Below are positions 1 through 64,000 of a DNA stretch of 64,000 nucleotides, piece after piece. Location: NCBI RefSeq assembly GCF_000744655.1, contig NZ_JQMJ01000004.1:3100001-3164000 (forward strand), read 5' to 3'. A program made the position numbers and the translations under genes. Origin of the DNA: Streptacidiphilus rugosus AM-16 (GTDB taxonomy: Bacteria > Actinomycetota > Actinomycetes > Streptomycetales > Streptomycetaceae). Under the pieces are notes generated by a model. It saw nothing but the letters and a program-made list of their open reading frames with translations. It was not told the DNA's origin and ran no database searches. The stretch's first letter is position 1. Each line of letters starts with the position of its first letter.

Positions 1-3894
<3,894 letters not shown>

Positions 3895-4140
3895 GTATTC
3901 CCGTAATCGGGCATTCGCGTTGAGCGGCACGACATCCCACCGGAATAAGGGGGACTCGTGCACAGCGTCCTCGCTGATTTTAAAACATCTCAAAAGTAAC
4001 TGGCGTTGACTTTTGGCACGCTGTTGAGTTCTCAAGGAACGGACGCTTCCTTCGCTTCCCTTTCGGGCCGCTCCGGGCGCTTCCTTCGTTTTCTACTCTA
4101 TCAGAACTTTCCGGTCCCGATTTCGCAGTCCCCGTCAACC
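3895..4140 (-). promoter_or_regulatory. rRNA operon leader and promoter region
   Basis: This is about 245 nt of gene-free sequence upstream of 16S. On the minus strand there is a TTGACG at 4138-4133 and an extended -10 box, TGATAGAGT (TAGAGT at 4100-4095). Streptomyces rRNA operons usually have several tandem promoters, so these may belong to different start sites, as the distance between them is too long for one promoter. Further down, CTTGAGAACTCAACAGCGTG is the conserved actinobacterial rRNA leader motif, repeated in the spacer. An A/T-rich run follows at about 3978-3998. Confidence 0.65.
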
Positions 4141-4170
4141 GAATTTCTCCGATTATCCGAGGGGTTTGGC

Positions 4171-4187
4171 GCCCCGCTCAGCGGGGC
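4171..4187 (-). terminator. hairpin downstream of the 4223-4843 gene
   Basis: GCCCCGC-TCA-GCGGGGC is a perfect 7-bp stem with a 3-nt loop. It lies just past the stop of the leftward gene at 4223 and upstream of the rRNA promoter region, where it would insulate the two units. There is no U-tract, as is common in actinobacterial terminators. Confidence 0.55.
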
Positions 4188-4222
4188 AACTCGAAGAACA
4201 TTACGTGGCCGTCCGGGCAGAG
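4188..4222. other. short gap before the hypothetical gene
   Basis: This completes the gene-free stretch 3895-4222. Apart from the rRNA leader, promoter and hairpin described separately I see nothing in it. Confidence 0.5.
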
Positions 4223-4843
4223 TCAAATCCAGGGACCTGGTGGCGTCTCCAGGTCCTCCAGCTCCACCCCAGGGGCGGAAAGCACCACGTCACCGGCCAG
4301 ATGCACCAGCCCCTCCTCCCCCGTCTCCAGGTCCGCGACGCGGAACCGGCGGACCGTCAGCGGGCCGCTGTCGGTGGGGTGTGTTTCGATCCCTTCGAGG
4401 GTCCAGCCCTGGTCCAGCGTGCGGGGAGCCAGGACGGGCTCGGTGAAGGAGACGACCCGTACGCGGGTGGACGCGCCCTCGCTCAGGGCCAGCATCCGCG
4501 CGGTGGCGACGAGAAACGCGGGCGAGCGGCCGGCGAAGGCGTGTGCCTTCTCCTGGCCCTCGCGGGTGTGGCTGAGATCCACGTCCTCGACATGCGTGCG
4601 CACCCAGGTGAGTCCGGCGAGCGTGCCGCCGCGCACCTGCCAGCCTTCCCGACGGAGTTCGAGCCGGACCGGGCGGAAGCGCGAGTCGAGGGTGAGGTCG
4701 ACCGCGCCGTCGGCCCGTCCGTCGGGCGCGAAGGTCTGTGACGTGTAGCGCCAGCCGGACGGCCCCGCCGCGCAGCTGAAGCGTTCCTCACCCAGGGGGG
4801 TGTCGTCGTGCGTGTCGTGGAACGAGTAACGGCCGCTGGGCAT
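4223..4843 (-). CDS. conserved hypothetical protein (206 aa)
   Basis: I do not recognise a named domain. The protein is soluble, with no signal peptide or membrane segment. It is rich in beta-prone stretches, for example a strand-like run around residues 45-80, which suggests a beta-barrel or lipocalin-like fold. That is only an impression. It starts with ATG at 4843, 57 bp after the ahcY stop on the same strand, so it may be co-transcribed with ahcY. Codon use and GC content match its neighbours. In Streptomyces a gene of this kind commonly sits beside ahcY. Its function is unknown. Confidence 0.75.
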   Translation of the reverse strand: MPSGRYSFHDTHDDTPLGEERFSCAAGPSGWRYTSQTFAPDGRADGAVDLTLDSRFRPVRLELRREGWQVRGGTLAGLTWVRTHVEDVDLSHTREGQEKAHAFAGRSPAFLVATARMLALSEGASTRVRVVSFTEPVLAPRTLDQGWTLEGIETHPTDSGPLTVRRFRVADLETGEEGLVHLAGDVVLSAPGVELEDLETPPGPWI

Positions 4844-4900
4844 AGGTGGAGCCTATGCGCCAGCGGCCGCCGGAGAATCCTCAGGCTGTCCCGGCAGGGA

Positions 4901-6433
<1,533 letters not shown>

Positions 6434-6571
6434 TTACGGGAACCCTTGCGCGTACCTCAACCGTATGACCGATTGTTCCGGACCAGTGCGTCGGAGGCCC
6501 TCTCTCCCTCGGCGTGCCCGAGCCTGGAGCCCGGAACCCGCCGACCGCCATCAGCAGCGACGTAAAGGTTC

Positions 6572-6600
6572 TTGAGACGAATCTACACCGTGCGTACATT
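6572..6600 (+). promoter_or_regulatory. consensus-type promoter for the YbjQ operon
   Basis: TTGAGA (6572-6577), a 17-bp spacer, then TACATT (6595-6600) is a good housekeeping-sigma promoter. Transcription would start near 6607, about 43 nt before the ATG at 6650. This supports 6650 over an upstream in-frame ATG at 6572, which lies inside the promoter. Confidence 0.65.
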
Positions 6601-6649
6601 CCGAGGGGCGCAGAAAAGTGTTCGCGAAGCCGGACGGGAGTGGGACGGG

Positions 6650-7675
6650 ATGACGGTTCCATGGGGCGGAGGTGGGCTGCCGCCCGCCGCCGCCGAGCGC
6701 ATGGCGGAGGTCAGCCGGAGCGGAACGTGGACATCCGCGCTGTCGACCGGCGAGTTCGCCTCCGTGAAGGCGGTCGGCTTCGAGCCGGTCGGCCAGGTGA
6801 TGGGCTCGGCGGTGTTCCAGGTCGCCCGGAGCGGCCGGTACTGGGGCTACCACGACTGCCTCTACACCGGCGCCGGCTACGGCTTCAGCTACGGCAACCG
6901 GGGGGACGCGCCGGTCGCCCTCTCCGGCCAGGGCGCCCCTTCGCGCCAGTTGGTCGGCGTCTTCGACCAGGCGCGGCGGACGGCGCTGGGCCGGATGAGG
7001 GCGGAGTGCTCCGCGCTCGGCGGCGACGGGGTGGTGGCCGCGCAGCTCACCATGCAGCCCTTCCCCAGCGCGCCCACCTGCCTGGAGTTCAAGGTGATCG
7101 GCACCGCGGTCCGGGCGCAGGGGCCGGTGCGTCCCAAGCATCCCTTCACCTGTCACCTGGACGGGCAGGGCTTCGCCAAGCTGATAAGCGCGGGTTGGGT
7201 GCCGTCGGAACTGCTGGTCGGCATGTCGATCGGGGTCCGCCACGACGACTACCGCACCCGGTCGCAGCAGTACTCCTGGCAGAACACGGAGATGACCGGC
7301 TGGAGCCGGCTGATCCACGACATCCGCGCCGACGCCAGGGAGCAGCTGCGGCGGCAGGCCGGGCAGCGCGGCGGCGACGGCGTGGTGCTGGCCAGCGGGG
7401 ACCTCCGGGTCTGGGAGGAGTCCTGCATCCGCGCCGCGAACACGAACAACTCGGAGCAGCGTGACCACGTGGCCGAGGCCACCATGGTCGGCACGAGCAT
7501 CGCCCGCTTCCGCACCCGGGAGCAGCCGCCGCGCACGCTCTCCGTGATGCCGCTCGGCAATCGCGGCGACCGGCTGCGCAAGCGGCTGGAGGCCGTCGCG
7601 TCCAGCCCCTACGGCGACCCGAACGAGTACCGCAGGCTGGCCACCGAACTCCGCGACCTCGGAGACCAGGGATGA
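6650..7675 (+). CDS. YbjQ-type (heavy-metal-binding domain) repeat protein
   Basis: A soluble 341-aa protein with two copies of the YbjQ/UPF0145 fold. The first copy spans about residues 15-165. It contains GFEPVGQVMGSAVFQV and ends with FKVIGTAV. The second spans about 170-305. It contains FTCHLDGQGFAKLISAGW and ends with ATMVGTSIARF. Single-domain YbjQ proteins form pentamers, and their biochemical role is not settled despite the metal-binding name. The start is ATG at 6650, placed by the promoter at 6572-6600 and a GGGACGGG ribosome site. A C-terminal basic tail follows. It is the first gene of a three-gene operon. Confidence 0.8.
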   Translation: MTVPWGGGGLPPAAAERMAEVSRSGTWTSALSTGEFASVKAVGFEPVGQVMGSAVFQVARSGRYWGYHDCLYTGAGYGFSYGNRGDAPVALSGQGAPSRQLVGVFDQARRTALGRMRAECSALGGDGVVAAQLTMQPFPSAPTCLEFKVIGTAVRAQGPVRPKHPFTCHLDGQGFAKLISAGWVPSELLVGMSIGVRHDDYRTRSQQYSWQNTEMTGWSRLIHDIRADAREQLRRQAGQRGGDGVVLASGDLRVWEESCIRAANTNNSEQRDHVAEATMVGTSIARFRTREQPPRTLSVMPLGNRGDRLRKRLEAVASSPYGDPNEYRRLATELRDLGDQG

Positions 7676-7743
7676 CCACGGCCACGTCCACGACCACCGC
7701 CATGACCTTCCTGACCCACACACGACGGGGAGCTGCCCGATGA
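7672..7743 (+). CDS. possible 23-aa ORF bridging two YbjQ genes
   Basis: An ATG at 7672 overlaps the preceding stop (ATGA), and its TGA at 7741-7743 overlaps the next ATG at 7740 (ATGA again). The predicted peptide is 23 residues, Thr-rich then basic (ends THTRRGAAR). It has no ribosome site of its own, so it would be read only by termination-reinitiation. The downstream gene has its own GGGGAG site inside the ORF. It may be a coupling device, or it may be chance. Confidence 0.35.
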   Translation: MTTATSTTTAMTFLTHTRRGAAR

Positions 7744-8570
7744 GCACCACGGACCCGACCGCCCAGGGCGTGCCCGCCGACGCGATGCGGCGGCTGGCCG
7801 AGCTGCAGCCAGGCAAGGCCGGCTCGATCTTCACGAGCGACCTGTCGGTCAACGAGTTCCTGCTCGTCCGCGAGGCCGGCTTCAAGCCGATCGGCCTGGT
7901 GCTGGGCAGTTCGATCTACCACGTGGGCATCCAGTTCGGGCGCTGGGGCAAGAACCAGGAGCTGGAGACCCTGAGCCAGGCGATGTACCACGCCCGCGAG
8001 CTGGCCATGACGCGGATGGAGGCGGAGGCGGCCCAGCTGGGCGCGGACGGCATCGTGGGCGTCCGGCTCTCGGTGGAGGCGCGCGAGTTCGGCAACGACA
8101 TCGCGGAGTTCATCGCCATCGGCACGGCGGTCAAGGCCGACCACGCGCCCCCCGGCGGCGGCAGCTGGCGCAACAACAAGAACCAGCCGTTCACCTCGGA
8201 CCTCTCGGGCCAGGACTTCTGGACGCTGATCCGCGCGGGCTACGCCCCGCTGGGCATGGTGATGGGCACCTGCGTGTACCACATCGCACACCAGCGGATG
8301 GGCGCGGTGTTCTCGAACATCGGCAAGAATGTGGAGATCGAGCAGTTCACCCAGGCCTTGTACGACGCGCGCGAGTTGGCGATGGCGCGGATGCAGGCCG
8401 AGGCCGAGGCGCTGCACGCCGAGGGAGTGGTGGGGGTTCAGCTGAACGCCCACAACCACCGCTGGGGCGGGCACACCACGGAGTTCTTCTCGATCGGCAC
8501 GGCGGTCCGCCCGCTGCGCCCGGACCACGAGATCGAGCGGCCGACGATGGTCCTGAGCCTGGACGGCTGA
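7740..8570 (+). CDS. tandem YbjQ-domain protein
   Basis: A soluble 276-aa protein consisting almost entirely of two YbjQ repeats. Repeat 1 is about residues 28-135: FTSDLSVNEFLLVREAGF, GLVLGSSIYHVG, then EFIAIGTAV. Repeat 2 is about 150-262: FTSDLSGQDFWTLIRAGY, GMVMGTCVYHIA, then EFFSIGTAV. Each repeat has the long helix with ARELAMxRM seen in the family. The start ATG at 7740 has GGGGAG 8-13 nt upstream. It lies between another YbjQ-repeat gene and a small hypothetical gene, all on one strand with short gaps, so the three probably act together. The function is not known. Confidence 0.85.
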   Translation: MSTTDPTAQGVPADAMRRLAELQPGKAGSIFTSDLSVNEFLLVREAGFKPIGLVLGSSIYHVGIQFGRWGKNQELETLSQAMYHARELAMTRMEAEAAQLGADGIVGVRLSVEAREFGNDIAEFIAIGTAVKADHAPPGGGSWRNNKNQPFTSDLSGQDFWTLIRAGYAPLGMVMGTCVYHIAHQRMGAVFSNIGKNVEIEQFTQALYDARELAMARMQAEAEALHAEGVVGVQLNAHNHRWGGHTTEFFSIGTAVRPLRPDHEIERPTMVLSLDG

Positions 8571-8593
8571 CGCGAAGAGGGAGAGCGAGCGGG

Positions 8594-8986
8594 ATGAGCG
8601 AGATCGAGCTGCTGGCGGCGGCGTTGCGCCGGGACGCGGCGGATCTGGACATGTATGCCCAGGTGCTGACGGGTTCACTGGCGGACGCGCTGCCGCCGGG
8701 CTCTGTCGAGTTCACGCGGAAGCGGTCCGTCTCCGACCGGCTGGCGGGCCGCGCCGGCACGGTCGAGCGGCTGGAGATCGCGCTGGACGACCGCCGCCTG
8801 ATCCTGCTGCTGGCTCACGGCCGACCGCAGGGTGAGGTGGCCACCGTGGTCCGCGGCGTGGTCCTCTCCCGCAAGCAGGTCGCGCTGGACGAGTGGGTCC
8901 ACGAACTCGCGACGGCGGTCTCGGCTCGCGCCCAGTCCGACGCCCGCGCCCGCGCGGCACTGGAGAAGCTCGTCCTCGGCCTCTAG
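8594..8986 (+). CDS. small hypothetical protein of the YbjQ operon
   Basis: A 130-aa soluble protein, 23 bp after the preceding gene, with a good ribosome site (GAGGGAGAG). The first ~40 residues are helical and acidic. The middle, with RLILLLAHGRPQGEVATVVRG, looks like a beta-strand pair, and the C-terminus is a charged Ala/Arg-rich helix. I recognise no domain. Its constant position after two YbjQ-repeat genes suggests it is a partner or regulator of them. Confidence 0.75.
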   Translation: MSEIELLAAALRRDAADLDMYAQVLTGSLADALPPGSVEFTRKRSVSDRLAGRAGTVERLEIALDDRRLILLLAHGRPQGEVATVVRGVVLSRKQVALDEWVHELATAVSARAQSDARARAALEKLVLGL

Positions 8987-9112
8987 TGGCACCACCTCGG
9001 GGGCGCGGGGAACTGCGCGACAAGCCACCCGCTGCGGATGGTCCTCCGTGATTCAGGGCCATCCGCACAGGGTGGTTACTCGCGCAGTTCCCCGTGCCCC
9101 TGAGGTAGTGCA
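8987..9112. repeat. long intergenic palindrome, copy A (short subtype)
   Basis: A nearly continuous inverted repeat of ~126 bp between convergent genes. The left arm runs from 8987, with GGGGCGCGGGGAACTGCGCG and GCGGATGGTCCT. It mirrors the right arm, with AGGGCCATCCGC and CGCGCAGTTCCCCGTGCCCC. The loop is about 9 nt. As RNA it would form a very long hairpin in either direction, so it can act as a bidirectional terminator. Related copies occur at 11896, 32175, 48825, 60117 and 63928. Confidence 0.9.
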
Positions 9113-9118
9113 GCCGGC

Positions 9119-10336
9119 TCAGAGCGAGACGGTGGTGCGGAAGAGGGTCGTGGCGGTGCCGGACGCGGTGACCGGCGGGGCGCCCGCGGGGAGGAAGCAG
9201 GACTGGCCGCGGGTCAGGGTGAGGCGGCGGCCGGTGGCGTCGGTCAGGGTCGCCGTGCCCTCCGTGCAGAGGAGAATCTGCGGGGTGTCCGTCGGCAGCG
9301 GGGCCTCGCAGCCCAGGCGGTAGCGGGAGAGCCGGAACTCGTCGATCGGGCAGGGGTAGAGCTCCTCCCCCGGGTGCTCGGGGACCGGCTGCGGGTGGAT
9401 GACCTCCAGCTCCCTGGCCCGGAACTCCACGACCCGCAGCAGCTCGGGCACGTCGATGTGCTTCGGGGTGAGCCCGGCCCGCAGGACGTTGTCCGAGTTG
9501 GCCATCAGCTCCACGCCCAGGCCGCGGAAGTACGCGTGCGGCACCCCCGCGCCCAGGTAGAACGCCTCGCCGGGCCGCAGGGTCACATGGTTGAGCAGCA
9601 GCGCGGACAGCAGCCCGGGGTCGGCCGGGTAGTGGTCGGCCAGCATCGCGTAGTCCCGCAGCATCGCCGCCTCGTCCGCCGAGGACGCCGCGTCGGCGGA
9701 CGAGGCGGCCCGCAGCAGCGCGTGGCGGGTCTCGGCGACCAGCCGGAGCACCGTCGGCTGATCCAGCGTCAGCACGAGCGTCAGCGCCTCCCGCAGGGCC
9801 TCCTGCTCGGGCTTCCCACGCAGGACCTCGATGACGGAGTCCAGGCCGGGGACGGCGAGCCGTTCCAGCAGCAGCGCCGTCGCCTGCGGGGCGCGGAAGC
9901 CGCAGACGCCGGTGAACTCGTCCAGCGCGCAGAGCATTTCGGGCTTGTGGTTGGCGTCCCTGTAGTTGCGCTCCCGCGCGTCCAGGGGAACGCCGGCGGC
10001 CTCCTCGGCCGCGAAGCCGGCCCGTGCCTGGGCGAGGTCGGGGTGGACCTGCACGGACAGCGGCTCGCCCGCCGCCAGGACCTTGAAGAGGAACGGCAGC
10101 GTGGGCCCGAAGCGGGCGATCGTCGCCGCGCCGAGCTCGGCCTCGGGGTCGGCCGCGATCAGCCCGTCCAGGCTCTGCGGTCCACGACCGCGGTCGACCG
10201 CCGACGGGCTGCCGGGGTGCGCACCCATCCACAGCTCCGCCTGCGGCTCGCCGGTCGGCTCCACCCCCAGCAGTCCGGGGATCGCCGTGCGGGAGCCCCA
10301 GGCGTAGCCCCGGACGCTGTTCTCCATCAGGTCCAT
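9119..10336 (-). CDS. manA: mannose-6-phosphate isomerase, class I
   Basis: The enzyme interconverts fructose-6-phosphate and mannose-6-phosphate, the entry to GDP-mannose and mannosylated glycans. The 405-aa cytoplasmic protein has the type I PMI cupin landmarks: YAWGS (11-15), ELWMGAH (34-40), PFLFKVLAA (81-89), the zinc-ligand segment QVHPD (96-100) and NHKPEM (129-134). The start ATG at 10336 gives MDLMENSVRGYAWGS. It is 4 bp after the SIS gene stop, with a G-rich ribosome site. It is last of a translationally linked set, trm112-like, SIS gene, manA. Confidence 0.95.
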   Translation of the reverse strand: MDLMENSVRGYAWGSRTAIPGLLGVEPTGEPQAELWMGAHPGSPSAVDRGRGPQSLDGLIAADPEAELGAATIARFGPTLPFLFKVLAAGEPLSVQVHPDLAQARAGFAAEEAAGVPLDARERNYRDANHKPEMLCALDEFTGVCGFRAPQATALLLERLAVPGLDSVIEVLRGKPEQEALREALTLVLTLDQPTVLRLVAETRHALLRAASSADAASSADEAAMLRDYAMLADHYPADPGLLSALLLNHVTLRPGEAFYLGAGVPHAYFRGLGVELMANSDNVLRAGLTPKHIDVPELLRVVEFRARELEVIHPQPVPEHPGEELYPCPIDEFRLSRYRLGCEAPLPTDTPQILLCTEGTATLTDATGRRLTLTRGQSCFLPAGAPPVTASGTATTLFRTTVSL

Positions 10337-10340
10337 GCGG

Positions 10341-11600
10341 TCAGCGCCCCCCGGTCTCGGCGGCGAGGCCGAGATAGACGGCTGCGAAGTCGGTGAGCGC
10401 GACGAGCTCCGCCAGCGCCTCGACCGGATCGCTGCGGAGCGAGGCCAGCTCCCGCAGGCCGACCTGGTGGTCGGCGGCCAGGCGGTGCGCGCGTGCGACG
10501 GTCCGGCGGGAGCGCATCGCGTCGCCCGCCTCCCTGATCTCGTCGGCCGAAGGCTCCTCGGCGTCGTCGGCGCGGCTGCTCGGGGTGTGGCGGAGCAGGA
10601 CGAGCTGGAGCCTGAGGGCGCCCTCGTCGTCGACCCGGTCCCGGAAGAAGTCGTCCGGGTCGCCGCCGGCCCCGAGGTTGCCGGAGAACAGGCCGCGCTG
10701 CACGCTGAGCGCCTCGGGCAGCAGGCCGGTGAGGGCCGGGCGGGCGGCGTGGTCGGCCAGCATCGCGGCGAAGCGGCCCGCGACGGCGGACGCGCAGGGA
10801 TCGTCGCTCCACAGCAGCGGCAGCGCCGCGTCGAGCTGGACGGCGAGCGCCTTGGCGGGGTTGTCGTAGGCGTCGGCGGAGGGCCGGCAGCGGACGGCGG
10901 CCTGGTCGAGGCGGTCGGCTGCGGAGTGCAGGCCCGCTTGCTCACCGTCGACGACGCCAAGGCGCCGCGCGAGTGCGAGCAGGGGGGCGAGGACGCCCCA
11001 GAAGTCCGACGGGTCCTCACGGGGCAGGTCTGCGTCCGGTCCGTCGCCGTGGCTGTCCAGGGCGGCGGGCACGCCGGGGGTGTACGGCAGGGGGAGTCCG
11101 CGTGCCTGGAGGGCGGCCTCGGCGAGGCCGGATCCGGGCGGGGCCACGGCCACGATCGAGCAGCCGCGCGAGTACGCGCGCTCGACGAGGGTGATCAGTC
11201 CTGGACAGCTGCCGACGGTGGCCGCGACGACCAGCAGATCGGAGGGGCCCGCCCAGCCGGGCAGGGTCCAGTCGAGCCCGAGGGCGAAGACGTCGCTGCG
11301 GGTCACCTGGTGCACGAGCGCGGGGTCCGGCACCACCGGGGCGGGCCGGAGCACCGTCACCTGGCAGGCGCCGTTGCCGAGCGCGGCGAGCACGTCCCCC
11401 GCCTGGGCGGCGGCGCCGTGCGCGGCCACGAGCACGGCGCGGGGCCGCCCCTCGGGGCGCAGCGCCGCGAGGCCCGCCTCGTCGGCGAGCCGCAGGCCGG
11501 TCCGCACGCGCGCGCCGGCGGACGCGAGCGCCAGGAGGGCGCCGCGGGCGTCGGCGCGCGCGAGCGCGTCCGTGTCGTCGAGCAGCCGCTCGTCGATCAT
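10341..11600 (-). CDS. SIS-domain protein, phosphoglucose/phosphomannose isomerase-like
   Basis: A 419-aa soluble protein. The N-terminal two thirds look like a sugar-isomerase (SIS) fold (VLVAAHGAAAQAGDVLAAL, then SDLLVVAATVGSCPGLITL). The C-terminal part resembles the bifunctional PGI/PMI C-terminal domain (FSGNLGAGGDPDDFFRDRVD). The position directly before manA suggests a role in hexose-6-phosphate isomerisation or its regulation. I cannot confirm active-site residues by eye. Its ATG at 11600 overlaps the upstream stop by 4 nt, so translation is coupled. Confidence 0.8.
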   Translation of the reverse strand: MIDERLLDDTDALARADARGALLALASAGARVRTGLRLADEAGLAALRPEGRPRAVLVAAHGAAAQAGDVLAALGNGACQVTVLRPAPVVPDPALVHQVTRSDVFALGLDWTLPGWAGPSDLLVVAATVGSCPGLITLVERAYSRGCSIVAVAPPGSGLAEAALQARGLPLPYTPGVPAALDSHGDGPDADLPREDPSDFWGVLAPLLALARRLGVVDGEQAGLHSAADRLDQAAVRCRPSADAYDNPAKALAVQLDAALPLLWSDDPCASAVAGRFAAMLADHAARPALTGLLPEALSVQRGLFSGNLGAGGDPDDFFRDRVDDEGALRLQLVLLRHTPSSRADDAEEPSADEIREAGDAMRSRRTVARAHRLAADHQVGLRELASLRSDPVEALAELVALTDFAAVYLGLAAETGGR

Positions 11601-11773
11601 GCGGGCCGTCGGGCCTCGTCGACGAGCAGGACCGGGATGCCGTCCCGCACGGGGTAGGCGAGTCCGCAGCTGCTGCTGGTGCAGAGCAGTTCCGCCGCGT
11701 CGGCGTCCTCGCGCAGAGGTGCGTGGCAGGCCGGGCAGGCGAAGATCTCGAGCAGGGCGGGTTCGATGCTCAT
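11597..11773 (-). CDS. Trm112-family zinc protein (58 aa)
   Basis: The small protein carries a CPAC pair (FACPACHAPL) and a second pair of Cys residues (LLCTSSSCGLAYPV), then DGIPVLL. This is the Trm112/UPF0434 zinc-ribbon signature. In eukaryotes and some bacteria Trm112 proteins activate methyltransferases. The bacterial free-standing forms are poorly understood. The ATG at 11773 was chosen over a long upstream extension because the family begins just before the LLEIFACP segment. It overlaps the SIS gene by 4 nt (ATGA). Confidence 0.88.
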   Translation of the reverse strand: MSIEPALLEIFACPACHAPLREDADAAELLCTSSSCGLAYPVRDGIPVLLVDEARRPA

Positions 11774-11895
11774 GTCGCTGGCGCTCCGGAAGTCGATGGA
11801 GGTGTGTTTCGGCAAGCAGATTACTTGCACTCTCGGACGCGCGGTGACGCCGCACTCCCCCCGGGGGCGCGCTCCGCGGTGACGAGCCGGTCGCA

Positions 11896-11985
11896 GAGCC
11901 CTCCGGGGGCGGGGCCCTGCTTGATCAACTGCGTGCGCGGGAGACCACCCTGTGCCGATGGCCCCGCCCGTTCGGCCTGCCACCC
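11896..11985. repeat. degenerate intergenic palindrome, copy B (TGATCA subtype)
   Basis: This stretch holds a decayed copy of the palindrome family. It has GGGGGCGGGGCCCTGC followed by TTGATCAACTGCGTGCGCG, then a GACCACCCTGTGCCGATGG-type inner arm. The second arm is largely lost. It lies between manB and the Trm112-like gene, both leftward. The TTGATCAACTGCGTGCGCG block is shared with copies at 32175 and 60117. Confidence 0.75.
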
Positions 11986-12028
11986 GGGCGCAACCGACCG
12001 ACGTGCGATCGGCCTCTCGTCCGAAGGA

Positions 12029-13414
12029 CTAGGCGCGGACGATGGCCAGGACCGCGTCGCGGCGGGCCGCCATCGTCGCGGCGTCGCGGGCCTCGACGTT
12101 CAGTCGAAGGAGGGGCTCGGTGTTGGAGGCGCGGAGGTTGAACCACCAGTCGGAGCCGGAGACGGTCAGGCCGTCCAGCTCGTCGAAGGTGACGCCCGGC
12201 TCGTCCGCGAACGCGGCGCGGACCGCGGCGACGCGCTCGGCCTGGTCCGCGACGGTGCTGTTGATCTCGCCGGAGTCCACGTAGCGGTTGTAGGCCGAGA
12301 CCAGCTCGGACAGCGGCTTCTGCTGCTCTCCCAGGGCGGCCAGCACGTGGAGAGCGGCCAGCATGCCGGTGTCGGCGCGCCAGAAGTCGCGGAAGTAGTA
12401 GTGCGCCGAGTGCTCGCCGCCGAAGATCGCGCCGCTGGTGGCCATCTCCTGCTTGATGAACGAGTGGCCGACCCGGGTGCGGACCGTGCGGCCGCCGTTC
12501 TCGGCGACGATCTCCGGGACGGCCCAGGAGGTGATCAGGTTGTGGATGATCACCGGTTCGGTCTCGCCCGCCGCCTTCGCCTTGGCCAGCTCGCGGACGG
12601 CGACCAGCGCCGTGATCGCGCTCGGGCTGACCGGGTCGCCGTTCTGGTCCACGACGAAGCAGCGGTCGGCGTCGCCGTCGAAGGCGAGGCCGATGTCGGC
12701 GCCCACCTCGCGGACCTTGGCCTGGAGGTCGACCAGGTTCTTCGGGTCCAGCGGGTTGGCCTCGTGGTTCGGGAAGGTGCCGTCCAGCTCGAAGTACATC
12801 GGGACGATCTCCAGCGGGAGGCCGCCCAGCACGGTCGGGACGGTGTGGCCGCCCATGCCGTTGCCCGCGTCGACGGCGACCTTCAGCGGGCGGATCGACC
12901 GCAGGTCGACCAGGCCGAGGAGGTGGTCGGCGTAGGGCTGGAGTTCGTCCTGCTGGGTCAGCGTGCCCGGCGTCACGTCCACCGCGGGGACGGTCACCGC
13001 GTCGTCCGCGCCGATCCACGACTGGACCAGCTCACGGATCTCGACGAGGCCGGTGTCCTCGCCGACCGGGGCCGCGCCCTTGCGGCACATCTTGATGCCG
13101 TTGTACTGGGCCGGATTGTGGCTGGCGGTGAACATCGCGCCGGGCAGGTCGAGCTTGCCGCTGGCGAAGTAGAGCTGGTCGGTCGAGCAGAGACCGATCT
13201 CGACGACGTCCACCCCGCGCGCGGCCGCGCCCTCGGCGAAGGCGCGGGCGAGCGAGGGCGAGGAGGGGCGCATGTCGTGACCGACGACGATCGCGTCCGC
13301 ACCCGTGACCTGCACGAACGCGGCGCCGAAGGCGCGGGAGAGCTCGGTGTCCCACTGGTCGGGCACGACGCCTCGGACGTCGTACGCCTTCACGATCTGC
13401 TTGAGGTCACGCAC
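12029..13414 (-). CDS. manB: phosphomannomutase/phosphoglucomutase
   Basis: Interconverts mannose-6-phosphate and mannose-1-phosphate, and probably also glucose phosphates, feeding GDP-mannose synthesis. The 461-aa alpha-D-phosphohexomutase has all four domains in order. They include the phosphoserine loop FTASHNPAQYNG near residue 100, the metal-binding loop FDGDADR near 245, the sugar-binding GGEHSAHYYF near 325, and the C-terminal phosphate-binding SNTEPLLRLNVEA. The start MRDLKQIVKAYDVRG at 13414 fits the family. Same strand as the manA set but separated by a degenerate repeat, so it is probably its own transcript. Confidence 0.95.
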   Translation of the reverse strand: MRDLKQIVKAYDVRGVVPDQWDTELSRAFGAAFVQVTGADAIVVGHDMRPSSPSLARAFAEGAAARGVDVVEIGLCSTDQLYFASGKLDLPGAMFTASHNPAQYNGIKMCRKGAAPVGEDTGLVEIRELVQSWIGADDAVTVPAVDVTPGTLTQQDELQPYADHLLGLVDLRSIRPLKVAVDAGNGMGGHTVPTVLGGLPLEIVPMYFELDGTFPNHEANPLDPKNLVDLQAKVREVGADIGLAFDGDADRCFVVDQNGDPVSPSAITALVAVRELAKAKAAGETEPVIIHNLITSWAVPEIVAENGGRTVRTRVGHSFIKQEMATSGAIFGGEHSAHYYFRDFWRADTGMLAALHVLAALGEQQKPLSELVSAYNRYVDSGEINSTVADQAERVAAVRAAFADEPGVTFDELDGLTVSGSDWWFNLRASNTEPLLRLNVEARDAATMAARRDAVLAIVRA

Positions 13415-13549
13415 CGTGGCTCTCCGTCATTCTGTGGTACCGGTCACACTGCCTGTGGCAATCCGCTCCGCACCATACCGGGTGGGGATGAGCAGGTGTT
13501 TTGCTTCTCGTGACGGGAGACGTCCGAGCTGCGACGGAGCGCCGCGGGT

Positions 13550-13915
13550 TCACTCCTCGGGCGGGCGCAGCACGCGCAGGTGGCCACGGCGGCCGACCTC
13601 CGTGGGATCCGCCTCGGAGCCGCCGTCCTGACGGCGGGCCGGAGGGCGGGCGACCTCGCGGACCGCGTTGGCCAGGGCCTCCAGGTCGTCGCCCGAGGGG
13701 CGGATCGGGCCGGTGTCGACGTTGAGCCGGACGACCTCCCAGCCGCGCGGGGCGGTGAGCCGCTCGGAGTGCTCGGCGCAGAGGTCGTAGCAGTGCGGCT
13801 CGGCGTAGGTCGCGAGCGGGCCGAGGACGGCGGTGGAGTCCGCGTAGACGTACGTCAAAGTCGCCACCGCGGGGCGGCCGCAGGCGGTGCGCGAACAACG
13901 ACGGACAGGGCTCAC
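13550..13915 (-). CDS. DUF3499 family protein
   Basis: The 121-aa protein carries the actinobacterial DUF3499 signature: CSRTACGRPAVATLTYVYAD near the N-terminus and PHCYDLCAEHSERLTAPRGW further on. The paired Cys and His residues look like a zinc site. The GTG start at 13915 gives VSPVRRCSR, the usual beginning. No function is established. It is followed leftward by manB with a 135-bp gap and lies head-to-head with the metallopeptidase-like gene at 14072. Confidence 0.88.
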   Translation of the reverse strand: MSPVRRCSRTACGRPAVATLTYVYADSTAVLGPLATYAEPHCYDLCAEHSERLTAPRGWEVVRLNVDTGPIRPSGDDLEALANAVREVARPPARRQDGGSEADPTEVGRRGHLRVLRPPEE

Positions 13916-14071
13916 GACGTTGGACGGTACCGCACTCCTGACCGGGTCGCGAAGACTCTCCCCCAGGATCGGCTCCCGTGTCGCCGTCAGGACCGCCGGG
14001 GGCCCTCCCGGAGGGGGAATCCGAGGCCGCGCGGGGGTTGCCGTCGGTGGCAGTGGATACGCTTGGTCGTG

Positions 14072-14530
14072 ATGGAGAGACCACCCGTATCCGCAGGAGC
14101 GCCGCGTCGGCGTCGCGACCGCCATGGCCGGGGCCTGCGCGGCCCCCTGGCACCCCGGCAGGTTCCGATCTCGCTGAGCCGCTCGGAGCTTTTCGACGAC
14201 TACGTCCGCGAGTCGGTGGAGCGGCTGGAGCGGCGCTGGCCGCAGCTGGAGGAGGTCGAGTTCGCCGTCCAGGAGGTGCCCGCGCCGCTTCCCGGCGAGC
14301 CGGAGCCTCCCATCGACGACGTCCGGGCCGACGAGGTGCCGTTGGGGCGGCTGGTGGCGGCGGCGAAGGGCCGTCCGGCCAGGATCGTGGTCTACCGGCG
14401 GCCGGTGGAGATCCGGGCGAAGGGACGCGAGGAACGCGCCGCGCTGGTCCACGACGTGATGATCGAACAGGTCGCGGAGCTGTTGGGGGTCGAGCCCGAG
14501 GCGGTCGACCCCCGCTACGGCGAGGACTGA
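14072..14530 (+). CDS. metallopeptidase-family (zincin-like) protein with altered active site
   Basis: A 152-aa protein of the PF06262 zincin-like type found next to DUF3499 in Streptomyces. A basic N-terminus (PRRRRDRHGRGLRGPLAP) is followed by a helical/beta core and ends in VEPEAVDPRYGED. Family members elsewhere have HExxH. Here the equivalent segment reads LVHDVMIEQVAEL, so the first Glu is Asp and the second His is Ile. Canonical zinc proteolysis is therefore unlikely. The start is ATG at 14072. Confidence 0.8.
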   Translation: MERPPVSAGAPRRRRDRHGRGLRGPLAPRQVPISLSRSELFDDYVRESVERLERRWPQLEEVEFAVQEVPAPLPGEPEPPIDDVRADEVPLGRLVAAAKGRPARIVVYRRPVEIRAKGREERAALVHDVMIEQVAELLGVEPEAVDPRYGED

Positions 14531-14555
14531 CCACCCCGGGCTCCGGTCCCGGGCC

Positions 14556-14589
14556 GGACCGGCGGACCGACGCGCGGTCCGGGCGGTCC
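14556..14589. terminator. bidirectional hairpin between convergent genes
   Basis: GGACCGGCGGACCG faces CGGTCCGGGCGGTCC across a 5-nt loop, giving two stacked 6-bp GGACCG/CGGTCC stems. It lies between the rightward gene ending at 14530 and the leftward gene ending at 14607, so it can serve both. Confidence 0.65.
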
Positions 14590-14606
14590 GGGCGGTCCGG
14601 GCCTGC

Positions 14607-16139
14607 CTACTGCACCAGGATGGCCGGGTTCTGGATCGCGCTGGGCACCATGACGGTGGAGCCGTCGTCGCTGATCTGCTGGATCGTCAGCCCCGACTTG
14701 CGGGCGAGCTCACGCGCCGCGTACACCGGTCCGCCGCTCGCCGGGGTGACCGTGACGGCGAAGGTGGCCGCACCCGACGGCGCGGTCAGCGGGACGCCGA
14801 CGGTCGAGCCCGCCGGGATCTGGACGGTCTTCGTCGTCGGCGTGCCGCCGTTGCCGAGCGTGGCGACGGTGACGCTCGCCGCCCCGTTCGGAGCGGTCAG
14901 CAGCAGGGTCGCGTCGCCGCCGGTGTTGCCGGCGACGGTGCCGCGCTGGGTGATCGGCGCGACGGAGGCCAGGTAGGCGGTGTCGCTCCGGCTGCTCGAC
15001 GTGGCCTCGACGCCCGCGACCACGGGCGTGGCCTGCTTCGGGTCGCTCGGGACCAGACGCAGCAGACCGGGCTGCCCGTGGGTGACGTCGCCGAGGTTGA
15101 CCATGGTCAGCATCCCGGCCTTGACGTGGACGGTCTCGTGGCCGGCCGGGGTGATCCAGCCGCTCTGCGAGGCCAGCTGGACCTTGAGGTCGGCGTCCGA
15201 GTCCCCACTGGCCACGGCGACGGCCAGGTTGTACTGGTGGACGTCGCCCGGCAGGCCGGGGACGGCGACGGTCGGCGCCATCGTCGTCGGGGGGACCCAG
15301 TCGTCGCCCGCGTCGGTGGCGGCGTGCAGCGCCGCGGCGATCTGGCCGCTGCGGACGAGCACGTGGACGGCCAGCGTCTGGTTGTCGTTGCCCGGCTGGA
15401 CCAGTGTGGACAGCAGCAGCGAGCTGGTCCCGTTGGCGGGGACGCTGACGCTGCTCGCGGCGCTGGTGTCCACCTCGCCGGCGGTGCCGAAGATCTGGAC
15501 GTCGACGTCCGAGTTGTTCGGCGAGGCGTTGGTCAGCTCCAGGTAGTCGCTGCTGGTCTTGACGCTGTCGGCGCCGACGAACCAGAAGTCCGTGCCCGGC
15601 CTGGTGCAGCCGGCCCCGGAGAGCCCCTTGTTGCTCGTGGTCGTCTGCTGGACGGTGAACCCGGGGGCGACGGATCCGTTGGCGACCGCCACCACGCCGG
15701 GCGCGTTCGCGCCCGCGACGGCCTTGCCCGTGGTCGAGCCGCCGACCTGCGACTGCTGCGCCAACGGGGCGGGAGAGGCCGCGCCCGCGGGAGCGCCCGA
15801 GGGCGAAGGCTTGGCCGCGCCGGACGGGGATCCGGAGGGCGAGGGCGTCGTGCCGGGGCTCGCCGCGCCGCCGACCGCCCCGGTGATCGGCGTCAGCGAC
15901 GCGCCGCCGCCGGAGCCGGTCGAGGAGTCGTGGCCGGGCACGGCCAGGCTGTAGACGGTGCTGCCGGTGACGCCCTGCAGCGGCGGCGGGCAGAGCAGCG
16001 AGGTCTGCGTGACCGCGGTGCGAACGCTGTCGCCGGTGGCCGCGGCCTGGCCCTGCGGGGGCCGCAGTTCCGCGATGCCGAGGGCGAGGGCCAGCACCCC
16101 GAGCGCGCCCAGCAGGGACTGGGTGGTCCGGTTCATCAT
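14607..16139 (-). CDS. DUF5719 family secreted or membrane-anchored protein
   Basis: A 510-aa protein with a single N-terminal hydrophobic segment (SLLGALGVLALALGIAEL, residues ~6-23), then a Ser/Pro/Gly/Ala-rich linker (about residues 80-150). The remainder is an extracellular beta-rich domain with repeated Thr/Val strands, matching what I know as DUF5719 in actinobacteria. It starts 7 bp after the large glycosyltransferase on the same strand with GGGGAG upstream of ATG-ATG at 16139, so the two are one operon. A role in the same surface glycan pathway is inferred. Confidence 0.8.
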   Translation of the reverse strand: MMNRTTQSLLGALGVLALALGIAELRPPQGQAAATGDSVRTAVTQTSLLCPPPLQGVTGSTVYSLAVPGHDSSTGSGGGASLTPITGAVGGAASPGTTPSPSGSPSGAAKPSPSGAPAGAASPAPLAQQSQVGGSTTGKAVAGANAPGVVAVANGSVAPGFTVQQTTTSNKGLSGAGCTRPGTDFWFVGADSVKTSSDYLELTNASPNNSDVDVQIFGTAGEVDTSAASSVSVPANGTSSLLLSTLVQPGNDNQTLAVHVLVRSGQIAAALHAATDAGDDWVPPTTMAPTVAVPGLPGDVHQYNLAVAVASGDSDADLKVQLASQSGWITPAGHETVHVKAGMLTMVNLGDVTHGQPGLLRLVPSDPKQATPVVAGVEATSSSRSDTAYLASVAPITQRGTVAGNTGGDATLLLTAPNGAASVTVATLGNGGTPTTKTVQIPAGSTVGVPLTAPSGAATFAVTVTPASGGPVYAARELARKSGLTIQQISDDGSTVMVPSAIQNPAILVQ

Positions 16140-16146
16140 CTGGTGC

Positions 16147-19100
16147 TCAGCTCCCCTGCTCCTGGCCGTGGCCACCGCCCTGGTGACCGCTGCCGTTGTG
16201 GCCGCTCAGCCACGGGTCGTCGGGCTCCAGCGAGCCGTACTGGCCCTGTCCCGACGTCGCGTCGTGCCAGCCGTAGGACTGGCCGGGAACGCCCTGCCCG
16301 CCCTGGGCCTGCTGGTCGTAGCCCTGCGGTCCGAAGTCGGACTGCGGGTAGCCCTGCTGGTCGTAGCCGCCCTGCTGGTAGCCGCCCTGCTCGTGGCCGG
16401 GCTGCTCGTGGCCGGGCTGCTGGTAACCCTGGTGGTCGAAGCCGCCCTGGTCGTAGCCGTTCTGTTCGAAGCCGCCCGACTCGTAGCCGGGCTGCGGGTA
16501 GCCGCCCTGCTCGTAGCCGGGCTGCGGGTAGCCGGGCTGCTCCGCGGGGTAGCCGTAGCCGGCCGGGTCCGCGTAGTAGCCCTGGTCCTGGCCGGTGCCC
16601 TGACCCATGCCTCCGGCCGGCTGCTCGTGTGCCCGGTCGGCCGACTGCTCGGCGGCCACGGCGGCGTAGACGCCCTCCTGGGCCGCGGCCTCCTCCGCCT
16701 CCTGGGCCGGTCCCTCTCCGGCGGCCGCCATCCGGCGGGCCCGACGGGAGCCGGGAACCACCGGCTGCGCCGCCGCCGCGGCGGCGTGGGACAGCTCCTC
16801 GGCAGCGCCGTCCTCGGGGCGGTCGTCGTCGACGTTCCGGCGACGGCCCGGCAGCGCCAGGATCACCAGCGCCGCGGCGAAGAAGCACTGCAGGCCGACC
16901 CAGCCCAGGCGCAGCGTGCTCTCGTGGTAGCTGACGGCGAGCTTGCCGCCGCTCGCGGGCAGCTGGAAGCCCTGGGCCCAGCCGTCCACCGTCTGCGACT
17001 TCAGCGGCTGCCCGTCCAGGGTCGCCGTCCAGCCGGGGTCCGCGCTGTCGGCCAGGCGCAGCACGCGCCCGTCCTGACCGGCCGGAACGGTGGCGTTGAC
17101 GTCGATCGGGCCGGCGGCCACGGAGACGTCGGGGCTGCCCTGCGTGCGGATCAGCACCCGCGGGGTGGGCTGCTGGACGCGCCAGTAGCTGGCCTGCTGC
17201 TGGCTGCTGACGCGGGCGAGCCCGGCCGTGCTGTCCAGCGTCGCGGCCAGCTTGCCGTCGACCGGCGCGAGGACCTCGATGTACTGGACCGCGAAGTCCG
17301 CCAGCTCGGTGGACTGGTTCCCGGCCGAGCCGGAGACCAGGGCGTCGACCAGCTGCGTCAGCTGCGCCGAGGGCGCGGCCGCGTTCGTGGTCTCCGAGCT
17401 GCCGACGGTCGGACCGCCGGCGCGGACCAGCGTGTAGGAGATGACCTGGCCCTGGTCGCCGGTGCGCAGCACCAGCGACCGGCTCTGGTCGGGCCCCTGG
17501 GCCTGCTGGGCGATGAAGGCGGGGACCAGGAGGCCGTCGCCGCGCTTGAGCGGGCCGTCGGCCCCGCGCAGCAGCCACCAGCCGGCGGCCGCCACCGGTG
17601 CCAGCGCGGCGGCGAGCACGACGAGCGCGGCGACCGGCTGCCGCCAGCCGAAGTTGATGGCGGCGACGCGCTCTCGCGCGTGGTCGGCGCCGATGGCGGC
17701 GGCCGCGAGCAGGGCGACGCCGGTGATCAGGGTGGTCGGGCCGGCCCAGGCGGGGACGGGGGTCTGTCCCGGTCCCGGCACGACGGTGGTGGTGCCCACC
17801 AGCGCGGTGCCGATCAGGCCGACGCCGGCCGCACCCCAGGCGGCGACGACGGCGCGGCGGCGGTCGGCGCGCAGCAGCGCGGCGAGCGCGGCCAGCACGA
17901 CGCCGGCGACCAGGACACCGGGGACCGCGCCGTTGCCGCCGGGGTCGAGCGTCAGCAGGTCCACCGGCGTGGCGGGCGCGCCGACCAGGCCGGGGATGCC
18001 GGCCTCCAGCAGGAACCTGCCGGGGTGCAGGAAGAGCCCCAGCGACCAGGGGGCGAGCACGAGCAGCGGGGTGCCGATGATGACGAGCACACGCGGCCCG
18101 AGGCCGCGCAGCGCGTCGACACCCTGCCCGAACGCGCCGCCGCGCAGGAACGCGGCCAGCAGCGCGCCGCCGGCCAGCATGAGGCCGAGCACCCAGGCCA
18201 GCGGAACGAAGGCGGAGGAGAGGGTCAGCGTGAACGCGGCGACCCAGGCGCTGCGCCAGCCCGGGCGGCCGCCTCGGGCGGCGGTCTCGCGGCGGATGCC
18301 GAGGCCGACGCCGATGGCCGCGGCCCGGGCCAGCGGGGGCAGCAGCACGGCCAGTACCGCGGTGCCGATCCGGCCCTGCGCGATGGCGCCGGTGGCGGCG
18401 GGCAGCAGCGCGTAGGTGGCGCTGGCCCAGGCGCGGACCAGCCGGGAGTCGATCAGCGGCCGGGAGACCAGGTAGGCGGAGACGCCGGCCAGCGGCACGG
18501 TCAGCAGCAGGATGACCGACATGGCCAGGCCGGGGCTGCCGAAGGTGAGGCTGGACAGCGCGGCGAGCACGCCGAGGTAGGGCGGCGCTCCGGCGGCGGT
18601 GCCGACGCCGTTCGGCTGCCAGCTCGCCGCGTACTGCTGCCACAGGTCGCTCGCGCCGCCGGGGGTGGGCAGCAGCGAGCCGCCGTAGAGTGCTCCGCTG
18701 CCGAGCAGGCCGCGGCAGGCCACCAGGGTCAGCGCGAGCAGGCCGGCGAAGAGCACCGGAGCGGGCTTCCTGGCGATGCGCTTGATCAGCGCGAACTGCT
18801 CGACTTCGAGGATGTCGTTGTCGTCGTCCACCGGCCCGGACTCGACCGAGCCGTGCCGGCTGGAGAAGGCCTCGCCGGACCGGCCGCCGCCGAACTCGGC
18901 GATCAGGTTCTCCAGCGCGGCGCGGGTGGTGGCGCCGGGCGCGGGGAAGAGCGAGCGGTCGTCGAGCGCGTCGGAGGCGCGGGTGCGGCGGCGCCTGGCG
19001 CGGCCGGCCAGCAGCGAGCCGAAGCGCAGCAGGACGTGGCCGAGGCCGCCGATCTCGTCCAGGGCCAGGCCGGGCGTCTTGGCCAGGACGTAGCCGAGGG

Positions 19101-20118
19101 CGCGCAGCAGCGTGGAGAGGGTGATCCGCAGCAGCAGGTAGGGCAGCAGCAGCGCACGGGAGTTGGCCAGCAGGGTGTAGACCGCGCCGGCCTTGTCGAT
19201 CCGGTGCGGGCGGTCGGGCCTGGCGCAGTCGATGGGGCGGCGCTCGCGGCTGGCGGCCTCGGCGTGGCGCAGGATCGCGTCGGGTGCCACCACCGCGCGG
19301 TGTCCGGCGGCGGCGACGCGCCAGCACAGGTCGACGTCGTCGCGCATCAGCGGCAGCTGCTTGTCGAAGCCGCCGATCTGCTCGAAGACGTCGCGACGGA
19401 TCAGCATGCCGGCGGTGGAGACCGCGAGCACCGGGCGGACCTGGTCGCGCTGGCCCTGGTCCTGCTCGCGTCGGTCCAGGCCGGTCCAACGGCGGCCGGA
19501 GCGGGCGATGCTGACGCCGACCTCCAGCAGCTGCCGGCGGTCGTACCAGGAGCGCAGCTTGGGGCCGATGACGGCGGCGGTGGGGGTGGTCTCGGCAACC
19601 TGCAGGAGCTTGCGGAGCGCGTCCGGGTGCGGCTCGCAGTCGTCGTGCAGCAGCCAGATCCACTCGACCGGCTCGGTGCGTCCGCCGCCGCGCAGCTGCT
19701 CGCCCGCGAGCTCGTCGTGGTGGCCCAGCGGGTCGCCGAACTGGTCGACGCCGCCCTCCTCGGGGTCGAGCGGGTCGTAGCCGTTCGAGATCGAGTAAGG
19801 CAGGTTCTCCGCGTACAGCGGGGGCAGACCGCGGACGCTCTCGTTGACGGCGGTGCCGAAGCCGGTGCGGCGTCCGTACTGGAGGACGGCGTCCTGGCCG
19901 AGGGCGTCGGCGAGGAGACGCGGCGTGGCGTCGGTGGATCCGGTGTCGGCGGCGACGATGCGCTGGACCGGACGGTCCTGCTCGAGCAGGCCGCGGAGCG
20001 CCTGGGGCAGCCAGCGCGCACCGTCGTGGGCGACGAGCACGGCGGTCACCAGGTGCCGGGGGTAGGCCGGCGGTCGTCCGGCGCCCGGTTGCCCTGGCTG
20101 GTGGGTATAGGCAGACAT
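16147..20118 (-). CDS. large membrane glycosyltransferase (GT2 plus multi-span domain) with Tyr/Gln/Gly-rich tail
   Basis: 1323 aa. Residues ~25-300 are a GT2 catalytic domain: TAVLVAHDGARWLPQAL, AADTGSTD, the WIWLLHDDCEPHPDAL acceptor/metal region, and GMLIRRDVFEQIGGFD. A middle region (about 300-850) has roughly a dozen membrane spans. A long extracytoplasmic beta domain follows. One more span (LGWVGLQCFFAAALVILALP) precedes a cytoplasmic tail. Residues ~1180-1323 are low complexity, built of GYxQxG/GHEQ-type units. Homologues in actinobacteria are thought to make surface polysaccharide, but the product here is unknown. The start ATG at 20118 (MSAYTHQPG) is preferred over an upstream GTG at 20175. 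Confidence 0.85.
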   Translation of the reverse strand: MSAYTHQPGQPGAGRPPAYPRHLVTAVLVAHDGARWLPQALRGLLEQDRPVQRIVAADTGSTDATPRLLADALGQDAVLQYGRRTGFGTAVNESVRGLPPLYAENLPYSISNGYDPLDPEEGGVDQFGDPLGHHDELAGEQLRGGGRTEPVEWIWLLHDDCEPHPDALRKLLQVAETTPTAAVIGPKLRSWYDRRQLLEVGVSIARSGRRWTGLDRREQDQGQRDQVRPVLAVSTAGMLIRRDVFEQIGGFDKQLPLMRDDVDLCWRVAAAGHRAVVAPDAILRHAEAASRERRPIDCARPDRPHRIDKAGAVYTLLANSRALLLPYLLLRITLSTLLRALGYVLAKTPGLALDEIGGLGHVLLRFGSLLAGRARRRRTRASDALDDRSLFPAPGATTRAALENLIAEFGGGRSGEAFSSRHGSVESGPVDDDNDILEVEQFALIKRIARKPAPVLFAGLLALTLVACRGLLGSGALYGGSLLPTPGGASDLWQQYAASWQPNGVGTAAGAPPYLGVLAALSSLTFGSPGLAMSVILLLTVPLAGVSAYLVSRPLIDSRLVRAWASATYALLPAATGAIAQGRIGTAVLAVLLPPLARAAAIGVGLGIRRETAARGGRPGWRSAWVAAFTLTLSSAFVPLAWVLGLMLAGGALLAAFLRGGAFGQGVDALRGLGPRVLVIIGTPLLVLAPWSLGLFLHPGRFLLEAGIPGLVGAPATPVDLLTLDPGGNGAVPGVLVAGVVLAALAALLRADRRRAVVAAWGAAGVGLIGTALVGTTTVVPGPGQTPVPAWAGPTTLITGVALLAAAAIGADHARERVAAINFGWRQPVAALVVLAAALAPVAAAGWWLLRGADGPLKRGDGLLVPAFIAQQAQGPDQSRSLVLRTGDQGQVISYTLVRAGGPTVGSSETTNAAAPSAQLTQLVDALVSGSAGNQSTELADFAVQYIEVLAPVDGKLAATLDSTAGLARVSSQQQASYWRVQQPTPRVLIRTQGSPDVSVAAGPIDVNATVPAGQDGRVLRLADSADPGWTATLDGQPLKSQTVDGWAQGFQLPASGGKLAVSYHESTLRLGWVGLQCFFAAALVILALPGRRRNVDDDRPEDGAAEELSHAAAAAAQPVVPGSRRARRMAAAGEGPAQEAEEAAAQEGVYAAVAAEQSADRAHEQPAGGMGQGTGQDQGYYADPAGYGYPAEQPGYPQPGYEQGGYPQPGYESGGFEQNGYDQGGFDHQGYQQPGHEQPGHEQGGYQQGGYDQQGYPQSDFGPQGYDQQAQGGQGVPGQSYGWHDATSGQGQYGSLEPDDPWLSGHNGSGHQGGGHGQEQGS
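16150..16581 (-). repeat. degenerate tandem codon repeat encoding the Tyr/Gln/Gly tail
   Basis: The last 144 codons of the glycosyltransferase gene consist of degenerate units (on the + strand, variants of TAGCCGCCCTGCTCG and TAGCCGGGCTGCTCG). They encode GYPQPGYEQGG-like units with Phe or His sometimes replacing Tyr. The DNA repetition suggests the tail length could change by slippage or recombination. Confidence 0.7.
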
Positions 20119-20383
20119 CGCTTTTGCGGACCCCGGTTCGCTGAGTGGCACGACGCGGGCGCGCGTCAGGCGCACCGCTGGCGGACCACACTAACGGGTA
20201 GCCGTGGGGTGCGGTGAGGGCTGTCGGGCACGAGGGCCGCGAGGGAAGCCTTCACCTGCGATGTCGTCCTGCTGACGGTTCTGCTTCCGGGAGCGTCGCC
20301 GATCCTCCGTTCGCACCACCCGACCGAAGGTCGATCGAGCGTGCGATATGCGGAGGAATCGGGCACTGCCTGTTGAGGTCCCG

Positions 20384-20656
20384 TCAGACGACGGCCTTCT
20401 TCAGCCGCCGGCGCTCGCGCTCGGAGAGCCCGCCCCAGATGCCGAAGCGCTCGTCGTTGGCGAGGGCGTACTCCAGGCACTCGTTGCGGACCTCACAGGC
20501 GAGGCAGACCTTCTTGGCCTCGCGCGTCGAGCCGCCCTTCTCGGGGAAGAAGGACTCCGGATCCGTCTGGGCGCACAGGGCGCGCTCCTGCCAGCCAAGC
20601 TCTTCCTCGGCCTCTGCCTCGTCGCCGATGACCAACAGATCAAAGAGCTCGCTCAT
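20384..20656 (-). CDS. whiB: WhiB, iron-sulfur developmental transcription factor
   Basis: A 90-aa Wbl protein required in Streptomyces for sporulation septation of aerial hyphae, where it acts with WhiA. It has the four cluster-binding cysteines C28, C51, C54 and C60 (CxxC between 51 and 54), the FGIWGGLSERERRR turn and basic C-terminus that contact sigma factor and DNA. The sequence from ELGWQERALCAQTDPESFF onward is nearly identical to the S. coelicolor protein as I remember it. The start ATG at 20656 fits the family length. An upstream in-frame ATG at 20689 is rejected. A promoter lies at 20737-20766. Confidence 0.96.
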   Translation of the reverse strand: MSELFDLLVIGDEAEAEEELGWQERALCAQTDPESFFPEKGGSTREAKKVCLACEVRNECLEYALANDERFGIWGGLSERERRRLKKAVV

Positions 20657-20736
20657 CCGCGCGCCTCCTACCCCTCGTGCTTCTTGCATCCCCGTGATGC
20701 GTCCGTGACCTGATGCGGCGTTTGGACACGGGTGAA

Positions 20737-20766
20737 ATTACAAGTGCGTTCTTTCACTGCCGTCAA
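20737..20766 (-). promoter_or_regulatory. whiB promoter with GACAC motif downstream
   Basis: On the minus strand, TTGACG (20766-20761), an 18-bp spacer and TGTAAT (20742-20737) form a plausible promoter, giving a leader of about 75 nt. A GACAC, the core of the reported WhiA site, reads on the + strand at 20725-20729, close to the expected start point. GTGAAA and TTTCAC flank the -10 region as an interrupted inverted repeat. Binding by any regulator is inferred. Confidence 0.5.
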
Positions 20767-20992
20767 GCCGAGCTCTGGTATTGGGTCCAGGATTCACTCC
20801 CCGGAACCAAGCCGTCACCATAAGTGTGCAAATCCGGACAAACCGGAGGTGCGGCCACCGCCTGACGAAAGCTCACAGCGAGCGCGTCGAGGGCGGCGTT
20901 CCCGCCCTCCGACCACTCCAAACCCAGTGGGTGATTTATCCCCCGATCAGGTGATCCAACCCCCACTGTCCCAGAAGTCCCGTCGAGGGGAG
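20767..20992. other. gap between the whiB and cysteine dioxygenase control regions
   Basis: The divergent intergenic region runs from the whiB start to the leader ORF (20657-21028). Apart from the two promoter regions described separately, I see no convincing gene or stable structure. Its base composition is slightly lower in GC than the flanking genes. Confidence 0.5.
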
Positions 20993-21022
20993 TTGACAAG
21001 GGCGCTCTTGACAATGTCTGCT
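20993..21022 (+). promoter_or_regulatory. candidate promoter for the cysteine leader ORF
   Basis: A perfect TTGACA at 20993-20998 is followed after 18 bp by TCTGCT (21017-21022), then 6 nt and the leader ATG at 21029. This would make the leader mRNA leaderless, as at several other genes here. The -10 is weak. A second TTGACA at 21008-21013 leaves no room for a -10 before the ATG. Confidence 0.35.
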
Positions 21023-21028
21023 AGCTCC

Positions 21029-21115
21029 ATGTCTTCGCACCGCCCCACGTCGAGCAGCCTCCATGGCTCGCTTCGTCGTGCCGCGAGTGCGCTGTGTTGT
21101 TGTCGCTGTAGCTAG
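21029..21115 (+). CDS. cysteine-rich leader peptide (uORF), 28 aa
   Basis: A 28-codon ORF ending ALCCCRCS-stop, 49 nt before the cysteine dioxygenase start. All four Cys codons are TGT, the rarer cysteine codon in high-GC actinobacteria. R17, S20, A21 and C23 line up with the second leader at 55472. In mycobacteria, polycysteine uORFs mediate cysteine-responsive attenuation of downstream genes. The same logic is inferred here. An alternative in-frame ATG at 21014 would give 33 aa. Confidence 0.7.
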   Translation: MSSHRPTSSSLHGSLRRAASALCCCRCS

Positions 21116-21164
21116 GGCCCCATCTCCCCCCTGTCTGCTCACAGCCCACAAGGACGACACAGCC

Positions 21165-21770
21165 GTGACCTCCGGTTCCCTGCCTTTCGCCGTACCCGCA
21201 CCCACCGCTTCCGCATCCGTCTCCCGCTACCCCGACGGCCTCAGCGACGTCAGCATCGCCGGCGACCCGCTCGCCTGGCCCCACCTGGCGCCCGCCCCGC
21301 TCGCGCACCCGACGACCGTCGGCGACTTCGCCGCGCTCGCCCGCCGCGTCGCCGCGGACCGCGCCCGCTGGGAGCCGCTGGTCAGGTACGACGCCCTCAC
21401 CCGCTGGTACGCGCGGCTGGAGACCGGGCCCGGCTACGAGGTCTGGCTGCTGAGCTGGCTGCCCGGCCAGGGCAGCGGCGCGCACGACCACGGACGGTCC
21501 TCCGCCGTGATGACGGTCCTCCAGGGCGAGCTGACCGAACGTTCGCCGGACCGCGATCCGCGCACCCTCGCGACGGGCACGCAGCGGGTCATCGCACCGG
21601 GGTACGTCCACGAGGTCGTCAACGACTCACTGGAGCCCGCGGTCACGGTGCACGTGTACTTCCCCGGACTGACGGAGATGACCCCGTACCCGAAGCCGAG
21701 CCTGCACCGGCCGACTGTCGCGGGACAGGGTGCGCTGCACGCCCGGCCCGCCGACCTGTCGCACCGCTGA
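21165..21770 (+). CDS. cysteine dioxygenase family protein
   Basis: Oxidises cysteine to cysteine sulfinate with a mononuclear iron. The cupin ligands are visible as H107 and H109 (SGAHDHGRSS) and H149 (APGYVHEVVN), followed by VTVHVYFPGLTEM, the second cupin motif. The protein is 201 aa from a GTG at 21165 with AAGGACGA upstream. Longer in-frame starts run back into the leader ORF and are rejected. It sits beside whiB as in S. coelicolor. A polycysteine leader upstream fits a cysteine-degrading enzyme whose expression tracks cysteine. Its 3' end overlaps the convergent mannosyltransferase gene by 128 bp. Confidence 0.9.
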   Translation: MTSGSLPFAVPAPTASASVSRYPDGLSDVSIAGDPLAWPHLAPAPLAHPTTVGDFAALARRVAADRARWEPLVRYDALTRWYARLETGPGYEVWLLSWLPGQGSGAHDHGRSSAVMTVLQGELTERSPDRDPRTLATGTQRVIAPGYVHEVVNDSLEPAVTVHVYFPGLTEMTPYPKPSLHRPTVAGQGALHARPADLSHR

Positions 21771-23118
21771 CCGCCCCGGCCGGCTCCGGCCGGACAGCCG
21801 CGCGCCGACCGGCCGCGCGCCGAAGGCCCGTGCCCACCAGCACCAGTGCCAGCGCCGCCGCGTAGGCGGGTTGTTGCGCGCCCCCGCCGAGGAGGTACTC
21901 GGCCATCCCGGCCGCGGGCACGCCCAGCCACTCCCACCGGCCCTCCAGTGCGGCGAGCGCCAGGAGCAGCAGGCTGTACCAGGGGTAACTCGGCGTCGCC
22001 AGCAGCAGGGCCGTGCCCGTCACCGTCAGCGCGCCGCGCCACGGCCGCGACGGATCCCCGCGCAGCGCCACCGCCAGCGAGAGCCCGGCGAGCGCCACCG
22101 CGGCGACCGGTCCACGCCAGGACTCCGGCACCTGCGCCAACGCCAGCAGGCCGAAGCGGCCGCCCTGGTCGTAGCCTTCCTCCCTGAGGTAGCCGGGCAG
22201 GTAGCCGATCACGCCGACGCCGGACAGCACCACGTAGGGCAGATAGCTGAGCAGGAAGGCCCCGCCCGCACCGAGGGCGATCCGCCACCGTCCGCGCCGG
22301 TCGGCGAGCGCACCGGGCAGCGCCAGCGCGGGGACCAGCTTCGCCGCCGCGGCCGCGCCCAGCAGGACGCCGGCGAGCAGCGGACGGCGCGCGGTCGCCG
22401 CGACCGCCAGTCCGAGCAGCATCAGCAGCACCCCGAGGGTGTCCACGTGCGCGTCGTTCACCGACCAGATCGCGACACCCGGGCACCACGCCCACAGTCC
22501 GGCCCAGTAGGCCGGGGCGCGCCGCTCCCCGAGCATGCGCAGCAGGACGACGGTGACGGCGACGGCGAGCAGCAGCCCCAGCAGCTGCATCACCCGCACC
22601 GTGCCGCCGAGTGCGTGGCCCAGCAGGAACCAGCCCTCGGCGACGGGCGGATAGATCGTGTGCACCGTGGGCCGGTTGATGTGGGTGCAGATCCCGGCGA
22701 CCTGCCGCAGGTCCCAGCCCTGGCAGGCCGAGTGCGGTGGGAAGAGCGCGGGCGCCTGCGCGCGCAGCGCGGCGAGGGCGGGGTCGGCGGGGGCGTGGGC
22801 GTAGGGCGAGATCCCGGCCGCCTGCACCTGCCCGTCCCAGACGTAGCGGTACACGTCGTCGCTGGTGCGCGGGGCGGCGAACAGCCCGGTCGCGGCGACG
22901 GCGACACCGCCGGCCAGGACCAGCGCGCGGCCGACGCGGTCGGGCACGCCCCGGGCGAGCAGCAACGCGAGCCCGAAGAGCAGACCGTCCGCCAGGTACC
23001 ACCCGTGCAGCGGCTCCGGCCGCCCGAGATTCCCGCCCCCGGTGAACGTCCGCACGAGAGCGAACGCGAGCCCGGCGAGCACGATGGCGCACCCGACGGT
23101 GCGGATCTTCACGACCAT
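21643..23118 (-). CDS. GT87/GT-C type polyprenyl-phosphate mannosyltransferase-like membrane protein
   Basis: A 491-aa polytopic protein with about 10-12 spans. A signal-anchor-like first segment (VGCAIVLAGLAFALV) is followed by an external loop with the acidic motif SDDVYRYVWDGQVQ typical of GT-C enzymes that use lipid-phosphate sugar donors. The fold fits the DUF2029/GT87 mannosyltransferases of actinobacterial lipoglycan synthesis. The acceptor is unknown. The start ATG at 23118 precedes VVKIRT. The last ~60 residues are a basic, Gly/Ala-rich tail that lies antisense to the end of the cysteine dioxygenase gene. Confidence 0.82.
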   Translation of the reverse strand: MVVKIRTVGCAIVLAGLAFALVRTFTGGGNLGRPEPLHGWYLADGLLFGLALLLARGVPDRVGRALVLAGGVAVAATGLFAAPRTSDDVYRYVWDGQVQAAGISPYAHAPADPALAALRAQAPALFPPHSACQGWDLRQVAGICTHINRPTVHTIYPPVAEGWFLLGHALGGTVRVMQLLGLLLAVAVTVVLLRMLGERRAPAYWAGLWAWCPGVAIWSVNDAHVDTLGVLLMLLGLAVAATARRPLLAGVLLGAAAAAKLVPALALPGALADRRGRWRIALGAGGAFLLSYLPYVVLSGVGVIGYLPGYLREEGYDQGGRFGLLALAQVPESWRGPVAAVALAGLSLAVALRGDPSRPWRGALTVTGTALLLATPSYPWYSLLLLALAALEGRWEWLGVPAAGMAEYLLGGGAQQPAYAAALALVLVGTGLRRAAGRRAAVRPEPAGAVSGATGRRAGRAAHPVPRQSAGAGSASGTGSSPSVRGSTRAP

Positions 23119-23283
23119 GCGACCACCGTGGCACCCGCAGCCGCCCCCGGGCAGGCCCGGCGGGCGTTCGTCCGCGTTCCGTAAGACCTGGTCGGCGGGT
23201 GGCTCGTGCCCTGCCCGTACAGTGAGGCCGCCCCGGCGACTCCGCCGCGCACGGCACCGGCAACACCGCAAGGAACCACGCTC

Positions 23284-23832
23284 ATGCACCACCCCCGTCG
23301 TACTCGTCCCGTCGTCGGCCTGCTCGCCGCCGCGCTCGCCACGGCCTCGCTCGCCGCCTGCGGCGCGCAGACGCCCACCGGCTCGGCGGGCGCGGGCGCC
23401 ACCGCCTCGCCCACGGCCCCGAAGTCCACCGTCGACCCGGCCACGGCCGCCCGGGGTGCGGAGTTCGCGAAGCTGCGGACCGAGATGGCGCAGGCCATGC
23501 GGGCAGCGGGCTTCGACGCCTCGAACACCGAGAACCTGCACCCCTCCGGCTCGCTGACCGGAGTCAAGTACTGCCTGAACAGCTACCTGCTGGTGGTCTC
23601 GGAGGCGAAGGCCGCCCAGGTCTCCGCGTCGCTGGCCGGCTCCATGAAGGCGGCGGGCTGGAAGCCGGACCCCGGTGCCGCCCCGGGTGCCGTCACCCTG
23701 GAGCGAGGCGACTGGCAGCTCACCGTCACGCACCAATCGTCCGGAACCGACGTCAGCCCGGCGACGGGCAAGGTCCGCAACGCGCCGCTGAGCTTCTTCC
23801 AGGCGAAGGACACCAGCTTCGACTGCTCCTGA
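23284..23832 (+). CDS. putative secreted lipoprotein
   Basis: A 182-aa protein with a lipoprotein signal peptide: basic HHPRRTRP, hydrophobic VVGLLAAALATASL, then the lipobox LAAC, so the mature protein would begin at Cys ~25. A Ser/Thr/Ala/Gly linker precedes a small globular domain with two more cysteines (KYCLNSYLLV and the C-terminal FDCS), which may form a disulfide. No named domain is recognised. The start ATG at 23284 has AAGGAA upstream; earlier in-frame ATGs are rejected because they would bury the signal peptide. Confidence 0.78.
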   Translation: MHHPRRTRPVVGLLAAALATASLAACGAQTPTGSAGAGATASPTAPKSTVDPATAARGAEFAKLRTEMAQAMRAAGFDASNTENLHPSGSLTGVKYCLNSYLLVVSEAKAAQVSASLAGSMKAAGWKPDPGAAPGAVTLERGDWQLTVTHQSSGTDVSPATGKVRNAPLSFFQAKDTSFDCS

Positions 23833-23833
23833 C

Positions 23834-23849
23834 CCCGGCTCCGGCCGGG
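23834..23849. terminator. hairpin filling the gap between convergent genes
   Basis: CCCGGC-TCCG-GCCGGG is a 6-bp stem with a 4-nt loop. It occupies essentially the whole 17-bp gap between the stop of the lipoprotein gene and the stop of the methyltransferase gene, so it can terminate both strands. Confidence 0.6.
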
Positions 23850-24524
23850 TCAGCGCGCGAGCGCGAGGAAGGCGCGGCCGTCGGTGTGCCAGCTCTCGGT
23901 GATGCCGAGGCCGGCGGCCGCGGCGGCGCGGCGGGTGGCGGTGGGGCCGAGGCGGGCCCAGGGGAAGGCCGGGCCGGGGGCGGTGTCGGGGGATTCGAGA
24001 CGGACCGTCAGCCGCTCGTCCACCTCGGCGGGCTCCACCTCGACCAGCAGGTGACCGCCCGGGGCGAGGAGCTCGGCGGCGCGGGCGAGGAGCGCGTGGG
24101 GATCACCGCCGATGCCGAGGTTGCCGTCGGCGAGGAGGGCGGTGCCCCAGCGGCCCTCGCCCGGCAGCCGGTCGAAGACCGAGCGGCACAGCGCGCTGCC
24201 GCCCAGGCCGACGGTGCGGGCGACGGCGGCACGGGTGATGTCGACGCCCAGGGCCGGCAGACCGCCCCGCTGGAGGGCGGTGACCAGACGGCCGGGGCCG
24301 CAGCCGATGTCCAGCGCCGGAAGGCGGCGGCGCAGCGCCCGCGTCAGCAGGCCGGCGTCCGCCGCGTCCGGCTCGCCGCACCAGCGCTCGACGTGCAGCG
24401 GCACGCGTGCGCCGGTGTCCTCGCGACGGAGCCAGAGGGGACCGCGGCCGGTCCGCATGGCCTCCGCGAAGGGGTCGTCGACGCGGCCCCAGCCCGGCGA
24501 CGCGACCGTCGCCGTCACCGTCAC
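23850..24524 (-). CDS. class I SAM-dependent methyltransferase
   Basis: A 224-aa soluble protein with the Rossmann-type SAM site ALDIGCGPGRLVTAL near residue 70, then LPALGVDITRAAV (acidic loop) and GTALLADGNLGIGGDP (motif II/III). The substrate is unknown. The GTG start at 24524 overlaps the stop of the GT2-DUF2064 fusion (GTGA), so it is translationally coupled to it. The pair probably makes or modifies a glycan or glycolipid together. Confidence 0.85.
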   Translation of the reverse strand: MTVTATVASPGWGRVDDPFAEAMRTGRGPLWLRREDTGARVPLHVERWCGEPDAADAGLLTRALRRRLPALDIGCGPGRLVTALQRGGLPALGVDITRAAVARTVGLGGSALCRSVFDRLPGEGRWGTALLADGNLGIGGDPHALLARAAELLAPGGHLLVEVEPAEVDERLTVRLESPDTAPGPAFPWARLGPTATRRAAAAAGLGITESWHTDGRAFLALAR

Positions 24525-25861
24525 CCGCGCACCGCCGCGACCCGCAGCGCCCGCCAGGCGGCGGCGAAGCGGGAGCCGGGGGCCAGCGCGGCGACCTCCG
24601 CCGCCGTGGCCGCGGTGTCCACGTCCGTCAGTTCCGGCAGCTCCCGCACCCGCAGTCCCGCGCCGGCGAGTCTGGCCAGCAGCGCCGCGCCGGTGACGGG
24701 CGTGGAGATCGGCAGTCCGGCCAGCAGCCGCGTCGCGAGCTCCGGCGTGGGCCGGGCCAGGCCCAGCGCCCAGAAGCCGCCGTCCGCGGCCGGGCCGAAC
24801 CAGGCGTCCACCCCGGCCCGCGCCGCCGCCGACAACGGCTCGGCCAGGGTGCGCGCGGCGAGCTGCGGCGTGTCCATCCCCACCAGCAGCGCGGGGACCT
24901 GACCGGCCACCCCGGCGAAGGCCGCGGCCAGCCGCCGGTCCAGGCCGCCGCCGACCTGGGGGACGACCTCCCAGCCCGGCCGCAGCCAGCGCCCGGGCGC
25001 GCCCTCGAGGACCAGGATCCGGCGTGAGGCGGGGATCTGATCGAGCGTCGTCAGCGTGTCCGCGAGCGCCGCCTCGGCCAGTCCGGCGGCGTGCTCCGCC
25101 GTGAGTCCCTCGCCGATCAGCCGGGTCTTGACCCGGCCCGCGACCGGCGCCTTGGCCAGCACCAGCAGGACCGGTGCGGGCGCGGCCAGGATCGCGCCCA
25201 TGTCCCGCACCGCCTGCCGGGTGCCGCGCAGCGTGCCGGTCACCTTGGAGCGGCCCTCGCGCGGCCGGTAGGCGACCGGGATCTCGGCCAGCCGCATGCC
25301 CGCCGCCCAGGCGGACAGCACCATCTCCAGCGGATAGCCGGAGCGCCGGTCCCCCAGCCCCAGGGCCAGCAGCCGCTCGCGCGAGGCCGCCCGCATCGGC
25401 CCGAGATCGTGCAGCGAGGCGCCCGTGCGCGCCCGCAGCCGCCGGGCGAGCTCGGCGTTGGCCAGCCGGGCGTGCACCGGCCAGGCGCCGCGTCCGGCCG
25501 GGACCCTGCGCCCGAGGACGAGGTCCGCCCGGCCCGCCGTCAGCGGTGCGAGCAGCCGGGGCAGCTCCGCCGGGTCGAGCGAGGCGTCGCAGTCGCAGAA
25601 GGCCACCCACGGCGCCCGCGCGGCCAGCAGGCCGGCGTGGCAGGCGGCGCCGAAACCGCGCCGCGGCTCGTGCACGACCGTCGCACCGAGGCGGGCGGCG
25701 AGTGCGGCCGACCCGTCCGTCGAACCGTTGTCGACCACGATCGGGCGGACTCCGGGCGGCAGCCGGTCGAGCACCCACGGCAACGCCGCGGCCTCGTCCA
25801 GGCAGGGAAGTACCAGGTCCACGGCGTCAGCTGCGATCGCCGTCTGCTCCAGGGGCGTCAT
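24521..25861 (-). CDS. fusion of a GT2 glycosyltransferase and a DUF2064 domain
   Basis: 446 aa. Residues ~10-220 are a GT2 domain of the dolichol-phosphate-mannose-synthase kind: VDLVLPCLDEAAALPWVL, VVDNGSTDGS, FCDCDASLDP with the DxD, and GRSKVTGTLRG. Residues ~230-440 are a DUF2064 (TIGR04282) domain opening with LVLAKAPVAGRVKTRL, with a GMDTPQL motif. DUF2064 belongs to the nucleotidyl/glycosyl-transferase superfamily related to CofC/FbiD, but its reaction is unknown. The start ATG at 25861 (MTPLEQTA) is preferred over 25870. It is divergent from the response regulator at 25977. Confidence 0.88.
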   Translation of the reverse strand: MTPLEQTAIAADAVDLVLPCLDEAAALPWVLDRLPPGVRPIVVDNGSTDGSAALAARLGATVVHEPRRGFGAACHAGLLAARAPWVAFCDCDASLDPAELPRLLAPLTAGRADLVLGRRVPAGRGAWPVHARLANAELARRLRARTGASLHDLGPMRAASRERLLALGLGDRRSGYPLEMVLSAWAAGMRLAEIPVAYRPREGRSKVTGTLRGTRQAVRDMGAILAAPAPVLLVLAKAPVAGRVKTRLIGEGLTAEHAAGLAEAALADTLTTLDQIPASRRILVLEGAPGRWLRPGWEVVPQVGGGLDRRLAAAFAGVAGQVPALLVGMDTPQLAARTLAEPLSAAARAGVDAWFGPAADGGFWALGLARPTPELATRLLAGLPISTPVTGAALLARLAGAGLRVRELPELTDVDTAATAAEVAALAPGSRFAAAWRALRVAAVRG

Positions 25862-25976
25862 GCGGCCCACGCTACGAGCGCGATCCGTCCCGCAGGCGGC
25901 GACGGCACCTTACGGAACGCGAACATCGGCGCTCCGAAGGGGATCATCGCAGGCGGAAGGCTTCTACCGTGGAGGG

Positions 25977-26762
25977 GTGACAGAAGCACCCGACGACGCG
26001 GCCCCGGCGGTACTCGCCCCGCTGCCGCGCCGGATCCTCGTCGTTGACGACGACCCCACCGTGGCCGAGGTGGTCGCCGGCTACCTGATGCGGGCCGGCT
26101 ACACCGTGGACCGGGCCGGCGACGGCCGCACCGCGCTGGCCGAGGCGGCGGTGTTCCGGCCCGACCTGGTCGTGCTGGACCTGATGCTGCCGGAGCTCGA
26201 CGGTCTGGAGGTCTGCCGTCGCCTGCGCGCGGAGCCGTCCACGCGCCACGTGCCGGTGGTCATGCTGACGGCCAAGGGCGACGAGCACGACCGGATCCTC
26301 GGCCTGGAGCTCGGCGCGGACGACTACGTCACCAAGCCCTTCTCCCCGCGGGAGCTGGTGCTGCGGATCCAGTCGGTGCTGCGTCGCAGCACCGGGCTGC
26401 CCGCGCCTGCCGCGGAGGAGGGCCCGCTCGTCTCCGGCGACCTGCGGCTCGACCCCGCAGCCCGCCGCGCCTGGCGTGGGGGACGCGAACTGACGCTGAC
26501 CCTGCGCGAGTTCGACCTGCTGGCGTTCCTGCTGGCGCACCCGGGCACGGCCTTCGGCCGCGACGAGCTGATGCACCGGGTCTGGGGCTGGGACTTCGGC
26601 GACCTGTCGACGGTCACGGTGCACGTGCGGCGGCTGCGCGAGAAGGTCGAGGACGACGCCGCGGCGCCGCAGCTGATCACCACGGTCTGGGGCGTGGGCT
26701 ACCGCTTCGACCCCTCGGACGGGCCGTCCCGCGCCCAGGAGACGGCGGTGCCCGATGCATGA
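25977..26762 (+). CDS. two-component response regulator, OmpR/PhoB family
   Basis: 261 aa. The receiver domain (~18-130) has the acidic pair VVDDDP (24-26), the phospho-acceptor D68 (LVVLDLMLPELDG), T/S in VVMLTAKG and K120 (DYVTKPFSPRE). A C-terminal winged helix (~155-255) ends with STVTVHVRRLREKVED and TVWGVGYRFD. It is probably leaderless: TACCGT at 25965-25970 lies 6 nt before the GTG. It overlaps the kinase gene by 8 nt. The divergent GT2-DUF2064 operon is the obvious candidate target. Confidence 0.93.
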   Translation: MTEAPDDAAPAVLAPLPRRILVVDDDPTVAEVVAGYLMRAGYTVDRAGDGRTALAEAAVFRPDLVVLDLMLPELDGLEVCRRLRAEPSTRHVPVVMLTAKGDEHDRILGLELGADDYVTKPFSPRELVLRIQSVLRRSTGLPAPAAEEGPLVSGDLRLDPAARRAWRGGRELTLTLREFDLLAFLLAHPGTAFGRDELMHRVWGWDFGDLSTVTVHVRRLREKVEDDAAAPQLITTVWGVGYRFDPSDGPSRAQETAVPDA

Positions 26763-27885
26763 CCTGCTGGAGATGGCCGCCTACGCGGCCCTGGGCGCGG
26801 GCCTGGCCGGGCTGGCGGGCTGGCCCGCGGTGCGGCTGCTGCGGCGGCGCTCGCTGTCGTTGTCGCTGTTCACGGTGGCGCTGGTGACGGTGCTCGCGGT
26901 GGCGGCCGGCACGATCGCGGTGGCGCAGGCGATGTTCCTCTCACGCCACGACTACGGGGTCGTGGTCGTGGTGCTCTGCATGGGCTCGCTGGTCGCGCTG
27001 TTCGTCGCCTGGCTGCTGGGACGTCAGGTCGCGATCGCCAGTCGGCAGTTGACCCGCGCCGCGCGGACGGTGGGCAGCGACGCGGGCTTCGCGGCGCCGG
27101 AGGTGCCGCTGAGCTCGGAGCTGTCGGCGCTGGGCGCGGAGCTGGCCGCGACGAGCGCCAGGCTGGCCGAGTCGCGGCAGCGCGAGCGCGCGCTGGAGTC
27201 CTCGCGGCGCGAGCTGATCGCCTGGATCTCGCACGACCTGCGCACGCCGCTGGCGGGGCTGCGGGCGATGGCGGAGGCCCTGGAGGACGGCGTCGCGGAC
27301 GACCCGCGCCGCTACCACGCGCGGATCCGCCTCGAGGTGGACCGGCTCACCGGCATGGTCGACGACCTCTTCGAGCTCTCCCGCATCCAGGCGGGCGCGC
27401 TCACCCTGACGCTCTCCCGCGTCTCGGTCTACGACCTGGTCGGCGACGCGATCGCGGGTGCGTACCCGCTGGCTCGCGAGCGCGGGGTGCGACTGGTCGG
27501 CGGCGGGATCGAGCCCGCGCCGGTGCAGGTGGACTCGCGCGAGATGACCAGGGTCCTGGCCAACCTGCTGGTCAACGCGATCCGCGCGACTCCGGTCGAC
27601 GGCACGGTGGCGGTCGCGGCGTGGGCCGCGGAGCGCGAGGTGGTGGTCTCGGTCACCGACAGCTGCGGCGGCATCCCCGAGGCGGACCTGCCCCGCGTCT
27701 TCGAGACGGGCTGGCGCGGCGGCGCGGCGCGGACCCCGCGAGCGCCCGCCGCGGGCGAGGCCGGCGCGGGCCTGGGCCTCGCCATCGTCCGCGGCATCGT
27801 CGAGGCCCACGAGGGCCGCGCCAGCGTCCACAACGTCCTCGGCGGCTGCTGCTTCGAGATCGCCCTGCCGTCGGCGAGCGGGTGA
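26755..27885 (+). CDS. sensor histidine kinase
   Basis: 376 aa. The N-terminus has two to three membrane segments (about residues 10-28, 37-60 and 68-88) with almost no external loop, so it probably senses within or near the membrane. A HAMP-like linker follows (~89-145). H160 is in the H-box IAWISHDLRTPLAGLR. The ATPase domain has the N-box VLANLLVNAIRATP, G1 VTDSCGGIPE and G2 GAGLGLAIVRGIVEAHEG. It is the partner of the overlapping response regulator. Confidence 0.93.
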   Translation: MHDLLEMAAYAALGAGLAGLAGWPAVRLLRRRSLSLSLFTVALVTVLAVAAGTIAVAQAMFLSRHDYGVVVVVLCMGSLVALFVAWLLGRQVAIASRQLTRAARTVGSDAGFAAPEVPLSSELSALGAELAATSARLAESRQRERALESSRRELIAWISHDLRTPLAGLRAMAEALEDGVADDPRRYHARIRLEVDRLTGMVDDLFELSRIQAGALTLTLSRVSVYDLVGDAIAGAYPLARERGVRLVGGGIEPAPVQVDSREMTRVLANLLVNAIRATPVDGTVAVAAWAAEREVVVSVTDSCGGIPEADLPRVFETGWRGGAARTPRAPAAGEAGAGLGLAIVRGIVEAHEGRASVHNVLGGCCFEIALPSASG

Positions 27886-27911
27886 CCGGGGTGGGCACGT
27901 AGCCTGGCCGC

Positions 27912-28376
27912 ATGCGCGCACAGGAGCTGGTCGAGAGCCTCGGTCTCGAGCCGCATCCGGAAGGGGGCTTCTTCAGACGGATCTACACCAGCCCGCACGC
28001 GCACCACACACCCGGCGGCGAGCGTCCGACGGCGACCTCGATCCACTACCTGATGACCGACGCCCGGCCGTGCGGTCGGCTGCACCGCAACCGCAGCGAC
28101 ATCCTGCACTTCTTCCTCGAAGGCGATCCGGTCGAGTACCACGTGCTGGACGCCGAGGGCCGCCACCGCGTCCACCTGCTCGGCCCCGACACTCCCGGAC
28201 GGTTGCTGACCGTGCCCGGCGGCCGCTGGAAGGCGTCGAGGCTGCCACCCGGCTCGCGTTACACGCTGGTGGCGGAGGTGGTCACCCCGGGCTTCGACTT
28301 CGCGGACCACGAGTTCGCCACGGAGCACGACCTGCCGCCCGCTCGCCTCGGCCTGTTCCGCCGCTTCCTCGGCTAG
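27912..28376 (+). CDS. DUF985 cupin protein
   Basis: A 154-aa single-domain cupin of the DUF985/PF06172 family, recognised by LEPHPEGGFFRRIYTS, ATSIHYLMT, LHRNRSDILHFFLEGDPVEY and the end VTPGFDFADHEFA. Proteins of this fold bind metal or a sugar-like ligand, but no general activity is established. TAGCCT (27900-27905) is 6 nt before the ATG, which indicates a leaderless transcript of its own rather than readthrough from the kinase gene. Confidence 0.88.
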   Translation: MRAQELVESLGLEPHPEGGFFRRIYTSPHAHHTPGGERPTATSIHYLMTDARPCGRLHRNRSDILHFFLEGDPVEYHVLDAEGRHRVHLLGPDTPGRLLTVPGGRWKASRLPPGSRYTLVAEVVTPGFDFADHEFATEHDLPPARLGLFRRFLG

Positions 28377-28746
28377 GGCCGGGTCCAGGGGGTACGCCAC
28401 GGTCTTCCCGGGCCCGGCCTGCCTGGCACACACGCCGGCCGCGTCGGCGAGACACCCACGTCCTTCCGGTCCGGGGGCGTCCCGCCGCCTCGCGGTCGCG
28501 TGCCGGACACCCCGGACGACCCTGGGCCGATCCGAGAGGATCCGCCTGCCCTGGCTCTCCCCGCGGGAAGGCGCCCGGCGCGACGTCCCTGCGGCAGACC
28601 TCCGCACTCGTGCACGGCATCGACACGAGCCGCACGGAGAGCCGCGCGATGCCGGCCGAGCTGGACGACCGCACGCTCGGCCGCTCGGCGGGCGCCGGGG
28701 TCAACCCGACCACCCACGGCCCTGGAACGGGGAAAGCTCGACGGAG
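28377..28746. other. 370-bp gap without a recognisable gene
   Basis: This lies between the convergent ends of the cupin gene and the epimerase gene. Possible reading frames on both strands give Arg/Pro/Ala-rich translations typical of non-coding high-GC DNA. I see no palindrome-family copy and no clear terminator. It may be decayed coding sequence, but nothing supports a specific call. Confidence 0.5.
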
Positions 28747-29754
28747 TCAGTCGGCGGCCCGGGAGAACTCCGCCATCCCCTGGGCGAACGCGACCTTCGG
28801 CGCCCAGCCCAGCTCCCGGCGGAGCCGGCGGGAGTCGGCGGTGATGTGGCGCACGTCACCCAGGCGGAACTCGCCCGTCACCTCGGGCTCCGGGCCGCCG
28901 CAGGCGGCCGCCAGGGCTTCCGCCAGATCGCCCACCGTGTGGGTCTCGCCGCTGCCGACGTTGTAGGCGCGGAAGAAGCCGGGCTCGCGGCTGTCCAGGG
29001 AGGCGAGGGCCGCGAGGTTCGCCGAGGCCACGTCGGAGACGTGGACGAAGTCGCGGCGCTGGGCGCCGTCCTCGAAGACGCGGGGCGACTCGCCGCGGGC
29101 CAGGGCGGAGCGGAAGAGCGCGGCGACGCCCGCGTAGGGGGTGTCGCGGGGCAGGCCGGGGCCGTAGACGTTGTGGTAGCGCAGCGCCACCGCCGCACCG
29201 CCGCAGGCGCGGGACCAGGCGGAGGCCAGGTGCTCCTGGACCAGCTTGCTCGCCGCGTAGACGTTCCGCGGATCGGTCGCCGCGTCCTCGTCGACCAGGC
29301 CCGGCTTCAGCTCCGCGCCGCAGCGCGGACAGCAGGGCTCGAAGCAGCCGGCTTCCAGATCCGCGTACCGGCGCGGCGGCGCGCCGACCCTGCCGTGCTC
29401 GGCGCAGTCGTACCGGCCCTCGCCGTAGACCACCATCGAGCCGGCCAGCACCAGCCGCCCCACGCCCGCGCGCGCCATCGCGGCCAGCAGCACGGCCGTG
29501 CCCAGGTCGTTGCAGCCCACGTAGTCCGGCGCGTCGTCCAGGTCCACGCCGAGGCCGACCTTCGCCGCCTGGTGGCAGACCGCGTCGACGCCGCGCAGCG
29601 CGTCCGCGACCACGGCGGGATCCCGCACGTCGCCCACGATCCCGCCCGGCACCGGCCGGTTGTCCAGCACCCGCACCTCGTGCCCCGCCGCGAGCAGCGT
29701 CCGTGCCACGGCCGTTCCGATGAAACCGGCTCCCCCGGTGAGCAGTACCTTCAT
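28747..29754 (-). CDS. NAD-dependent sugar epimerase/dehydratase with Cys-rich insert
   Basis: A 335-aa extended short-chain dehydrogenase: GGAGFIGTAVARTL (residues 7-20) for NAD, the catalytic S106, and Y166/K170 in VYAASK. Between them lies an insert with C137, C141, C142 and C145 (CFEPCCPRCG), plus C117, which looks like a zinc knuckle. I associate such inserts with dTDP-rhamnose 4-epimerase-like enzymes, but the substrate is unproven. On the minus strand TAGCGT (29767-29762) stands 7 nt before the ATG at 29754, suggesting a leaderless mRNA and fixing the start. Confidence 0.87.
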   Translation of the reverse strand: MKVLLTGGAGFIGTAVARTLLAAGHEVRVLDNRPVPGGIVGDVRDPAVVADALRGVDAVCHQAAKVGLGVDLDDAPDYVGCNDLGTAVLLAAMARAGVGRLVLAGSMVVYGEGRYDCAEHGRVGAPPRRYADLEAGCFEPCCPRCGAELKPGLVDEDAATDPRNVYAASKLVQEHLASAWSRACGGAAVALRYHNVYGPGLPRDTPYAGVAALFRSALARGESPRVFEDGAQRRDFVHVSDVASANLAALASLDSREPGFFRAYNVGSGETHTVGDLAEALAAACGGPEPEVTGEFRLGDVRHITADSRRLRRELGWAPKVAFAQGMAEFSRAAD

Positions 29755-29843
29755 GCCTGCGACGCTAGGGCCGTCCGGCTCGCCGCGCAGCGGGCAGCGC
29801 CCGCGCGTCATGACTCCGTAAGACGCCTGCGAGGATAGGCGGC

Positions 29844-30812
29844 ATGCGCATCACGGTACTGGCCGGAGGAATCGGCGGAGCGCGCTTTCTGCGCGGACTC
29901 AAGGCGGCGGTCGGTGAGCAGGACAGCATCACCGTCATCGGCAACACGGGCGACGACATCCACCTGTTCGGGCTGAAGGTCTGCCCGGACCTGGACACCG
30001 TGATGTACACGCTCGGCGGCGGCATCAACGAGGAGCAGGGCTGGGGGCGCGCGGAGGAGACCTGGTCGGTCAAGAACGAGCTGGCCGCCTACGGCGTCGG
30101 CCCCTCGTGGTTCGGCCTGGGCGACCGGGACTTCGCCACCCACATCGTCCGCACCCAGATGCTCGGCGCCGGCTACCCGCTGAGCGCCGTCACCGAGGCG
30201 CTGTGCGACCGCTGGCAGCCGGGCGTCCGGCTGCTGCCGATGTCGGACGACCGGATCGAGACCCACGTCGTCATCGAGGACCCCGAGCAGGACGGCAAGC
30301 GCCGCGCGGTCCACTTCCAGGAGTACTGGGTCAAGCTGCACGCCTCCGTCCCCGCACAGGCGATCCTGCCGGTCGGCGCGGAGACCGCGAAGCCCGCGCC
30401 GGGCGTGCTGGAGGCGATCGCCGAGGCGGACGTGATCCTCTTCCCGCCGTCCAACCCGGTCGTCAGCATCGGCACGATCCTGGCGGTGCCCGGCATCCGC
30501 GAGTCGATCGTCGCGGCGGACGCCCCGGTGGTCGGACTCTCCCCCATCGTCGGCGGCGCACCGGTGCGCGGCATGGCCGACAAGGTCCTGGAGGCGGTCG
30601 GCGTGGAGAGCACGGCGGCGGCCGTGGCCAAGCACTACGGCCCCGGCCTGGTCGACGGCTGGCTGGTGCACACCTCCGACGAGGCGGCGATCGCCGAGGT
30701 CGAGGCCGCGGGGATCACCTGCCGCGCGGTGCCGCTGCTGATGACCGACACGGCGACCACCGCGGCGATGGCCCGTCAGGCGCTGGAGCTGGCGGAGGAG
30801 GTGCGCGGATGA
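29844..30812 (+). CDS. fbiA: 2-phospho-L-lactate transferase (F420 biosynthesis)
   Basis: Also called CofD. In actinobacteria it joins the phosphoenolpyruvyl (or phospholactyl) nucleotide product of FbiD to the deazaflavin Fo. The 322-aa cytoplasmic enzyme has the family start [16 protein letters not shown], then [20 protein letters not shown] and [22 protein letters not shown] at 29831-29836 lies 7 nt before the ATG, a possible -10. The stop overlaps the fbiB start (ATGA), a coupled pair as in mycobacteria and streptomycetes. The FbiC and FbiD genes are not in the window. Confidence 0.96.
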
Positions 30813-32107
30813 GCGAGGTGCGGATCCTGGGCGTCGACGGCGTCCCCGAGGTGGCCGAGGGCGCCGACCTGGCCCGGCTGCTCGTGGACACCGGCGTGGC
30901 GCTGCAGGACGGCGACGTCCTGCTGGTGACCTCGAAGATCGTCAGCAAGGCCGAGGGCCGGCTGGTCCGGGCGACGGACCGCGAGGCCGCGATCGACGCG
31001 GAGGCGGTCCGGGTGGTCGCCCGGCGCGGGCGGACCAGGATCGTCGAGAACCGGCAGGGCCTGGTGATGGCCGCGGCCGGCGTCGACGCCTCCAACACGC
31101 CGTCAGGCACGGTGCTGCTGCTGCCCGAGGACCCCGACGCCTCGGCGCGGACGCTGCGCAAGCGGCTGCACGAGCTGACGGGCGCGCGGGTCGGCGTGGT
31201 CGTCACGGACACGTTCGGGCGCCCCTGGCGCAACGGGCTGACCGACGTGGCCATCGGCGCGGCGGGCGTCGCGGTCCTGGAGGACCACCGCGGCCGGGTG
31301 GACAACCACGGCAACGAGCTGGCCCTGACCGTCACCGCGCTCGCGGACGAGCTGGCCGCGGCGGCGGACCTGGTCAAGGGCAAGACCTCGGGCCGTCCCT
31401 TCGCGATCGTGCGCGGCCTGGCGCACGTGGTGACGGAGGAGGACGGCGACGGCGTCCGCCCGCTGATCCGTCCTGCGGACGAGGACCTGTTCCGGCTGGG
31501 CACCTCGGAGGCGATCCGCGAGGCCGTGCACGGCAGGCGCACGGTCCGCGCGTTCACCGACGAACCGGTCGACGCCGGCGCGGTCCGCCGCGCGGTGGCG
31601 GCGGCGATCACGGCCCCGGCCCCGCACCACACCACTCCGTGGCGGTTCGTCCTCCTCGAATCCGCGGATGCGCGGACGCGCCTGCTGGACGCGATGCTGG
31701 CCGCGTGGAACCGCGACCTGGTCGAACTCGACGGCTGGGACGAGGAACGGGTCGCCCGCCGGGTCCGCCGCGGGGACGTCCTGCGGAACGCGCCGTACCT
31801 GGTCGTCCCGTGCATGGTGATGGACGGCTCCCACCCCTACCCCGACGCCCGGCGCGAGGCCGCGGAGCGGGAGATGTTCGTGGTGGCGCTGGGCGCGGCG
31901 GTCGAGAACCTGCTCGTCACCCTCTCGGGGGAGGGCCTCGGCTCGGCGTGGGTCTCCTCGACGATGTTCTGCCGCGACACCGTCCGCTCCGTCCTCGACC
32001 TGCCCTCCGACTGGGACCCCATGGGCGCGATCGCCGTCGGCCGCCCCGCCGAACCCCCGCGCGACCGCGCCCCCCGCGACCCGGAAGCCTTCTGCACAGT
32101 GCGGTAG
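30809..32107 (+). CDS. fbiB: coenzyme F420:L-glutamate ligase, bifunctional FbiB
   Basis: 432 aa. The N-terminal CofE-type domain (~1-245) adds the glutamate tail to F420-0: [57 protein letters not shown]. The C-terminal nitroreductase-fold domain (~250-432; [32 protein letters not shown]) is the actinobacterial fusion that binds FMN and dehydro-F420. The ATG at 30809 overlaps the fbiA stop. A perfect hairpin 20 nt downstream ends the operon. Confidence 0.95.
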
Positions 32108-32127
32108 TTCGTCAGGGGCGCGAGGAA

Positions 32128-32148
32128 CCGCGCGGCTCTGCCGCGCGG
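32128..32148 (+). terminator. terminator hairpin of the F420 operon
   Basis: CCGCGCGGC-TCT-GCCGCGCGG is a perfect 9-bp GC stem with a 3-nt loop, 20 nt after the fbiB stop. There is no U-tract. It is the strongest simple hairpin I found in the window. Confidence 0.7.
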
Positions 32149-32174
32149 ACGCGAGGCTTCCGGCCAAGGGCTCG

Positions 32175-32314
32175 TTGCAACACCCCGGGGGTGCGAGGAA
32201 CTGCGCGGCAAGCCACCCGCTGCGGATGGTCCTCAACGCGCGGGGCCATCCGCACAGCGTGGTTTCTCGCACGCAGTTGATCAAGCAGAGCCCCGCGCCC
32301 CCGGACAGTGCAAC
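32175..32314. repeat. long intergenic palindrome, copy C (TGATCA subtype)
   Basis: A ~140-bp inverted repeat between the convergent fbiB and glycosylase genes. The left arm has GTGCGAGGAACTGCGCGGCA and GCGGATGGTCCT. The right arm has GGGGCCATCCGCACAGCGTG and then CGCACGCAGTTGATCAAGC before CCCCGCGCCCCC. The last block replaces the plain CGCGCAGTTCCCCG of copy A. Its ends, GTTGCAACACC and CAGTGCAAC, resemble each other as inverted termini. Confidence 0.88.
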
Positions 32315-32350
32315 GGGCCCTTGGACTGCGAGGTGCCGCGTCCGCGCCCC

Positions 32351-32387
32351 GGAGGCGCGCAGTTCCCCGCCCCCCTGGGGGTTGCAG
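32351..32387. repeat. single arm of the palindrome family
   Basis: GGAGGCGCGCAGTTCCCCGC, a run of Cs, and GGGGGTTGCAG correspond to one outer arm of the family with no partner arm. It directly abuts the glycosylase stop. A similar lone arm is at 60293-60330, also beside a complete copy, so the arrangement full copy plus half copy occurs twice. Confidence 0.7.
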
Positions 32388-33344
32388 CTACATGTCGCGG
32401 AAGTCCAGTGGGCTGTACTTCGGGGCGCGGCGGGGCGCGGCGACGTGCAGGGTGCGGAGGAGGCGGCAGACGCGGTAGCGGTGGGGGCGGTAGGGCTCCA
32501 GGAGTTCCAGCATCACCGCGTCGTCGCTCCGTTCCCGCCCGGCAAGGGCCCAGCCGACCGTGTTCGGCAGGTGCAGGTCGCCGACGGACACGGCGTCCGC
32601 GTCGCCGTTGCTGCGCTGCAGCGTCTCCGCCGCCGTCCAGACGCCGATGCCGGGGACCGTCGTCAGCCGGGCCTCCGCGTCCGCCGGGGACATCGCCGAG
32701 GCCTCCTCCAGCCGCGGAGCGAGCCGCGCCGCCCGCACGACCGTCGCCGCACGCTTGCCGTCGACGCGGGCCCGGTGCCAGGCCCAGGAGGGGATCATCG
32801 CCCAGTCCCGCGCCGCGGGCGGCGCGTACATGTACGGGGGCACCGCCGAACCGCCGGGCGCCGGCTCGCCGTACTGGCGGAGCAGCGTGCGCCACGCCTC
32901 GTACGCCTCACCGGTGGTGACCTTCTGTTCCAGGATCGCCGGGACCAGCGACTCCATCACCAGCCCGGTGCGTCCGATCCGCAGCCCGGGATTGCGCGCG
33001 TGCGCGTCCCGCAGCAGGCGCTGGCCGCGCGGGTCGAACGCGGACGGGTCGTCCTCCGCGCCGAGCCACCGCGGGACCGCGTCCAGCAGCCAGGGCGCGC
33101 CTGCGCCCCACGCCGTCGCCTCCACCGCGCCCTCCGCGGGGCGGGTGCGCAGGCGCAGCGTGCCGACGCCGCCGGGGGTGCGGGAGACGCGCCACAACGC
33201 GCCGTCGCGGTCGCGGCGGTAGGACGGATCGAGGGGGCCGCGCCGCAGAAAGCCGAAGGTCTGCGCGAGGTCGAGCGGGCCGTCCGGCCGCCACATCCGC
33301 GTCGTCTCGCGCGCCCGCGCCACCGCTCCTGTCCCGCTGTCCAC
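32388..33344 (-). CDS. DNA-3-methyladenine glycosylase-like, HhH-GPD family
   Basis: A 318-aa protein resembling AlkA. It would excise alkylated bases during base-excision repair. The helix-hairpin-helix is LTTVPGIGVWTAAETL, followed by the catalytic Asp in AVSVGDLHLPNTVGWAL. The N-terminal part has beta strands typical of the AlkA lobe. It starts with GTG at 33344. On the minus strand TAGCCT (33357-33352) is 7 nt upstream, suggesting a leaderless transcript. It is divergent from the TIGR03089 gene. Confidence 0.88.
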   Translation of the reverse strand: MDSGTGAVARARETTRMWRPDGPLDLAQTFGFLRRGPLDPSYRRDRDGALWRVSRTPGGVGTLRLRTRPAEGAVEATAWGAGAPWLLDAVPRWLGAEDDPSAFDPRGQRLLRDAHARNPGLRIGRTGLVMESLVPAILEQKVTTGEAYEAWRTLLRQYGEPAPGGSAVPPYMYAPPAARDWAMIPSWAWHRARVDGKRAATVVRAARLAPRLEEASAMSPADAEARLTTVPGIGVWTAAETLQRSNGDADAVSVGDLHLPNTVGWALAGRERSDDAVMLELLEPYRPHRYRVCRLLRTLHVAAPRRAPKYSPLDFRDM

Positions 33345-33426
33345 CCGAGTCAGGCTACTCGCTGGGAAAGTTAGCGGCGGGGGTCTGGTCTGTTCACCGG
33401 TTCCACGCCGTAGGCTGGGCACCACC

Positions 33427-34191
33427 ATGAGCCAGACACCTCTCAGCGGCGCAGAGACCCCCGCCGATCTGCTGCGCTCCCTCCTTGACGCCGATCCCGC
33501 CCGTCCGCTGATCACGTACTACGACGACGCGACCGGCGAGCGGGTCGAGCTGTCGGTGAAGACGTTCGACAACTGGGTGGCCAAGACGGCCAACCTGCTG
33601 CAGGACGATCTCGCCGCCGCTCCGGACGACCGCGCCGCGCTGTTGCTGCCCGCGCACTGGCAGACCGCGATCTGGCTGTTCGCCTGCTGGTCGGTCGGCG
33701 TGCTGGCCTGTCCCGGCGGGGAGCCGGCGAAGGCGCAGCTGGTGGTGAGCGGGCCCGACAGCCTGGAGGAGGCGCTGGCCTGCGAGGGCGAACGGGTGGC
33801 CCTCGCGCTGCGGCCGCTCGGCGGGCGGTTCCCGCAGCTGCCGGCCGGCTTCGTGGACTACGCGGTGGAGGTCCCCGCGCAGGGGGACCGGTTCGTCCCC
33901 TACGCGCCGGTCGACCCCGACCGGCCCGCGCTGGAGATCGACGGCGAGCAGCTGAGCGGCTCGCACACGGTCGCGCTGGCCGCCGAGCACGCCCGCCAGC
34001 TGGGGATCGGCGCGGAGGACCGGGTCCTGTCCACGCTGACCTACGGCGACTGGGACGGTCTCGCGGGCGGACTGCTGGCCCCGCTGGCGGCCGGTGCGAG
34101 CGTCGTGCTCTGCCGCAACAGCGAGTCGCTCGCCCCGGAGACCCTGGCGCGCCGCATCGCCGACGAGCGGGTCACCCGCCAACTCGGCTGA
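33427..34191 (+). CDS. TIGR03089 family protein
   Basis: A 254-aa actinobacterial protein resembling the N-terminal part of acyl-CoA/acyl-adenylate synthetases: PLITYYDDATGERVELSVKT, ALLLPAHWQTAIWLFACWSVG and LAPLAAGASVVLC. It lacks the AMP-binding core motif and the mobile C-terminal domain, so adenylating activity is doubtful. TAGGCT (33411-33416) lies 10 nt before the ATG. In Streptomyces it regularly precedes the LCP genes. Its function is unknown. Confidence 0.85.
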   Translation: MSQTPLSGAETPADLLRSLLDADPARPLITYYDDATGERVELSVKTFDNWVAKTANLLQDDLAAAPDDRAALLLPAHWQTAIWLFACWSVGVLACPGGEPAKAQLVVSGPDSLEEALACEGERVALALRPLGGRFPQLPAGFVDYAVEVPAQGDRFVPYAPVDPDRPALEIDGEQLSGSHTVALAAEHARQLGIGAEDRVLSTLTYGDWDGLAGGLLAPLAAGASVVLCRNSESLAPETLARRIADERVTRQLG

Positions 34192-34347
34192 CTCCGGCCG
34201 ACCCCGACCGCCCCGGACCGACGGGAGGGCCAGGACCGCCCGGTGGACCCTCCCCCGGACGGGTCAACCCGTCGTGTGCCCGGGCGGGACCCCGGTCATG
34301 ATCAGTGGAGGGCGGCAAGGGGCTGCCCTCCGTCGACCGGGGGTTCC

Positions 34348-35610
34348 GTGGGCCGCAGCCGAAGAGACCGCGACAAGACGCCCGGCGGCCACCGCCGCCG
34401 GGTGCTGCTGTGGATATCGGTCGGGCTCGGCCTCCTGCTCGTCGTCGCCGCCGGCACGGCGTGGCTCGGCTACAACAAGCTCAACGGCAACATCCACACC
34501 GACACCACCACCGACCGGCTGCTCGGCCCCAGCTCGTCCCGGCCGACGCAGGTGAACGGCGAGAACATCCTGCTGATCGGCTCGGACTCGCGCGCCGGGG
34601 CGAACGCCGCCTACGGCACCGCGGTCGGGGCCCGCTCGGACACCACGATCCTGCTGCACATCTCCCGCGACCGCCGGCGCGCGGTCGGGGTGAGCATCCC
34701 GCGCGACGCGATGGTCGACGTACCCGCCTGCACCCTGCCGGACGGCCGGGTCACCGCTCCCTACCTCGGGATGTTCAACTCCGCCTTCGAGCAGGGCGGC
34801 ACCGCCTGCACCATCCGCACCGTCGAGCAGATGACGGACATCAGGATCGACCACTTCGTCGTGGTCGACTTCACCGGCTTCAAGAAGATGATCGACGCGA
34901 TCGGCGGCGTCGACGTCTGCCTGTCCAAGCCGGTGGTGGACAAGGACTCCCAACTCGACCTGCCGGCCGGGCGGCAGAACCTCGACGGCGAGCAGGCCCT
35001 CGGCTACGTCCGGGTGCGCTACGCGCTGGGCGACGGCAGCGACACCGAGCGGATGGGCCGTCAGCAGGACTTCCTCTCCTCCCTGGTGCAGAAGGTGGAG
35101 AGCTCGGGCGTGCTGCTCAACCCGACCCGGCTCTATCCGCTGCTGGACGCCGCGACCTCGGCGCTGACGGTCGACCCGGGGCTGAACACCCTGAACAAGC
35201 TGTACGACCTCGCGTCGAGCCTGTCCCACATGCCCTCCGGCGCCACGGAGTTCCTGACCGCGCCGCGCGAGCCCTACGCCTACGACCACAACCGCGACCA
35301 GCTCCAGCAGCCGGAGGCCAACCAGCTGTTCCAGCAGCTGCGCAACGACGAGCCCGTCACCGTCGCGCCCCCGCAGCCGTCCCCGTCCCCGTCAGCCACC
35401 ACCCCCGCCTCCGGATCCGCCTCTCCGTCAGCCGGCGCCTCGGCCGCCGCGGCGCTCTCCGGCGCCCCCGGCGCGTCCCCCTCACCCGGCCCGGTCAAGG
35501 CGGCGTCCGCGGACCTGACCCGACTGCTCTCCGTGGGGGTTGCAGCCGCCTCACCTGCGCCGACCTTCACCGGGCGGAACGGCGCGCAGGACATCTGCTC
35601 CACACCCTGA
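34348..35610 (+). CDS. LCP (LytR-CpsA-Psr) family phosphotransferase 1
   Basis: 420 aa. LCP enzymes transfer polyprenyl-phosphate-linked glycopolymers to peptidoglycan on the outer face of the membrane. A basic cytoplasmic start is followed by one span (LLWISVGLGLLLVVAAGTAW). The LCP domain then shows LIGSDSRAGANA, DTTILLHISRD, VSIPRDAMVDVP, DHFVVVDFTGFKKMIDAIGG and the Arg-rich YVRVRYALGDGSD with ERMGRQQDFL. The C-terminus is a Ser/Pro/Ala-rich linker without a LytR_C domain. The start GTG at 34348 is chosen because longer forms add a Pro/Arg-rich leader with no ribosome site. Confidence 0.9.
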   Translation: MGRSRRDRDKTPGGHRRRVLLWISVGLGLLLVVAAGTAWLGYNKLNGNIHTDTTTDRLLGPSSSRPTQVNGENILLIGSDSRAGANAAYGTAVGARSDTTILLHISRDRRRAVGVSIPRDAMVDVPACTLPDGRVTAPYLGMFNSAFEQGGTACTIRTVEQMTDIRIDHFVVVDFTGFKKMIDAIGGVDVCLSKPVVDKDSQLDLPAGRQNLDGEQALGYVRVRYALGDGSDTERMGRQQDFLSSLVQKVESSGVLLNPTRLYPLLDAATSALTVDPGLNTLNKLYDLASSLSHMPSGATEFLTAPREPYAYDHNRDQLQQPEANQLFQQLRNDEPVTVAPPQPSPSPSATTPASGSASPSAGASAAAALSGAPGASPSPGPVKAASADLTRLLSVGVAAASPAPTFTGRNGAQDICSTP

Positions 35611-35673
35611 CACCGGCTCCCAGGACGCCCCGCTACGCTTGCGCCGCACGATCGGCACGGAACGGAGCGGCAC

Positions 35674-36255
35674 GTGGGCACGCGCGGCAAGAGCAGGCGA
35701 CGGGCACAGGGCTCCCACAGCGGGCCGTGGCTGGCGGGCGCGGCCGGGTTCCTCGCCCTCAGCGGCGTCGGCGGCTTCCTGCTGCTGCACGGCGGCGGCA
35801 GTCCCACGGCGTCCGCGCACGACGCCCTGACCCCGAGTCCGACGGCGTCGTCGTCCGCCGCGGCGTCCGCCTCCGCCGCGCCTGACTGCACCGCGCGGCC
35901 CGCCGACGCCGCGTTCGCCGCCGCCGGGCCGAAGGCCAAGCCGATCAACGTCCGGGTGACGGTGCTGAACGGCAGCGGCACCTTCGGGCAGGCCGAGACG
36001 GTGCTGAGCTGGATGCAGAACACCGAGAAGTACCTGCGCACCAGCAACGGCGGGCCGGCCGCCCACCGTCAGGCGACGACGACCCTCGTCTACGCCCCCG
36101 ACCACGTCGACCAGGCGCGCGCGCTCGTCGCCGCCCTGGGCCTGCCCGTCTCCGCGCTGCACGGCGACGGCACCGCGCGAGGGGCGCGGGATCCGATGGT
36201 GCTGACCCTCGGCTCGGACTTCCACGGGGTCGGGAAAACTTTCTCCGTCTGCTGA
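35674..36255 (+). CDS. stand-alone LytR C-terminal domain protein
   Basis: A 193-aa protein with an N-terminal membrane anchor (PWLAGAAGFLALSGVGGFLLL), a Ser/Ala linker and a LytR_C fold: INVRVTVLNGSGTFGQAETV and TTLVYAPDHVDQARALVAAL. The same domain is fused to LCP protein 2 at 36488 but is absent from LCP protein 1 directly upstream, so it may serve the latter in trans. The GTG at 35674 has ACGGAGCGG upstream. Confidence 0.85.
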   Translation: MGTRGKSRRRAQGSHSGPWLAGAAGFLALSGVGGFLLLHGGGSPTASAHDALTPSPTASSSAAASASAAPDCTARPADAAFAAAGPKAKPINVRVTVLNGSGTFGQAETVLSWMQNTEKYLRTSNGGPAAHRQATTTLVYAPDHVDQARALVAALGLPVSALHGDGTARGARDPMVLTLGSDFHGVGKTFSVC

Positions 36256-36356
36256 GGAACCACGTCGGGAACGCCTGCGTCCGTGCTGCGCAGGGAGGAA
36301 AAACAGCGGGTGAACACAGCGGATTTCCCTGCACACGGCGCGTGACCGAGCGCACC

Positions 36357-36382
36357 GGAACTAGGGGTTTCTCTTGCCGTTC
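36357..36382 (+). promoter_or_regulatory. possible envelope-stress (sigma-E-like) promoter
   Basis: GGAACT at 36357-36362 and CGTT at 36378-36381, 15 bp apart, resemble an ECF sigma factor promoter ahead of the LCP gene at 36488. The spacing is a little short and the leader would be ~100 nt. It is a weak match, recorded because the downstream gene is a cell-wall enzyme. Confidence 0.22.
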
Positions 36383-36487
36383 CCCGACTCCTCCCAGTGA
36401 ACTCCAGGCAGTGAATGGTTAAAGTCTTCGGGTGCGGCGAGCGGGGGCCGGGCCGCAACCGAACGTTCCGAGGGGGATTGAGCCCTG

Positions 36488-38155
36488 ATGTACGAGGATG
36501 ACCGTTTTGGTGACACCGTGACGGACAATCCGGCAGAAATACCCCGACAGGGCGGTCGGGCAGCTGCCAGAAAGGCCCTCAAAACAAGACGCAAGAAAGC
36601 AAGCCGCGGAAAACGAATACTGAAATGGACCGCGGTCGGCACGGCGTCCGCGGTGCTGGTGACCGCGGGCGGCTTCTATGTCTACCTGAAAATCCTCGAC
36701 AGCAATATCAAGACCGGCGATCTGCATTCCGGTGGCGTGGGCCCGAATACCGTGGCCGAGCACGCCGGCCCCAACGGCCAGCTGCCGATCAACGTCCTGG
36801 TCATCGGCTCGGACTCGCGCAACAACGCCGAGGACGTGTCGCTGGGCGGCTCCCAGTCCTCGGTCGGCGGGGCGCCGCACGCCGACGTCGAGATGCTGGT
36901 GCACATCTCCGCCGACCGCACCAACGCGTCGATCACCAGCATTCCGCGTGACACCTTCGTGCACGGCTTCGCCTGCGGCGGCAAGACGCTGCCGTTCGAC
37001 CGGATCACCGACACCCTCGCCCACGGCCCCGGCTGCGTGCTGGACACCTGGGAGAGCGTCACCGGGGTCCACATCGACAACTGGGTGATGCTCGACTTCT
37101 CCGGGGTCGTGAAGATGGCCGACGCCATCGGCGGCGTCCAGGTCCGGGCCTGCAAGAACGTCTACGACTACTACGTCTACCGGGACGCCCAGGGGGTGCG
37201 GCACGAGGAGGGCTCGCACCTCGAACTGCCCGGCGGCCCGCACACCATCTACGGCATCCAGGCGCTGGAGTGGCTGCGCACCCGCCACGCCTTCGGCGAC
37301 GGCACCGACCCCGGGCGCACCGCCGCCCAGCACCAGTACCTGAACTCGATGATCAGGAAGTTCAAGTCGGCGGGCACCCTGCTGAACCCGGCGAAGCTCA
37401 ACTCGCTGGCCGTGGCGGCGACGACCTCGGTGAAGACCTCGCCGGGCCTCGGCAGCATCGAGGCGATGAGCGGCCTCGCCCTGGAGTTCAACAAGGTCCC
37501 GTCCAACCGGGTGACCACGACGACGATCCCGTTCTCCCACATGACGGAGCCCGGCTACACCAACCCGAACAACTGGGTGCCGATCTTCAACGACCAGACC
37601 AAGCAGCTGTTCCAGATGATCGCCAACGACATCCCGCTGGACAAGAACGGCGCCGCGCCCTCCGCCTCGGCCTCGCCCAGCCCGACCGCGACCCCGGTCG
37701 CCGTCGACAAGGCGGGCATCGCCCTCACGGTGGAGAACGCCAGCGCGACCGTCGGCCGCGGCAAGGCCATGGCCGAGCACCTGGTCTCACTGGGCTTCAG
37801 CCAGGCGCAGCGCAGCACCAAGCCCGTCACCGGGACGACCGAGCTGACCTACCCGACCGCCGACAAGGCGCAGGCCGAGGCCGTCGCCGCCGCGCTCGGG
37901 CTCACTCCGGGCACGCTCAAGGCGTCCGCCTCGGCCACCGGACTGACACTGAAGATCGGCACGGAATGGCCCAACGGCGACGACTACCGGTCCACGCTGC
38001 CCAAGCAGGGCACGCTGCCGACCGGGACCGACGCCCAGAACGCCCAGGACGACTCCGGCTCGTGCATGCCGGTCGCCCCAGGCCACACCTGGACGTCGAG
38101 CACCCCGCCCGTCGTCCCGCAGCCTGCGGGCTACCGGCAGTACACGACCCCGTAG
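36488..38155 (+). CDS. LCP family phosphotransferase 2 with LytR_C domain
   Basis: 555 aa, the longest LCP in the cluster. A basic N-terminus (ARKALKTRRKKASRGKR) and one span (VGTASAVLVTAGGFYVYL) are followed by the LCP domain: VLVIGSDSRNNAEDV, ITSIPRDTFVHG, DNWVMLDFSGVVKMADAIGG and WLRTRHAFGDGTDPGR. After a Ser/Pro linker near residue 400 comes a LytR_C domain (IALTVENASATVGRGKAMAE to LTLKIGTEWPNGDDY). There are 232 bp of lower-GC upstream DNA and a ribosome site GGGGGATTGAG before the ATG. Confidence 0.9.
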   Translation: MYEDDRFGDTVTDNPAEIPRQGGRAAARKALKTRRKKASRGKRILKWTAVGTASAVLVTAGGFYVYLKILDSNIKTGDLHSGGVGPNTVAEHAGPNGQLPINVLVIGSDSRNNAEDVSLGGSQSSVGGAPHADVEMLVHISADRTNASITSIPRDTFVHGFACGGKTLPFDRITDTLAHGPGCVLDTWESVTGVHIDNWVMLDFSGVVKMADAIGGVQVRACKNVYDYYVYRDAQGVRHEEGSHLELPGGPHTIYGIQALEWLRTRHAFGDGTDPGRTAAQHQYLNSMIRKFKSAGTLLNPAKLNSLAVAATTSVKTSPGLGSIEAMSGLALEFNKVPSNRVTTTTIPFSHMTEPGYTNPNNWVPIFNDQTKQLFQMIANDIPLDKNGAAPSASASPSPTATPVAVDKAGIALTVENASATVGRGKAMAEHLVSLGFSQAQRSTKPVTGTTELTYPTADKAQAEAVAAALGLTPGTLKASASATGLTLKIGTEWPNGDDYRSTLPKQGTLPTGTDAQNAQDDSGSCMPVAPGHTWTSSTPPVVPQPAGYRQYTTP

Positions 38156-38177
38156 CGGGTCGGAGCGGGCGGACGCG

Positions 38178-39212
38178 TCAGGAGGCGGGCGCGTCCGCGG
38201 TGCCGCGGGTGCTCGCGATCACCCGGTTCGCCAGGGACCTGGGGCTCGTCAGGAAACCCCAGCCCCAGGACATGTGCATGGTCGCGAGCGCGACCGGGAG
38301 CTGCGCGCGGGCGGCGGGCGAGAGGCCGCGGCCCTCCTTCGCGGAGCCGAGCAGGATCGCCGCCGCGTAGCCGCCGGGCAGCACGAAGGCGACCGGCGTC
38401 AGCGCCACGCCCGCGACGAGTCCGACCGCGCAGCCCAGCAGGGCGGCCGGCGGGGCGAGGTAGCGCAGGTTGACCGAGCCGCGGTGGTAGCGGGTGACCA
38501 CGCGCCGCCACCGGCCGTAGTCCTTGTACTGCTTGGCCAGCGCGCGGACGCTCGGGCGGGGGCGGTAGGTGACCTTCAGATCCGGGGTGAACCAGATCAG
38601 GCCGCCGTCCTGGCGGATGCGGTAGTTCAGCTCCCAGTCCTGGGCGCGGATGAACTCCTCGTTGTAGCCGCCCTGCCGCTCCAGCACCTCGCGCCGGAAG
38701 ACGCCCAGGTACACCGTGTCCGCAGGGGCGGCCTCACCGCCGGTGTGGAAGGCGGCGTTGCCGACGCCGATCTTCGAGGTCATCGCCGCCGCGACGGCCT
38801 TCTCCCACTCGGTCTCGCCCTCGGCGTGCATGATGCCGCCGACGTTCGCCGCGCCCTTCTCGTCGAGCAGGCCGACGGCGGTGGCGATGTAGCCGGGGGT
38901 GAGCAGGCCGTGACCGTCGACCCTGACCACGATCGGGAAGCGCGAGCCCTTGATCGCGGCGTTGAGCGCGGCGGGCGTGCGGCCGGACGGGTTCGGGACG
39001 GTGTGCACCTCGCGTCGGCTGCCCGCGGTCTCGGCGACCAGCTGGGCGGCGATCTCGTCGGTGTTGTCCGCGGAGGGGCCGAGGGCGATCACCACCTCGA
39101 TGTCGCCGTCGTACTCCTGCTCGAGGATGCGCTCGACGGCGGTGCGCAGGTGCCGGGACTCGTTCAGCACCGGCATGATCACGGAGACTGCGGGGTGGGG
39201 CGTGGCGTCCAT
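38178..39212 (-). CDS. GT2 family glycosyltransferase with C-terminal membrane spans
   Basis: 344 aa. The GT-A domain has VSVIMPVLNESRHLRTAVER, IALGPSADNTDE, PIVVRVDGHGLLTPGYI and the acceptor-side RAQDWELNYRIRQDGG (ED/QxxRW-like region). Two or three C-terminal hydrophobic segments (about 265-315) anchor it. This is the exopolysaccharide/succinoglycan glycosyltransferase type. On the minus strand TACCGT (39227-39222) lies 9 nt before the ATG at 39212, which supports that start. It sits among LCP genes, which suggests it builds a polymer they attach. Confidence 0.88.
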   Translation of the reverse strand: MDATPHPAVSVIMPVLNESRHLRTAVERILEQEYDGDIEVVIALGPSADNTDEIAAQLVAETAGSRREVHTVPNPSGRTPAALNAAIKGSRFPIVVRVDGHGLLTPGYIATAVGLLDEKGAANVGGIMHAEGETEWEKAVAAAMTSKIGVGNAAFHTGGEAAPADTVYLGVFRREVLERQGGYNEEFIRAQDWELNYRIRQDGGLIWFTPDLKVTYRPRPSVRALAKQYKDYGRWRRVVTRYHRGSVNLRYLAPPAALLGCAVGLVAGVALTPVAFVLPGGYAAAILLGSAKEGRGLSPAARAQLPVALATMHMSWGWGFLTSPRSLANRVIASTRGTADAPAS

Positions 39213-39358
39213 AGTGCCGCCACGGTACAGCGAGGATCCGGCCCGATTCCAACGCGCGTAAGGAGACGGTGGAAGGTTCGCATCAGGTTTGCTACAGCTT
39301 TCCTTTATGTGGCATTCGTCCTTCCGCGGGCCTGCGCGCATCCGGCATGCTCGGCTGC

Positions 39359-40624
39359 ATGAGCGATCAGTCCGGCCCCGGCGGCTTCCACAACTGGGAG
39401 ACCCACACCTCCCCCGTGGGCGGCACCCCGAGCGGTGAGCCGCCCCTGCCCCCCGAGCTCAACCCGCGTGGCGGCGGTGCGCCGGCACGCCCCCGGCTGC
39501 ACCAGGGAGCGCCCTCGGTGCCGCGCCCGGGCGGTTCCGCGTCGGCCGCGACCGGCGGCCCGGCCGCGGGCACGCCCAGCGGCCCCTCCGGTTCCGGCCC
39601 CGGCCTCCCCGGCACGGGAACGGCCGGCCGGCCGCGCAAGTGGTCGCGCAAGCGCAAGCTGCGGCTGACCGCGACCGTCCTGGTCGTCGGCCTGATAGTC
39701 GTCGGCGGCGGCAGCTACGCCTGGGCCAGCTCCAAGCTGAACCACACCGACGTGCTCACCGACTACGCGGGCCGCCCGGCGGCGGGCAAGGGCACCAACT
39801 GGCTGATCATCGGCTCGGACAGCCGCGCGGGCCTGTCCACGGCGGACCAGCAGCGGCTGCACACCGGCTACGACGTCGGCGCGCGCACCGACTCGATGAT
39901 GATGCTGCACATCGGGTCCAACGGGAACACGCTGATGAGCATCCCGCGCGACTCCTACGTCACCATCCCGGCCTGGACCGACAGCAAGGGCGTGCAGCAC
40001 CACGCGTCCAAGAACAAGATCAACGCTGCCTACGCGTACGGCGACGGCCCGCTGCTGGTCAAGACGCTCGAGTACAACACCGGCATCCACATCGACCACT
40101 ACGCCGAGATCGGCTTCTCCGGCTTCGTCAACGTCGTGGACGACCTCGGCGGCGTCGACATGTGCCTGGACAAGCCGATCGTCGACAAGGCCTCGGGGGC
40201 GAACCTCAAGGCGGGCTGCCAGACCCTGAACGGCACCCAGGCGCTCGCCTTCGTCCGCGAGCGGCACCAGGAGGCCTCCCAGGACCTCGCCCGGATGCAG
40301 CACCAGCAGCAGTTCCTGAACGCGCTCGCCCACAAGGCGACCTCGATGGGCACGCTGCTGAACCCCTTCACGCTCTACCCGACGATGGACAGCGGGCTCT
40401 CCATGCTCTCCGTCGACAACGGCACCGGCCTGACCGACCTGGGCTCGATGTTCTTCGCGATGAAGGGCCTCAAGAGCGGCGACGGCAAGACCATGACCGT
40501 GCCGATCGCGAACGCGAACTACCCGACCCCGGCCGGCGACGCGGTGAAGTGGAACATGACGGAGGCCCAGCAGGTCTTCGACGCCTTCAAGAACGACACC
40601 AAGGTGCCGAGCTTCTCGAACTGA
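39359..40624 (+). CDS. LCP family phosphotransferase 3
   Basis: 421 aa. A long disordered cytoplasmic N-terminus (~105 residues) contains PPLPPELNPRG. One span follows (LTATVLVVGLIVVGGGSYAW). The LCP domain shows LIIGSDSRAGLSTAD, MSIPRDSYVTIPAWTD, DHYAEIGFSGFVNVVDDLGG and FVRERHQEASQDLARMQHQQ. There is no LytR_C domain. The ATG at 39359 is preferred over an upstream ATG at 39269. The next LCP gene follows after 15 bp, and the two share long identical stretches, a clear tandem duplication. Confidence 0.9.
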   Translation: MSDQSGPGGFHNWETHTSPVGGTPSGEPPLPPELNPRGGGAPARPRLHQGAPSVPRPGGSASAATGGPAAGTPSGPSGSGPGLPGTGTAGRPRKWSRKRKLRLTATVLVVGLIVVGGGSYAWASSKLNHTDVLTDYAGRPAAGKGTNWLIIGSDSRAGLSTADQQRLHTGYDVGARTDSMMMLHIGSNGNTLMSIPRDSYVTIPAWTDSKGVQHHASKNKINAAYAYGDGPLLVKTLEYNTGIHIDHYAEIGFSGFVNVVDDLGGVDMCLDKPIVDKASGANLKAGCQTLNGTQALAFVRERHQEASQDLARMQHQQQFLNALAHKATSMGTLLNPFTLYPTMDSGLSMLSVDNGTGLTDLGSMFFAMKGLKSGDGKTMTVPIANANYPTPAGDAVKWNMTEAQQVFDAFKNDTKVPSFSN

Positions 40625-40639
40625 CGCAGTCTTGGATGC

Positions 40640-41692
40640 GTGACCGAGCCGCCGCTTCCGCCCGAGCTGAACCCCCGTGGCCCGCAGGCCGCCCCCGAGG
40701 CGGCGCGGGCCCGGCGGCGGCCCGGCTGCCTGAAGCTGCTGCTGCTCGGCCTGCTGGTGCTGCTCCTGCTGGCAGCGGGGGTGCTGGGCGGCACGTACAT
40801 CTGGGCGAACGGACGGCTGGACAAGGTCGCCGCGATCGCCCCCTACGCCGGCCGCCCGGCCGACGGGCCGGGCACCAACTGGCTGCTGGTCGGCTCCGAC
40901 AGCCGGGCCGGACTGACCGGCCGCCAGCAGCAGGACCTCCACGTCGGTTCGGACGCGGGAGTCAACACGGACACGATCATCGTGCTGCACAAGGGGGCCC
41001 ACGGGCCCGTCCTGATGAGCATCCCGCGCGACTCGTACGTGACGATCCCGGCCTGGACCGACAGCAAGGGCGTGACGCACGCCGCCCACAAGGACAAGAT
41101 CAACGCGGCCTACGCGAGCGGCGGCGCTCCGCTCCTGGTGCGAACGGTGGAGACCACCACCGGCATCCGGATGGACCACTACGTGGAGGTCGGCTTCACC
41201 GGGATCGTCGACGTGGTGAACGCGCTGGGCGGCGTCCCGATCTGCCTGGACCAGCCGATCAAGGACAGCCGCTCCGGAGCGGACCTCCCCGCGGGCTGCC
41301 AGACCCTGAACGGCGTCCAGTCCCTGGAACTGGTCCGCACCCGCTACTCCCTGCCGAACTCGGACCTCAGCCGGATCCAGAACCAGCAGGCCTTCCTGAA
41401 GGCCCTCGGCGAGAAGGCGCTCTCCCCCGGAACGACGCTCAACCCGTTCCGCCTCTACCCGTTCCTGAGCGCGTCCCTGGACGCGCTCACGGTGGACCGG
41501 GCGAGCAGCGTCTGGACGCTGGGCCAGTTCGCCCTCCAGATGCAGTCCGTCGCGGGCTCCTCCGGCAGGTCGCTCACGGTCCCGCTGGCATCGGAGAACT
41601 ACACCACCCCGTCGGGCGCCTCCGCCGTCCTCTGGTCCTCCAGCGCGACCAAGCTCTTCCAGGCGATCCAGGGGGACCGGGCACTTCCTTAG
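40640..41692 (+). CDS. LCP family phosphotransferase 4
   Basis: 350 aa, the shortest of the four. It begins almost directly with PPLPPELNPRG, the motif also found in LCP 3, then one Leu-rich span (LLLLGLLVLLLLAAGVLGG). The domain has LLVGSDSRAGLTGRQQ, MSIPRDSYVTIPAWTD, DHYVEVGFTGIVDVVNALGG and LVRTRYSLPNSDLSRIQNQQ. The start is GTG at 40640, 15 bp after LCP 3, so they form one operon. Its stop overlaps the convergent gene by 4 nt. Confidence 0.9.
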   Translation: MTEPPLPPELNPRGPQAAPEAARARRRPGCLKLLLLGLLVLLLLAAGVLGGTYIWANGRLDKVAAIAPYAGRPADGPGTNWLLVGSDSRAGLTGRQQQDLHVGSDAGVNTDTIIVLHKGAHGPVLMSIPRDSYVTIPAWTDSKGVTHAAHKDKINAAYASGGAPLLVRTVETTTGIRMDHYVEVGFTGIVDVVNALGGVPICLDQPIKDSRSGADLPAGCQTLNGVQSLELVRTRYSLPNSDLSRIQNQQAFLKALGEKALSPGTTLNPFRLYPFLSASLDALTVDRASSVWTLGQFALQMQSVAGSSGRSLTVPLASENYTTPSGASAVLWSSSATKLFQAIQGDRALP

Positions 41693-42219
41693 CGGTCGTG
41701 TCCTGCGGCCCGGCCGTCCCACTCGGCCTTCACCCGCAATGCGCGCAACTCCGTGGCCGTCGTCCCGCTGAGCCGCCGGGCGGCGGAGCGGAGCTCGGCC
41801 TCCCAGGCTTGGAAGGCCTCCGGCTGCTCGTCCGCAGTGTTGTCGAGGTAGTAGTCGTCGCCTATGGCCTGAAGAAACGCGTGCTCCGCGTCGGTCCGCG
41901 CGGCCGTCAGGCTCTGCCAGACCTTCGCCGCCACCTCGCCGGGGGTCATCACCCCTGCCGCGAGTCGGCCGGCCAGGTGGTGAAGAAGGCAGCGTTCGGC
42001 GGTCTCCTGGTCGGGCATGGAGCCGCCGAGCTCGTGCACGGCTTGCCGGAACAACGCCGCAAGTTCGGTGGTGACCTCGCGCCTGCCGCGTCCGGCCAGG
42101 TCGCGCAGAGCGGGCGAATCCATGCCCGCGGCCAGCAACCGGGCGGCCTGCATCGGTAGGTCCTCGGACCGGACGATACCGACGACGTACTGCCACGCGA
42201 CCGTGAACAACTGATCCAT
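41689..42219 (-). CDS. hypothetical protein (176 aa)
   Basis: A soluble, mostly helical protein with no recognised domain. It begins with a conserved-looking helical segment, DQLFTVAWQYVVGIV. ATG at 42219 is taken as the start. An in-frame extension to 42324 would add 35 mostly basic residues and cannot be excluded. It lies 118 bp after the gene at 42338 on the same strand, and its TAA overlaps the end of LCP 4. Confidence 0.65.
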   Translation of the reverse strand: MDQLFTVAWQYVVGIVRSEDLPMQAARLLAAGMDSPALRDLAGRGRREVTTELAALFRQAVHELGGSMPDQETAERCLLHHLAGRLAAGVMTPGEVAAKVWQSLTAARTDAEHAFLQAIGDDYYLDNTADEQPEAFQAWEAELRSAARRLSGTTATELRALRVKAEWDGRAAGHDR

Positions 42220-42337
42220 GTCGGAATCTTGCCGAATGCGGAGTCCGTCCACGACTGCTTTCCAGGCCCGGTCATGGACCCCGAACCGGACGCGCCGACC
42301 TGGGAGGAGCTGGACGCAGGACATCCCGTTCGGTGGC

Positions 42338-42751
42338 TCAGCCCCCGACGGACCGAGCCCACACGGGAAGGGGCGCAGGGCCGGGAGGGGGCTGGTGGTT
42401 CCTCAGGAAGCCTTCCACGACCGGTCCGAGATCATCGGCGAGCACGTGCGCGCCGCCGAAGGGCAGCTGGTCCGGGGGTACCGATCCGGTGGAGCACCGG
42501 AGCCGGCCGGCCTGCTGGTCGTGCCAGACGTAGAAGGTCGCCGGCCCGGTGAAGCCCGTCTCGCGGAGGCGGAGCCGGATGGCTGCGGCGGTGCGCTCGA
42601 ACGCGGCGACGACCTCGGGTACGGACAGGGCCCGGCGGTCGGCGTCGTCCGCGCCGAGCGACCAGGTGTTGGTCGCCCACTCCACCGGCCGGTCACCCGG
42701 TTCCAGCATCAGCGGCTCGTCCGCCACCTCGGCGATCCATGTCAGCAGCAT
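42338..42751 (-). CDS. hypothetical protein (137 aa)
   Basis: A small soluble alpha/beta protein: LLTWIAEVADEPLML, then a helix with VVAAFERTAAAIRLRLRE, strands around ATFYVWHDQQAGRLRCSTGS and a Pro-rich C-terminus. I recognise no family. The pattern of a small acidic protein beside another small orphan gene is seen among immunity proteins, but no toxin gene is present, so this is not claimed. Confidence 0.65.
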   Translation of the reverse strand: MLLTWIAEVADEPLMLEPGDRPVEWATNTWSLGADDADRRALSVPEVVAAFERTAAAIRLRLRETGFTGPATFYVWHDQQAGRLRCSTGSVPPDQLPFGGAHVLADDLGPVVEGFLRNHQPPPGPAPLPVWARSVGG

Positions 42752-42779
42752 CCGAGAAGTATCCAGGCGGAGTGGGGCC

Positions 42780-43574
42780 CTACGCGCCGGCCGCCGTCAC
42801 GATGGCGTCGGTGAGGAAGCCCGCCACGACGCCGGCCAGGATGCCCCAGGTGACCAGTTCCTTCATGGCGACCTTGCGGGCCACCGCCAGCAGCTCGATG
42901 ACGACGTAGAGGATGGACCCCGCCGCCAGCGTCAGGAAGCCGATCGCCAGGGTGTCGTTGGTGACGGACTGCCCCACGACCGTGCCCAGGAAGGTCGGCC
43001 CGCCGCCGATGAGGCCCAGCACCGCCAAACGGCCCCAGGACGGCCGGGTGCCCTCCGCCGCCAGCGGGGCCACGATGCCGAAGCCCTCCGTCGCGTTGTG
43101 CAGGCCGAAGCCGATGATCAGCAGGACCGCGAGCTGCAGCTCGCCCGACGCCGCGCTGTTGCCGATCGCCAGGCCCTCGGCGAAGTTGTGCAGGCCGATG
43201 CCGATCGCGATCATCATCGACAGCGTGTCGAAGCGCGAGCGGCCACCGCCCGTCAGCTCGCCGGCCGCCGCGGTCTTCCTGGCCATGAGCCGGTCGAAGT
43301 AGACCAGGCCCATCAGGCCCACACCGAAGCAGCCGAAGAAGACCAGGCCGTTGCCGGTCGCGGAGCCGTAGTGGTGGTTCGAGAGAGCGTTGTCGATCGG
43401 CTCCCAGGCGTGCGCGAGCACGTCCCACAGCAGGAAGACCAGGATGCCGATCGCCACCGCGTTCAACAGCGCCCGAGTGCGCGGGAGAGGCGCGCGAAGG
43501 CGGCCGACCGGGAGGCCCAGAAAGATGGTGAACCCGGCGATGGCGCCCAACAGCGCGATCTCGGACGAGGACAT
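42780..43574 (-). CDS. ZIP family divalent metal transporter
   Basis: A 264-aa inner-membrane protein with about eight spans. The metal site of ZIP carriers is visible in two helices: IGIGLHNFAEGLAIG and IGFGLHNATEGFGI (His-Asn-x-x-Glu in each). It imports Zn, Fe or related ions. The ATG at 43574 follows a moderate ribosome site. An iron box lies at 43618-43636, 44 bp upstream, so iron repression by DmdR1/IdeR is likely and iron import is plausible. Confidence 0.9.
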   Translation of the reverse strand: MSSSEIALLGAIAGFTIFLGLPVGRLRAPLPRTRALLNAVAIGILVFLLWDVLAHAWEPIDNALSNHHYGSATGNGLVFFGCFGVGLMGLVYFDRLMARKTAAAGELTGGGRSRFDTLSMMIAIGIGLHNFAEGLAIGNSAASGELQLAVLLIIGFGLHNATEGFGIVAPLAAEGTRPSWGRLAVLGLIGGGPTFLGTVVGQSVTNDTLAIGFLTLAAGSILYVVIELLAVARKVAMKELVTWGILAGVVAGFLTDAIVTAAGA

Positions 43575-43617
43575 GGCAGGAGGCCTCTCGACGGCAGGAG
43601 TACATGCTTGCGGCGAG

Positions 43618-43636
43618 TTAGGTTAGCCTAAGCAAC
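43618..43636. promoter_or_regulatory. iron box (DmdR1/IdeR-type operator)
   Basis: TTAGGTTAGCCTAAGCAAC matches the 19-bp actinobacterial iron box TTAGGTTAGGCTAACCTAA at about 14 positions. It contains the inverted repeat TTAGG-TTAG-CCTAA. It sits directly upstream of the ZIP gene on the minus strand. With iron present the repressor would block transcription. Confidence 0.75.
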
Positions 43637-43690
43637 TCTTCCCCAGAAACCCTGCCCCACTGCGGCGAGCGTCACACGCGCGCAGGCGCC

Positions 43691-44434
43691 TCAGGCCTGG
43701 CCCGCCCGGCGGGCCAGGGGGTTCGAGCCGATGGAGTTGGCGACCGCGAAGCTGACCGTGCCGGAGACGTAGCGGTCGTCCGACCACTCGATGGGGCGGC
43801 CCGCCGGGGTCGTGGTGACCCGGCGGATCCGCAGCAGCGGGCTGCCCCGGCGGATGCCGAGCAGACGGGCATCCTCCGCACCGGCCGCGACGGCGTCGAT
43901 CACGTGCTCGCCGTAGGCGAAGATCATGCCGATGTCGTCGTAGAGCGCCTGGACCACGGACTCGCAGTCGGCCGGGAGCCGCTCCACCGCGTCCGCCATC
44001 CAGTCCGCGTAGACGTTGCGCTCCAGCAGCACCGACTCACCGTCAAGTCCGCGCACCCGCAGGACCTGCAGCACCTCGTCGCCGGGCTGGACCAGCAGGC
44101 GCTCGGCGTCCTCGACGGTCGCCGGCCGGCGGAACTGCTGGATCACCTCGCCGGTGGCGGTACGGCCCATCGCGTGGGCCCACTGGGCGAAGCTGCGGAG
44201 CTCCGCGAAGCTCTGGCTGCGGCGGCTGCCGAGCACCACCCGGCGGGCGCCCTGACGGGAGCCGATCCGGCCCTCGGCGGTCAGCGCCGCGACGGCCTGG
44301 CGGACCGTGCCGCGCGAGACGGAGTAGCGGGCCGAGAGCTCGGTCTCGGTGGGCAGCGTTCCGCCCACCCGGTACTCGCCCCGGTCGATGGCCTCGCGCA
44401 ACGCCTCGGCGATCTCCTCGTGCCGTGCGGCCAC
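43691..44434 (-). CDS. GntR/HutC family transcriptional regulator
   Basis: 247 aa. The N-terminal winged helix (~5-70) contains GTLPTETELSARYSVSRGTV. The UTRA ligand-binding domain (~90-235) contains LLVQPGDEVLQVLRVRGLDG, LLERNVYADWMADAVERL and GRPIEWSDDRYVSG. GTG at 44434 has AGGAG at the right distance. Longer in-frame starts are rejected. It is divergent from the ABC importer operon at 44668 and is presumably its repressor, releasing DNA when the imported substrate binds. Confidence 0.92.
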   Translation of the reverse strand: MAARHEEIAEALREAIDRGEYRVGGTLPTETELSARYSVSRGTVRQAVAALTAEGRIGSRQGARRVVLGSRRSQSFAELRSFAQWAHAMGRTATGEVIQQFRRPATVEDAERLLVQPGDEVLQVLRVRGLDGESVLLERNVYADWMADAVERLPADCESVVQALYDDIGMIFAYGEHVIDAVAAGAEDARLLGIRRGSPLLRIRRVTTTPAGRPIEWSDDRYVSGTVSFAVANSIGSNPLARRAGQA

Positions 44435-44619
44435 AGTGCGCTCCTCGTCTGGTCCCGAACCACCGCTCCACGCCCTTCGCGGCAGCGGCGTGATCGTACC
44501 GTTACGTGCACGACCTGCGAAATGCCGGTCCAGCGTGGGGAAACCCGACAGTGAAATGCATACGGCTGTTGACGCGCCGTTCACCATCCGGACACCATGC
44601 TCGGGCGTACTGTCATCGA

Positions 44620-44635
44620 CTTGTTCGGACAAGTG
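44620..44635. promoter_or_regulatory. candidate GntR operator
   Basis: ACTTGT-TCGG-ACAAGT is a perfect 6-4-6 inverted repeat in the divergent gap, 33 bp before the ABC operon start. A TACTGT (44609-44614) just upstream could be the -10, which would put the operator at the transcription start. The assignment to GntR is by position. Confidence 0.5.
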
Positions 44636-44667
44636 ATTCGCAACTGACGCCTCCTCAGGAGACCATC

Positions 44668-45831
44668 GTGACCCCCTCCCCCGCCAGGGCCGCCGCACTC
44701 ACCGGTGTACTGGTCGCCTCCGCTCTCGCTCTGACCGCCTGTGGTTCCGCCGCCTCCGTCAAGGGCGGCAGCGCCGGTTCGAATGACGCGGCCAAGGCCT
44801 CCACCGCCACCTCCGCCGCCGACTTCGGCGGCATGGACGCGCTCGTCGCGGCGGCGAAGAAGGAGGGCACGCTCAACGCGATCACCCTCCCCCGCGACTG
44901 GGCCAACTACGGCAAGCTGATGGACGCCTTCACGGCCAAGTACGGGATCAAGATCAACGACGAGAACCCCGAGGGCTCCAGCCAGGACGAGATCAACGCG
45001 ATCACGACCCGCAAGAACCAGGACCGGGCGCCCGACGTCGTCGACGTCGGCGGCGCCTTCGCGGTCCAGGGCCAGCAGCAGGGCCTGTTCGCCTCCTACA
45101 AGGTCGCCAACTTCGCCGAGATCCCGGCCGGCCGCGCCGCCACCGACGGCACCTGGTTCAACGACTACGGCGGCTACATCTCCATCGGCTGCAACTCCGG
45201 CAAGGTCAAGGAGTGCCCGAAGACCTTCGCCGACCTGCTCAAGCCCGAGTACAAGGGCATGGTCGCCCTGAACGGCGACCCGACGCAGGCCAACGCCGCC
45301 TTCTCCGCCGTCTACGCCGCCGCGCTCGCCAACGGCGGTTCGCTGGACAACGTCCAGGCGGGCATCGACTTCTTCGCCAAGGTCAAGAAGGCCGGCAACT
45401 TCAACCCGGTCAAGGCCACCCAGGCCACCGTCGAGTCGGGCGAGACCCCGATCACCATCGACTGGGACTACCTGAGCGCCGGCTACGCCGCCGAGTTCCA
45501 GTCCAAGGGCATCAACTGGCAGGTCAACGTCCCGACGGACGGCCTGTACGCGGGCTACTACAACCAGGCCATCAACAAGTGGGCGCCGCACCCGGCCGCC
45601 GCCCGCCTGTGGGAGGAGTTCCTCTACTCCGCCGACGGCCAGAACGGCTTCCTCCAGGGCTTCGCCCGCCCGGTCCTGATGGACTCGCTGAAGACGGCCG
45701 GCACCCTGGACAGCGCCGCCGCCGCCAAGCTGCCGACCGTGACCGGCACCGCGCCGATCCCGACGCAGGACCAGATCACCAAGGCCAAGGCGACCGTCTC
45801 CGCCAACTGGGCGAAGGCCATCGCCGGGTGA
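44668..45831 (+). CDS. ABC transporter substrate-binding lipoprotein
   Basis: 387 aa. A lipoprotein signal peptide (ALTGVLVASALALTACG, lipobox LTAC) precedes a type 2 periplasmic-binding fold of the Fe(III)/thiamine/phosphonate kind: MDALVAAAKKEGTLNAITLP, DVVDVGGAFAVQGQQQGLFA, VALNGDPTQANAAFSAVYAA and TIDWDYLSAGYAAEF. The ligand is not certain. Gene order with GntR and two permeases resembles 2-aminoethylphosphonate importers. GTG at 44668 has CAGGAG 8 nt upstream. The stop overlaps permease 1 by 4 nt. Confidence 0.9.
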   Translation: MTPSPARAAALTGVLVASALALTACGSAASVKGGSAGSNDAAKASTATSAADFGGMDALVAAAKKEGTLNAITLPRDWANYGKLMDAFTAKYGIKINDENPEGSSQDEINAITTRKNQDRAPDVVDVGGAFAVQGQQQGLFASYKVANFAEIPAGRAATDGTWFNDYGGYISIGCNSGKVKECPKTFADLLKPEYKGMVALNGDPTQANAAFSAVYAAALANGGSLDNVQAGIDFFAKVKKAGNFNPVKATQATVESGETPITIDWDYLSAGYAAEFQSKGINWQVNVPTDGLYAGYYNQAINKWAPHPAAARLWEEFLYSADGQNGFLQGFARPVLMDSLKTAGTLDSAAAAKLPTVTGTAPIPTQDQITKAKATVSANWAKAIAG

Positions 45832-46712
45832 GCACCGCTCCCCTGAGCGCGACGCCCGCCCGCCGCCGCCTGCGCAAGGCGGCGGCGGGCCGGCTGGCCG
45901 TCGCCCCGCTGCTGGTCTTCGTCGCCCTGGCCTTCGGCGTGCCCGCCGTGGCCATGGCCTTCGGCGCCTTCACCACGTACAACCCCGGTCAGCCCAGTCA
46001 GTACACGATGGGCAACATCACCGCCTCCCTGCACGGCGGCTACCTCGACTCGCTGCTCGGCAGCGTCAAGCTGTCGGCGCTGTCCGCGCTGATCGGCGTG
46101 GTGGCCGGGCTGCTGCTGGCGCAGGCCGTGGTGACCTCCCGCTTCAAGATGCTGCGCACCGCGGTGCTCAGCGCCTCCGGCGTGCTCGCCAACTTCGGCG
46201 GCGTGCCGCTGGCCTTCGCCTTCATCACCACCCTGGGCAACGCCGGCATGCTGACCACCCGGCTGCACCTGGACCAGCACGGCTGGAGTCTCTACTCCTT
46301 CGACGGCCTCACGCTGGTCTACCTGTACTTCCTGATCCCGCTGATGGTGCTGAGCGTCATCCCGTCCCTGGACGGCCTGCGCCGCCAGTGGCGCGAGGCC
46401 GCCCAGAACAACGGCGCGACCACCTGGCAGTACTGGCGGCACGTGGCCCTGCCGGTGCTCACCCCCTCGCTGCTGGGCGGCTTCGTGCTGCTCTTCGGCA
46501 CCGCCTTCGCCGCCTACGCCACCGCGGCGGCCATGGTCGGCGCGAGCGTCCCGCTGATCACGCTGCAGATCGCCACCGCGCTCAGCGGCAACGTGTCCGC
46601 GGACGCCACCAACGTGGCCCTGGCCATGAGCCTGGACATGGTCGTCATCGCCACCCTGGTCATGGTCGTCTACCTCCCCCTGCAACGCCGGAGCGCCCGA
46701 TGGCTGGTCTGA
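45828..46712 (+). CDS. ABC transporter permease 1
   Basis: A 294-aa membrane protein with six spans of the BPD_transp_1 fold. The cytoplasmic EAA loop that docks the ATPase is REAAQNNGATTWQYWRHVAL, followed by PVLTPSLLGG. GTG at 45828 overlaps the stop of the binding-protein gene (GTGA). Its end overlaps permease 2 by 13 nt. Confidence 0.9.
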   Translation: MSTAPLSATPARRRLRKAAAGRLAVAPLLVFVALAFGVPAVAMAFGAFTTYNPGQPSQYTMGNITASLHGGYLDSLLGSVKLSALSALIGVVAGLLLAQAVVTSRFKMLRTAVLSASGVLANFGGVPLAFAFITTLGNAGMLTTRLHLDQHGWSLYSFDGLTLVYLYFLIPLMVLSVIPSLDGLRRQWREAAQNNGATTWQYWRHVALPVLTPSLLGGFVLLFGTAFAAYATAAAMVGASVPLITLQIATALSGNVSADATNVALAMSLDMVVIATLVMVVYLPLQRRSARWLV

Positions 46713-47614
46713 CCGCGTCCGCCCCGATCCCCGAGCTCTCCGCCTCGGACCCGAACACGGGCGGCCGCCCGGCCGGCGGCGTGCTGGCCCGGCTGGGCCG
46801 GATCCGCTTCGGCCGGGCGTCGGTGCTGCTGATCGCGGGGCTGTACTTCGTCACGCCGCTGCTGAGCACGCTCTGGTTCACGGTGGACAACTCGCCCTCG
46901 GGCTTCAGCCTGGACGCCTACCGGCAGATCTTCACCGTGCCGGGGCTCTGGCCCGCGCTGCAGCTGTCGCTGCTGCTGGCCCTGGGCACCATCGCGCTGG
47001 TCTTCCTGCTGCTGATCCCGACCGTGGTCGCGGTCCGCCTGGGCAGCCCGAGGCTGCGCACCGTGGTCGAGCTGACCTGCACGCTGCCGCTGGTCGTCCC
47101 CTCGATCGCGCTGACCGCCGGCATCTCGACGGTGCTGCGCTGGTGCAACGACAACCTGGCGCCGACGCCGTTCTACCGGACCTTCCTGCTCACGCAGAAC
47201 GGCACCTTCCCCGTCGTGCTGCTGCTGGCCTACGTCGTCATGGCGCTGCCGCTGGCGTTCCGCACCCTCGACGCGGGCATGCGCGCGCTCGACGTGCGCA
47301 CCCTGCTGGAGGCCGCGCAGAACAACGGCGCGAGCCGCGGCCGGGCCATCGTCACCGTCATCCTGCCCAACATGCGCACGGCACTGCTGAACACCGCGTT
47401 CCTCACCCTGGCCCTGGTGCTGGGCGAGTTCACCGTGGCCTCGATCCTCGGCTACGTGCCCTTCGCCGTCTGGATCGTCAACGGCAACAGCGCCGGACAG
47501 GGACCCGTGACCGTGGCCGTCTCGATCGTCAGCCTGCTGCTCACCTGGCTGCTCCTGCTCGTGCTCTCCGCCGGCGGCCAGCGCCGCGGCGGCGGCGCAC
47601 CGGCCGGCAGCTGA
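46700..47614 (+). CDS. ABC transporter permease 2
   Basis: A 304-aa membrane protein with six spans. The EAA loop is LLEAAQNNGASRGRAIVTV followed by LPNMRTALLN, closely similar to permease 1, so the two make a heterodimeric channel. The ATG at 46700 lies inside the end of permease 1. Confidence 0.9.
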   Translation: MAGLTASAPIPELSASDPNTGGRPAGGVLARLGRIRFGRASVLLIAGLYFVTPLLSTLWFTVDNSPSGFSLDAYRQIFTVPGLWPALQLSLLLALGTIALVFLLLIPTVVAVRLGSPRLRTVVELTCTLPLVVPSIALTAGISTVLRWCNDNLAPTPFYRTFLLTQNGTFPVVLLLAYVVMALPLAFRTLDAGMRALDVRTLLEAAQNNGASRGRAIVTVILPNMRTALLNTAFLTLALVLGEFTVASILGYVPFAVWIVNGNSAGQGPVTVAVSIVSLLLTWLLLLVLSAGGQRRGGGAPAGS

Positions 47615-47657
47615 ACCATCGTCAAAGCATCACCTCCGAGGAGCTCCAGGAGTGTCC

Positions 47658-48824
47658 ATGACCACCGACCCCGCGCCCGCGACGTCCGTCGCCGCCGTGC
47701 CCTCCCCTGCGGGGCCGACGGACGCACCCGTTGCACCCACTGCAGCACCCACCACTGACAGCTCTCGGGAGACCACCGGCGCGACGGTGGAGTTCGTCGG
47801 CCTGCGCCGCGCCTTCGGCGCGACCACCGCCCTGGACGGCCTGGACCTGACGGTCCGCCCCGGCGAGCTGCTGGCCCTGCTCGGCCCCTCCGGCTGTGGC
47901 AAGACGACCGCGCTGCGGATGCTGGCCGGCTTCGAGTCGCCCGACTCGGGCCAGGTGCTGGTCGACGGCGTCGACGTCACCTCCATTCCCGCGCATCGCC
48001 GTGACGCGGGCATGGTGTTCCAGTCCTACAGCCTCTTCCCGCACCTGAACGCGCGCGACAACGTCGCCTTCGGCATGAAGATGCGCAAGGTGGCGACGGC
48101 GGAGCGCCGCCGCCGCGCGGACGAGCTGCTGGAGCTGGTGGGTCTGCCGACCCACGGCGACCGCTACCCGCACCAGCTCTCCGGCGGCCAGCAGCAGCGG
48201 ATCGCGCTGGCCCGCGCCCTGGCCCTGCAGCCGCGGGTGCTGCTGCTGGACGAGCCGCTGTCCGCGCTCGACGCGAAGGTCAGGCTCAACCTCCGCGAGG
48301 AGATCCGCCGCCTGCAGCAGGAGCTCGGCATCACCACGCTGTTCGTGACGCACGACCAGGAGGAGGCGCTGTCGATGGCGGACCGCGTCGCGGTCATGCA
48401 CGCGGGCCGCCTGGAGCAGTGCGACACCCCGGCCGAGCTGTACGCGCGCCCGGCGACGCCGTTCGTGGCGGAGTTCGTCGGCACGATGAACCGGCTCCCC
48501 GGCGTCGTGGCCGAGGCGGGCGACGTGGTCGAGGTCCTCGGCCGGAGCCTGGCGGTCGACGGGACGACCGCGGTCCGCGGAGAGGCGGACGTCCTGGTCC
48601 GCCCGGAGAACCTCCTCGTCACGGCGGGCGGCGGCCAGGGCTCCCTGGTGACCGGCACCACCTTCCTCGGTGCGGTCACCCGCCTGGCGGTCCAGCTGCC
48701 CGACGGCTCCGTCGTCAAGGCCGACCTCTCCACCCACGACGCGGCGGAGCTCCCCGCCGGCACGGGCGTCACCCTCTCCCTCCCCGACCGCCCGGTCCTG
48801 GTCGACGCTCGCAGCGACAGCTAG
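47658..48824 (+). CDS. ABC transporter ATP-binding protein
   Basis: About 388 aa. A Thr/Ala/Pro-rich N-terminal leader of ~40 residues precedes the ATPase domain. It shows Walker A LLGPSGCGKTTALRM, Q-loop MVFQSYSLFPHL, signature LSGGQQQRIALARAL, Walker B LLLDEPLSALDAKV and the switch TLFVTHDQEEALSMADR. A C-terminal TOBE-like domain follows, as in MalK/FbpC-type importers. The start could be GTG at 47652 or ATG at 47658; AGGAG 5 nt before the ATG favours the latter. It completes the importer encoded from 44668. Confidence 0.93.
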   Translation: MTTDPAPATSVAAVPSPAGPTDAPVAPTAAPTTDSSRETTGATVEFVGLRRAFGATTALDGLDLTVRPGELLALLGPSGCGKTTALRMLAGFESPDSGQVLVDGVDVTSIPAHRRDAGMVFQSYSLFPHLNARDNVAFGMKMRKVATAERRRRADELLELVGLPTHGDRYPHQLSGGQQQRIALARALALQPRVLLLDEPLSALDAKVRLNLREEIRRLQQELGITTLFVTHDQEEALSMADRVAVMHAGRLEQCDTPAELYARPATPFVAEFVGTMNRLPGVVAEAGDVVEVLGRSLAVDGTTAVRGEADVLVRPENLLVTAGGGQGSLVTGTTFLGAVTRLAVQLPDGSVVKADLSTHDAAELPAGTGVTLSLPDRPVLVDARSDS

Positions 48825-48947
48825 CTGCACCTGAAGGGGCGCGGGGAACTGCGCGAGAAACCGCCCTGTGCGGATGGCCCTGCGCATCGAGGACCATCCG
48901 TCGTGGATGGCTTGTCGCGCAGTTCCCCGCGCCCCTGGTAGTGCAAC
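48825..48947. repeat. long intergenic palindrome, copy D (short subtype)
   Basis: ~123 bp starting directly after the ATPase stop. The left arm is GGGGCGCGGGGAACTGCGCG then GTGCGGATGGCCCT. The right arm is GGACCATCCG and TGTCGCGCAGTTCCCCGCGC. The ends TGCACCTGAAGG and GGTAGTGCAAC mirror each other. It separates the ABC operon from the HAD gene on the same strand and may limit readthrough between them. Confidence 0.9.
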
Positions 48948-48981
48948 CGACTCTTCTGACTTCTACGAAAGGCGATACCGC

Positions 48982-49653
48982 GTGTCCAGCCGCACCACCC
49001 TGCAAGCGGTCCTGTTCGACATGGACGGCACCCTCGTCGACACCGAAGGACTGTGGTGGCAAGCGGCGGAGGAGGAGGCGCGGACGCTCGGGATCACGCT
49101 GGGCGAGGACGACGTCCCCGAGGTGCTCGGCCGGGCCGTCGAGCACACGGCGACGCACCTGCACCGGGTCTCGAACGGCAGCCGCAGTGAGGCGTCCATC
49201 GCCGCCGCGCTGGACCACCGCTTCGTCGAGCTGGTGTCGCAGCAGGTCGTCCCGCTGCCAGGCGCGCTGGAGCTGCTCGACGGGCTCGCCGACGCGGGGA
49301 TCAGGACCGCGCTGGTCTCAGCCTCGCCGCGGCACGTCGTCGACCTGGTCCTGGACGCGCTCGGCCGGCGTCGCTTCGCGACGTCCTTCGCCGCCGGGGA
49401 GACGCCGCAGACCAAGCCCGCACCCGATCCGTACCTCGCCGCCGTCCGCGCGCTCGGGGCCTCCCCGGAGAGCTGCGTCGCCGTCGAGGACACCCCGACC
49501 GGCGTCGCCTCCGCCGAGGCCGCGGGGGTCGCGGTCATCGCCGTGCCCTCGATGACGCCGATCGCGCCCGCTCCCGGCCGCGCGGTCGTGCGGAGCCTGC
49601 TGGACGTCGACCTGTCGCTGCTGCAGCGCCTGCTCGACTCCGCGGCGGCGTGA
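48982..49653 (+). CDS. HAD-superfamily phosphatase/phosphomutase-like protein
   Basis: 223 aa. Motif I is VLFDMDGTLVDTEGLW with nucleophile and acid/base Asp. Motif II is TALVSASPR, motif III has the Lys in ETPQTKPAPDPYL, and motif IV is VAVEDTPTGVASAEAAG. The helical cap places it in the beta-phosphoglucomutase/phosphoglycolate-phosphatase group. I do not see the Schiff-base Lys cap motif of phosphonoacetaldehyde hydrolase. GTG at 48982 has AAAGG upstream. Its position behind the importer suggests, without proof, a phosphorylated substrate. Confidence 0.85.
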   Translation: MSSRTTLQAVLFDMDGTLVDTEGLWWQAAEEEARTLGITLGEDDVPEVLGRAVEHTATHLHRVSNGSRSEASIAAALDHRFVELVSQQVVPLPGALELLDGLADAGIRTALVSASPRHVVDLVLDALGRRRFATSFAAGETPQTKPAPDPYLAAVRALGASPESCVAVEDTPTGVASAEAAGVAVIAVPSMTPIAPAPGRAVVRSLLDVDLSLLQRLLDSAAA

Positions 49654-49685
49654 GCGCGGGAACGGCCCGGGTAGCGTTGCCGATC

Positions 49686-50012
49686 ATGCCTGCTCTCTTT
49701 CTCGCCCTCGCCATCAGCTCGGAGATCTGCGCCACGATCTCGCTCAAGTACAGCCATGGCTTCACCCGGCTGCTGCCGAGCGTCATCGTGGTGATCGGCT
49801 ACGTCGCCTCCTTCGCGCTGCTCAGCCAGGCGCTCAAGCACATCCCGGTCAGCACCGCCTACGCGATCTGGTCGGGGGCCGGCACCGCCGTCGTCGCCGC
49901 GATCGGCTTCGCCTTCCTCGGCGAGGGCGTGAACGTGTGGAAGGCCTTCGGCATCGCGCTGATCATCGCGGGCGTCGTCGCCCTCAACCTCGGCGGCGCG
50001 GCGCACTCCTGA
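49686..50012 (+). CDS. small multidrug resistance (SMR) family exporter
   Basis: A 108-aa protein with four membrane helices. The essential Glu is in the first helix (FLALAISSEICATISLKYSHG), and the SMR signature AYAIWSGAGTAVVAAIGF follows. These proteins work as antiparallel dimers, exporting cationic compounds or guanidinium. This is a single gene, so a homodimer is expected. TAGCGT (49672-49677) is 8 nt before the ATG at 49686, indicating a leaderless transcript and fixing the start. Confidence 0.92.
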   Translation: MPALFLALAISSEICATISLKYSHGFTRLLPSVIVVIGYVASFALLSQALKHIPVSTAYAIWSGAGTAVVAAIGFAFLGEGVNVWKAFGIALIIAGVVALNLGGAAHS

Positions 50013-50032
50013 CCGGCTCGTAGCATGACGGC

Positions 50033-51199
50033 ATGACGGACGGGGTGGGGCTGGCGGAGCCGGAGGACGAGCGCGCGGCGGGCGAGGAGCCGACGGAGTT
50101 CGGCGAGAAGCGGGTCAGCTACGCGGAGGCCTTCTTCGACCTCGTCTTCGTCCTGTGCGTCACCCAGATCTCCGGCCTGCTGCACGGGGAGCACGACTGG
50201 GCCGGGGTCGGGCGCGCGCTCATCGTCTTCATCCCCGTGTTCTGGTGCTGGGTCGGCACGAGCGTGCTGGCCAACACCAGGGACACGGACAATCCGCGCG
50301 GCCGGATCGGCATCTTCGCCGTCGGGTTGTGCGGACTCTTTCTCGCACTGGCCCTGCCGCAGGCGTACGGCCCGCGCGGGCTGCTGTTCGGCGGCGCCTA
50401 TCTGGCGGCGCGCTGGCTGCTGGGCGGCCAGATCGCGGCGGCCGGGGGCGTGCTGGTCGGCCCGATGGGGATGGGCGCGCTGGTCACCGGGCCGCTGATG
50501 CTGACCGGCGGCTTCGTCCACGGCCATGCGCGGCTGACGCTGTGGGCCGTGGCCGCCGGCCTGGACCTGCTCACTCCGGTGCTGGCCAGGCGGCAACTGC
50601 TGGCGGTCCGCTTCCACCCCACCCACCTGCCCGAGCGCTTCGCGCTCTTTCTCCTGATCGCCCTGGGCGAGGCGATCGTCTCGATCGGCGGACCGGTCGC
50701 CGCCGGGCCGACGTTGCGGGCGGACGAGGTGCTGGCGGTGGCGGTCGGCTTCGTCGCGGCCTGCGGGTTGTGGTGGGTCTACTTCGGCTACGCGGCCGAC
50801 GCGATGCGGCACGCGATGACCACCTCCCGGGTGCCGACGGACATCGTGCGGCAGGTGCTCTCGTACGGGCACCTGGCCTTCGTCGGCGGCGTGATCGCCT
50901 TCGCGGCGGGGGTCTCGGCCGCCGCGACGCACCCCGACGAGCGGCTGCCGACCGGTGCGCTGGCCCTGCTCTTCGGGGGCTGCGTCCTGTTCCTGGCGAC
51001 CTTCGGCTACACCCGCTGGCGGATGTTCAGGAAGATGGCCTGGCCGCGGCTGATATCCGCGGGAGCCGTGCTGCTGGTCGCGCCGCTCTGCGCGCGGCTT
51101 CCCGCTCTGGGCGCGCTCGGCGCGCTCGCCGGGGCGTTGCTGCTGCTCAACGCCGTGGAGTACTGGCGGGTGGAACGCTCACCGCGCCACGAGGTCTGA
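50033..51199 (+). CDS. low temperature requirement A (LtrA) family membrane protein
   Basis: A 388-aa integral membrane protein with about ten spans. The LtrA family is recognised by VSYAEAFFDLVFVLCVTQIS near the N-terminus, HPTHLPERFALFLLIALGEA in the middle and WWVYFGYAADAM further on. The family is named from a Listeria cold-growth mutant. No biochemical activity is established. TAGCAT (50021-50026) is 6 nt before the ATG at 50033, so it is likely leaderless and independent of the SMR gene 20 bp upstream. Confidence 0.9.
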   Translation: MTDGVGLAEPEDERAAGEEPTEFGEKRVSYAEAFFDLVFVLCVTQISGLLHGEHDWAGVGRALIVFIPVFWCWVGTSVLANTRDTDNPRGRIGIFAVGLCGLFLALALPQAYGPRGLLFGGAYLAARWLLGGQIAAAGGVLVGPMGMGALVTGPLMLTGGFVHGHARLTLWAVAAGLDLLTPVLARRQLLAVRFHPTHLPERFALFLLIALGEAIVSIGGPVAAGPTLRADEVLAVAVGFVAACGLWWVYFGYAADAMRHAMTTSRVPTDIVRQVLSYGHLAFVGGVIAFAAGVSAAATHPDERLPTGALALLFGGCVLFLATFGYTRWRMFRKMAWPRLISAGAVLLVAPLCARLPALGALGALAGALLLLNAVEYWRVERSPRHEV

Positions 51200-51265
51200 G
51201 CGGGCGTCACGCCGTCACGTGCGCCGCAAGGCCTTGGATCTTCCTCCAAAGCCTTACACATTCTG

Positions 51266-51294
51266 TTGACGCGGATCTTGGGCAGACCTACGTT
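51266..51294 (+). promoter_or_regulatory. promoter of the NCS2 permease gene
   Basis: TTGACG (51266-51271), a 17-bp spacer and TACGTT (51289-51294) make a good housekeeping promoter. The expected leader is about 65 nt to the GTG at 51367. I see no purine-riboswitch-like structure in that leader. Confidence 0.6.
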
Positions 51295-51366
51295 TTCCTT
51301 CAATCGAAATGCGGATACCACATCGCGGAATTTTGCCTCTCCCGGCCCACCCCCGGAGGTCCCCGA

Positions 51367-52752
51367 GTGCCTGCGTCTCCCGCGTCCTCTCCTGCCACCA
51401 CCCACCCCGTCGACGAGCTGCTGCCCGCGCCCAGGCTGATCGCCTACGGCCTCCAGCACATCGCCGCGATGTACGCCGGCGTCGTCGCCCCACCCCTGAT
51501 CATCGGCACCGCCGTCGGCCTGAGCGGCAGTGAGCTCACCCTGCTCATCGGCGCGGCACTGCTGACGTCCGGCCTCGCCACCCTGCTGCAGACCCTCGGC
51601 GTCTGGCGGATCGGCTCCCGGCTGCCCTTCGTCAACGGCATCAGCTTCGCCGGCGTCGCACCGATGCTCGCCATCGTCAAGCAGTCCCATCCCGGTCAGG
51701 CCCTGCCCGCCATCTACGGCGCGCTGCTGATCGCCGGCGCGGCCGCGTTCCTGGCCGCTCCCTGGTTCGGCCGCCTCAACCGCTTCTTCCCGCCTGTGGT
51801 CAGCGGCACCGTGATCACGCTGATCGGCCTCTCCCTCTTCCCGGTCGCGGCCGGCTGGGCCCAGGGCGGGAACCCCGCCGCCGCGGACTTCGGTTCGGCG
51901 TCCAACATCGCCCTCGCGGGCGTGACGCTCGCCGTCGTGCTGATCCTCAACCGCTTCCTGCGCGGCTTCCTGGGCAGCATCTCGATCCTGCTCGGCCTGG
52001 CCGCGGGAACGCTGCTGGCGATCCCGCTGGGCAAGAGCGACTTCGGCGCGCTCGGCAGGGTGCCGGTCTTCTCGATGCCCTCGCCGTTCCATTTCGGGGC
52101 GCCCACCTTCCAGCTGGGCGCGATCATCTCGATGCTGATCGTGATGCTGGTCTCGATGACCGAGAGCACCGCGGACCTGCTCGCCCTGGGCGAGATCGTC
52201 GAGCGTCCCGCCGACGAGCGGGTCATCGAGGGCGGCCTGCGCGCCGACGGCGCGGCCACCGTGCTGGCGGCCGTCCTGAACGGCTTCGCCGCCACCGCCT
52301 TCGCCCAGAACATCGGCCTGATCGCGCTCACCAAGGTGCGCAGCCGCTACGTGGTGGCGACCAGCGGGGTGATCCTCATCCTGCTCGGCCTCTTCCCGGT
52401 GGCCGGCGCGCTGGTCAGCGTGGTGCCGCAACCGGTCCTCGGCGGCGCCGGGCTGGCGCTCTTCGGCACGGTCACGGCGAGCGGCGTGCGGACGCTCACC
52501 GCGGCCCGGCTGGAGGAGAGCGGCAACCTGCTGACGGTCGCGGTGGCTCTCGGCTTCGGCGTGCTGCCGATCGCCGCGCCGGGCTTCTACGCGCACTTCC
52601 CGCAGCTGGTGCAGACGGTGATGGACTCCGGCATCAGCGCCGGCTGCCTGGTCGCCATCAATCTCAACATCTTCTTCAACCAGCTGGGCCGCCGCCCCGC
52701 CCCCCTGGTTCCCGAGGTCGCGCCCGAGCCGGTGGGCACCCCGACCGGCTGA
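51367..52752 (+). CDS. NCS2 family nucleobase (xanthine/uracil) permease
   Basis: A 461-aa polytopic proton or cation symporter with about 14 helices. The family features are LIAYGLQHIAAMYAGVVAPP in helix 1 (QH motif), the substrate-site Glu in MTESTADLLALGEI in helix 8, and NGFAATAFAQNIGLIALTKV in helix 10. The QNIG form is typical of xanthine/urate-type members. GTG at 51367 has GGAGG 8 nt upstream. The C-terminal 20 residues are Pro-rich and cytoplasmic. Confidence 0.92.
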   Translation: MPASPASSPATTHPVDELLPAPRLIAYGLQHIAAMYAGVVAPPLIIGTAVGLSGSELTLLIGAALLTSGLATLLQTLGVWRIGSRLPFVNGISFAGVAPMLAIVKQSHPGQALPAIYGALLIAGAAAFLAAPWFGRLNRFFPPVVSGTVITLIGLSLFPVAAGWAQGGNPAAADFGSASNIALAGVTLAVVLILNRFLRGFLGSISILLGLAAGTLLAIPLGKSDFGALGRVPVFSMPSPFHFGAPTFQLGAIISMLIVMLVSMTESTADLLALGEIVERPADERVIEGGLRADGAATVLAAVLNGFAATAFAQNIGLIALTKVRSRYVVATSGVILILLGLFPVAGALVSVVPQPVLGGAGLALFGTVTASGVRTLTAARLEESGNLLTVAVALGFGVLPIAAPGFYAHFPQLVQTVMDSGISAGCLVAINLNIFFNQLGRRPAPLVPEVAPEPVGTPTG

Positions 52753-52777
52753 GCCCGACGGGGTAGGCTCCGGAGCC

Positions 52778-54091
52778 ATGAGGATCACCGTCATCGGAAC
52801 CGGATACCTGGGCGCGACCCACGCCGCCTGCATGGCCGAGCTCGGCTACGAGGTGCTGGGCCTGGACATCGACCCGGAGAAGATCGCCACGCTCTCCCAG
52901 GGCCGCGTCCCGATGTACGAGCCGGGCCTCGAAGATCTGCTGGAGCGCCACGTCTCCAGCGGCCGGCTGCGCTTCACCACCGACTGGGCCGAGGTCGGCG
53001 CCTTCGGCGACGTGCACTTCGTCTGCACCAACACCCCGCAGCGCAAGGGCGAGTTCGCGGCCGACATGTCCTACGTCGAGGCGGCGTTCGACGCGCTCGC
53101 CCCGCACCTGCGCGAGGACGCGGTCGTGGTCGGCAAGTCGACCGTCCCGGTCGGCAGCGCGGCCCGGCTGGCCGAGCGGCTGGCCGCGGTCGCGCCCGCC
53201 TCGGTCGAGCTGGCCTGGAACCCGGAGTTCCTGCGCGAGGGCTACGCGGTGCAGGACACCCTGCGCCCGGACCGCCTGGTCGTGGGCGTCCGCAGCGAGC
53301 GCGCGGAGGCGGTGCTGCGCGAGGTCTACGCACCGCTGACCGGGGCCGGCGTCCCCTTCCTCGCGACCGACTTCGCCACCGCCGAGCTGGTGAAGACGGC
53401 GGCGAACTCCTTCCTGGCCACCAAGATCTCCTTCATCAACGCGATGGCCGAGGTCTGCGAGGCCTCCGGGGCGGACGTGGTCCAGCTGTCGGCGGCGCTG
53501 GCCTTCGACGAGCGGATCGGCGGCAAGTTCCTCAACGCCGGTCTCGGCTTCGGCGGCGGGTGCCTGCCGAAGGACATCCGCGCCTTCATGGCCCGCGCCG
53601 GCGAGCTCGGCGCGGACCAGGCGCTGACCTTCCTCCGCGAGGTCGACTCGATCAACATGCGGCGCCGCTCCCGCATGGTCGAGCTGGCCCGCGAACAGTG
53701 CGACGGCGGCTTCCTCGGCCGCCGGATCGCCGTCCTCGGCGCGGCCTTCAAGCCGAACTCGGACGACGTCCGCGACTCCCCCGCGCTGAACGTCGCCGCG
53801 CAGATCCAGCTCCAGGGCGGCCAGGTCACCGTCTACGACCCCAAGGCGATGGACAACGCCCGCAAGCTCTTCCCCGGCCTCTCCTTCGCCCCCACCGCGT
53901 TCGAGGCCGCGGCCGGCGCGCACGTCGTGCTGCACCTGACGGAGTGGCAGGAGTTCCGCGACCTCGACCCGGCCGAGCTCGCCGCGGTCGTCGCCGAACC
54001 CCGCGTCCTCGACGGCCGCAACGTCCTCGACCCCCAGCGCTGGCGCGCCGCGGGCTGGACCTACCGCGCGCTCGGCCGCCCGGGCGAGTGA
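52778..54091 (+). CDS. UDP-glucose 6-dehydrogenase
   Basis: Oxidises UDP-glucose to UDP-glucuronate with two NAD, supplying acidic sugars for surface polymers. 437 aa. The NAD fold is VIGTGYLGATHAACMAELGY, the central helix carries KTAANSFLATKISFINAMAE, the catalytic Cys is in LGFGGGCLPKDIRAFM, and the C-terminal UDP-binding domain contains LGAAFKPNSDDVRDSPALNV. TAGGCT (52764-52769) is 8 nt before the ATG, consistent with a leaderless mRNA separate from the permease gene 25 bp upstream. Confidence 0.94.
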   Translation: MRITVIGTGYLGATHAACMAELGYEVLGLDIDPEKIATLSQGRVPMYEPGLEDLLERHVSSGRLRFTTDWAEVGAFGDVHFVCTNTPQRKGEFAADMSYVEAAFDALAPHLREDAVVVGKSTVPVGSAARLAERLAAVAPASVELAWNPEFLREGYAVQDTLRPDRLVVGVRSERAEAVLREVYAPLTGAGVPFLATDFATAELVKTAANSFLATKISFINAMAEVCEASGADVVQLSAALAFDERIGGKFLNAGLGFGGGCLPKDIRAFMARAGELGADQALTFLREVDSINMRRRSRMVELAREQCDGGFLGRRIAVLGAAFKPNSDDVRDSPALNVAAQIQLQGGQVTVYDPKAMDNARKLFPGLSFAPTAFEAAAGAHVVLHLTEWQEFRDLDPAELAAVVAEPRVLDGRNVLDPQRWRAAGWTYRALGRPGE

Positions 54092-54157
54092 AGGGAATGC
54101 AGCCCTCCGGCGACGCGTTCTTGTCGGGGTAGGCGGCACTACGGCAGGAGGACGGGA

Positions 54158-54562
54158 ATGTACGGCGACGCGGAGACGGTGCGGAAGATCCTGACGGAGT
54201 CCGGGGACACCTGGGCCGTCGTCGGGCTCTCCTCCAACGAGCACCGTGCCGCCTACGGCGTGGCCAGGGTGCTGCAGCGGTACGGCAAGCGCGTCGTGCC
54301 CGTCCACCCGAAGGCGGAGACCGTCCACGGCGAGCAGGGGTACGCCCGACTGGCCGACATCCCCTTCCCCGTCGACGTCGTCGACGTCTTCGTCAACAGC
54401 GATCTGGCCGGTGCCGTCGCGGACGAGGCCGTGGCGGTCGGCGCGAAGGCGGTCTGGTTCCAGCTCGACGTCGTGGACGTCGAGGCCTACGCCCGTGTGC
54501 ACGAGGCCGGCCTCGACATGGTGATGGACCTCTGCCCCGCGATCGAGATCCCGAAGCTCTGA
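54158..54562 (+). CDS. CoA-binding domain protein (YccU-like)
   Basis: A 134-aa single-domain Rossmann protein: TWAVVGLSSNEHRAAYGVAR, VPVHPKAETVHGEQGY, PVDVVDVFVNSDLAGAVADE and VWFQLDVVD, ending near MDLCPAIEIPKL. These are the motifs of the CoA-binding (succinyl-CoA-synthetase-like) YccU family. The function of the stand-alone form is unknown. A strong AGGAGGACGGGA ribosome site precedes the ATG. Confidence 0.9.
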   Translation: MYGDAETVRKILTESGDTWAVVGLSSNEHRAAYGVARVLQRYGKRVVPVHPKAETVHGEQGYARLADIPFPVDVVDVFVNSDLAGAVADEAVAVGAKAVWFQLDVVDVEAYARVHEAGLDMVMDLCPAIEIPKL

Positions 54563-54610
54563 CCAGTTCGTGAGGTCGCGGCGGCGCGCGGGTGCTGCTG
54601 AACTGAGGGC

Positions 54611-55276
54611 ATGTCATCGACGCACCCGCTGCGGCTCTTTCCCGAAGGGCACCGGCACGCGTCGTTGGCTCCGCTGCTGCTGGCGCTGACGTTCGTCGGC
54701 GGAGTGGTCGACGCGGTGAGCTTCCTGAGCCTGGGCCGGGTCTTCGTGGCCAACATGACCGGCAACGTCGCCTTCCTCGGGTTCGCGCTCGCCGGGTTCA
54801 CGGCCCTGTCCGCGACGGCGTCGCTCGCGGCGCTGGCGGCGTTCATGGCGGGCTCCGCCGTGGTGGGACGGGCCTGGCCGCAGCGGTTCGAGGGGGCGGG
54901 GCTGCTGGCGCAGGTGGTGGGGGTGCAGTTGGTGCTGGTCGGTGTCGCGCTGGCCTGCCAGGCCGGGACGGGCCGCCGCTACGCGGTGCTGCTGCCGCTG
55001 GCGCTGGGCATGGGGATGCAGAACGGCGTGGTCCACCGGCTGGCCGTGCCCGACCTGACCACGACCGTGGTCACCCGCACCCTGGCCGGGCTCGCCGCCG
55101 ACCCCTGGCGCCCGGCCGGCCTGCGCCGCGTCCTCTCCGTCGTCTGCCTCTTCCTCGGCGCCCTCGCCGGCGCGCTGATCAACCAGGCCTTCGGCCCCTC
55201 CTGGACCCTCGCCGTCTCCCTCCCCCCTCTGGCCGCCATCGCCCTCACCACCGCCCGCCTGGCGAAACAGCGCTGA
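54611..55276 (+). CDS. DUF1275 (YoaK) family membrane protein
   Basis: A 221-aa protein with six predicted spans. DUF1275 landmarks are LTFVGGVVDAVSFLSLGRVF followed by VANMTGNVAFLGFALAG, and LALGMGMQNGVVHRL. The activity is unknown. ATG at 54611 gives a short cytoplasmic start (SSTHPLRLFPEGHRH). It is 48 bp after the CoA-binding gene. Confidence 0.88.
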   Translation: MSSTHPLRLFPEGHRHASLAPLLLALTFVGGVVDAVSFLSLGRVFVANMTGNVAFLGFALAGFTALSATASLAALAAFMAGSAVVGRAWPQRFEGAGLLAQVVGVQLVLVGVALACQAGTGRRYAVLLPLALGMGMQNGVVHRLAVPDLTTTVVTRTLAGLAADPWRPAGLRRVLSVVCLFLGALAGALINQAFGPSWTLAVSLPPLAAIALTTARLAKQR

Positions 55277-55434
55277 CCCACGCAGGCCACTGCCACCACG
55301 CCGGGACCACCACCCTGTCCTCCGCCGGCCCGCAGGAGGCTCCGCCCGGCGCCTGACCCAGGGTTTCCCCCACGACCGACCATCCCCTCCCCGACCGGGG
55401 CCCGCACCAGGGGTGTCCGGCAGGCGGGCGGGCA
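55277..55434. other. gap upstream of the leader-peptide promoter
   Basis: No gene is seen. The sequence is C- and CCACC-rich with a possible weak hairpin (CCCGACCGGGG, about 55390-55400). Reading frames here are shadows. The end of the stretch adjoins the promoter of the leader ORF. Confidence 0.5.
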
Positions 55435-55465
55435 TTGACCCGGGCCGGGAGGGCTGCTGCACAAT
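55435..55465 (+). promoter_or_regulatory. candidate promoter for the thioredoxin-operon leader ORF
   Basis: TTGACC (55435-55440), a 19-bp spacer and CACAAT (55460-55465). Six nucleotides separate the -10 from the leader ATG at 55472, the same distance as in the other leaderless starts of the window. The spacer is slightly long. Confidence 0.4.
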
Positions 55466-55471
55466 GGCCGG

Positions 55472-55546
55472 ATGCACTCCGAGACGCACCTGGTGATCAG
55501 GGCCCACATCGACTTCGGTCGCGTGTGGTCCGCCGCGTGTCGCTGA
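55472..55546 (+). CDS. leader peptide (uORF), 24 aa, with terminal Cys codon
   Basis: A 24-codon ORF whose translation contains RAHIDFGRVWSAACR just before the stop. This resembles the short putative leader peptides annotated in Streptomyces ahead of sulfur genes, with an HxD...R..SAxCR pattern. C23 is encoded by TGT. H12, R17, S20, A21 and C23 are at the same positions as in the leader at 21029. The stop is 52 nt before the DUF4395 start. A regulatory role in sensing cysteine is inferred. Confidence 0.68.
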   Translation: MHSETHLVIRAHIDFGRVWSAACR

Positions 55547-55598
55547 TCCAGCGCCCGCCCACCGGCCTGTCCGTCTCCCACCGTCCCGGAGTCCTCCC

Positions 55599-56057
55599 AT
55601 GTCCGACCGCGCCCCGGGCGCGCCCGCGCCCGTTCGTGTCGACCCGCGCGGGCCGCGTTTCGCCGCCGTGCTCACCTCTCTGGTCCTGCTCGTCGTGCTG
55701 GCCACCGGCAGCGGCGCGCTGCTCGCCGCGCAGGCGGTCGTGTTCGCCGTCGGGGCGGGCCTGGGCCTGCGCTACTCCCCCTACGGTTGGCTGTACCGAC
55801 GCCTGCTCCGGCCGCGGCTCGCGCCGCCCCGCGTGTGGGAGGACGAGCGGCCGCCGCGCTTCGCGCAGGCCGTCGGCTTCGGGTTCGCAGCCGTGGGGGC
55901 GGTCGGCTACCTCTCCGGCGCGACCTGGCTGGGCCTCGCCGCGACGGGGGCCGCTCTCGCCGCCGCGTTCCTGAACGCGGCCTTCGGCTACTGCCTGGGC
56001 TGCGAGATCTACCTGACCGCCGTCCGCGCCAGGGCCCGCCTCGGGCACCAGGTCTGA
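55599..56057 (+). CDS. DUF4395 membrane protein
   Basis: 152 aa with four hydrophobic segments (about 22-38, 41-57, 90-106 and 108-130). A CxxC pair, C132 and C135 (FGYCLGCEIYL), lies at the end of the last segment. DUF4395 proteins are repeatedly found with thioredoxin-like or sulfurtransferase genes, suggesting a membrane thiol-redox step. That is inference. The thioredoxin-like gene follows after 15 bp. Confidence 0.85.
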   Translation: MSDRAPGAPAPVRVDPRGPRFAAVLTSLVLLVVLATGSGALLAAQAVVFAVGAGLGLRYSPYGWLYRRLLRPRLAPPRVWEDERPPRFAQAVGFGFAAVGAVGYLSGATWLGLAATGAALAAAFLNAAFGYCLGCEIYLTAVRARARLGHQV

Positions 56058-56072
56058 GCAGGGAGGACGACG

Positions 56073-56501
56073 ATGATCGACCCGACCGGACTGGCCGTCG
56101 CCCTCGCCGTGCTCGCCGCGGCCACCGTGTTCGGCCTGCTGCGCGCCCGGCGCGACGGCAGGCTCCGCGCCGCGAGCGGGAGCGCCGCTCTCCGCTTCTC
56201 CGCGGACGAGCTCGGCGACGACCTGGGCGCACGCGCCACCCTCGTGCAGTTCTCGACGAGCTTCTGCGCGAACTGCCCGGGCACCCGTCGCCTGCTGGCC
56301 GAGGTCGCCGGAACGGCCGAGGGCGTCCGGGTGATCGAGATCGACGCCGAGTCCCGGCTGGATCTCGTCCGCCGGGCGGACGTGATGCGCACCCCCACCG
56401 TCCTGGTCCTGGACCGGGCCGGCCACCTGGTGCGTCGTTCCTCCGGCGCGCCCGGCCGCGCCGAGCTGCTGACCGCGGTCGAGCTGGCCACCGCGGTCTG
56501 A
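56073..56501 (+). CDS. membrane-anchored thioredoxin-fold protein
   Basis: 142 aa. An N-terminal span (LAVALAVLAAATVFGLL) anchors a thioredoxin fold with the redox pair C65 and C68 (FCANC in VQFSTSFCANCPGTRRLL) and a cis-Pro segment MRTPTVLVLD. The CANC sequence differs from the CGPC of thioredoxin, which would shift its redox potential. Co-transcribed with the CxxC membrane protein DUF4395, it may pass electrons to or from it. A GGGAGGA ribosome site precedes the ATG. Confidence 0.88.
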   Translation: MIDPTGLAVALAVLAAATVFGLLRARRDGRLRAASGSAALRFSADELGDDLGARATLVQFSTSFCANCPGTRRLLAEVAGTAEGVRVIEIDAESRLDLVRRADVMRTPTVLVLDRAGHLVRRSSGAPGRAELLTAVELATAV

Positions 56502-56519
56502 GCGGCAGGCGCTCCCGGC

Positions 56520-56888
56520 TCAGCGGTCCAGGTCGGTGATCTCCGCGGCGAAGACGGTGCCCAGCGGCTCGGGCCCGACGTAACGCTGGCAGTTGCACTG
56601 CTTCGTCTCGTAACGCAGCACCTTGCCGTCGGCGTCCCAGGCCGCGGGGGCCTGGACCTCCTCGTGGCACTTGCCCGAGGTGTCGTGCTTGGCGAGATGG
56701 TGCTCGCAGCCGCAGATCGGCACGGGCGGGCGGCCCGCCGCCTCCAGTGCGTCCTGCTTCCGCGTGGTGGCCTCGATCCGGGCCAGCTGGCGTTCGTGAC
56801 GGTTCTTCTGCGAACGCCGGACCGTGTCGCCGACCCAGCCGCCGCCACCCAGTACCAGCGGAATGAGCACCCAGACCCAACCGCCCAT
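56520..56888 (-). CDS. small membrane protein with Cys/His cluster
   Basis: 122 aa. One N-terminal span (WVWVLIPLVLGGGGWVG) is followed by a charged helix (~22-52), then a domain with C59, C61, H63, H64, H68, C74, C98 and C100 (CGCEHHLAKHDTSGKC and KQCNCQRY). This looks like a zinc site. It is a conserved Streptomyces hypothetical protein with no known function. ATG at 56888 has GAGGGA upstream and is preferred over 56906. It is convergent with the thioredoxin operon. Confidence 0.75.
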   Translation of the reverse strand: MGGWVWVLIPLVLGGGGWVGDTVRRSQKNRHERQLARIEATTRKQDALEAAGRPPVPICGCEHHLAKHDTSGKCHEEVQAPAAWDADGKVLRYETKQCNCQRYVGPEPLGTVFAAEITDLDR

Positions 56889-56990
56889 CGCTTCCCTCGC
56901 CCCCATGCCGTCCGCGCGCCGCGCGCCCGCGCGCGGTCCTGTCCGCAGCCTACCGGCCCGGACCAGCCGCGGAGAACGGCACGGCCGGGC

Positions 56991-57641
56991 CTAACCGGCT
57001 GCCGCGTCCCGGCGGGCGAACGCGGCGGCGAGGGCCGCGTCGGCCTCGGCCTCGGTCGTCGCGGCGAAGACCGGGTCCTCGCCACGCTCGTAGCCCCGGC
57101 CGTCGGCGCTCGCGACGGCCGCGTCCAGACCCATGATCGCGCCCAGGCCCATCGCCGGCATGTCGCCGTAGAGGCACTGGTAGGCGCCGGCCCTGATCGA
57201 GAGCATCTCGTGCCAGATGCCGACGGCACCGTTGCTCCTGAAGTACCGCTTCCAGAAGGCGTCCTGGGCCGGGCGGTGACCCCGCTCAGGGGCGTGCGCG
57301 AAGGCGCGGATGTCACCCGCGCGACGCCAGTACTGGACCACGGTGGCCTGGCCGGGGGCGGGACCCAGCAGCAGCCGGTAGCCGAGCAGACCGCTGTCCG
57401 CGTCGGCGGCGAGCTCGCGCAGCATGCGCGGCATCGCCATCAGCACGGGGAACCAGAAGCGCACCGCGCGCCAGCGGTTGACCCGCAGTCCGATCAGCAG
57501 GATCGCGACCGGTTCGTCGTTGACGGCGACGAAGCGGCCGCGCATCGGCCCGCGCCCGTACTCGGCCGTTCGGGGGCCGGGACGGGTCCATTCGGGACGG
57601 GCGAACAGGCGTATACCGTTGGCGATGTCGTTTCCACCCAT
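56991..57641 (-). CDS. DUF4188 domain protein
   Basis: A 216-aa protein of the DUF4188 family, related to dimeric alpha-beta-barrel (monooxygenase-like) folds. It shows NRWRAVRFWFPVLMAMPRML, LGYRLLLGPAPGQATVVQYW, RDAFWKRYF-like and GIWHEMLSIRAGAYQCLYGD segments. The activity is unknown. It is divergent from a MerR regulator gene, with a palindrome at 57646-57662 directly ahead of its ATG, so it is very likely the regulated target. Confidence 0.85.
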   Translation of the reverse strand: MGGNDIANGIRLFARPEWTRPGPRTAEYGRGPMRGRFVAVNDEPVAILLIGLRVNRWRAVRFWFPVLMAMPRMLRELAADADSGLLGYRLLLGPAPGQATVVQYWRRAGDIRAFAHAPERGHRPAQDAFWKRYFRSNGAVGIWHEMLSIRAGAYQCLYGDMPAMGLGAIMGLDAAVASADGRGYERGEDPVFAATTEAEADAALAAAFARRDAAAG

Positions 57642-57645
57642 GCAT

Positions 57646-57662
57646 GGATAGTCGCACTATCC
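57646..57662. promoter_or_regulatory. palindromic operator between DUF4188 and MerR genes
   Basis: GGATAGT-CGC-ACTATCC is a perfect 7-3-7 inverted repeat. It lies 4 bp from the DUF4188 ATG on one side and 37 bp from the MerR GTG on the other. It overlaps TA-rich elements that could be the -10 boxes of both promoters. MerR proteins bind such dyads in promoter spacers. Confidence 0.6.
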
Positions 57663-57699
57663 TTGCCGTCTGTCGACCCGTCAGAACGGAGATCTGTCC

Positions 57700-58347
57700 G
57701 TGCAGCTCTCGGAGTTGAGCGAACGCAGCGGGGTCTCCGTCGCCAGCGTCAAGTACTACCTGCGCGAGGGCCTGCTGCCCGCCGGCACACCCGTCAGCGC
57801 GCGGAAGGCCGACTACACCGAGGAGCACCTGCGCCGGCTGCGCCTGGTCAGAGCCATGCTGACGGTCGGCGGGATGTCCGTCGCGCAGGCGCGCGACGTG
57901 CTCGCCGTCGCCGAGGACCCGGCCTTCGGCCGGCACACCCGGCTGGGCGTCGCCCAGTACATGCTCCCCCCGCACGTCACGCCTCCGGCCGAGGACGCCC
58001 CCGAGCGGGACGCCTGGACCGCACTGCGGACGGAGGTGCTGACGCTGCTCCAGCAGGAACTCGGCTGGCGGATCCACGACGCCGCCCCCGCCCTGGACAC
58101 CCTCACCCAGGCCGTCGGCACCCTGCGCGCCCTCGGCTACCGCGCCGGCGCGGACCTGATCCGCCGCTACGCCGAGGCGCTGCACCCGATCGCGGACGCC
58201 GAGTACCAGGTCATCGAGGAGTTCCCGGTGCTGGAGGCGGCCATCGAGGCGACGATCGCCTACACGATGCTCTACGAGCCCGTGCTGCTCTCCCTGCGCC
58301 GCCTCGCCCACGAGGACGTCTCGGCCAGGCTCCACGCGGAGCCCTGA
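57700..58347 (+). CDS. MerR family transcriptional regulator
   Basis: 215 aa. The N-terminal MerR winged helix is LSELSERSGVSVASVKYYLR, EGLLPAGTPVSARKADYTEE, RLRLVRAMLTVGGMSVAQAR. A helical effector domain follows, with no Cys cluster for metal binding, so the signal is probably a small organic molecule. The start GTG at 57700 follows GGAGAT. The divergent DUF4188 gene is its likely target. Confidence 0.9.
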   Translation: MQLSELSERSGVSVASVKYYLREGLLPAGTPVSARKADYTEEHLRRLRLVRAMLTVGGMSVAQARDVLAVAEDPAFGRHTRLGVAQYMLPPHVTPPAEDAPERDAWTALRTEVLTLLQQELGWRIHDAAPALDTLTQAVGTLRALGYRAGADLIRRYAEALHPIADAEYQVIEEFPVLEAAIEATIAYTMLYEPVLLSLRRLAHEDVSARLHAEP

Positions 58348-58365
58348 CCGGTCCCGCGGACCGCG

Positions 58366-60006
58366 TCAGCGACCGGCCGAGAAGACCCGCTCGCCGCCGA
58401 CGAAGGTCTGCTCGACGCGGGTCGCGCCGATCTCCTTCGCCGGGACGGCGAACGGGTCGCGGTCGACGACGGTCAGGTCCGCGAAGGCGCCGGGGCGGAT
58501 GACACCGGCGTCTTCGAGGTGGTTCACGTGGGCGCTGCCCGCGGTGTACGCGGCGATCGCGGTGGTCAGGTCGAGACGCTGCTCCGGCAGGAAGACCTCA
58601 CGGTCGTCGCCGTGGTTGACCCGGTTCACCGCGACGTGGATGCCCTCCCACGGGTTCGGCGAGGAGACCGGCCAGTCGCTGCCGGCCGCCAGCGTCGCAC
58701 CGGCGCGCAGCAGGTCGCCGAACGGGTACTGCCAGGAGGCCAGCTCTCCGCCCAGGAAGGGGATGCAGAGGGCGTCCATCTGCGGCTCGTGGGCGGCCCA
58801 CAGCGGCTGCAGGTTCGCGATCGCGCCGAGCCGCGCGAAGCGCGGGACGTCGTCGGGGTGGACCACCTGGAGATGGGCGAGGTGGTGCCGGTTGTCGCGG
58901 TGCCCGTTGGCCTCGATCGCGGCCTCGACCGCGTCGAGCGCCTCGCGCACCGCGCGGTCGCCCAGCGCGTGGAAGTGGACCTGGAAGCCCAGCGCGTCGA
59001 GCTCGGTGACGTGCGAGCGCAGGGCGACGGGGTCCACGAAGCTCAGACCGGCGTTGCTCGTCGTGCAGCCGCAGGCGTCCTTGTAGGGGACGGTCATCGC
59101 GGCGGTGAAGTTCTCGGCGATCCCGTCCTGCATGATCTTGACGGACCCGGCGCGGAACCGGCCCGCCGTCAGCTTGTCGCGTCTCGCGACCAGCTCGGGG
59201 ATCTGCTCGGCGCCGCGCTCCCTGTCCCACCAGAGCGCGCCGTTGACGCGCGCGGTCAGCCGGCCGTCGGACGCGGCGGCGAGGTAGGCGTCGGAGACGT
59301 CGGGCTGCCCGTTGAAGACGCCGAGGATGGCGTCCTGCCAGGCGGTGATGCCGAGCGAGTGCAGGTGCGCCTGCGCGCGCAGCAGCCCCTTGACCCGGTC
59401 CTCGACCGTCGCCTTCGGCACCATCCGGGCGACCAGCACGGTCGCCCCCTCCTGCAGCATGCCGCCGGGCGTCCCGTCGGGCTCGCGCTCGATCCGGCCG
59501 TCGGCGGGGTCGGGGGTGTCGGCGGTCAGACCGGCGAGTTCGAGGGCGCGGGTGTTGGCCCAGGCGCCGTGGTGGTCCCTGTTGAGCAGGAAGACCGGCC
59601 GGTCGGGCACGATCTCGTCGAGCTGGGCCCGGCTGGGCAGCCCGCCGTCGAACGCCTCCATCGACCACCCGGCGCCGGTGATCCACGGCCGGGTCGGCTG
59701 CGCGGCGGCGTACTCGGCGATGCGGCGCCGGTACTCACCGAGGTCGGTGGCACCGGTCAGGTCGCACTCGCCCATCTCGACGCCGGCGTACACGGCGTGC
59801 ACGTGGGCGTCCTGAAAACCCGGCAGCAGGGCGCGTCCGCGCAGGTCGACGATCTCGGTGCCGGGGCCCGCGAGCTCCCGCAGGTCGTCGTGGCCGACGG
59901 CGAGAACCCGCCCGTTGCGGACGGCGACGGCGGTCGCGCGGGTCCGCGCGGCGTCCATCGTCAGAACGGGGCCGCCCACGAAGAGGATGTCGATGTCGTT
60001 CGCCAT
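58366..60006 (-). CDS. amidohydrolase family protein (YtcJ-like)
   Basis: A 546-aa protein of the metal-dependent amidohydrolase superfamily, amidohydrolase 3 / exoenzyme-regulatory type. The first metal ligands are in LLPGFQDAHVHAVY (HxH). Later motifs are SVKIMQDGIAENFTA, FQVHFHALGDRAVREALDAV, HHLAHLQVV and the Asp in AAGSDWPVSSPNPWEG. The substrate is unknown. The ATG at 60006 has GGGGAG 5-10 nt upstream. An in-frame start at 60099 is rejected. Confidence 0.88.
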   Translation of the reverse strand: MANDIDILFVGGPVLTMDAARTRATAVAVRNGRVLAVGHDDLRELAGPGTEIVDLRGRALLPGFQDAHVHAVYAGVEMGECDLTGATDLGEYRRRIAEYAAAQPTRPWITGAGWSMEAFDGGLPSRAQLDEIVPDRPVFLLNRDHHGAWANTRALELAGLTADTPDPADGRIEREPDGTPGGMLQEGATVLVARMVPKATVEDRVKGLLRAQAHLHSLGITAWQDAILGVFNGQPDVSDAYLAAASDGRLTARVNGALWWDRERGAEQIPELVARRDKLTAGRFRAGSVKIMQDGIAENFTAAMTVPYKDACGCTTSNAGLSFVDPVALRSHVTELDALGFQVHFHALGDRAVREALDAVEAAIEANGHRDNRHHLAHLQVVHPDDVPRFARLGAIANLQPLWAAHEPQMDALCIPFLGGELASWQYPFGDLLRAGATLAAGSDWPVSSPNPWEGIHVAVNRVNHGDDREVFLPEQRLDLTTAIAAYTAGSAHVNHLEDAGVIRPGAFADLTVVDRDPFAVPAKEIGATRVEQTFVGGERVFSAGR

Positions 60007-60116
60007 GCGGTCTCCCCCAGTCAACGGCGTTGTCACCGCCCAACATGCTAACCGCAACCATCCCCCGGCCTGCGCAGACACCCCCTCGGGGAGACTCACT
60101 CACCCGAGGAACCAGG
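60007..60116. other. promoter-side gap of the amidohydrolase gene
   Basis: This is the first part of the 351-bp gap 60007-60357. It should hold the leftward promoter of the amidohydrolase gene, but I cannot point to convincing -35/-10 boxes. The remainder is occupied by members of the palindrome family. Confidence 0.4.
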
Positions 60117-60258
60117 CAGGTGCTCAGGGGCGCGAGGAACTGCGCGAGAAACCACCCGAGGTGGATGGCCCTGCGCGTTGAGGACCATCCGTATGCGGGT
60201 GGCTTGTCGCGCACGCAGTTGATCAAGCAGAGCCTCGCGCCCCTGAGGTGGTGCAACT
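60117..60258. repeat. long intergenic palindrome, copy E (TGATCA subtype)
   Basis: ~142 bp. The left arm is GGGGCGCGAGGAACTGCGCG, AAACCACC and GGTGGATGGCCCT. The right arm is GAGGACCATCCG, GGGTGGCTTGTCGCGC, then ACGCAGTTGATCAAGCAGAG and CTCGCGCCCCTGAGGTGG. It has the same TGATCA block as copies B and C. Confidence 0.88.
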
Positions 60259-60292
60259 GGCCCTCTGCTCGAAGACGCCGCGCCGGCGCGCC

Positions 60293-60330
60293 AGAGGCGC
60301 GCAGTTCCCCGCGCCCCTTGAGGTTGCCAC
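60293..60330. repeat. single arm of the palindrome family
   Basis: AGAGGCGCGCAGTTCCCCGC and GCCCCTTGAGGTTGCCAC form one outer arm with no partner, ~35 bp after the complete copy E and just before the dipeptidase stop. The same full-plus-half arrangement is at 32175-32387. Confidence 0.7.
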
Positions 60331-60357
60331 GAGCCCGCCGTCGCGAAGCGTGCCGGT

Positions 60358-61551
60358 TCAGGCGTCCAGCTGCTCGATCGTCGCGATCGAAGGGGTCTGC
60401 GCACGCAGGTCGCGGGCGACGACCTCCGCGTCGCGGAGGACGCGGACCGCGTTGCCCCAGGTGAGCTTGGCGAGGTCCGCGCGGGACCAGCCGCGCCGCA
60501 TCAGCTCGGCGATCAGGTTCGGGTAGCCCGCCACGTCGTCCAGGCCCTGCGGGGTGAACGCCGTGCCGTCGTAGTCGCCGCCGACGCCCACGTGGTTGAC
60601 GCCGGCCACCTCACGCATGTGATCGAGGTGGTCGGCGACCGTCGCCTCCGTCGCGACCGGGCGCGGGTTCGCCGCCTCGAACTCCGCCTGGACCGCGAGC
60701 CCGGCCGGCGAGAGGTCCAGCGGGTGGAAGCCGTGCTCGACCATGTTCGCGTCCGCGTCCTGCGTCCAGGAGACCGCCGCGGGCAGCACGAACTTCGGCA
60801 CGAAGGTCGCCATCGCCACGCCGCCGTTCGCCTGCAGCTGCGCCAGGACGTCGTCCGGGATGTTGCGGGGGTGGTCGCAGACCGCGCGCGCGGAGGAGTG
60901 CGAGAAGATCACCGGCGCCCGGGTCACCCGCAACGCCGACCGCATCGTCTCCGCGGACACGTGCGAGAGGTCGACCAGCATGCCGAGGCGGTTCATCTCA
61001 CGGACGACCTCCTCGCCGAAGCGGGTCAGGCCGCCGGCCTTCGGTTCGTCCGTCGCCGAGTCCGCCCACGCGGTGTTGTCGTTGTGGGTGAGCGTCATGT
61101 ACCGCACGCCCAGCGTGTGCAGCGCCCGCAGCGTGGCCAGCGAGTTGTTGATGGAGTGACCGCCCTCGGCCCCCAGCAGCGAGGCGATCCGGCCCCTGGC
61201 CCGCGCCTGCTCCATGTCGTCCGCGCTCAGCGCCAGCCGCAGCCGGTCCGGGTAGCGGTCGACCAGCGTGTGGACGCAGTCGATCTGCTCCAGCGTCGCG
61301 CTGACCGCGTCGTCCCCGGCCAGGCTCGAGGGGACGTAGACGGACCAGAACTGCGCACCGACCCCGCCGGCACGCAGCCGGGCGAGGTCGGTGTGCAGGT
61401 GGGCGCGCTGGTCGGTGCTGATGTCACGCCGGGTCAGGTCGTAGCCGACCTGCTCGCGGAGCTTCCACGGCAGGTCGTTGTGGCCGTCCACGATCGGGTA
61501 CTCGGCGAGCAGGCTCCGCGCCTGCTCCAGCAGCTCCGCCGACTGCGTCAC
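60358..61551 (-). CDS. membrane dipeptidase (peptidase family M19)
   Basis: A 397-aa renal-dipeptidase-type enzyme that hydrolyses dipeptides. The binuclear zinc site is indicated by [14 protein letters not shown] (HxD), the bridging Glu in [15 protein letters not shown], His in [17 protein letters not shown] and GVGGDYDGT near the C-terminus. No signal peptide is present, so it is probably cytoplasmic despite the family name. The GTG at 61551 is 5 bp after the purE stop, so it is the last gene of the purK-purE operon. Confidence 0.93.
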
Positions 61552-61556
61552 GGTGC

Positions 61557-62089
<533 letters not shown>

Positions 62090-62093
<4 letters not shown>

Positions 62094-63229
62094 TCTGTGA
62101 TGTCCCCTCGGAGGTAGGCGGCGGCGTGACGGGCGCGTTCGCGCACGTCGTCCAGATCGTCGCCGAAGACTGTGACGTGGCCCACCTTACGGCCGGGCTT
62201 CACGTCCTTGCCGTACATGTGGATGCGCAGCCCGGGGTCGCGCGCCATGCAGTGCAGGTACGCGCTGTACATGTTCGGGTAGTCGCCGCCGAGCACGTTC
62301 ACCATGACCGTCCAGGGCTGCCGCGGCCGCGGGTCGCCCAGCGGCAGGTCGAGCACGGCCCGGACGTGGTTCTCGAACTGCGAGGTGACCGCGCCGTCGA
62401 TGCTCCAGTGGCCGGAGTTGTGCGGACGCATGGCGAGCTCGTTGACGAGCACCCGGCCGTCGCGGGTCTCGAAGAGCTCCACGGCCAGGTGGCCGGTGAT
62501 GTCCAGCTCGCCCGCGATCCGCAGCGCCAGCGCCTGGGCCTCGGCGGCGAGCGCGTCGGACAGCTCGGGCGCCGGGGCGGTGACCTCGTGGCAGATGCCG
62601 TTGACCTGCACGGACTCGACGACCGGGTACGCCACGGCCTGCCCGTGCGGGGAGCGCACGACATCGGCGGCGAGCTCCCTGACGAAGTCGACCTTCTCCT
62701 CGGCGAGCACCGGCACCCCGGCCAGGAACGGCTGGGCGGCCTCGGTCTCGTCCGCGACGACCCAGACGCCCTTGCCGTCGTACCCCCCGCGGGTGGTCTT
62801 CAGCACGACGGGGTAGCCCTCACCCTCCTGGGCGAACTTCGTCACGTCGGCGGGGTCGGCGACCAGGCGGTGCCGGGGGCAGGGCGCGCCGATGGCGTCG
62901 AGCCTGGCCCGCATCATGCCCTTGTCCTGGGCGAAGACCAGCGCGTCGGGGCCGGGGCGGAAGACGACGCCTTCCGCCTGCAGCGTGCGCAGGTGCTCGG
63001 TCGGCACGTGCTCGTGGTCGAACGTGATCACGTCACAGCCCGCCGCGAAGCGGCGCAGCGTGTCGAGATCGCGGTAGTCGCCGAGCACGACGTCACCGAC
63101 GACCAGGGACGCCGAGTCCTGCGGCGTGTCCGCCAGCAGCTTGAACCGCACGCCGAGCGGGATCGCCGCGTCGTGCGCCATTCGGGCAAGCTGCCCGCCA
63201 CCGATCATGCCAACCACGGGAAAAGTCAC
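62090..63229 (-). CDS. purK: N5-carboxyaminoimidazole ribonucleotide synthase
   Basis: ATP-grasp enzyme that carboxylates aminoimidazole ribonucleotide with bicarbonate. 379 aa. Features are [30 protein letters not shown], the ATP-binding [38 protein letters not shown] and [17 protein letters not shown]. The GTG at 63229 is chosen because TATCCT (63241-63236 on the minus strand) stands 6 nt upstream, consistent with a leaderless mRNA, and the family begins just before VVGMIGGGQ. It is coupled to purE. Confidence 0.96.
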
Positions 63230-63399
63230 ATGGCCAGGATATCGGTCCCGGAATGAACGGATCCGCGCAGGCCACAGATGGTGCGAATCGGACAGGCTTC
63301 CGCGAAGATTTAACAAGAGAAGTATTTGTCACACCGGAGTGCGCTATATCGTCGTCGAGAACACCCCCACGCGCTCCGACAGCAGAGACGGACCCAGCC

Positions 63400-63927
63400 A
63401 TGACCGCAACCCCCCTCGGTGGCGACCGTACGCCCGGTACGCTGCGCCGCCTGCTGAACGAGGTGGCGAAGTTCGGCATCGTCGGGATATCGGGTGTGGT
63501 GATCCAGCTGATGGCCCTCGCGGTCCTGCTGGACTTCATGCAGACGGTCCGCGCGAACATCGTGGCGACGTTGATCGCGATCGCGACCAACTACGTCGGC
63601 TACCGCTACTGGGTCTACCGCGACACGGACAAGAAGACCCGCTCGCGGGAGATCACGCTGTTCCTGATCTTCAGCGGCGTCGGCCTGGTGATCCAGAACG
63701 GCGTGCTCTACGCGCTGACGTACGGCCTGGACTTCCACACCAAGCTGGAGAACATGATCTGCAGCATGGTCGGTATCGGCGTGGCCACGCTCTTCCGGTT
63801 CTGGGCCTACCGCACCTGGGTCTTCAAGAACGGCGTCCCGCAGGCCGAGGCGGCGATCGAAGCCGCGGAACAGATCCTCGCCGCGGAACACGTCCACCGC
63901 GCACCGGCGTACCGCTCCGGCTCCTGA
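63400..63927 (+). CDS. GtrA family membrane protein
   Basis: A 175-aa protein with four spans: FGIVGISGVVIQLMALAVLL, ANIVATLIAIATNYVGYRYW, TLFLIFSGVGLVIQNGVLYA and a fourth ending FRFWAYRTWVFKNG, the classic GtrA pattern. GtrA-like proteins are thought to flip polyprenyl-phosphate sugars across the membrane for surface glycans. ATG at 63400 is preferred, as upstream extensions lack a ribosome site. It is divergent from purK. The gap 63230-63399 is lower in GC and should hold its promoter. Confidence 0.88.
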   Translation: MTATPLGGDRTPGTLRRLLNEVAKFGIVGISGVVIQLMALAVLLDFMQTVRANIVATLIAIATNYVGYRYWVYRDTDKKTRSREITLFLIFSGVGLVIQNGVLYALTYGLDFHTKLENMICSMVGIGVATLFRFWAYRTWVFKNGVPQAEAAIEAAEQILAAEHVHRAPAYRSGS

Positions 63928-64000
63928 GGTAGTCGCACCACCCCAGGGGCGCGCGGGCGCGAGCCCTTGAGCGGAGAGACGGCTGCACTTCCCCGGGGGC
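63928..64000. repeat. palindrome family, copy F (partial, cut by window end)
   Basis: Directly after the GtrA stop, GAGGTAGTCGCACCACCCC and AGGGGCGCGCGGGCGCGAGC resemble an outer end plus a diverged arm of the family. The rest is outside the window, so the subtype cannot be assigned. Confidence 0.5.

Follow-up and report, generated by a model that had tools for sequence, protein, structure and literature searches.

A conserved cysteine-rich leader upstream of cysteine dioxygenase genes in Streptomycetaceae: a candidate attenuator on a catabolic gene

Introduction

Leader peptides may precede catabolic genes, as illustrated by tnaC of tryptophanase, which senses free tryptophan via a conserved nascent peptide. 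For cysteine, leaderless polycysteine uORFs acting as attenuators in mycobacteria are said to have been described by Canestrari et al. in 2020. According to the available excerpt of PMC4633059, Cys-rich uORFs lie at the cysA2/Msmeg_5788, Rv0485/Msmeg_0932 and nirA/Msmeg_4527 loci of mycobacteria, and the control exerted by polycysteine uORFs is described at second hand in passages of PMC13236596, PMC9094748 and PMC9031893. Cys leader peptides have also been predicted before the cys operons of Mycobacterium and P. acnes and before cbs of B. longum (PMC1262725, in excerpt). In S. lividans, the accessible part of PMC8079986 reports eight leader peptides, mostly leaderless amino-acid leaders, including a metNIQ leader that ends CMCRRMCAF and holds three Cys. 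The polycysteine leaders named in these excerpts precede sulfur-assimilation or regulatory loci, and an open-paper literature search did not turn up a Cys leader in front of a cysteine dioxygenase (CDO) gene.

Here, we analyse such an arrangement in Streptacidiphilus rugosus AM-16. The window is the whole stretch of DNA that was analysed, 64,000 nucleotides in length.

Results

The leader ORF and its target gene

The features of the locus are collected in Table 1. Direct reading confirmed the preliminary description of this DNA, which had pointed to a 28-codon ORF ending ALCCCRCS-stop, with four Cys in five codons, all TGT, and 49 nt between its stop and the CDO GTG codon. The downstream protein matches PF05995 (Pfam, E 1.4e-17), and its nearest solved chains, 8qfr (E 4.2e-9) and 2ic1 (E 1.4e-7), are named cysteine dioxygenase; by these matches, the target of the leader is a gene of cysteine/sulfur metabolism. 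The alignment places YAR of the window protein where 8qfr has YAS. We take this arginine to be at the substrate-binding Arg60 position of mammalian CDO, which suggests that cysteine itself is the substrate. CDO consumes cysteine, so the downstream gene is not a cysteine-supply gene. A divergent WhiB-family gene (PF02467) lies on the other side of the leader ORF.

The leader peptide had no match in Pfam and none in NCBIfam, the latter being a weak negative as the CDO and WhiB proteins also matched nothing there. A plasmid search using the leader as query gave no match. At the gathering threshold, rRNA genes were the sole Rfam matches in the window, where the 16S gene and part of the 23S gene occupy positions 1-3893 of the minus strand.

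Table 1. Coordinates of the leader, its promoter and the CDO gene in the window
Feature	Position	Strand	Basis or remark
-35 TTGACA of leader promoter	20993..20998	+	TTGAC position kept across family loci
Second TTGACA, 15 nt downstream of the first	21008..21013	+	Read directly; doubling common to L003-L008
-10-like TCTGCT, 6 nt upstream of ATG	21017..21022	+	Not TANNNT
Leader uORF, MSSHRPTSSSLHGSLRRAASALCCCRCS then stop, probably leaderless	21029..21115	+	28 codons, ATG 21029, TAG 21113-21115
Cys run TGT TGT TGT CGC TGT (codons 23-27), proposed sensor	21095..21109	+	Read directly; Cys-codon counts in 146 leaders
Helix 5' strand GCUGUGUUGU, overlaps first Cys codons	21091..21100	+	Computed pairing with 21154-21163
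Helix 3' strand ACGACACAGC, between Shine-Dalgarno and CDO start	21154..21163	+	Computed pairing with 21091-21100
Shine-Dalgarno AAGGA of CDO	21150..21154	+	Shine-Dalgarno rule
Cysteine dioxygenase (CDO), 201 aa, GTG start at 21165	21165..21770	+	PF05995

Promoter geometry and start of the leader

A TTGAC motif starts 37 (93 loci), 36 (52 loci) or 35 nt (one locus) upstream of the leader start in 146 of 150 family CDO loci. Spacings of 33-38 nt were allowed, and a looser rule, with TTGAC allowed at any place in the 40 nt upstream, picked out the same 146 loci. Among the 93 loci with a spacing of 37, the -10 hexamer has T1 in 88, T6 in 93 and A2 in just 4; the commonest hexamers are TCTCCT (43), TGTCCT (11) and TCTGCT (11). 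TCTGCT is found in 8 of the 52 loci with a spacing of 36, a register that is less uniform. A plain sigma-70 consensus scan of the window leader, which requires A at -10 position 2, returned no promoter. With a -10 that lacks the usual A2, the leader promoter may depend on an activator or on a different sigma factor.

In S. lividans, the -10 box lies 4-9 nt (mean 6.3) upstream of the start site, according to the excerpt of PMC8079986. By this spacing rule, the first TTGACA and the TCTGCT of the window predict a transcript that starts at ATG 21029 and would be leaderless. An in-frame ATG at 21014 was set aside as leader start: it sits between the promoter hexamers, inside the promoter, which makes 21029 the likelier start.

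Conservation of the leader across Streptomycetaceae

CDO was present in 150/150 genomes of the family. The comparison used 150 loci drawn from 149 family genomes, as G040 had no listed place and one genome contributed two copies; excluded from the 150 were L002, L016 (the second fragment of a broken CDO gene) and L017-L030 (second CDO genes and fragments). A locus passed the leader test when TTGAC lay at the required distance and the last 14 residues, stop position included, held three Cys or more. The test was passed by 146 of the 150 loci, and a leader was found in 80 of 80 named CDO loci, or in 53 of 53 once those identical to earlier loci are set apart. Applied to three control regions (the opposite strand upstream and both strands downstream), the same test gave 0/150, 0/150 and 0/150. 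When both strands of the 64 kb were scanned for -35-like geometry with a terminal Cys cluster, the leader ORF was the sole match. A chance ORF is ruled out by these three results. The loci that failed the test comprise L034, with just 6 bases of upstream sequence, L158, whose leader has two Cys (ALCCPRTRRP), and L144 and L156 (a second copy), where no leader was found upstream of CDO.

The 146 leaders start with ATG (144) or GTG (2) and are 25 to 51 residues long. Their C-termini diverge (CCCRCS, SCCRLCSCCI, CCCPCRCR, CSCCCCSSC), the Cys cluster near the stop being kept and the peptide not. The gaps between leader and CDO range from 49 to 302 nt (median 120); no gap being under 49 nt in the 146 loci, a stalled ribosome and an initiating one could be accommodated at once. 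Locus groups were made by peptide motif rather than by tree, and the Kitasatospora type includes records named Streptomyces. The family comparison that the preliminary description had proposed thus bore out a Cys cluster that is kept while peptide and spacer vary, but in Kitasatospora-type loci the sequence surrounding the leader stop hardly varies either. It also bore out retention of the ORF in relatives.

The Cys leader upstream of CDO is real and highly conserved; it is very probably a regulatory element, and probably a ribosome-read cysteine sensor. The earlier proposal of a cysteine-sensing leader ahead of CDO is backed by the family comparison, stalling itself being the part that we infer.

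Codon choice at the Cys run

Cys codons of the 146 leaders are TGT in 533 cases and TGC in 199 (73% TGT); the other two-fold NNY codons of the same leaders end in C 571 times and in T 36 times (6% T). Over roughly the first 160 matched codons, the CDO genes contain 52 TGC and 0 TGT, and 38 gene-like window ORFs, chosen for high GC3, contain 111 TGC and 13 TGT. TGT exceeds TGC in every group, the excess being smallest in the AEHH group (70:58) and largest in the Kitasatospora type (147:26). The leaders favour the rare Cys codon, as would befit a leader that reads tRNA-Cys charging. The anti-RBS pairing of the window likewise needs TGT.

Pairing of the Cys codons with the CDO ribosome-binding site

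In the window, the two helix strands of Table 1 pair over 10 bp, which would bring the first Cys codons against the spacer between the Shine-Dalgarno sequence and the start of CDO. The fold of the window leader RNA has a z of -4.44, and 0/200 dinucleotide shuffles were as stable. The computed cost of opening the CDO RBS falls from 14.5 kcal/mol in free RNA to 8.8 once a ribosome footprint covers the first Cys codon. This anatomy disfavours, rather than excludes, the view of the preliminary description that full leader translation favours expression; the computed effect is reversed in 20 of 146 loci. A footprint over the stop codon opens the window CDO site as well as one over the Cys run, so the model requires a Cys-replete ribosome to pass quickly.

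We extended the calculation to the family, CDO start codons being picked by a Shine-Dalgarno rule. With the footprint on the first Cys, the cost drops by more than 1 kcal/mol in 60 of the 146 loci and rises by more than 1 in 20; the corresponding numbers are 9 and 3 in the window's genus (n=14), and 12 and 10 in the Kitasatospora type (n=38), where the mean stall effect is near zero. A sliding footprint gave genus means of -4.1 to -4.7 where it lay over the Cys run and stop codon, and of about 0 to -2.6 at other positions. For AEHH, a Streptomyces group (n=20), the corresponding value was about -6, and a lesser dip appeared around +36 to +42.

Each uORF was then joined in silico to the gap and RBS of another group, and the change in opening cost was compared with that for its own. 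Own combinations outdid foreign ones in the window's genus (-4.54 against +0.43, p 0.003), in AEHH (-5.97 against -0.69, p 3e-6) and over all 146 loci (-1.96 against -0.57, p 5e-6), p values that are too strong, here and in the duplex tests below, since the sequences are related and not independent. The effect was weak in the MPAT group (p 0.04), and no significant effect was obtained for MLAN, MSVTH and the group 'other'. With the footprint of this test, 54/146 loci dropped beyond 2, against 18% of swaps. The match is lineage-specific even within the genus. Over all uORF-gap combinations, subclade A (seven loci, the window included) gave -5.68 with A gaps, +0.39 with B and -0.70 with C; subclade C (four loci) gave -5.47 with C gaps, -0.93 with A and -0.45 with B; subclade B (three loci) had no effect with its own gaps (+1.27). 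The stall-opening effect is absent in L004 and L011. Complementarity is perfect at L014 between the Cys run GUCCUUGCUG and CAGCAAGGAC, a stretch that includes the Shine-Dalgarno.

A broad duplex test gave -14.9 for the own RBS, -13.7 for the RBS of other groups and -14.8 for shuffled RBS, no better than shuffles. In a narrow duplex test over all loci, p was 3e-6 against other groups' RBS and 0.055 against shuffled RBS. By the narrow test, the Cys run of the Kitasatospora type fits its own RBS better than those of other groups (p 3e-5), not better than shuffles (p 0.15), and pairing in the MLAN group is worse than in its own shuffles. RNAalifold on the group alignments returned no one fold common to all groups. 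A universal RBS-pairing rule was rejected on the broad duplex result, the null groups and the reversed loci. Because the Cys codons pair with the CDO RBS region, a stalled ribosome should open the CDO site in most of the genus; the sign is less certain outside it, because the Kitasatospora type and other groups are null or reversed and 20 of the 146 loci rise.

Leaders at other loci

In the window's genus, 14 of 14 loci of the second CDO have a short upstream ORF placed by the same TTGAC rule; the search did not require Cys, and every ORF has 1 to 5. Seven of the peptides are of MGI/MRI type and seven have an HLDLVRY-GALC-like core (VDL/LDL type). In the genome of the window, the second CDO (L002, G000:C4:5949555-5950025; genus counterparts L017-L029) has the leader peptide MGIISMRSVRSTRLDVVRCPRLFCSPG, and a rhodanese match lies directly downstream of this gene. 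A scan of the flanks of PF01507, PF00581 and PF01053 hits in the same genome found a single leader: at L218 (position 2104, minus strand), the VDL-type peptide VDMKRQAELTKRRAVDLCRVAACLCRMR precedes a rhodanese-family gene. The VDL-type leader peptides of Streptomyces have an RRxVDLxRxxxALC-like core; the window peptide lacks this core and has LHGSLRRAASALCC.

Across the class, 70 of 197 sampled genomes had CDO at the cut-off, 54 of them outside the family, and 40 of these 54 loci were examined. In one genus, 4 of 7 loci have a minimal MRCCC leader, ATGCGCTGCTGTTGCTGA, upstream of CDO together with a plausible promoter; this leader is perhaps of independent origin. These five-residue leaders are at L196, L199, L200 and L201, in a genus of another family. 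The leader MTGLLLVVRATSGAGGRCCRCC precedes CDO at L204, also outside the family. Nothing convincing was found at the other 35 of the 40 loci, where L178, L188 and L211 have Cys-rich frames without the geometry.

Downstream of CDO, the Kitasatospora-type loci (for example L036 and L037) have a same-strand reading frame 20-82 nt after the gene in 12 of 12 listed of the 38; the three frames whose starts were read begin MRI(V/T). We take this frame to be cofD-like.

Discussion

We propose that the leader acts as a cysteine-responsive translational attenuator. The mRNA would start at or beside AUG 21029, and a ribosome would load without a Shine-Dalgarno sequence and translate as far as the UGU cluster. 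In naked RNA, the 5' helix strand would pair with the spacer before CDO and shut the CDO site. Under a shortage of charged tRNA-Cys, the ribosome would halt on the UGU codons and mask that strand, so that the CDO site would open and CDO would be made; with ample cysteine, it would pass and depart, and the site would shut again. Control would be exerted at translation rather than transcription. To this full model, in which stalling turns CDO on, we assign a rough probability of 0.53. Computation has shown the conservation, the codon bias, and the pairing with its lineage-specific match; the leaderless start, the stalling, the sign and the level of control are what we infer. Stalling that turns the gene on is also what the available part of PMC13236596 describes for mycobacterial sulfur genes. 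A point against this sign is that turning on a cysteine-degrading enzyme during cysteine shortage looks perverse.

The same sensor could work with the opposite sign, stalling at low cysteine keeping CDO off and a ribosome that reaches the stop turning it on, for example by melting a GC-rich hairpin after the stop. This would make physiological sense for a catabolic gene, and several loci are compatible with it: L011 has the post-stop hairpin GGGCCTGAGTCCAGGCCC, 34 of 38 Kitasatospora-type loci have a conserved GC-rich element, GTCCCACCGCGCGCC, after the stop, and this type combines its mean stall effect near zero with 10 of 38 loci rising. In feather medium, the two cdo genes of Streptomyces SCUT-3, cdo1 and cdo2, are up 50.2-fold and 8.3-fold (PMC7181669, in excerpt), a rise that may favour this sign if it concerns a gene with the leader; the medium is rich in bound cysteine. 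Against it, the window and L003-L008 fold without a strong hairpin right after the stop, the Cys run pairing with the RBS instead, and no terminator-like site was found downstream of the window leader. We regard the opposite sign as unlikely.

Control at transcription, the leader governing premature termination (Rho-dependent or by a hairpin) between promoter and CDO, appears improbable. It draws on the long gaps of many relatives (49-302 nt, median 120), on the suggestion of Rho for mycobacterial cys leaders in the excerpt of PMC1262725, and on 2 terminator-like sites in a 651-base stretch against 0.3 in shuffles. One of them is at 20913-20930; the other, at 21077-21091 within the uORF, would use the TGT run for its T-rich tail and is weak, its stem having 5 pairs, 3 of them G-C. 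A hairpin inside the uORF, upstream of the Cys run, also covaries in Streptomyces proper (GACUCGC/GCGAGUC, GACCCGU/ACGGGUC, CACCCAC/GUGGGUU and others, for example in L032, L035 and L117). In 71 of 94 Streptomyces-proper loci anchored by peptide (52 distinct), its paired cells reach 0.90 against a shuffle maximum of 0.857, and both-side cells number 38 against a shuffle mean of 12.1 and maximum of 22. As a general part of the leader this hairpin was rejected, the best one in the window's genus being no better than codon shuffles. In the window, the gap is only 49 nt, no intrinsic terminator was found between leader stop and CDO, and the GC hairpin and U-tract of a classical trp-type attenuator are absent there; control at the RBS accounts for a pairing that is matched by lineage. 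It is very improbable that the leader ORF codes for a small protein with a separate function, such as metal or thiol binding, or is untranslated. The very high conservation of a Cys-rich product is in keeping with a protein function, but length (25 to 51 residues), sequence and Cys spacing differ between groups, the peptide does not explain the UGU bias, and it had no Pfam match, the NCBIfam negative being weak.

The predicted sign of the translational attenuator raises the question of the role of CDO in Streptomycetaceae. Tentatively, CDO may be switched on by a shortage of charged tRNA-Cys as part of a sulfur-acquisition programme, the UGU codons being at once sensor and RBS-closing strand, a proposal that we hold to be rather doubtful. 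If true, CDO would not be an overflow valve; for example, it could serve to make sulfite that splits the disulfides of keratin-like material. Cys leaders precede a cysteine-destroying enzyme at nearly every Streptomycetaceae locus examined, which would extend ribosome-read cysteine control to catabolism, and Cys-containing leaders also precede the CDO paralogue in the window's genus. The family loci provide a large natural alignment in which codons and anti-RBS pairing appear to be fitted into the same bases.

Like tnaC, the leader precedes a catabolic gene; unlike that of tnaC, its peptide is not conserved. The rare UGU codons and the variable peptide make tRNA charging the likelier signal, in contrast to tnaC. 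The leaders predicted in PMC1262725 likewise have Cys codons near the stop and no conserved terminator, but the excerpt reports no such leader upstream of CDO, nor any cysteine leader in Streptomyces. The S. lividans leaders differ in that the accessible part of PMC8079986 assigns none to cysteine (metL being assigned to methionine) and places none before CDO. The closest likeness is to the mycobacterial attenuators, which, as far as the available excerpts go, also have a short ORF with Cys codons clustered at its 3' end, leaderless geometry and a position upstream of a cysteine-related gene. There, as in the model for the window, leader RNA masks the RBS and a stalled ribosome frees it; in silico, masking and freeing were obtained with the window, with most loci of its genus and with one Streptomyces group, and not with the others. 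The window differs in its target, a cysteine-consuming dioxygenase in a different order of bacteria, and in that the Cys codons themselves would form the anti-RBS strand. We read the CDO leader as a probable variant, on a catabolic gene, of the mycobacterial-type polycysteine-uORF attenuator.
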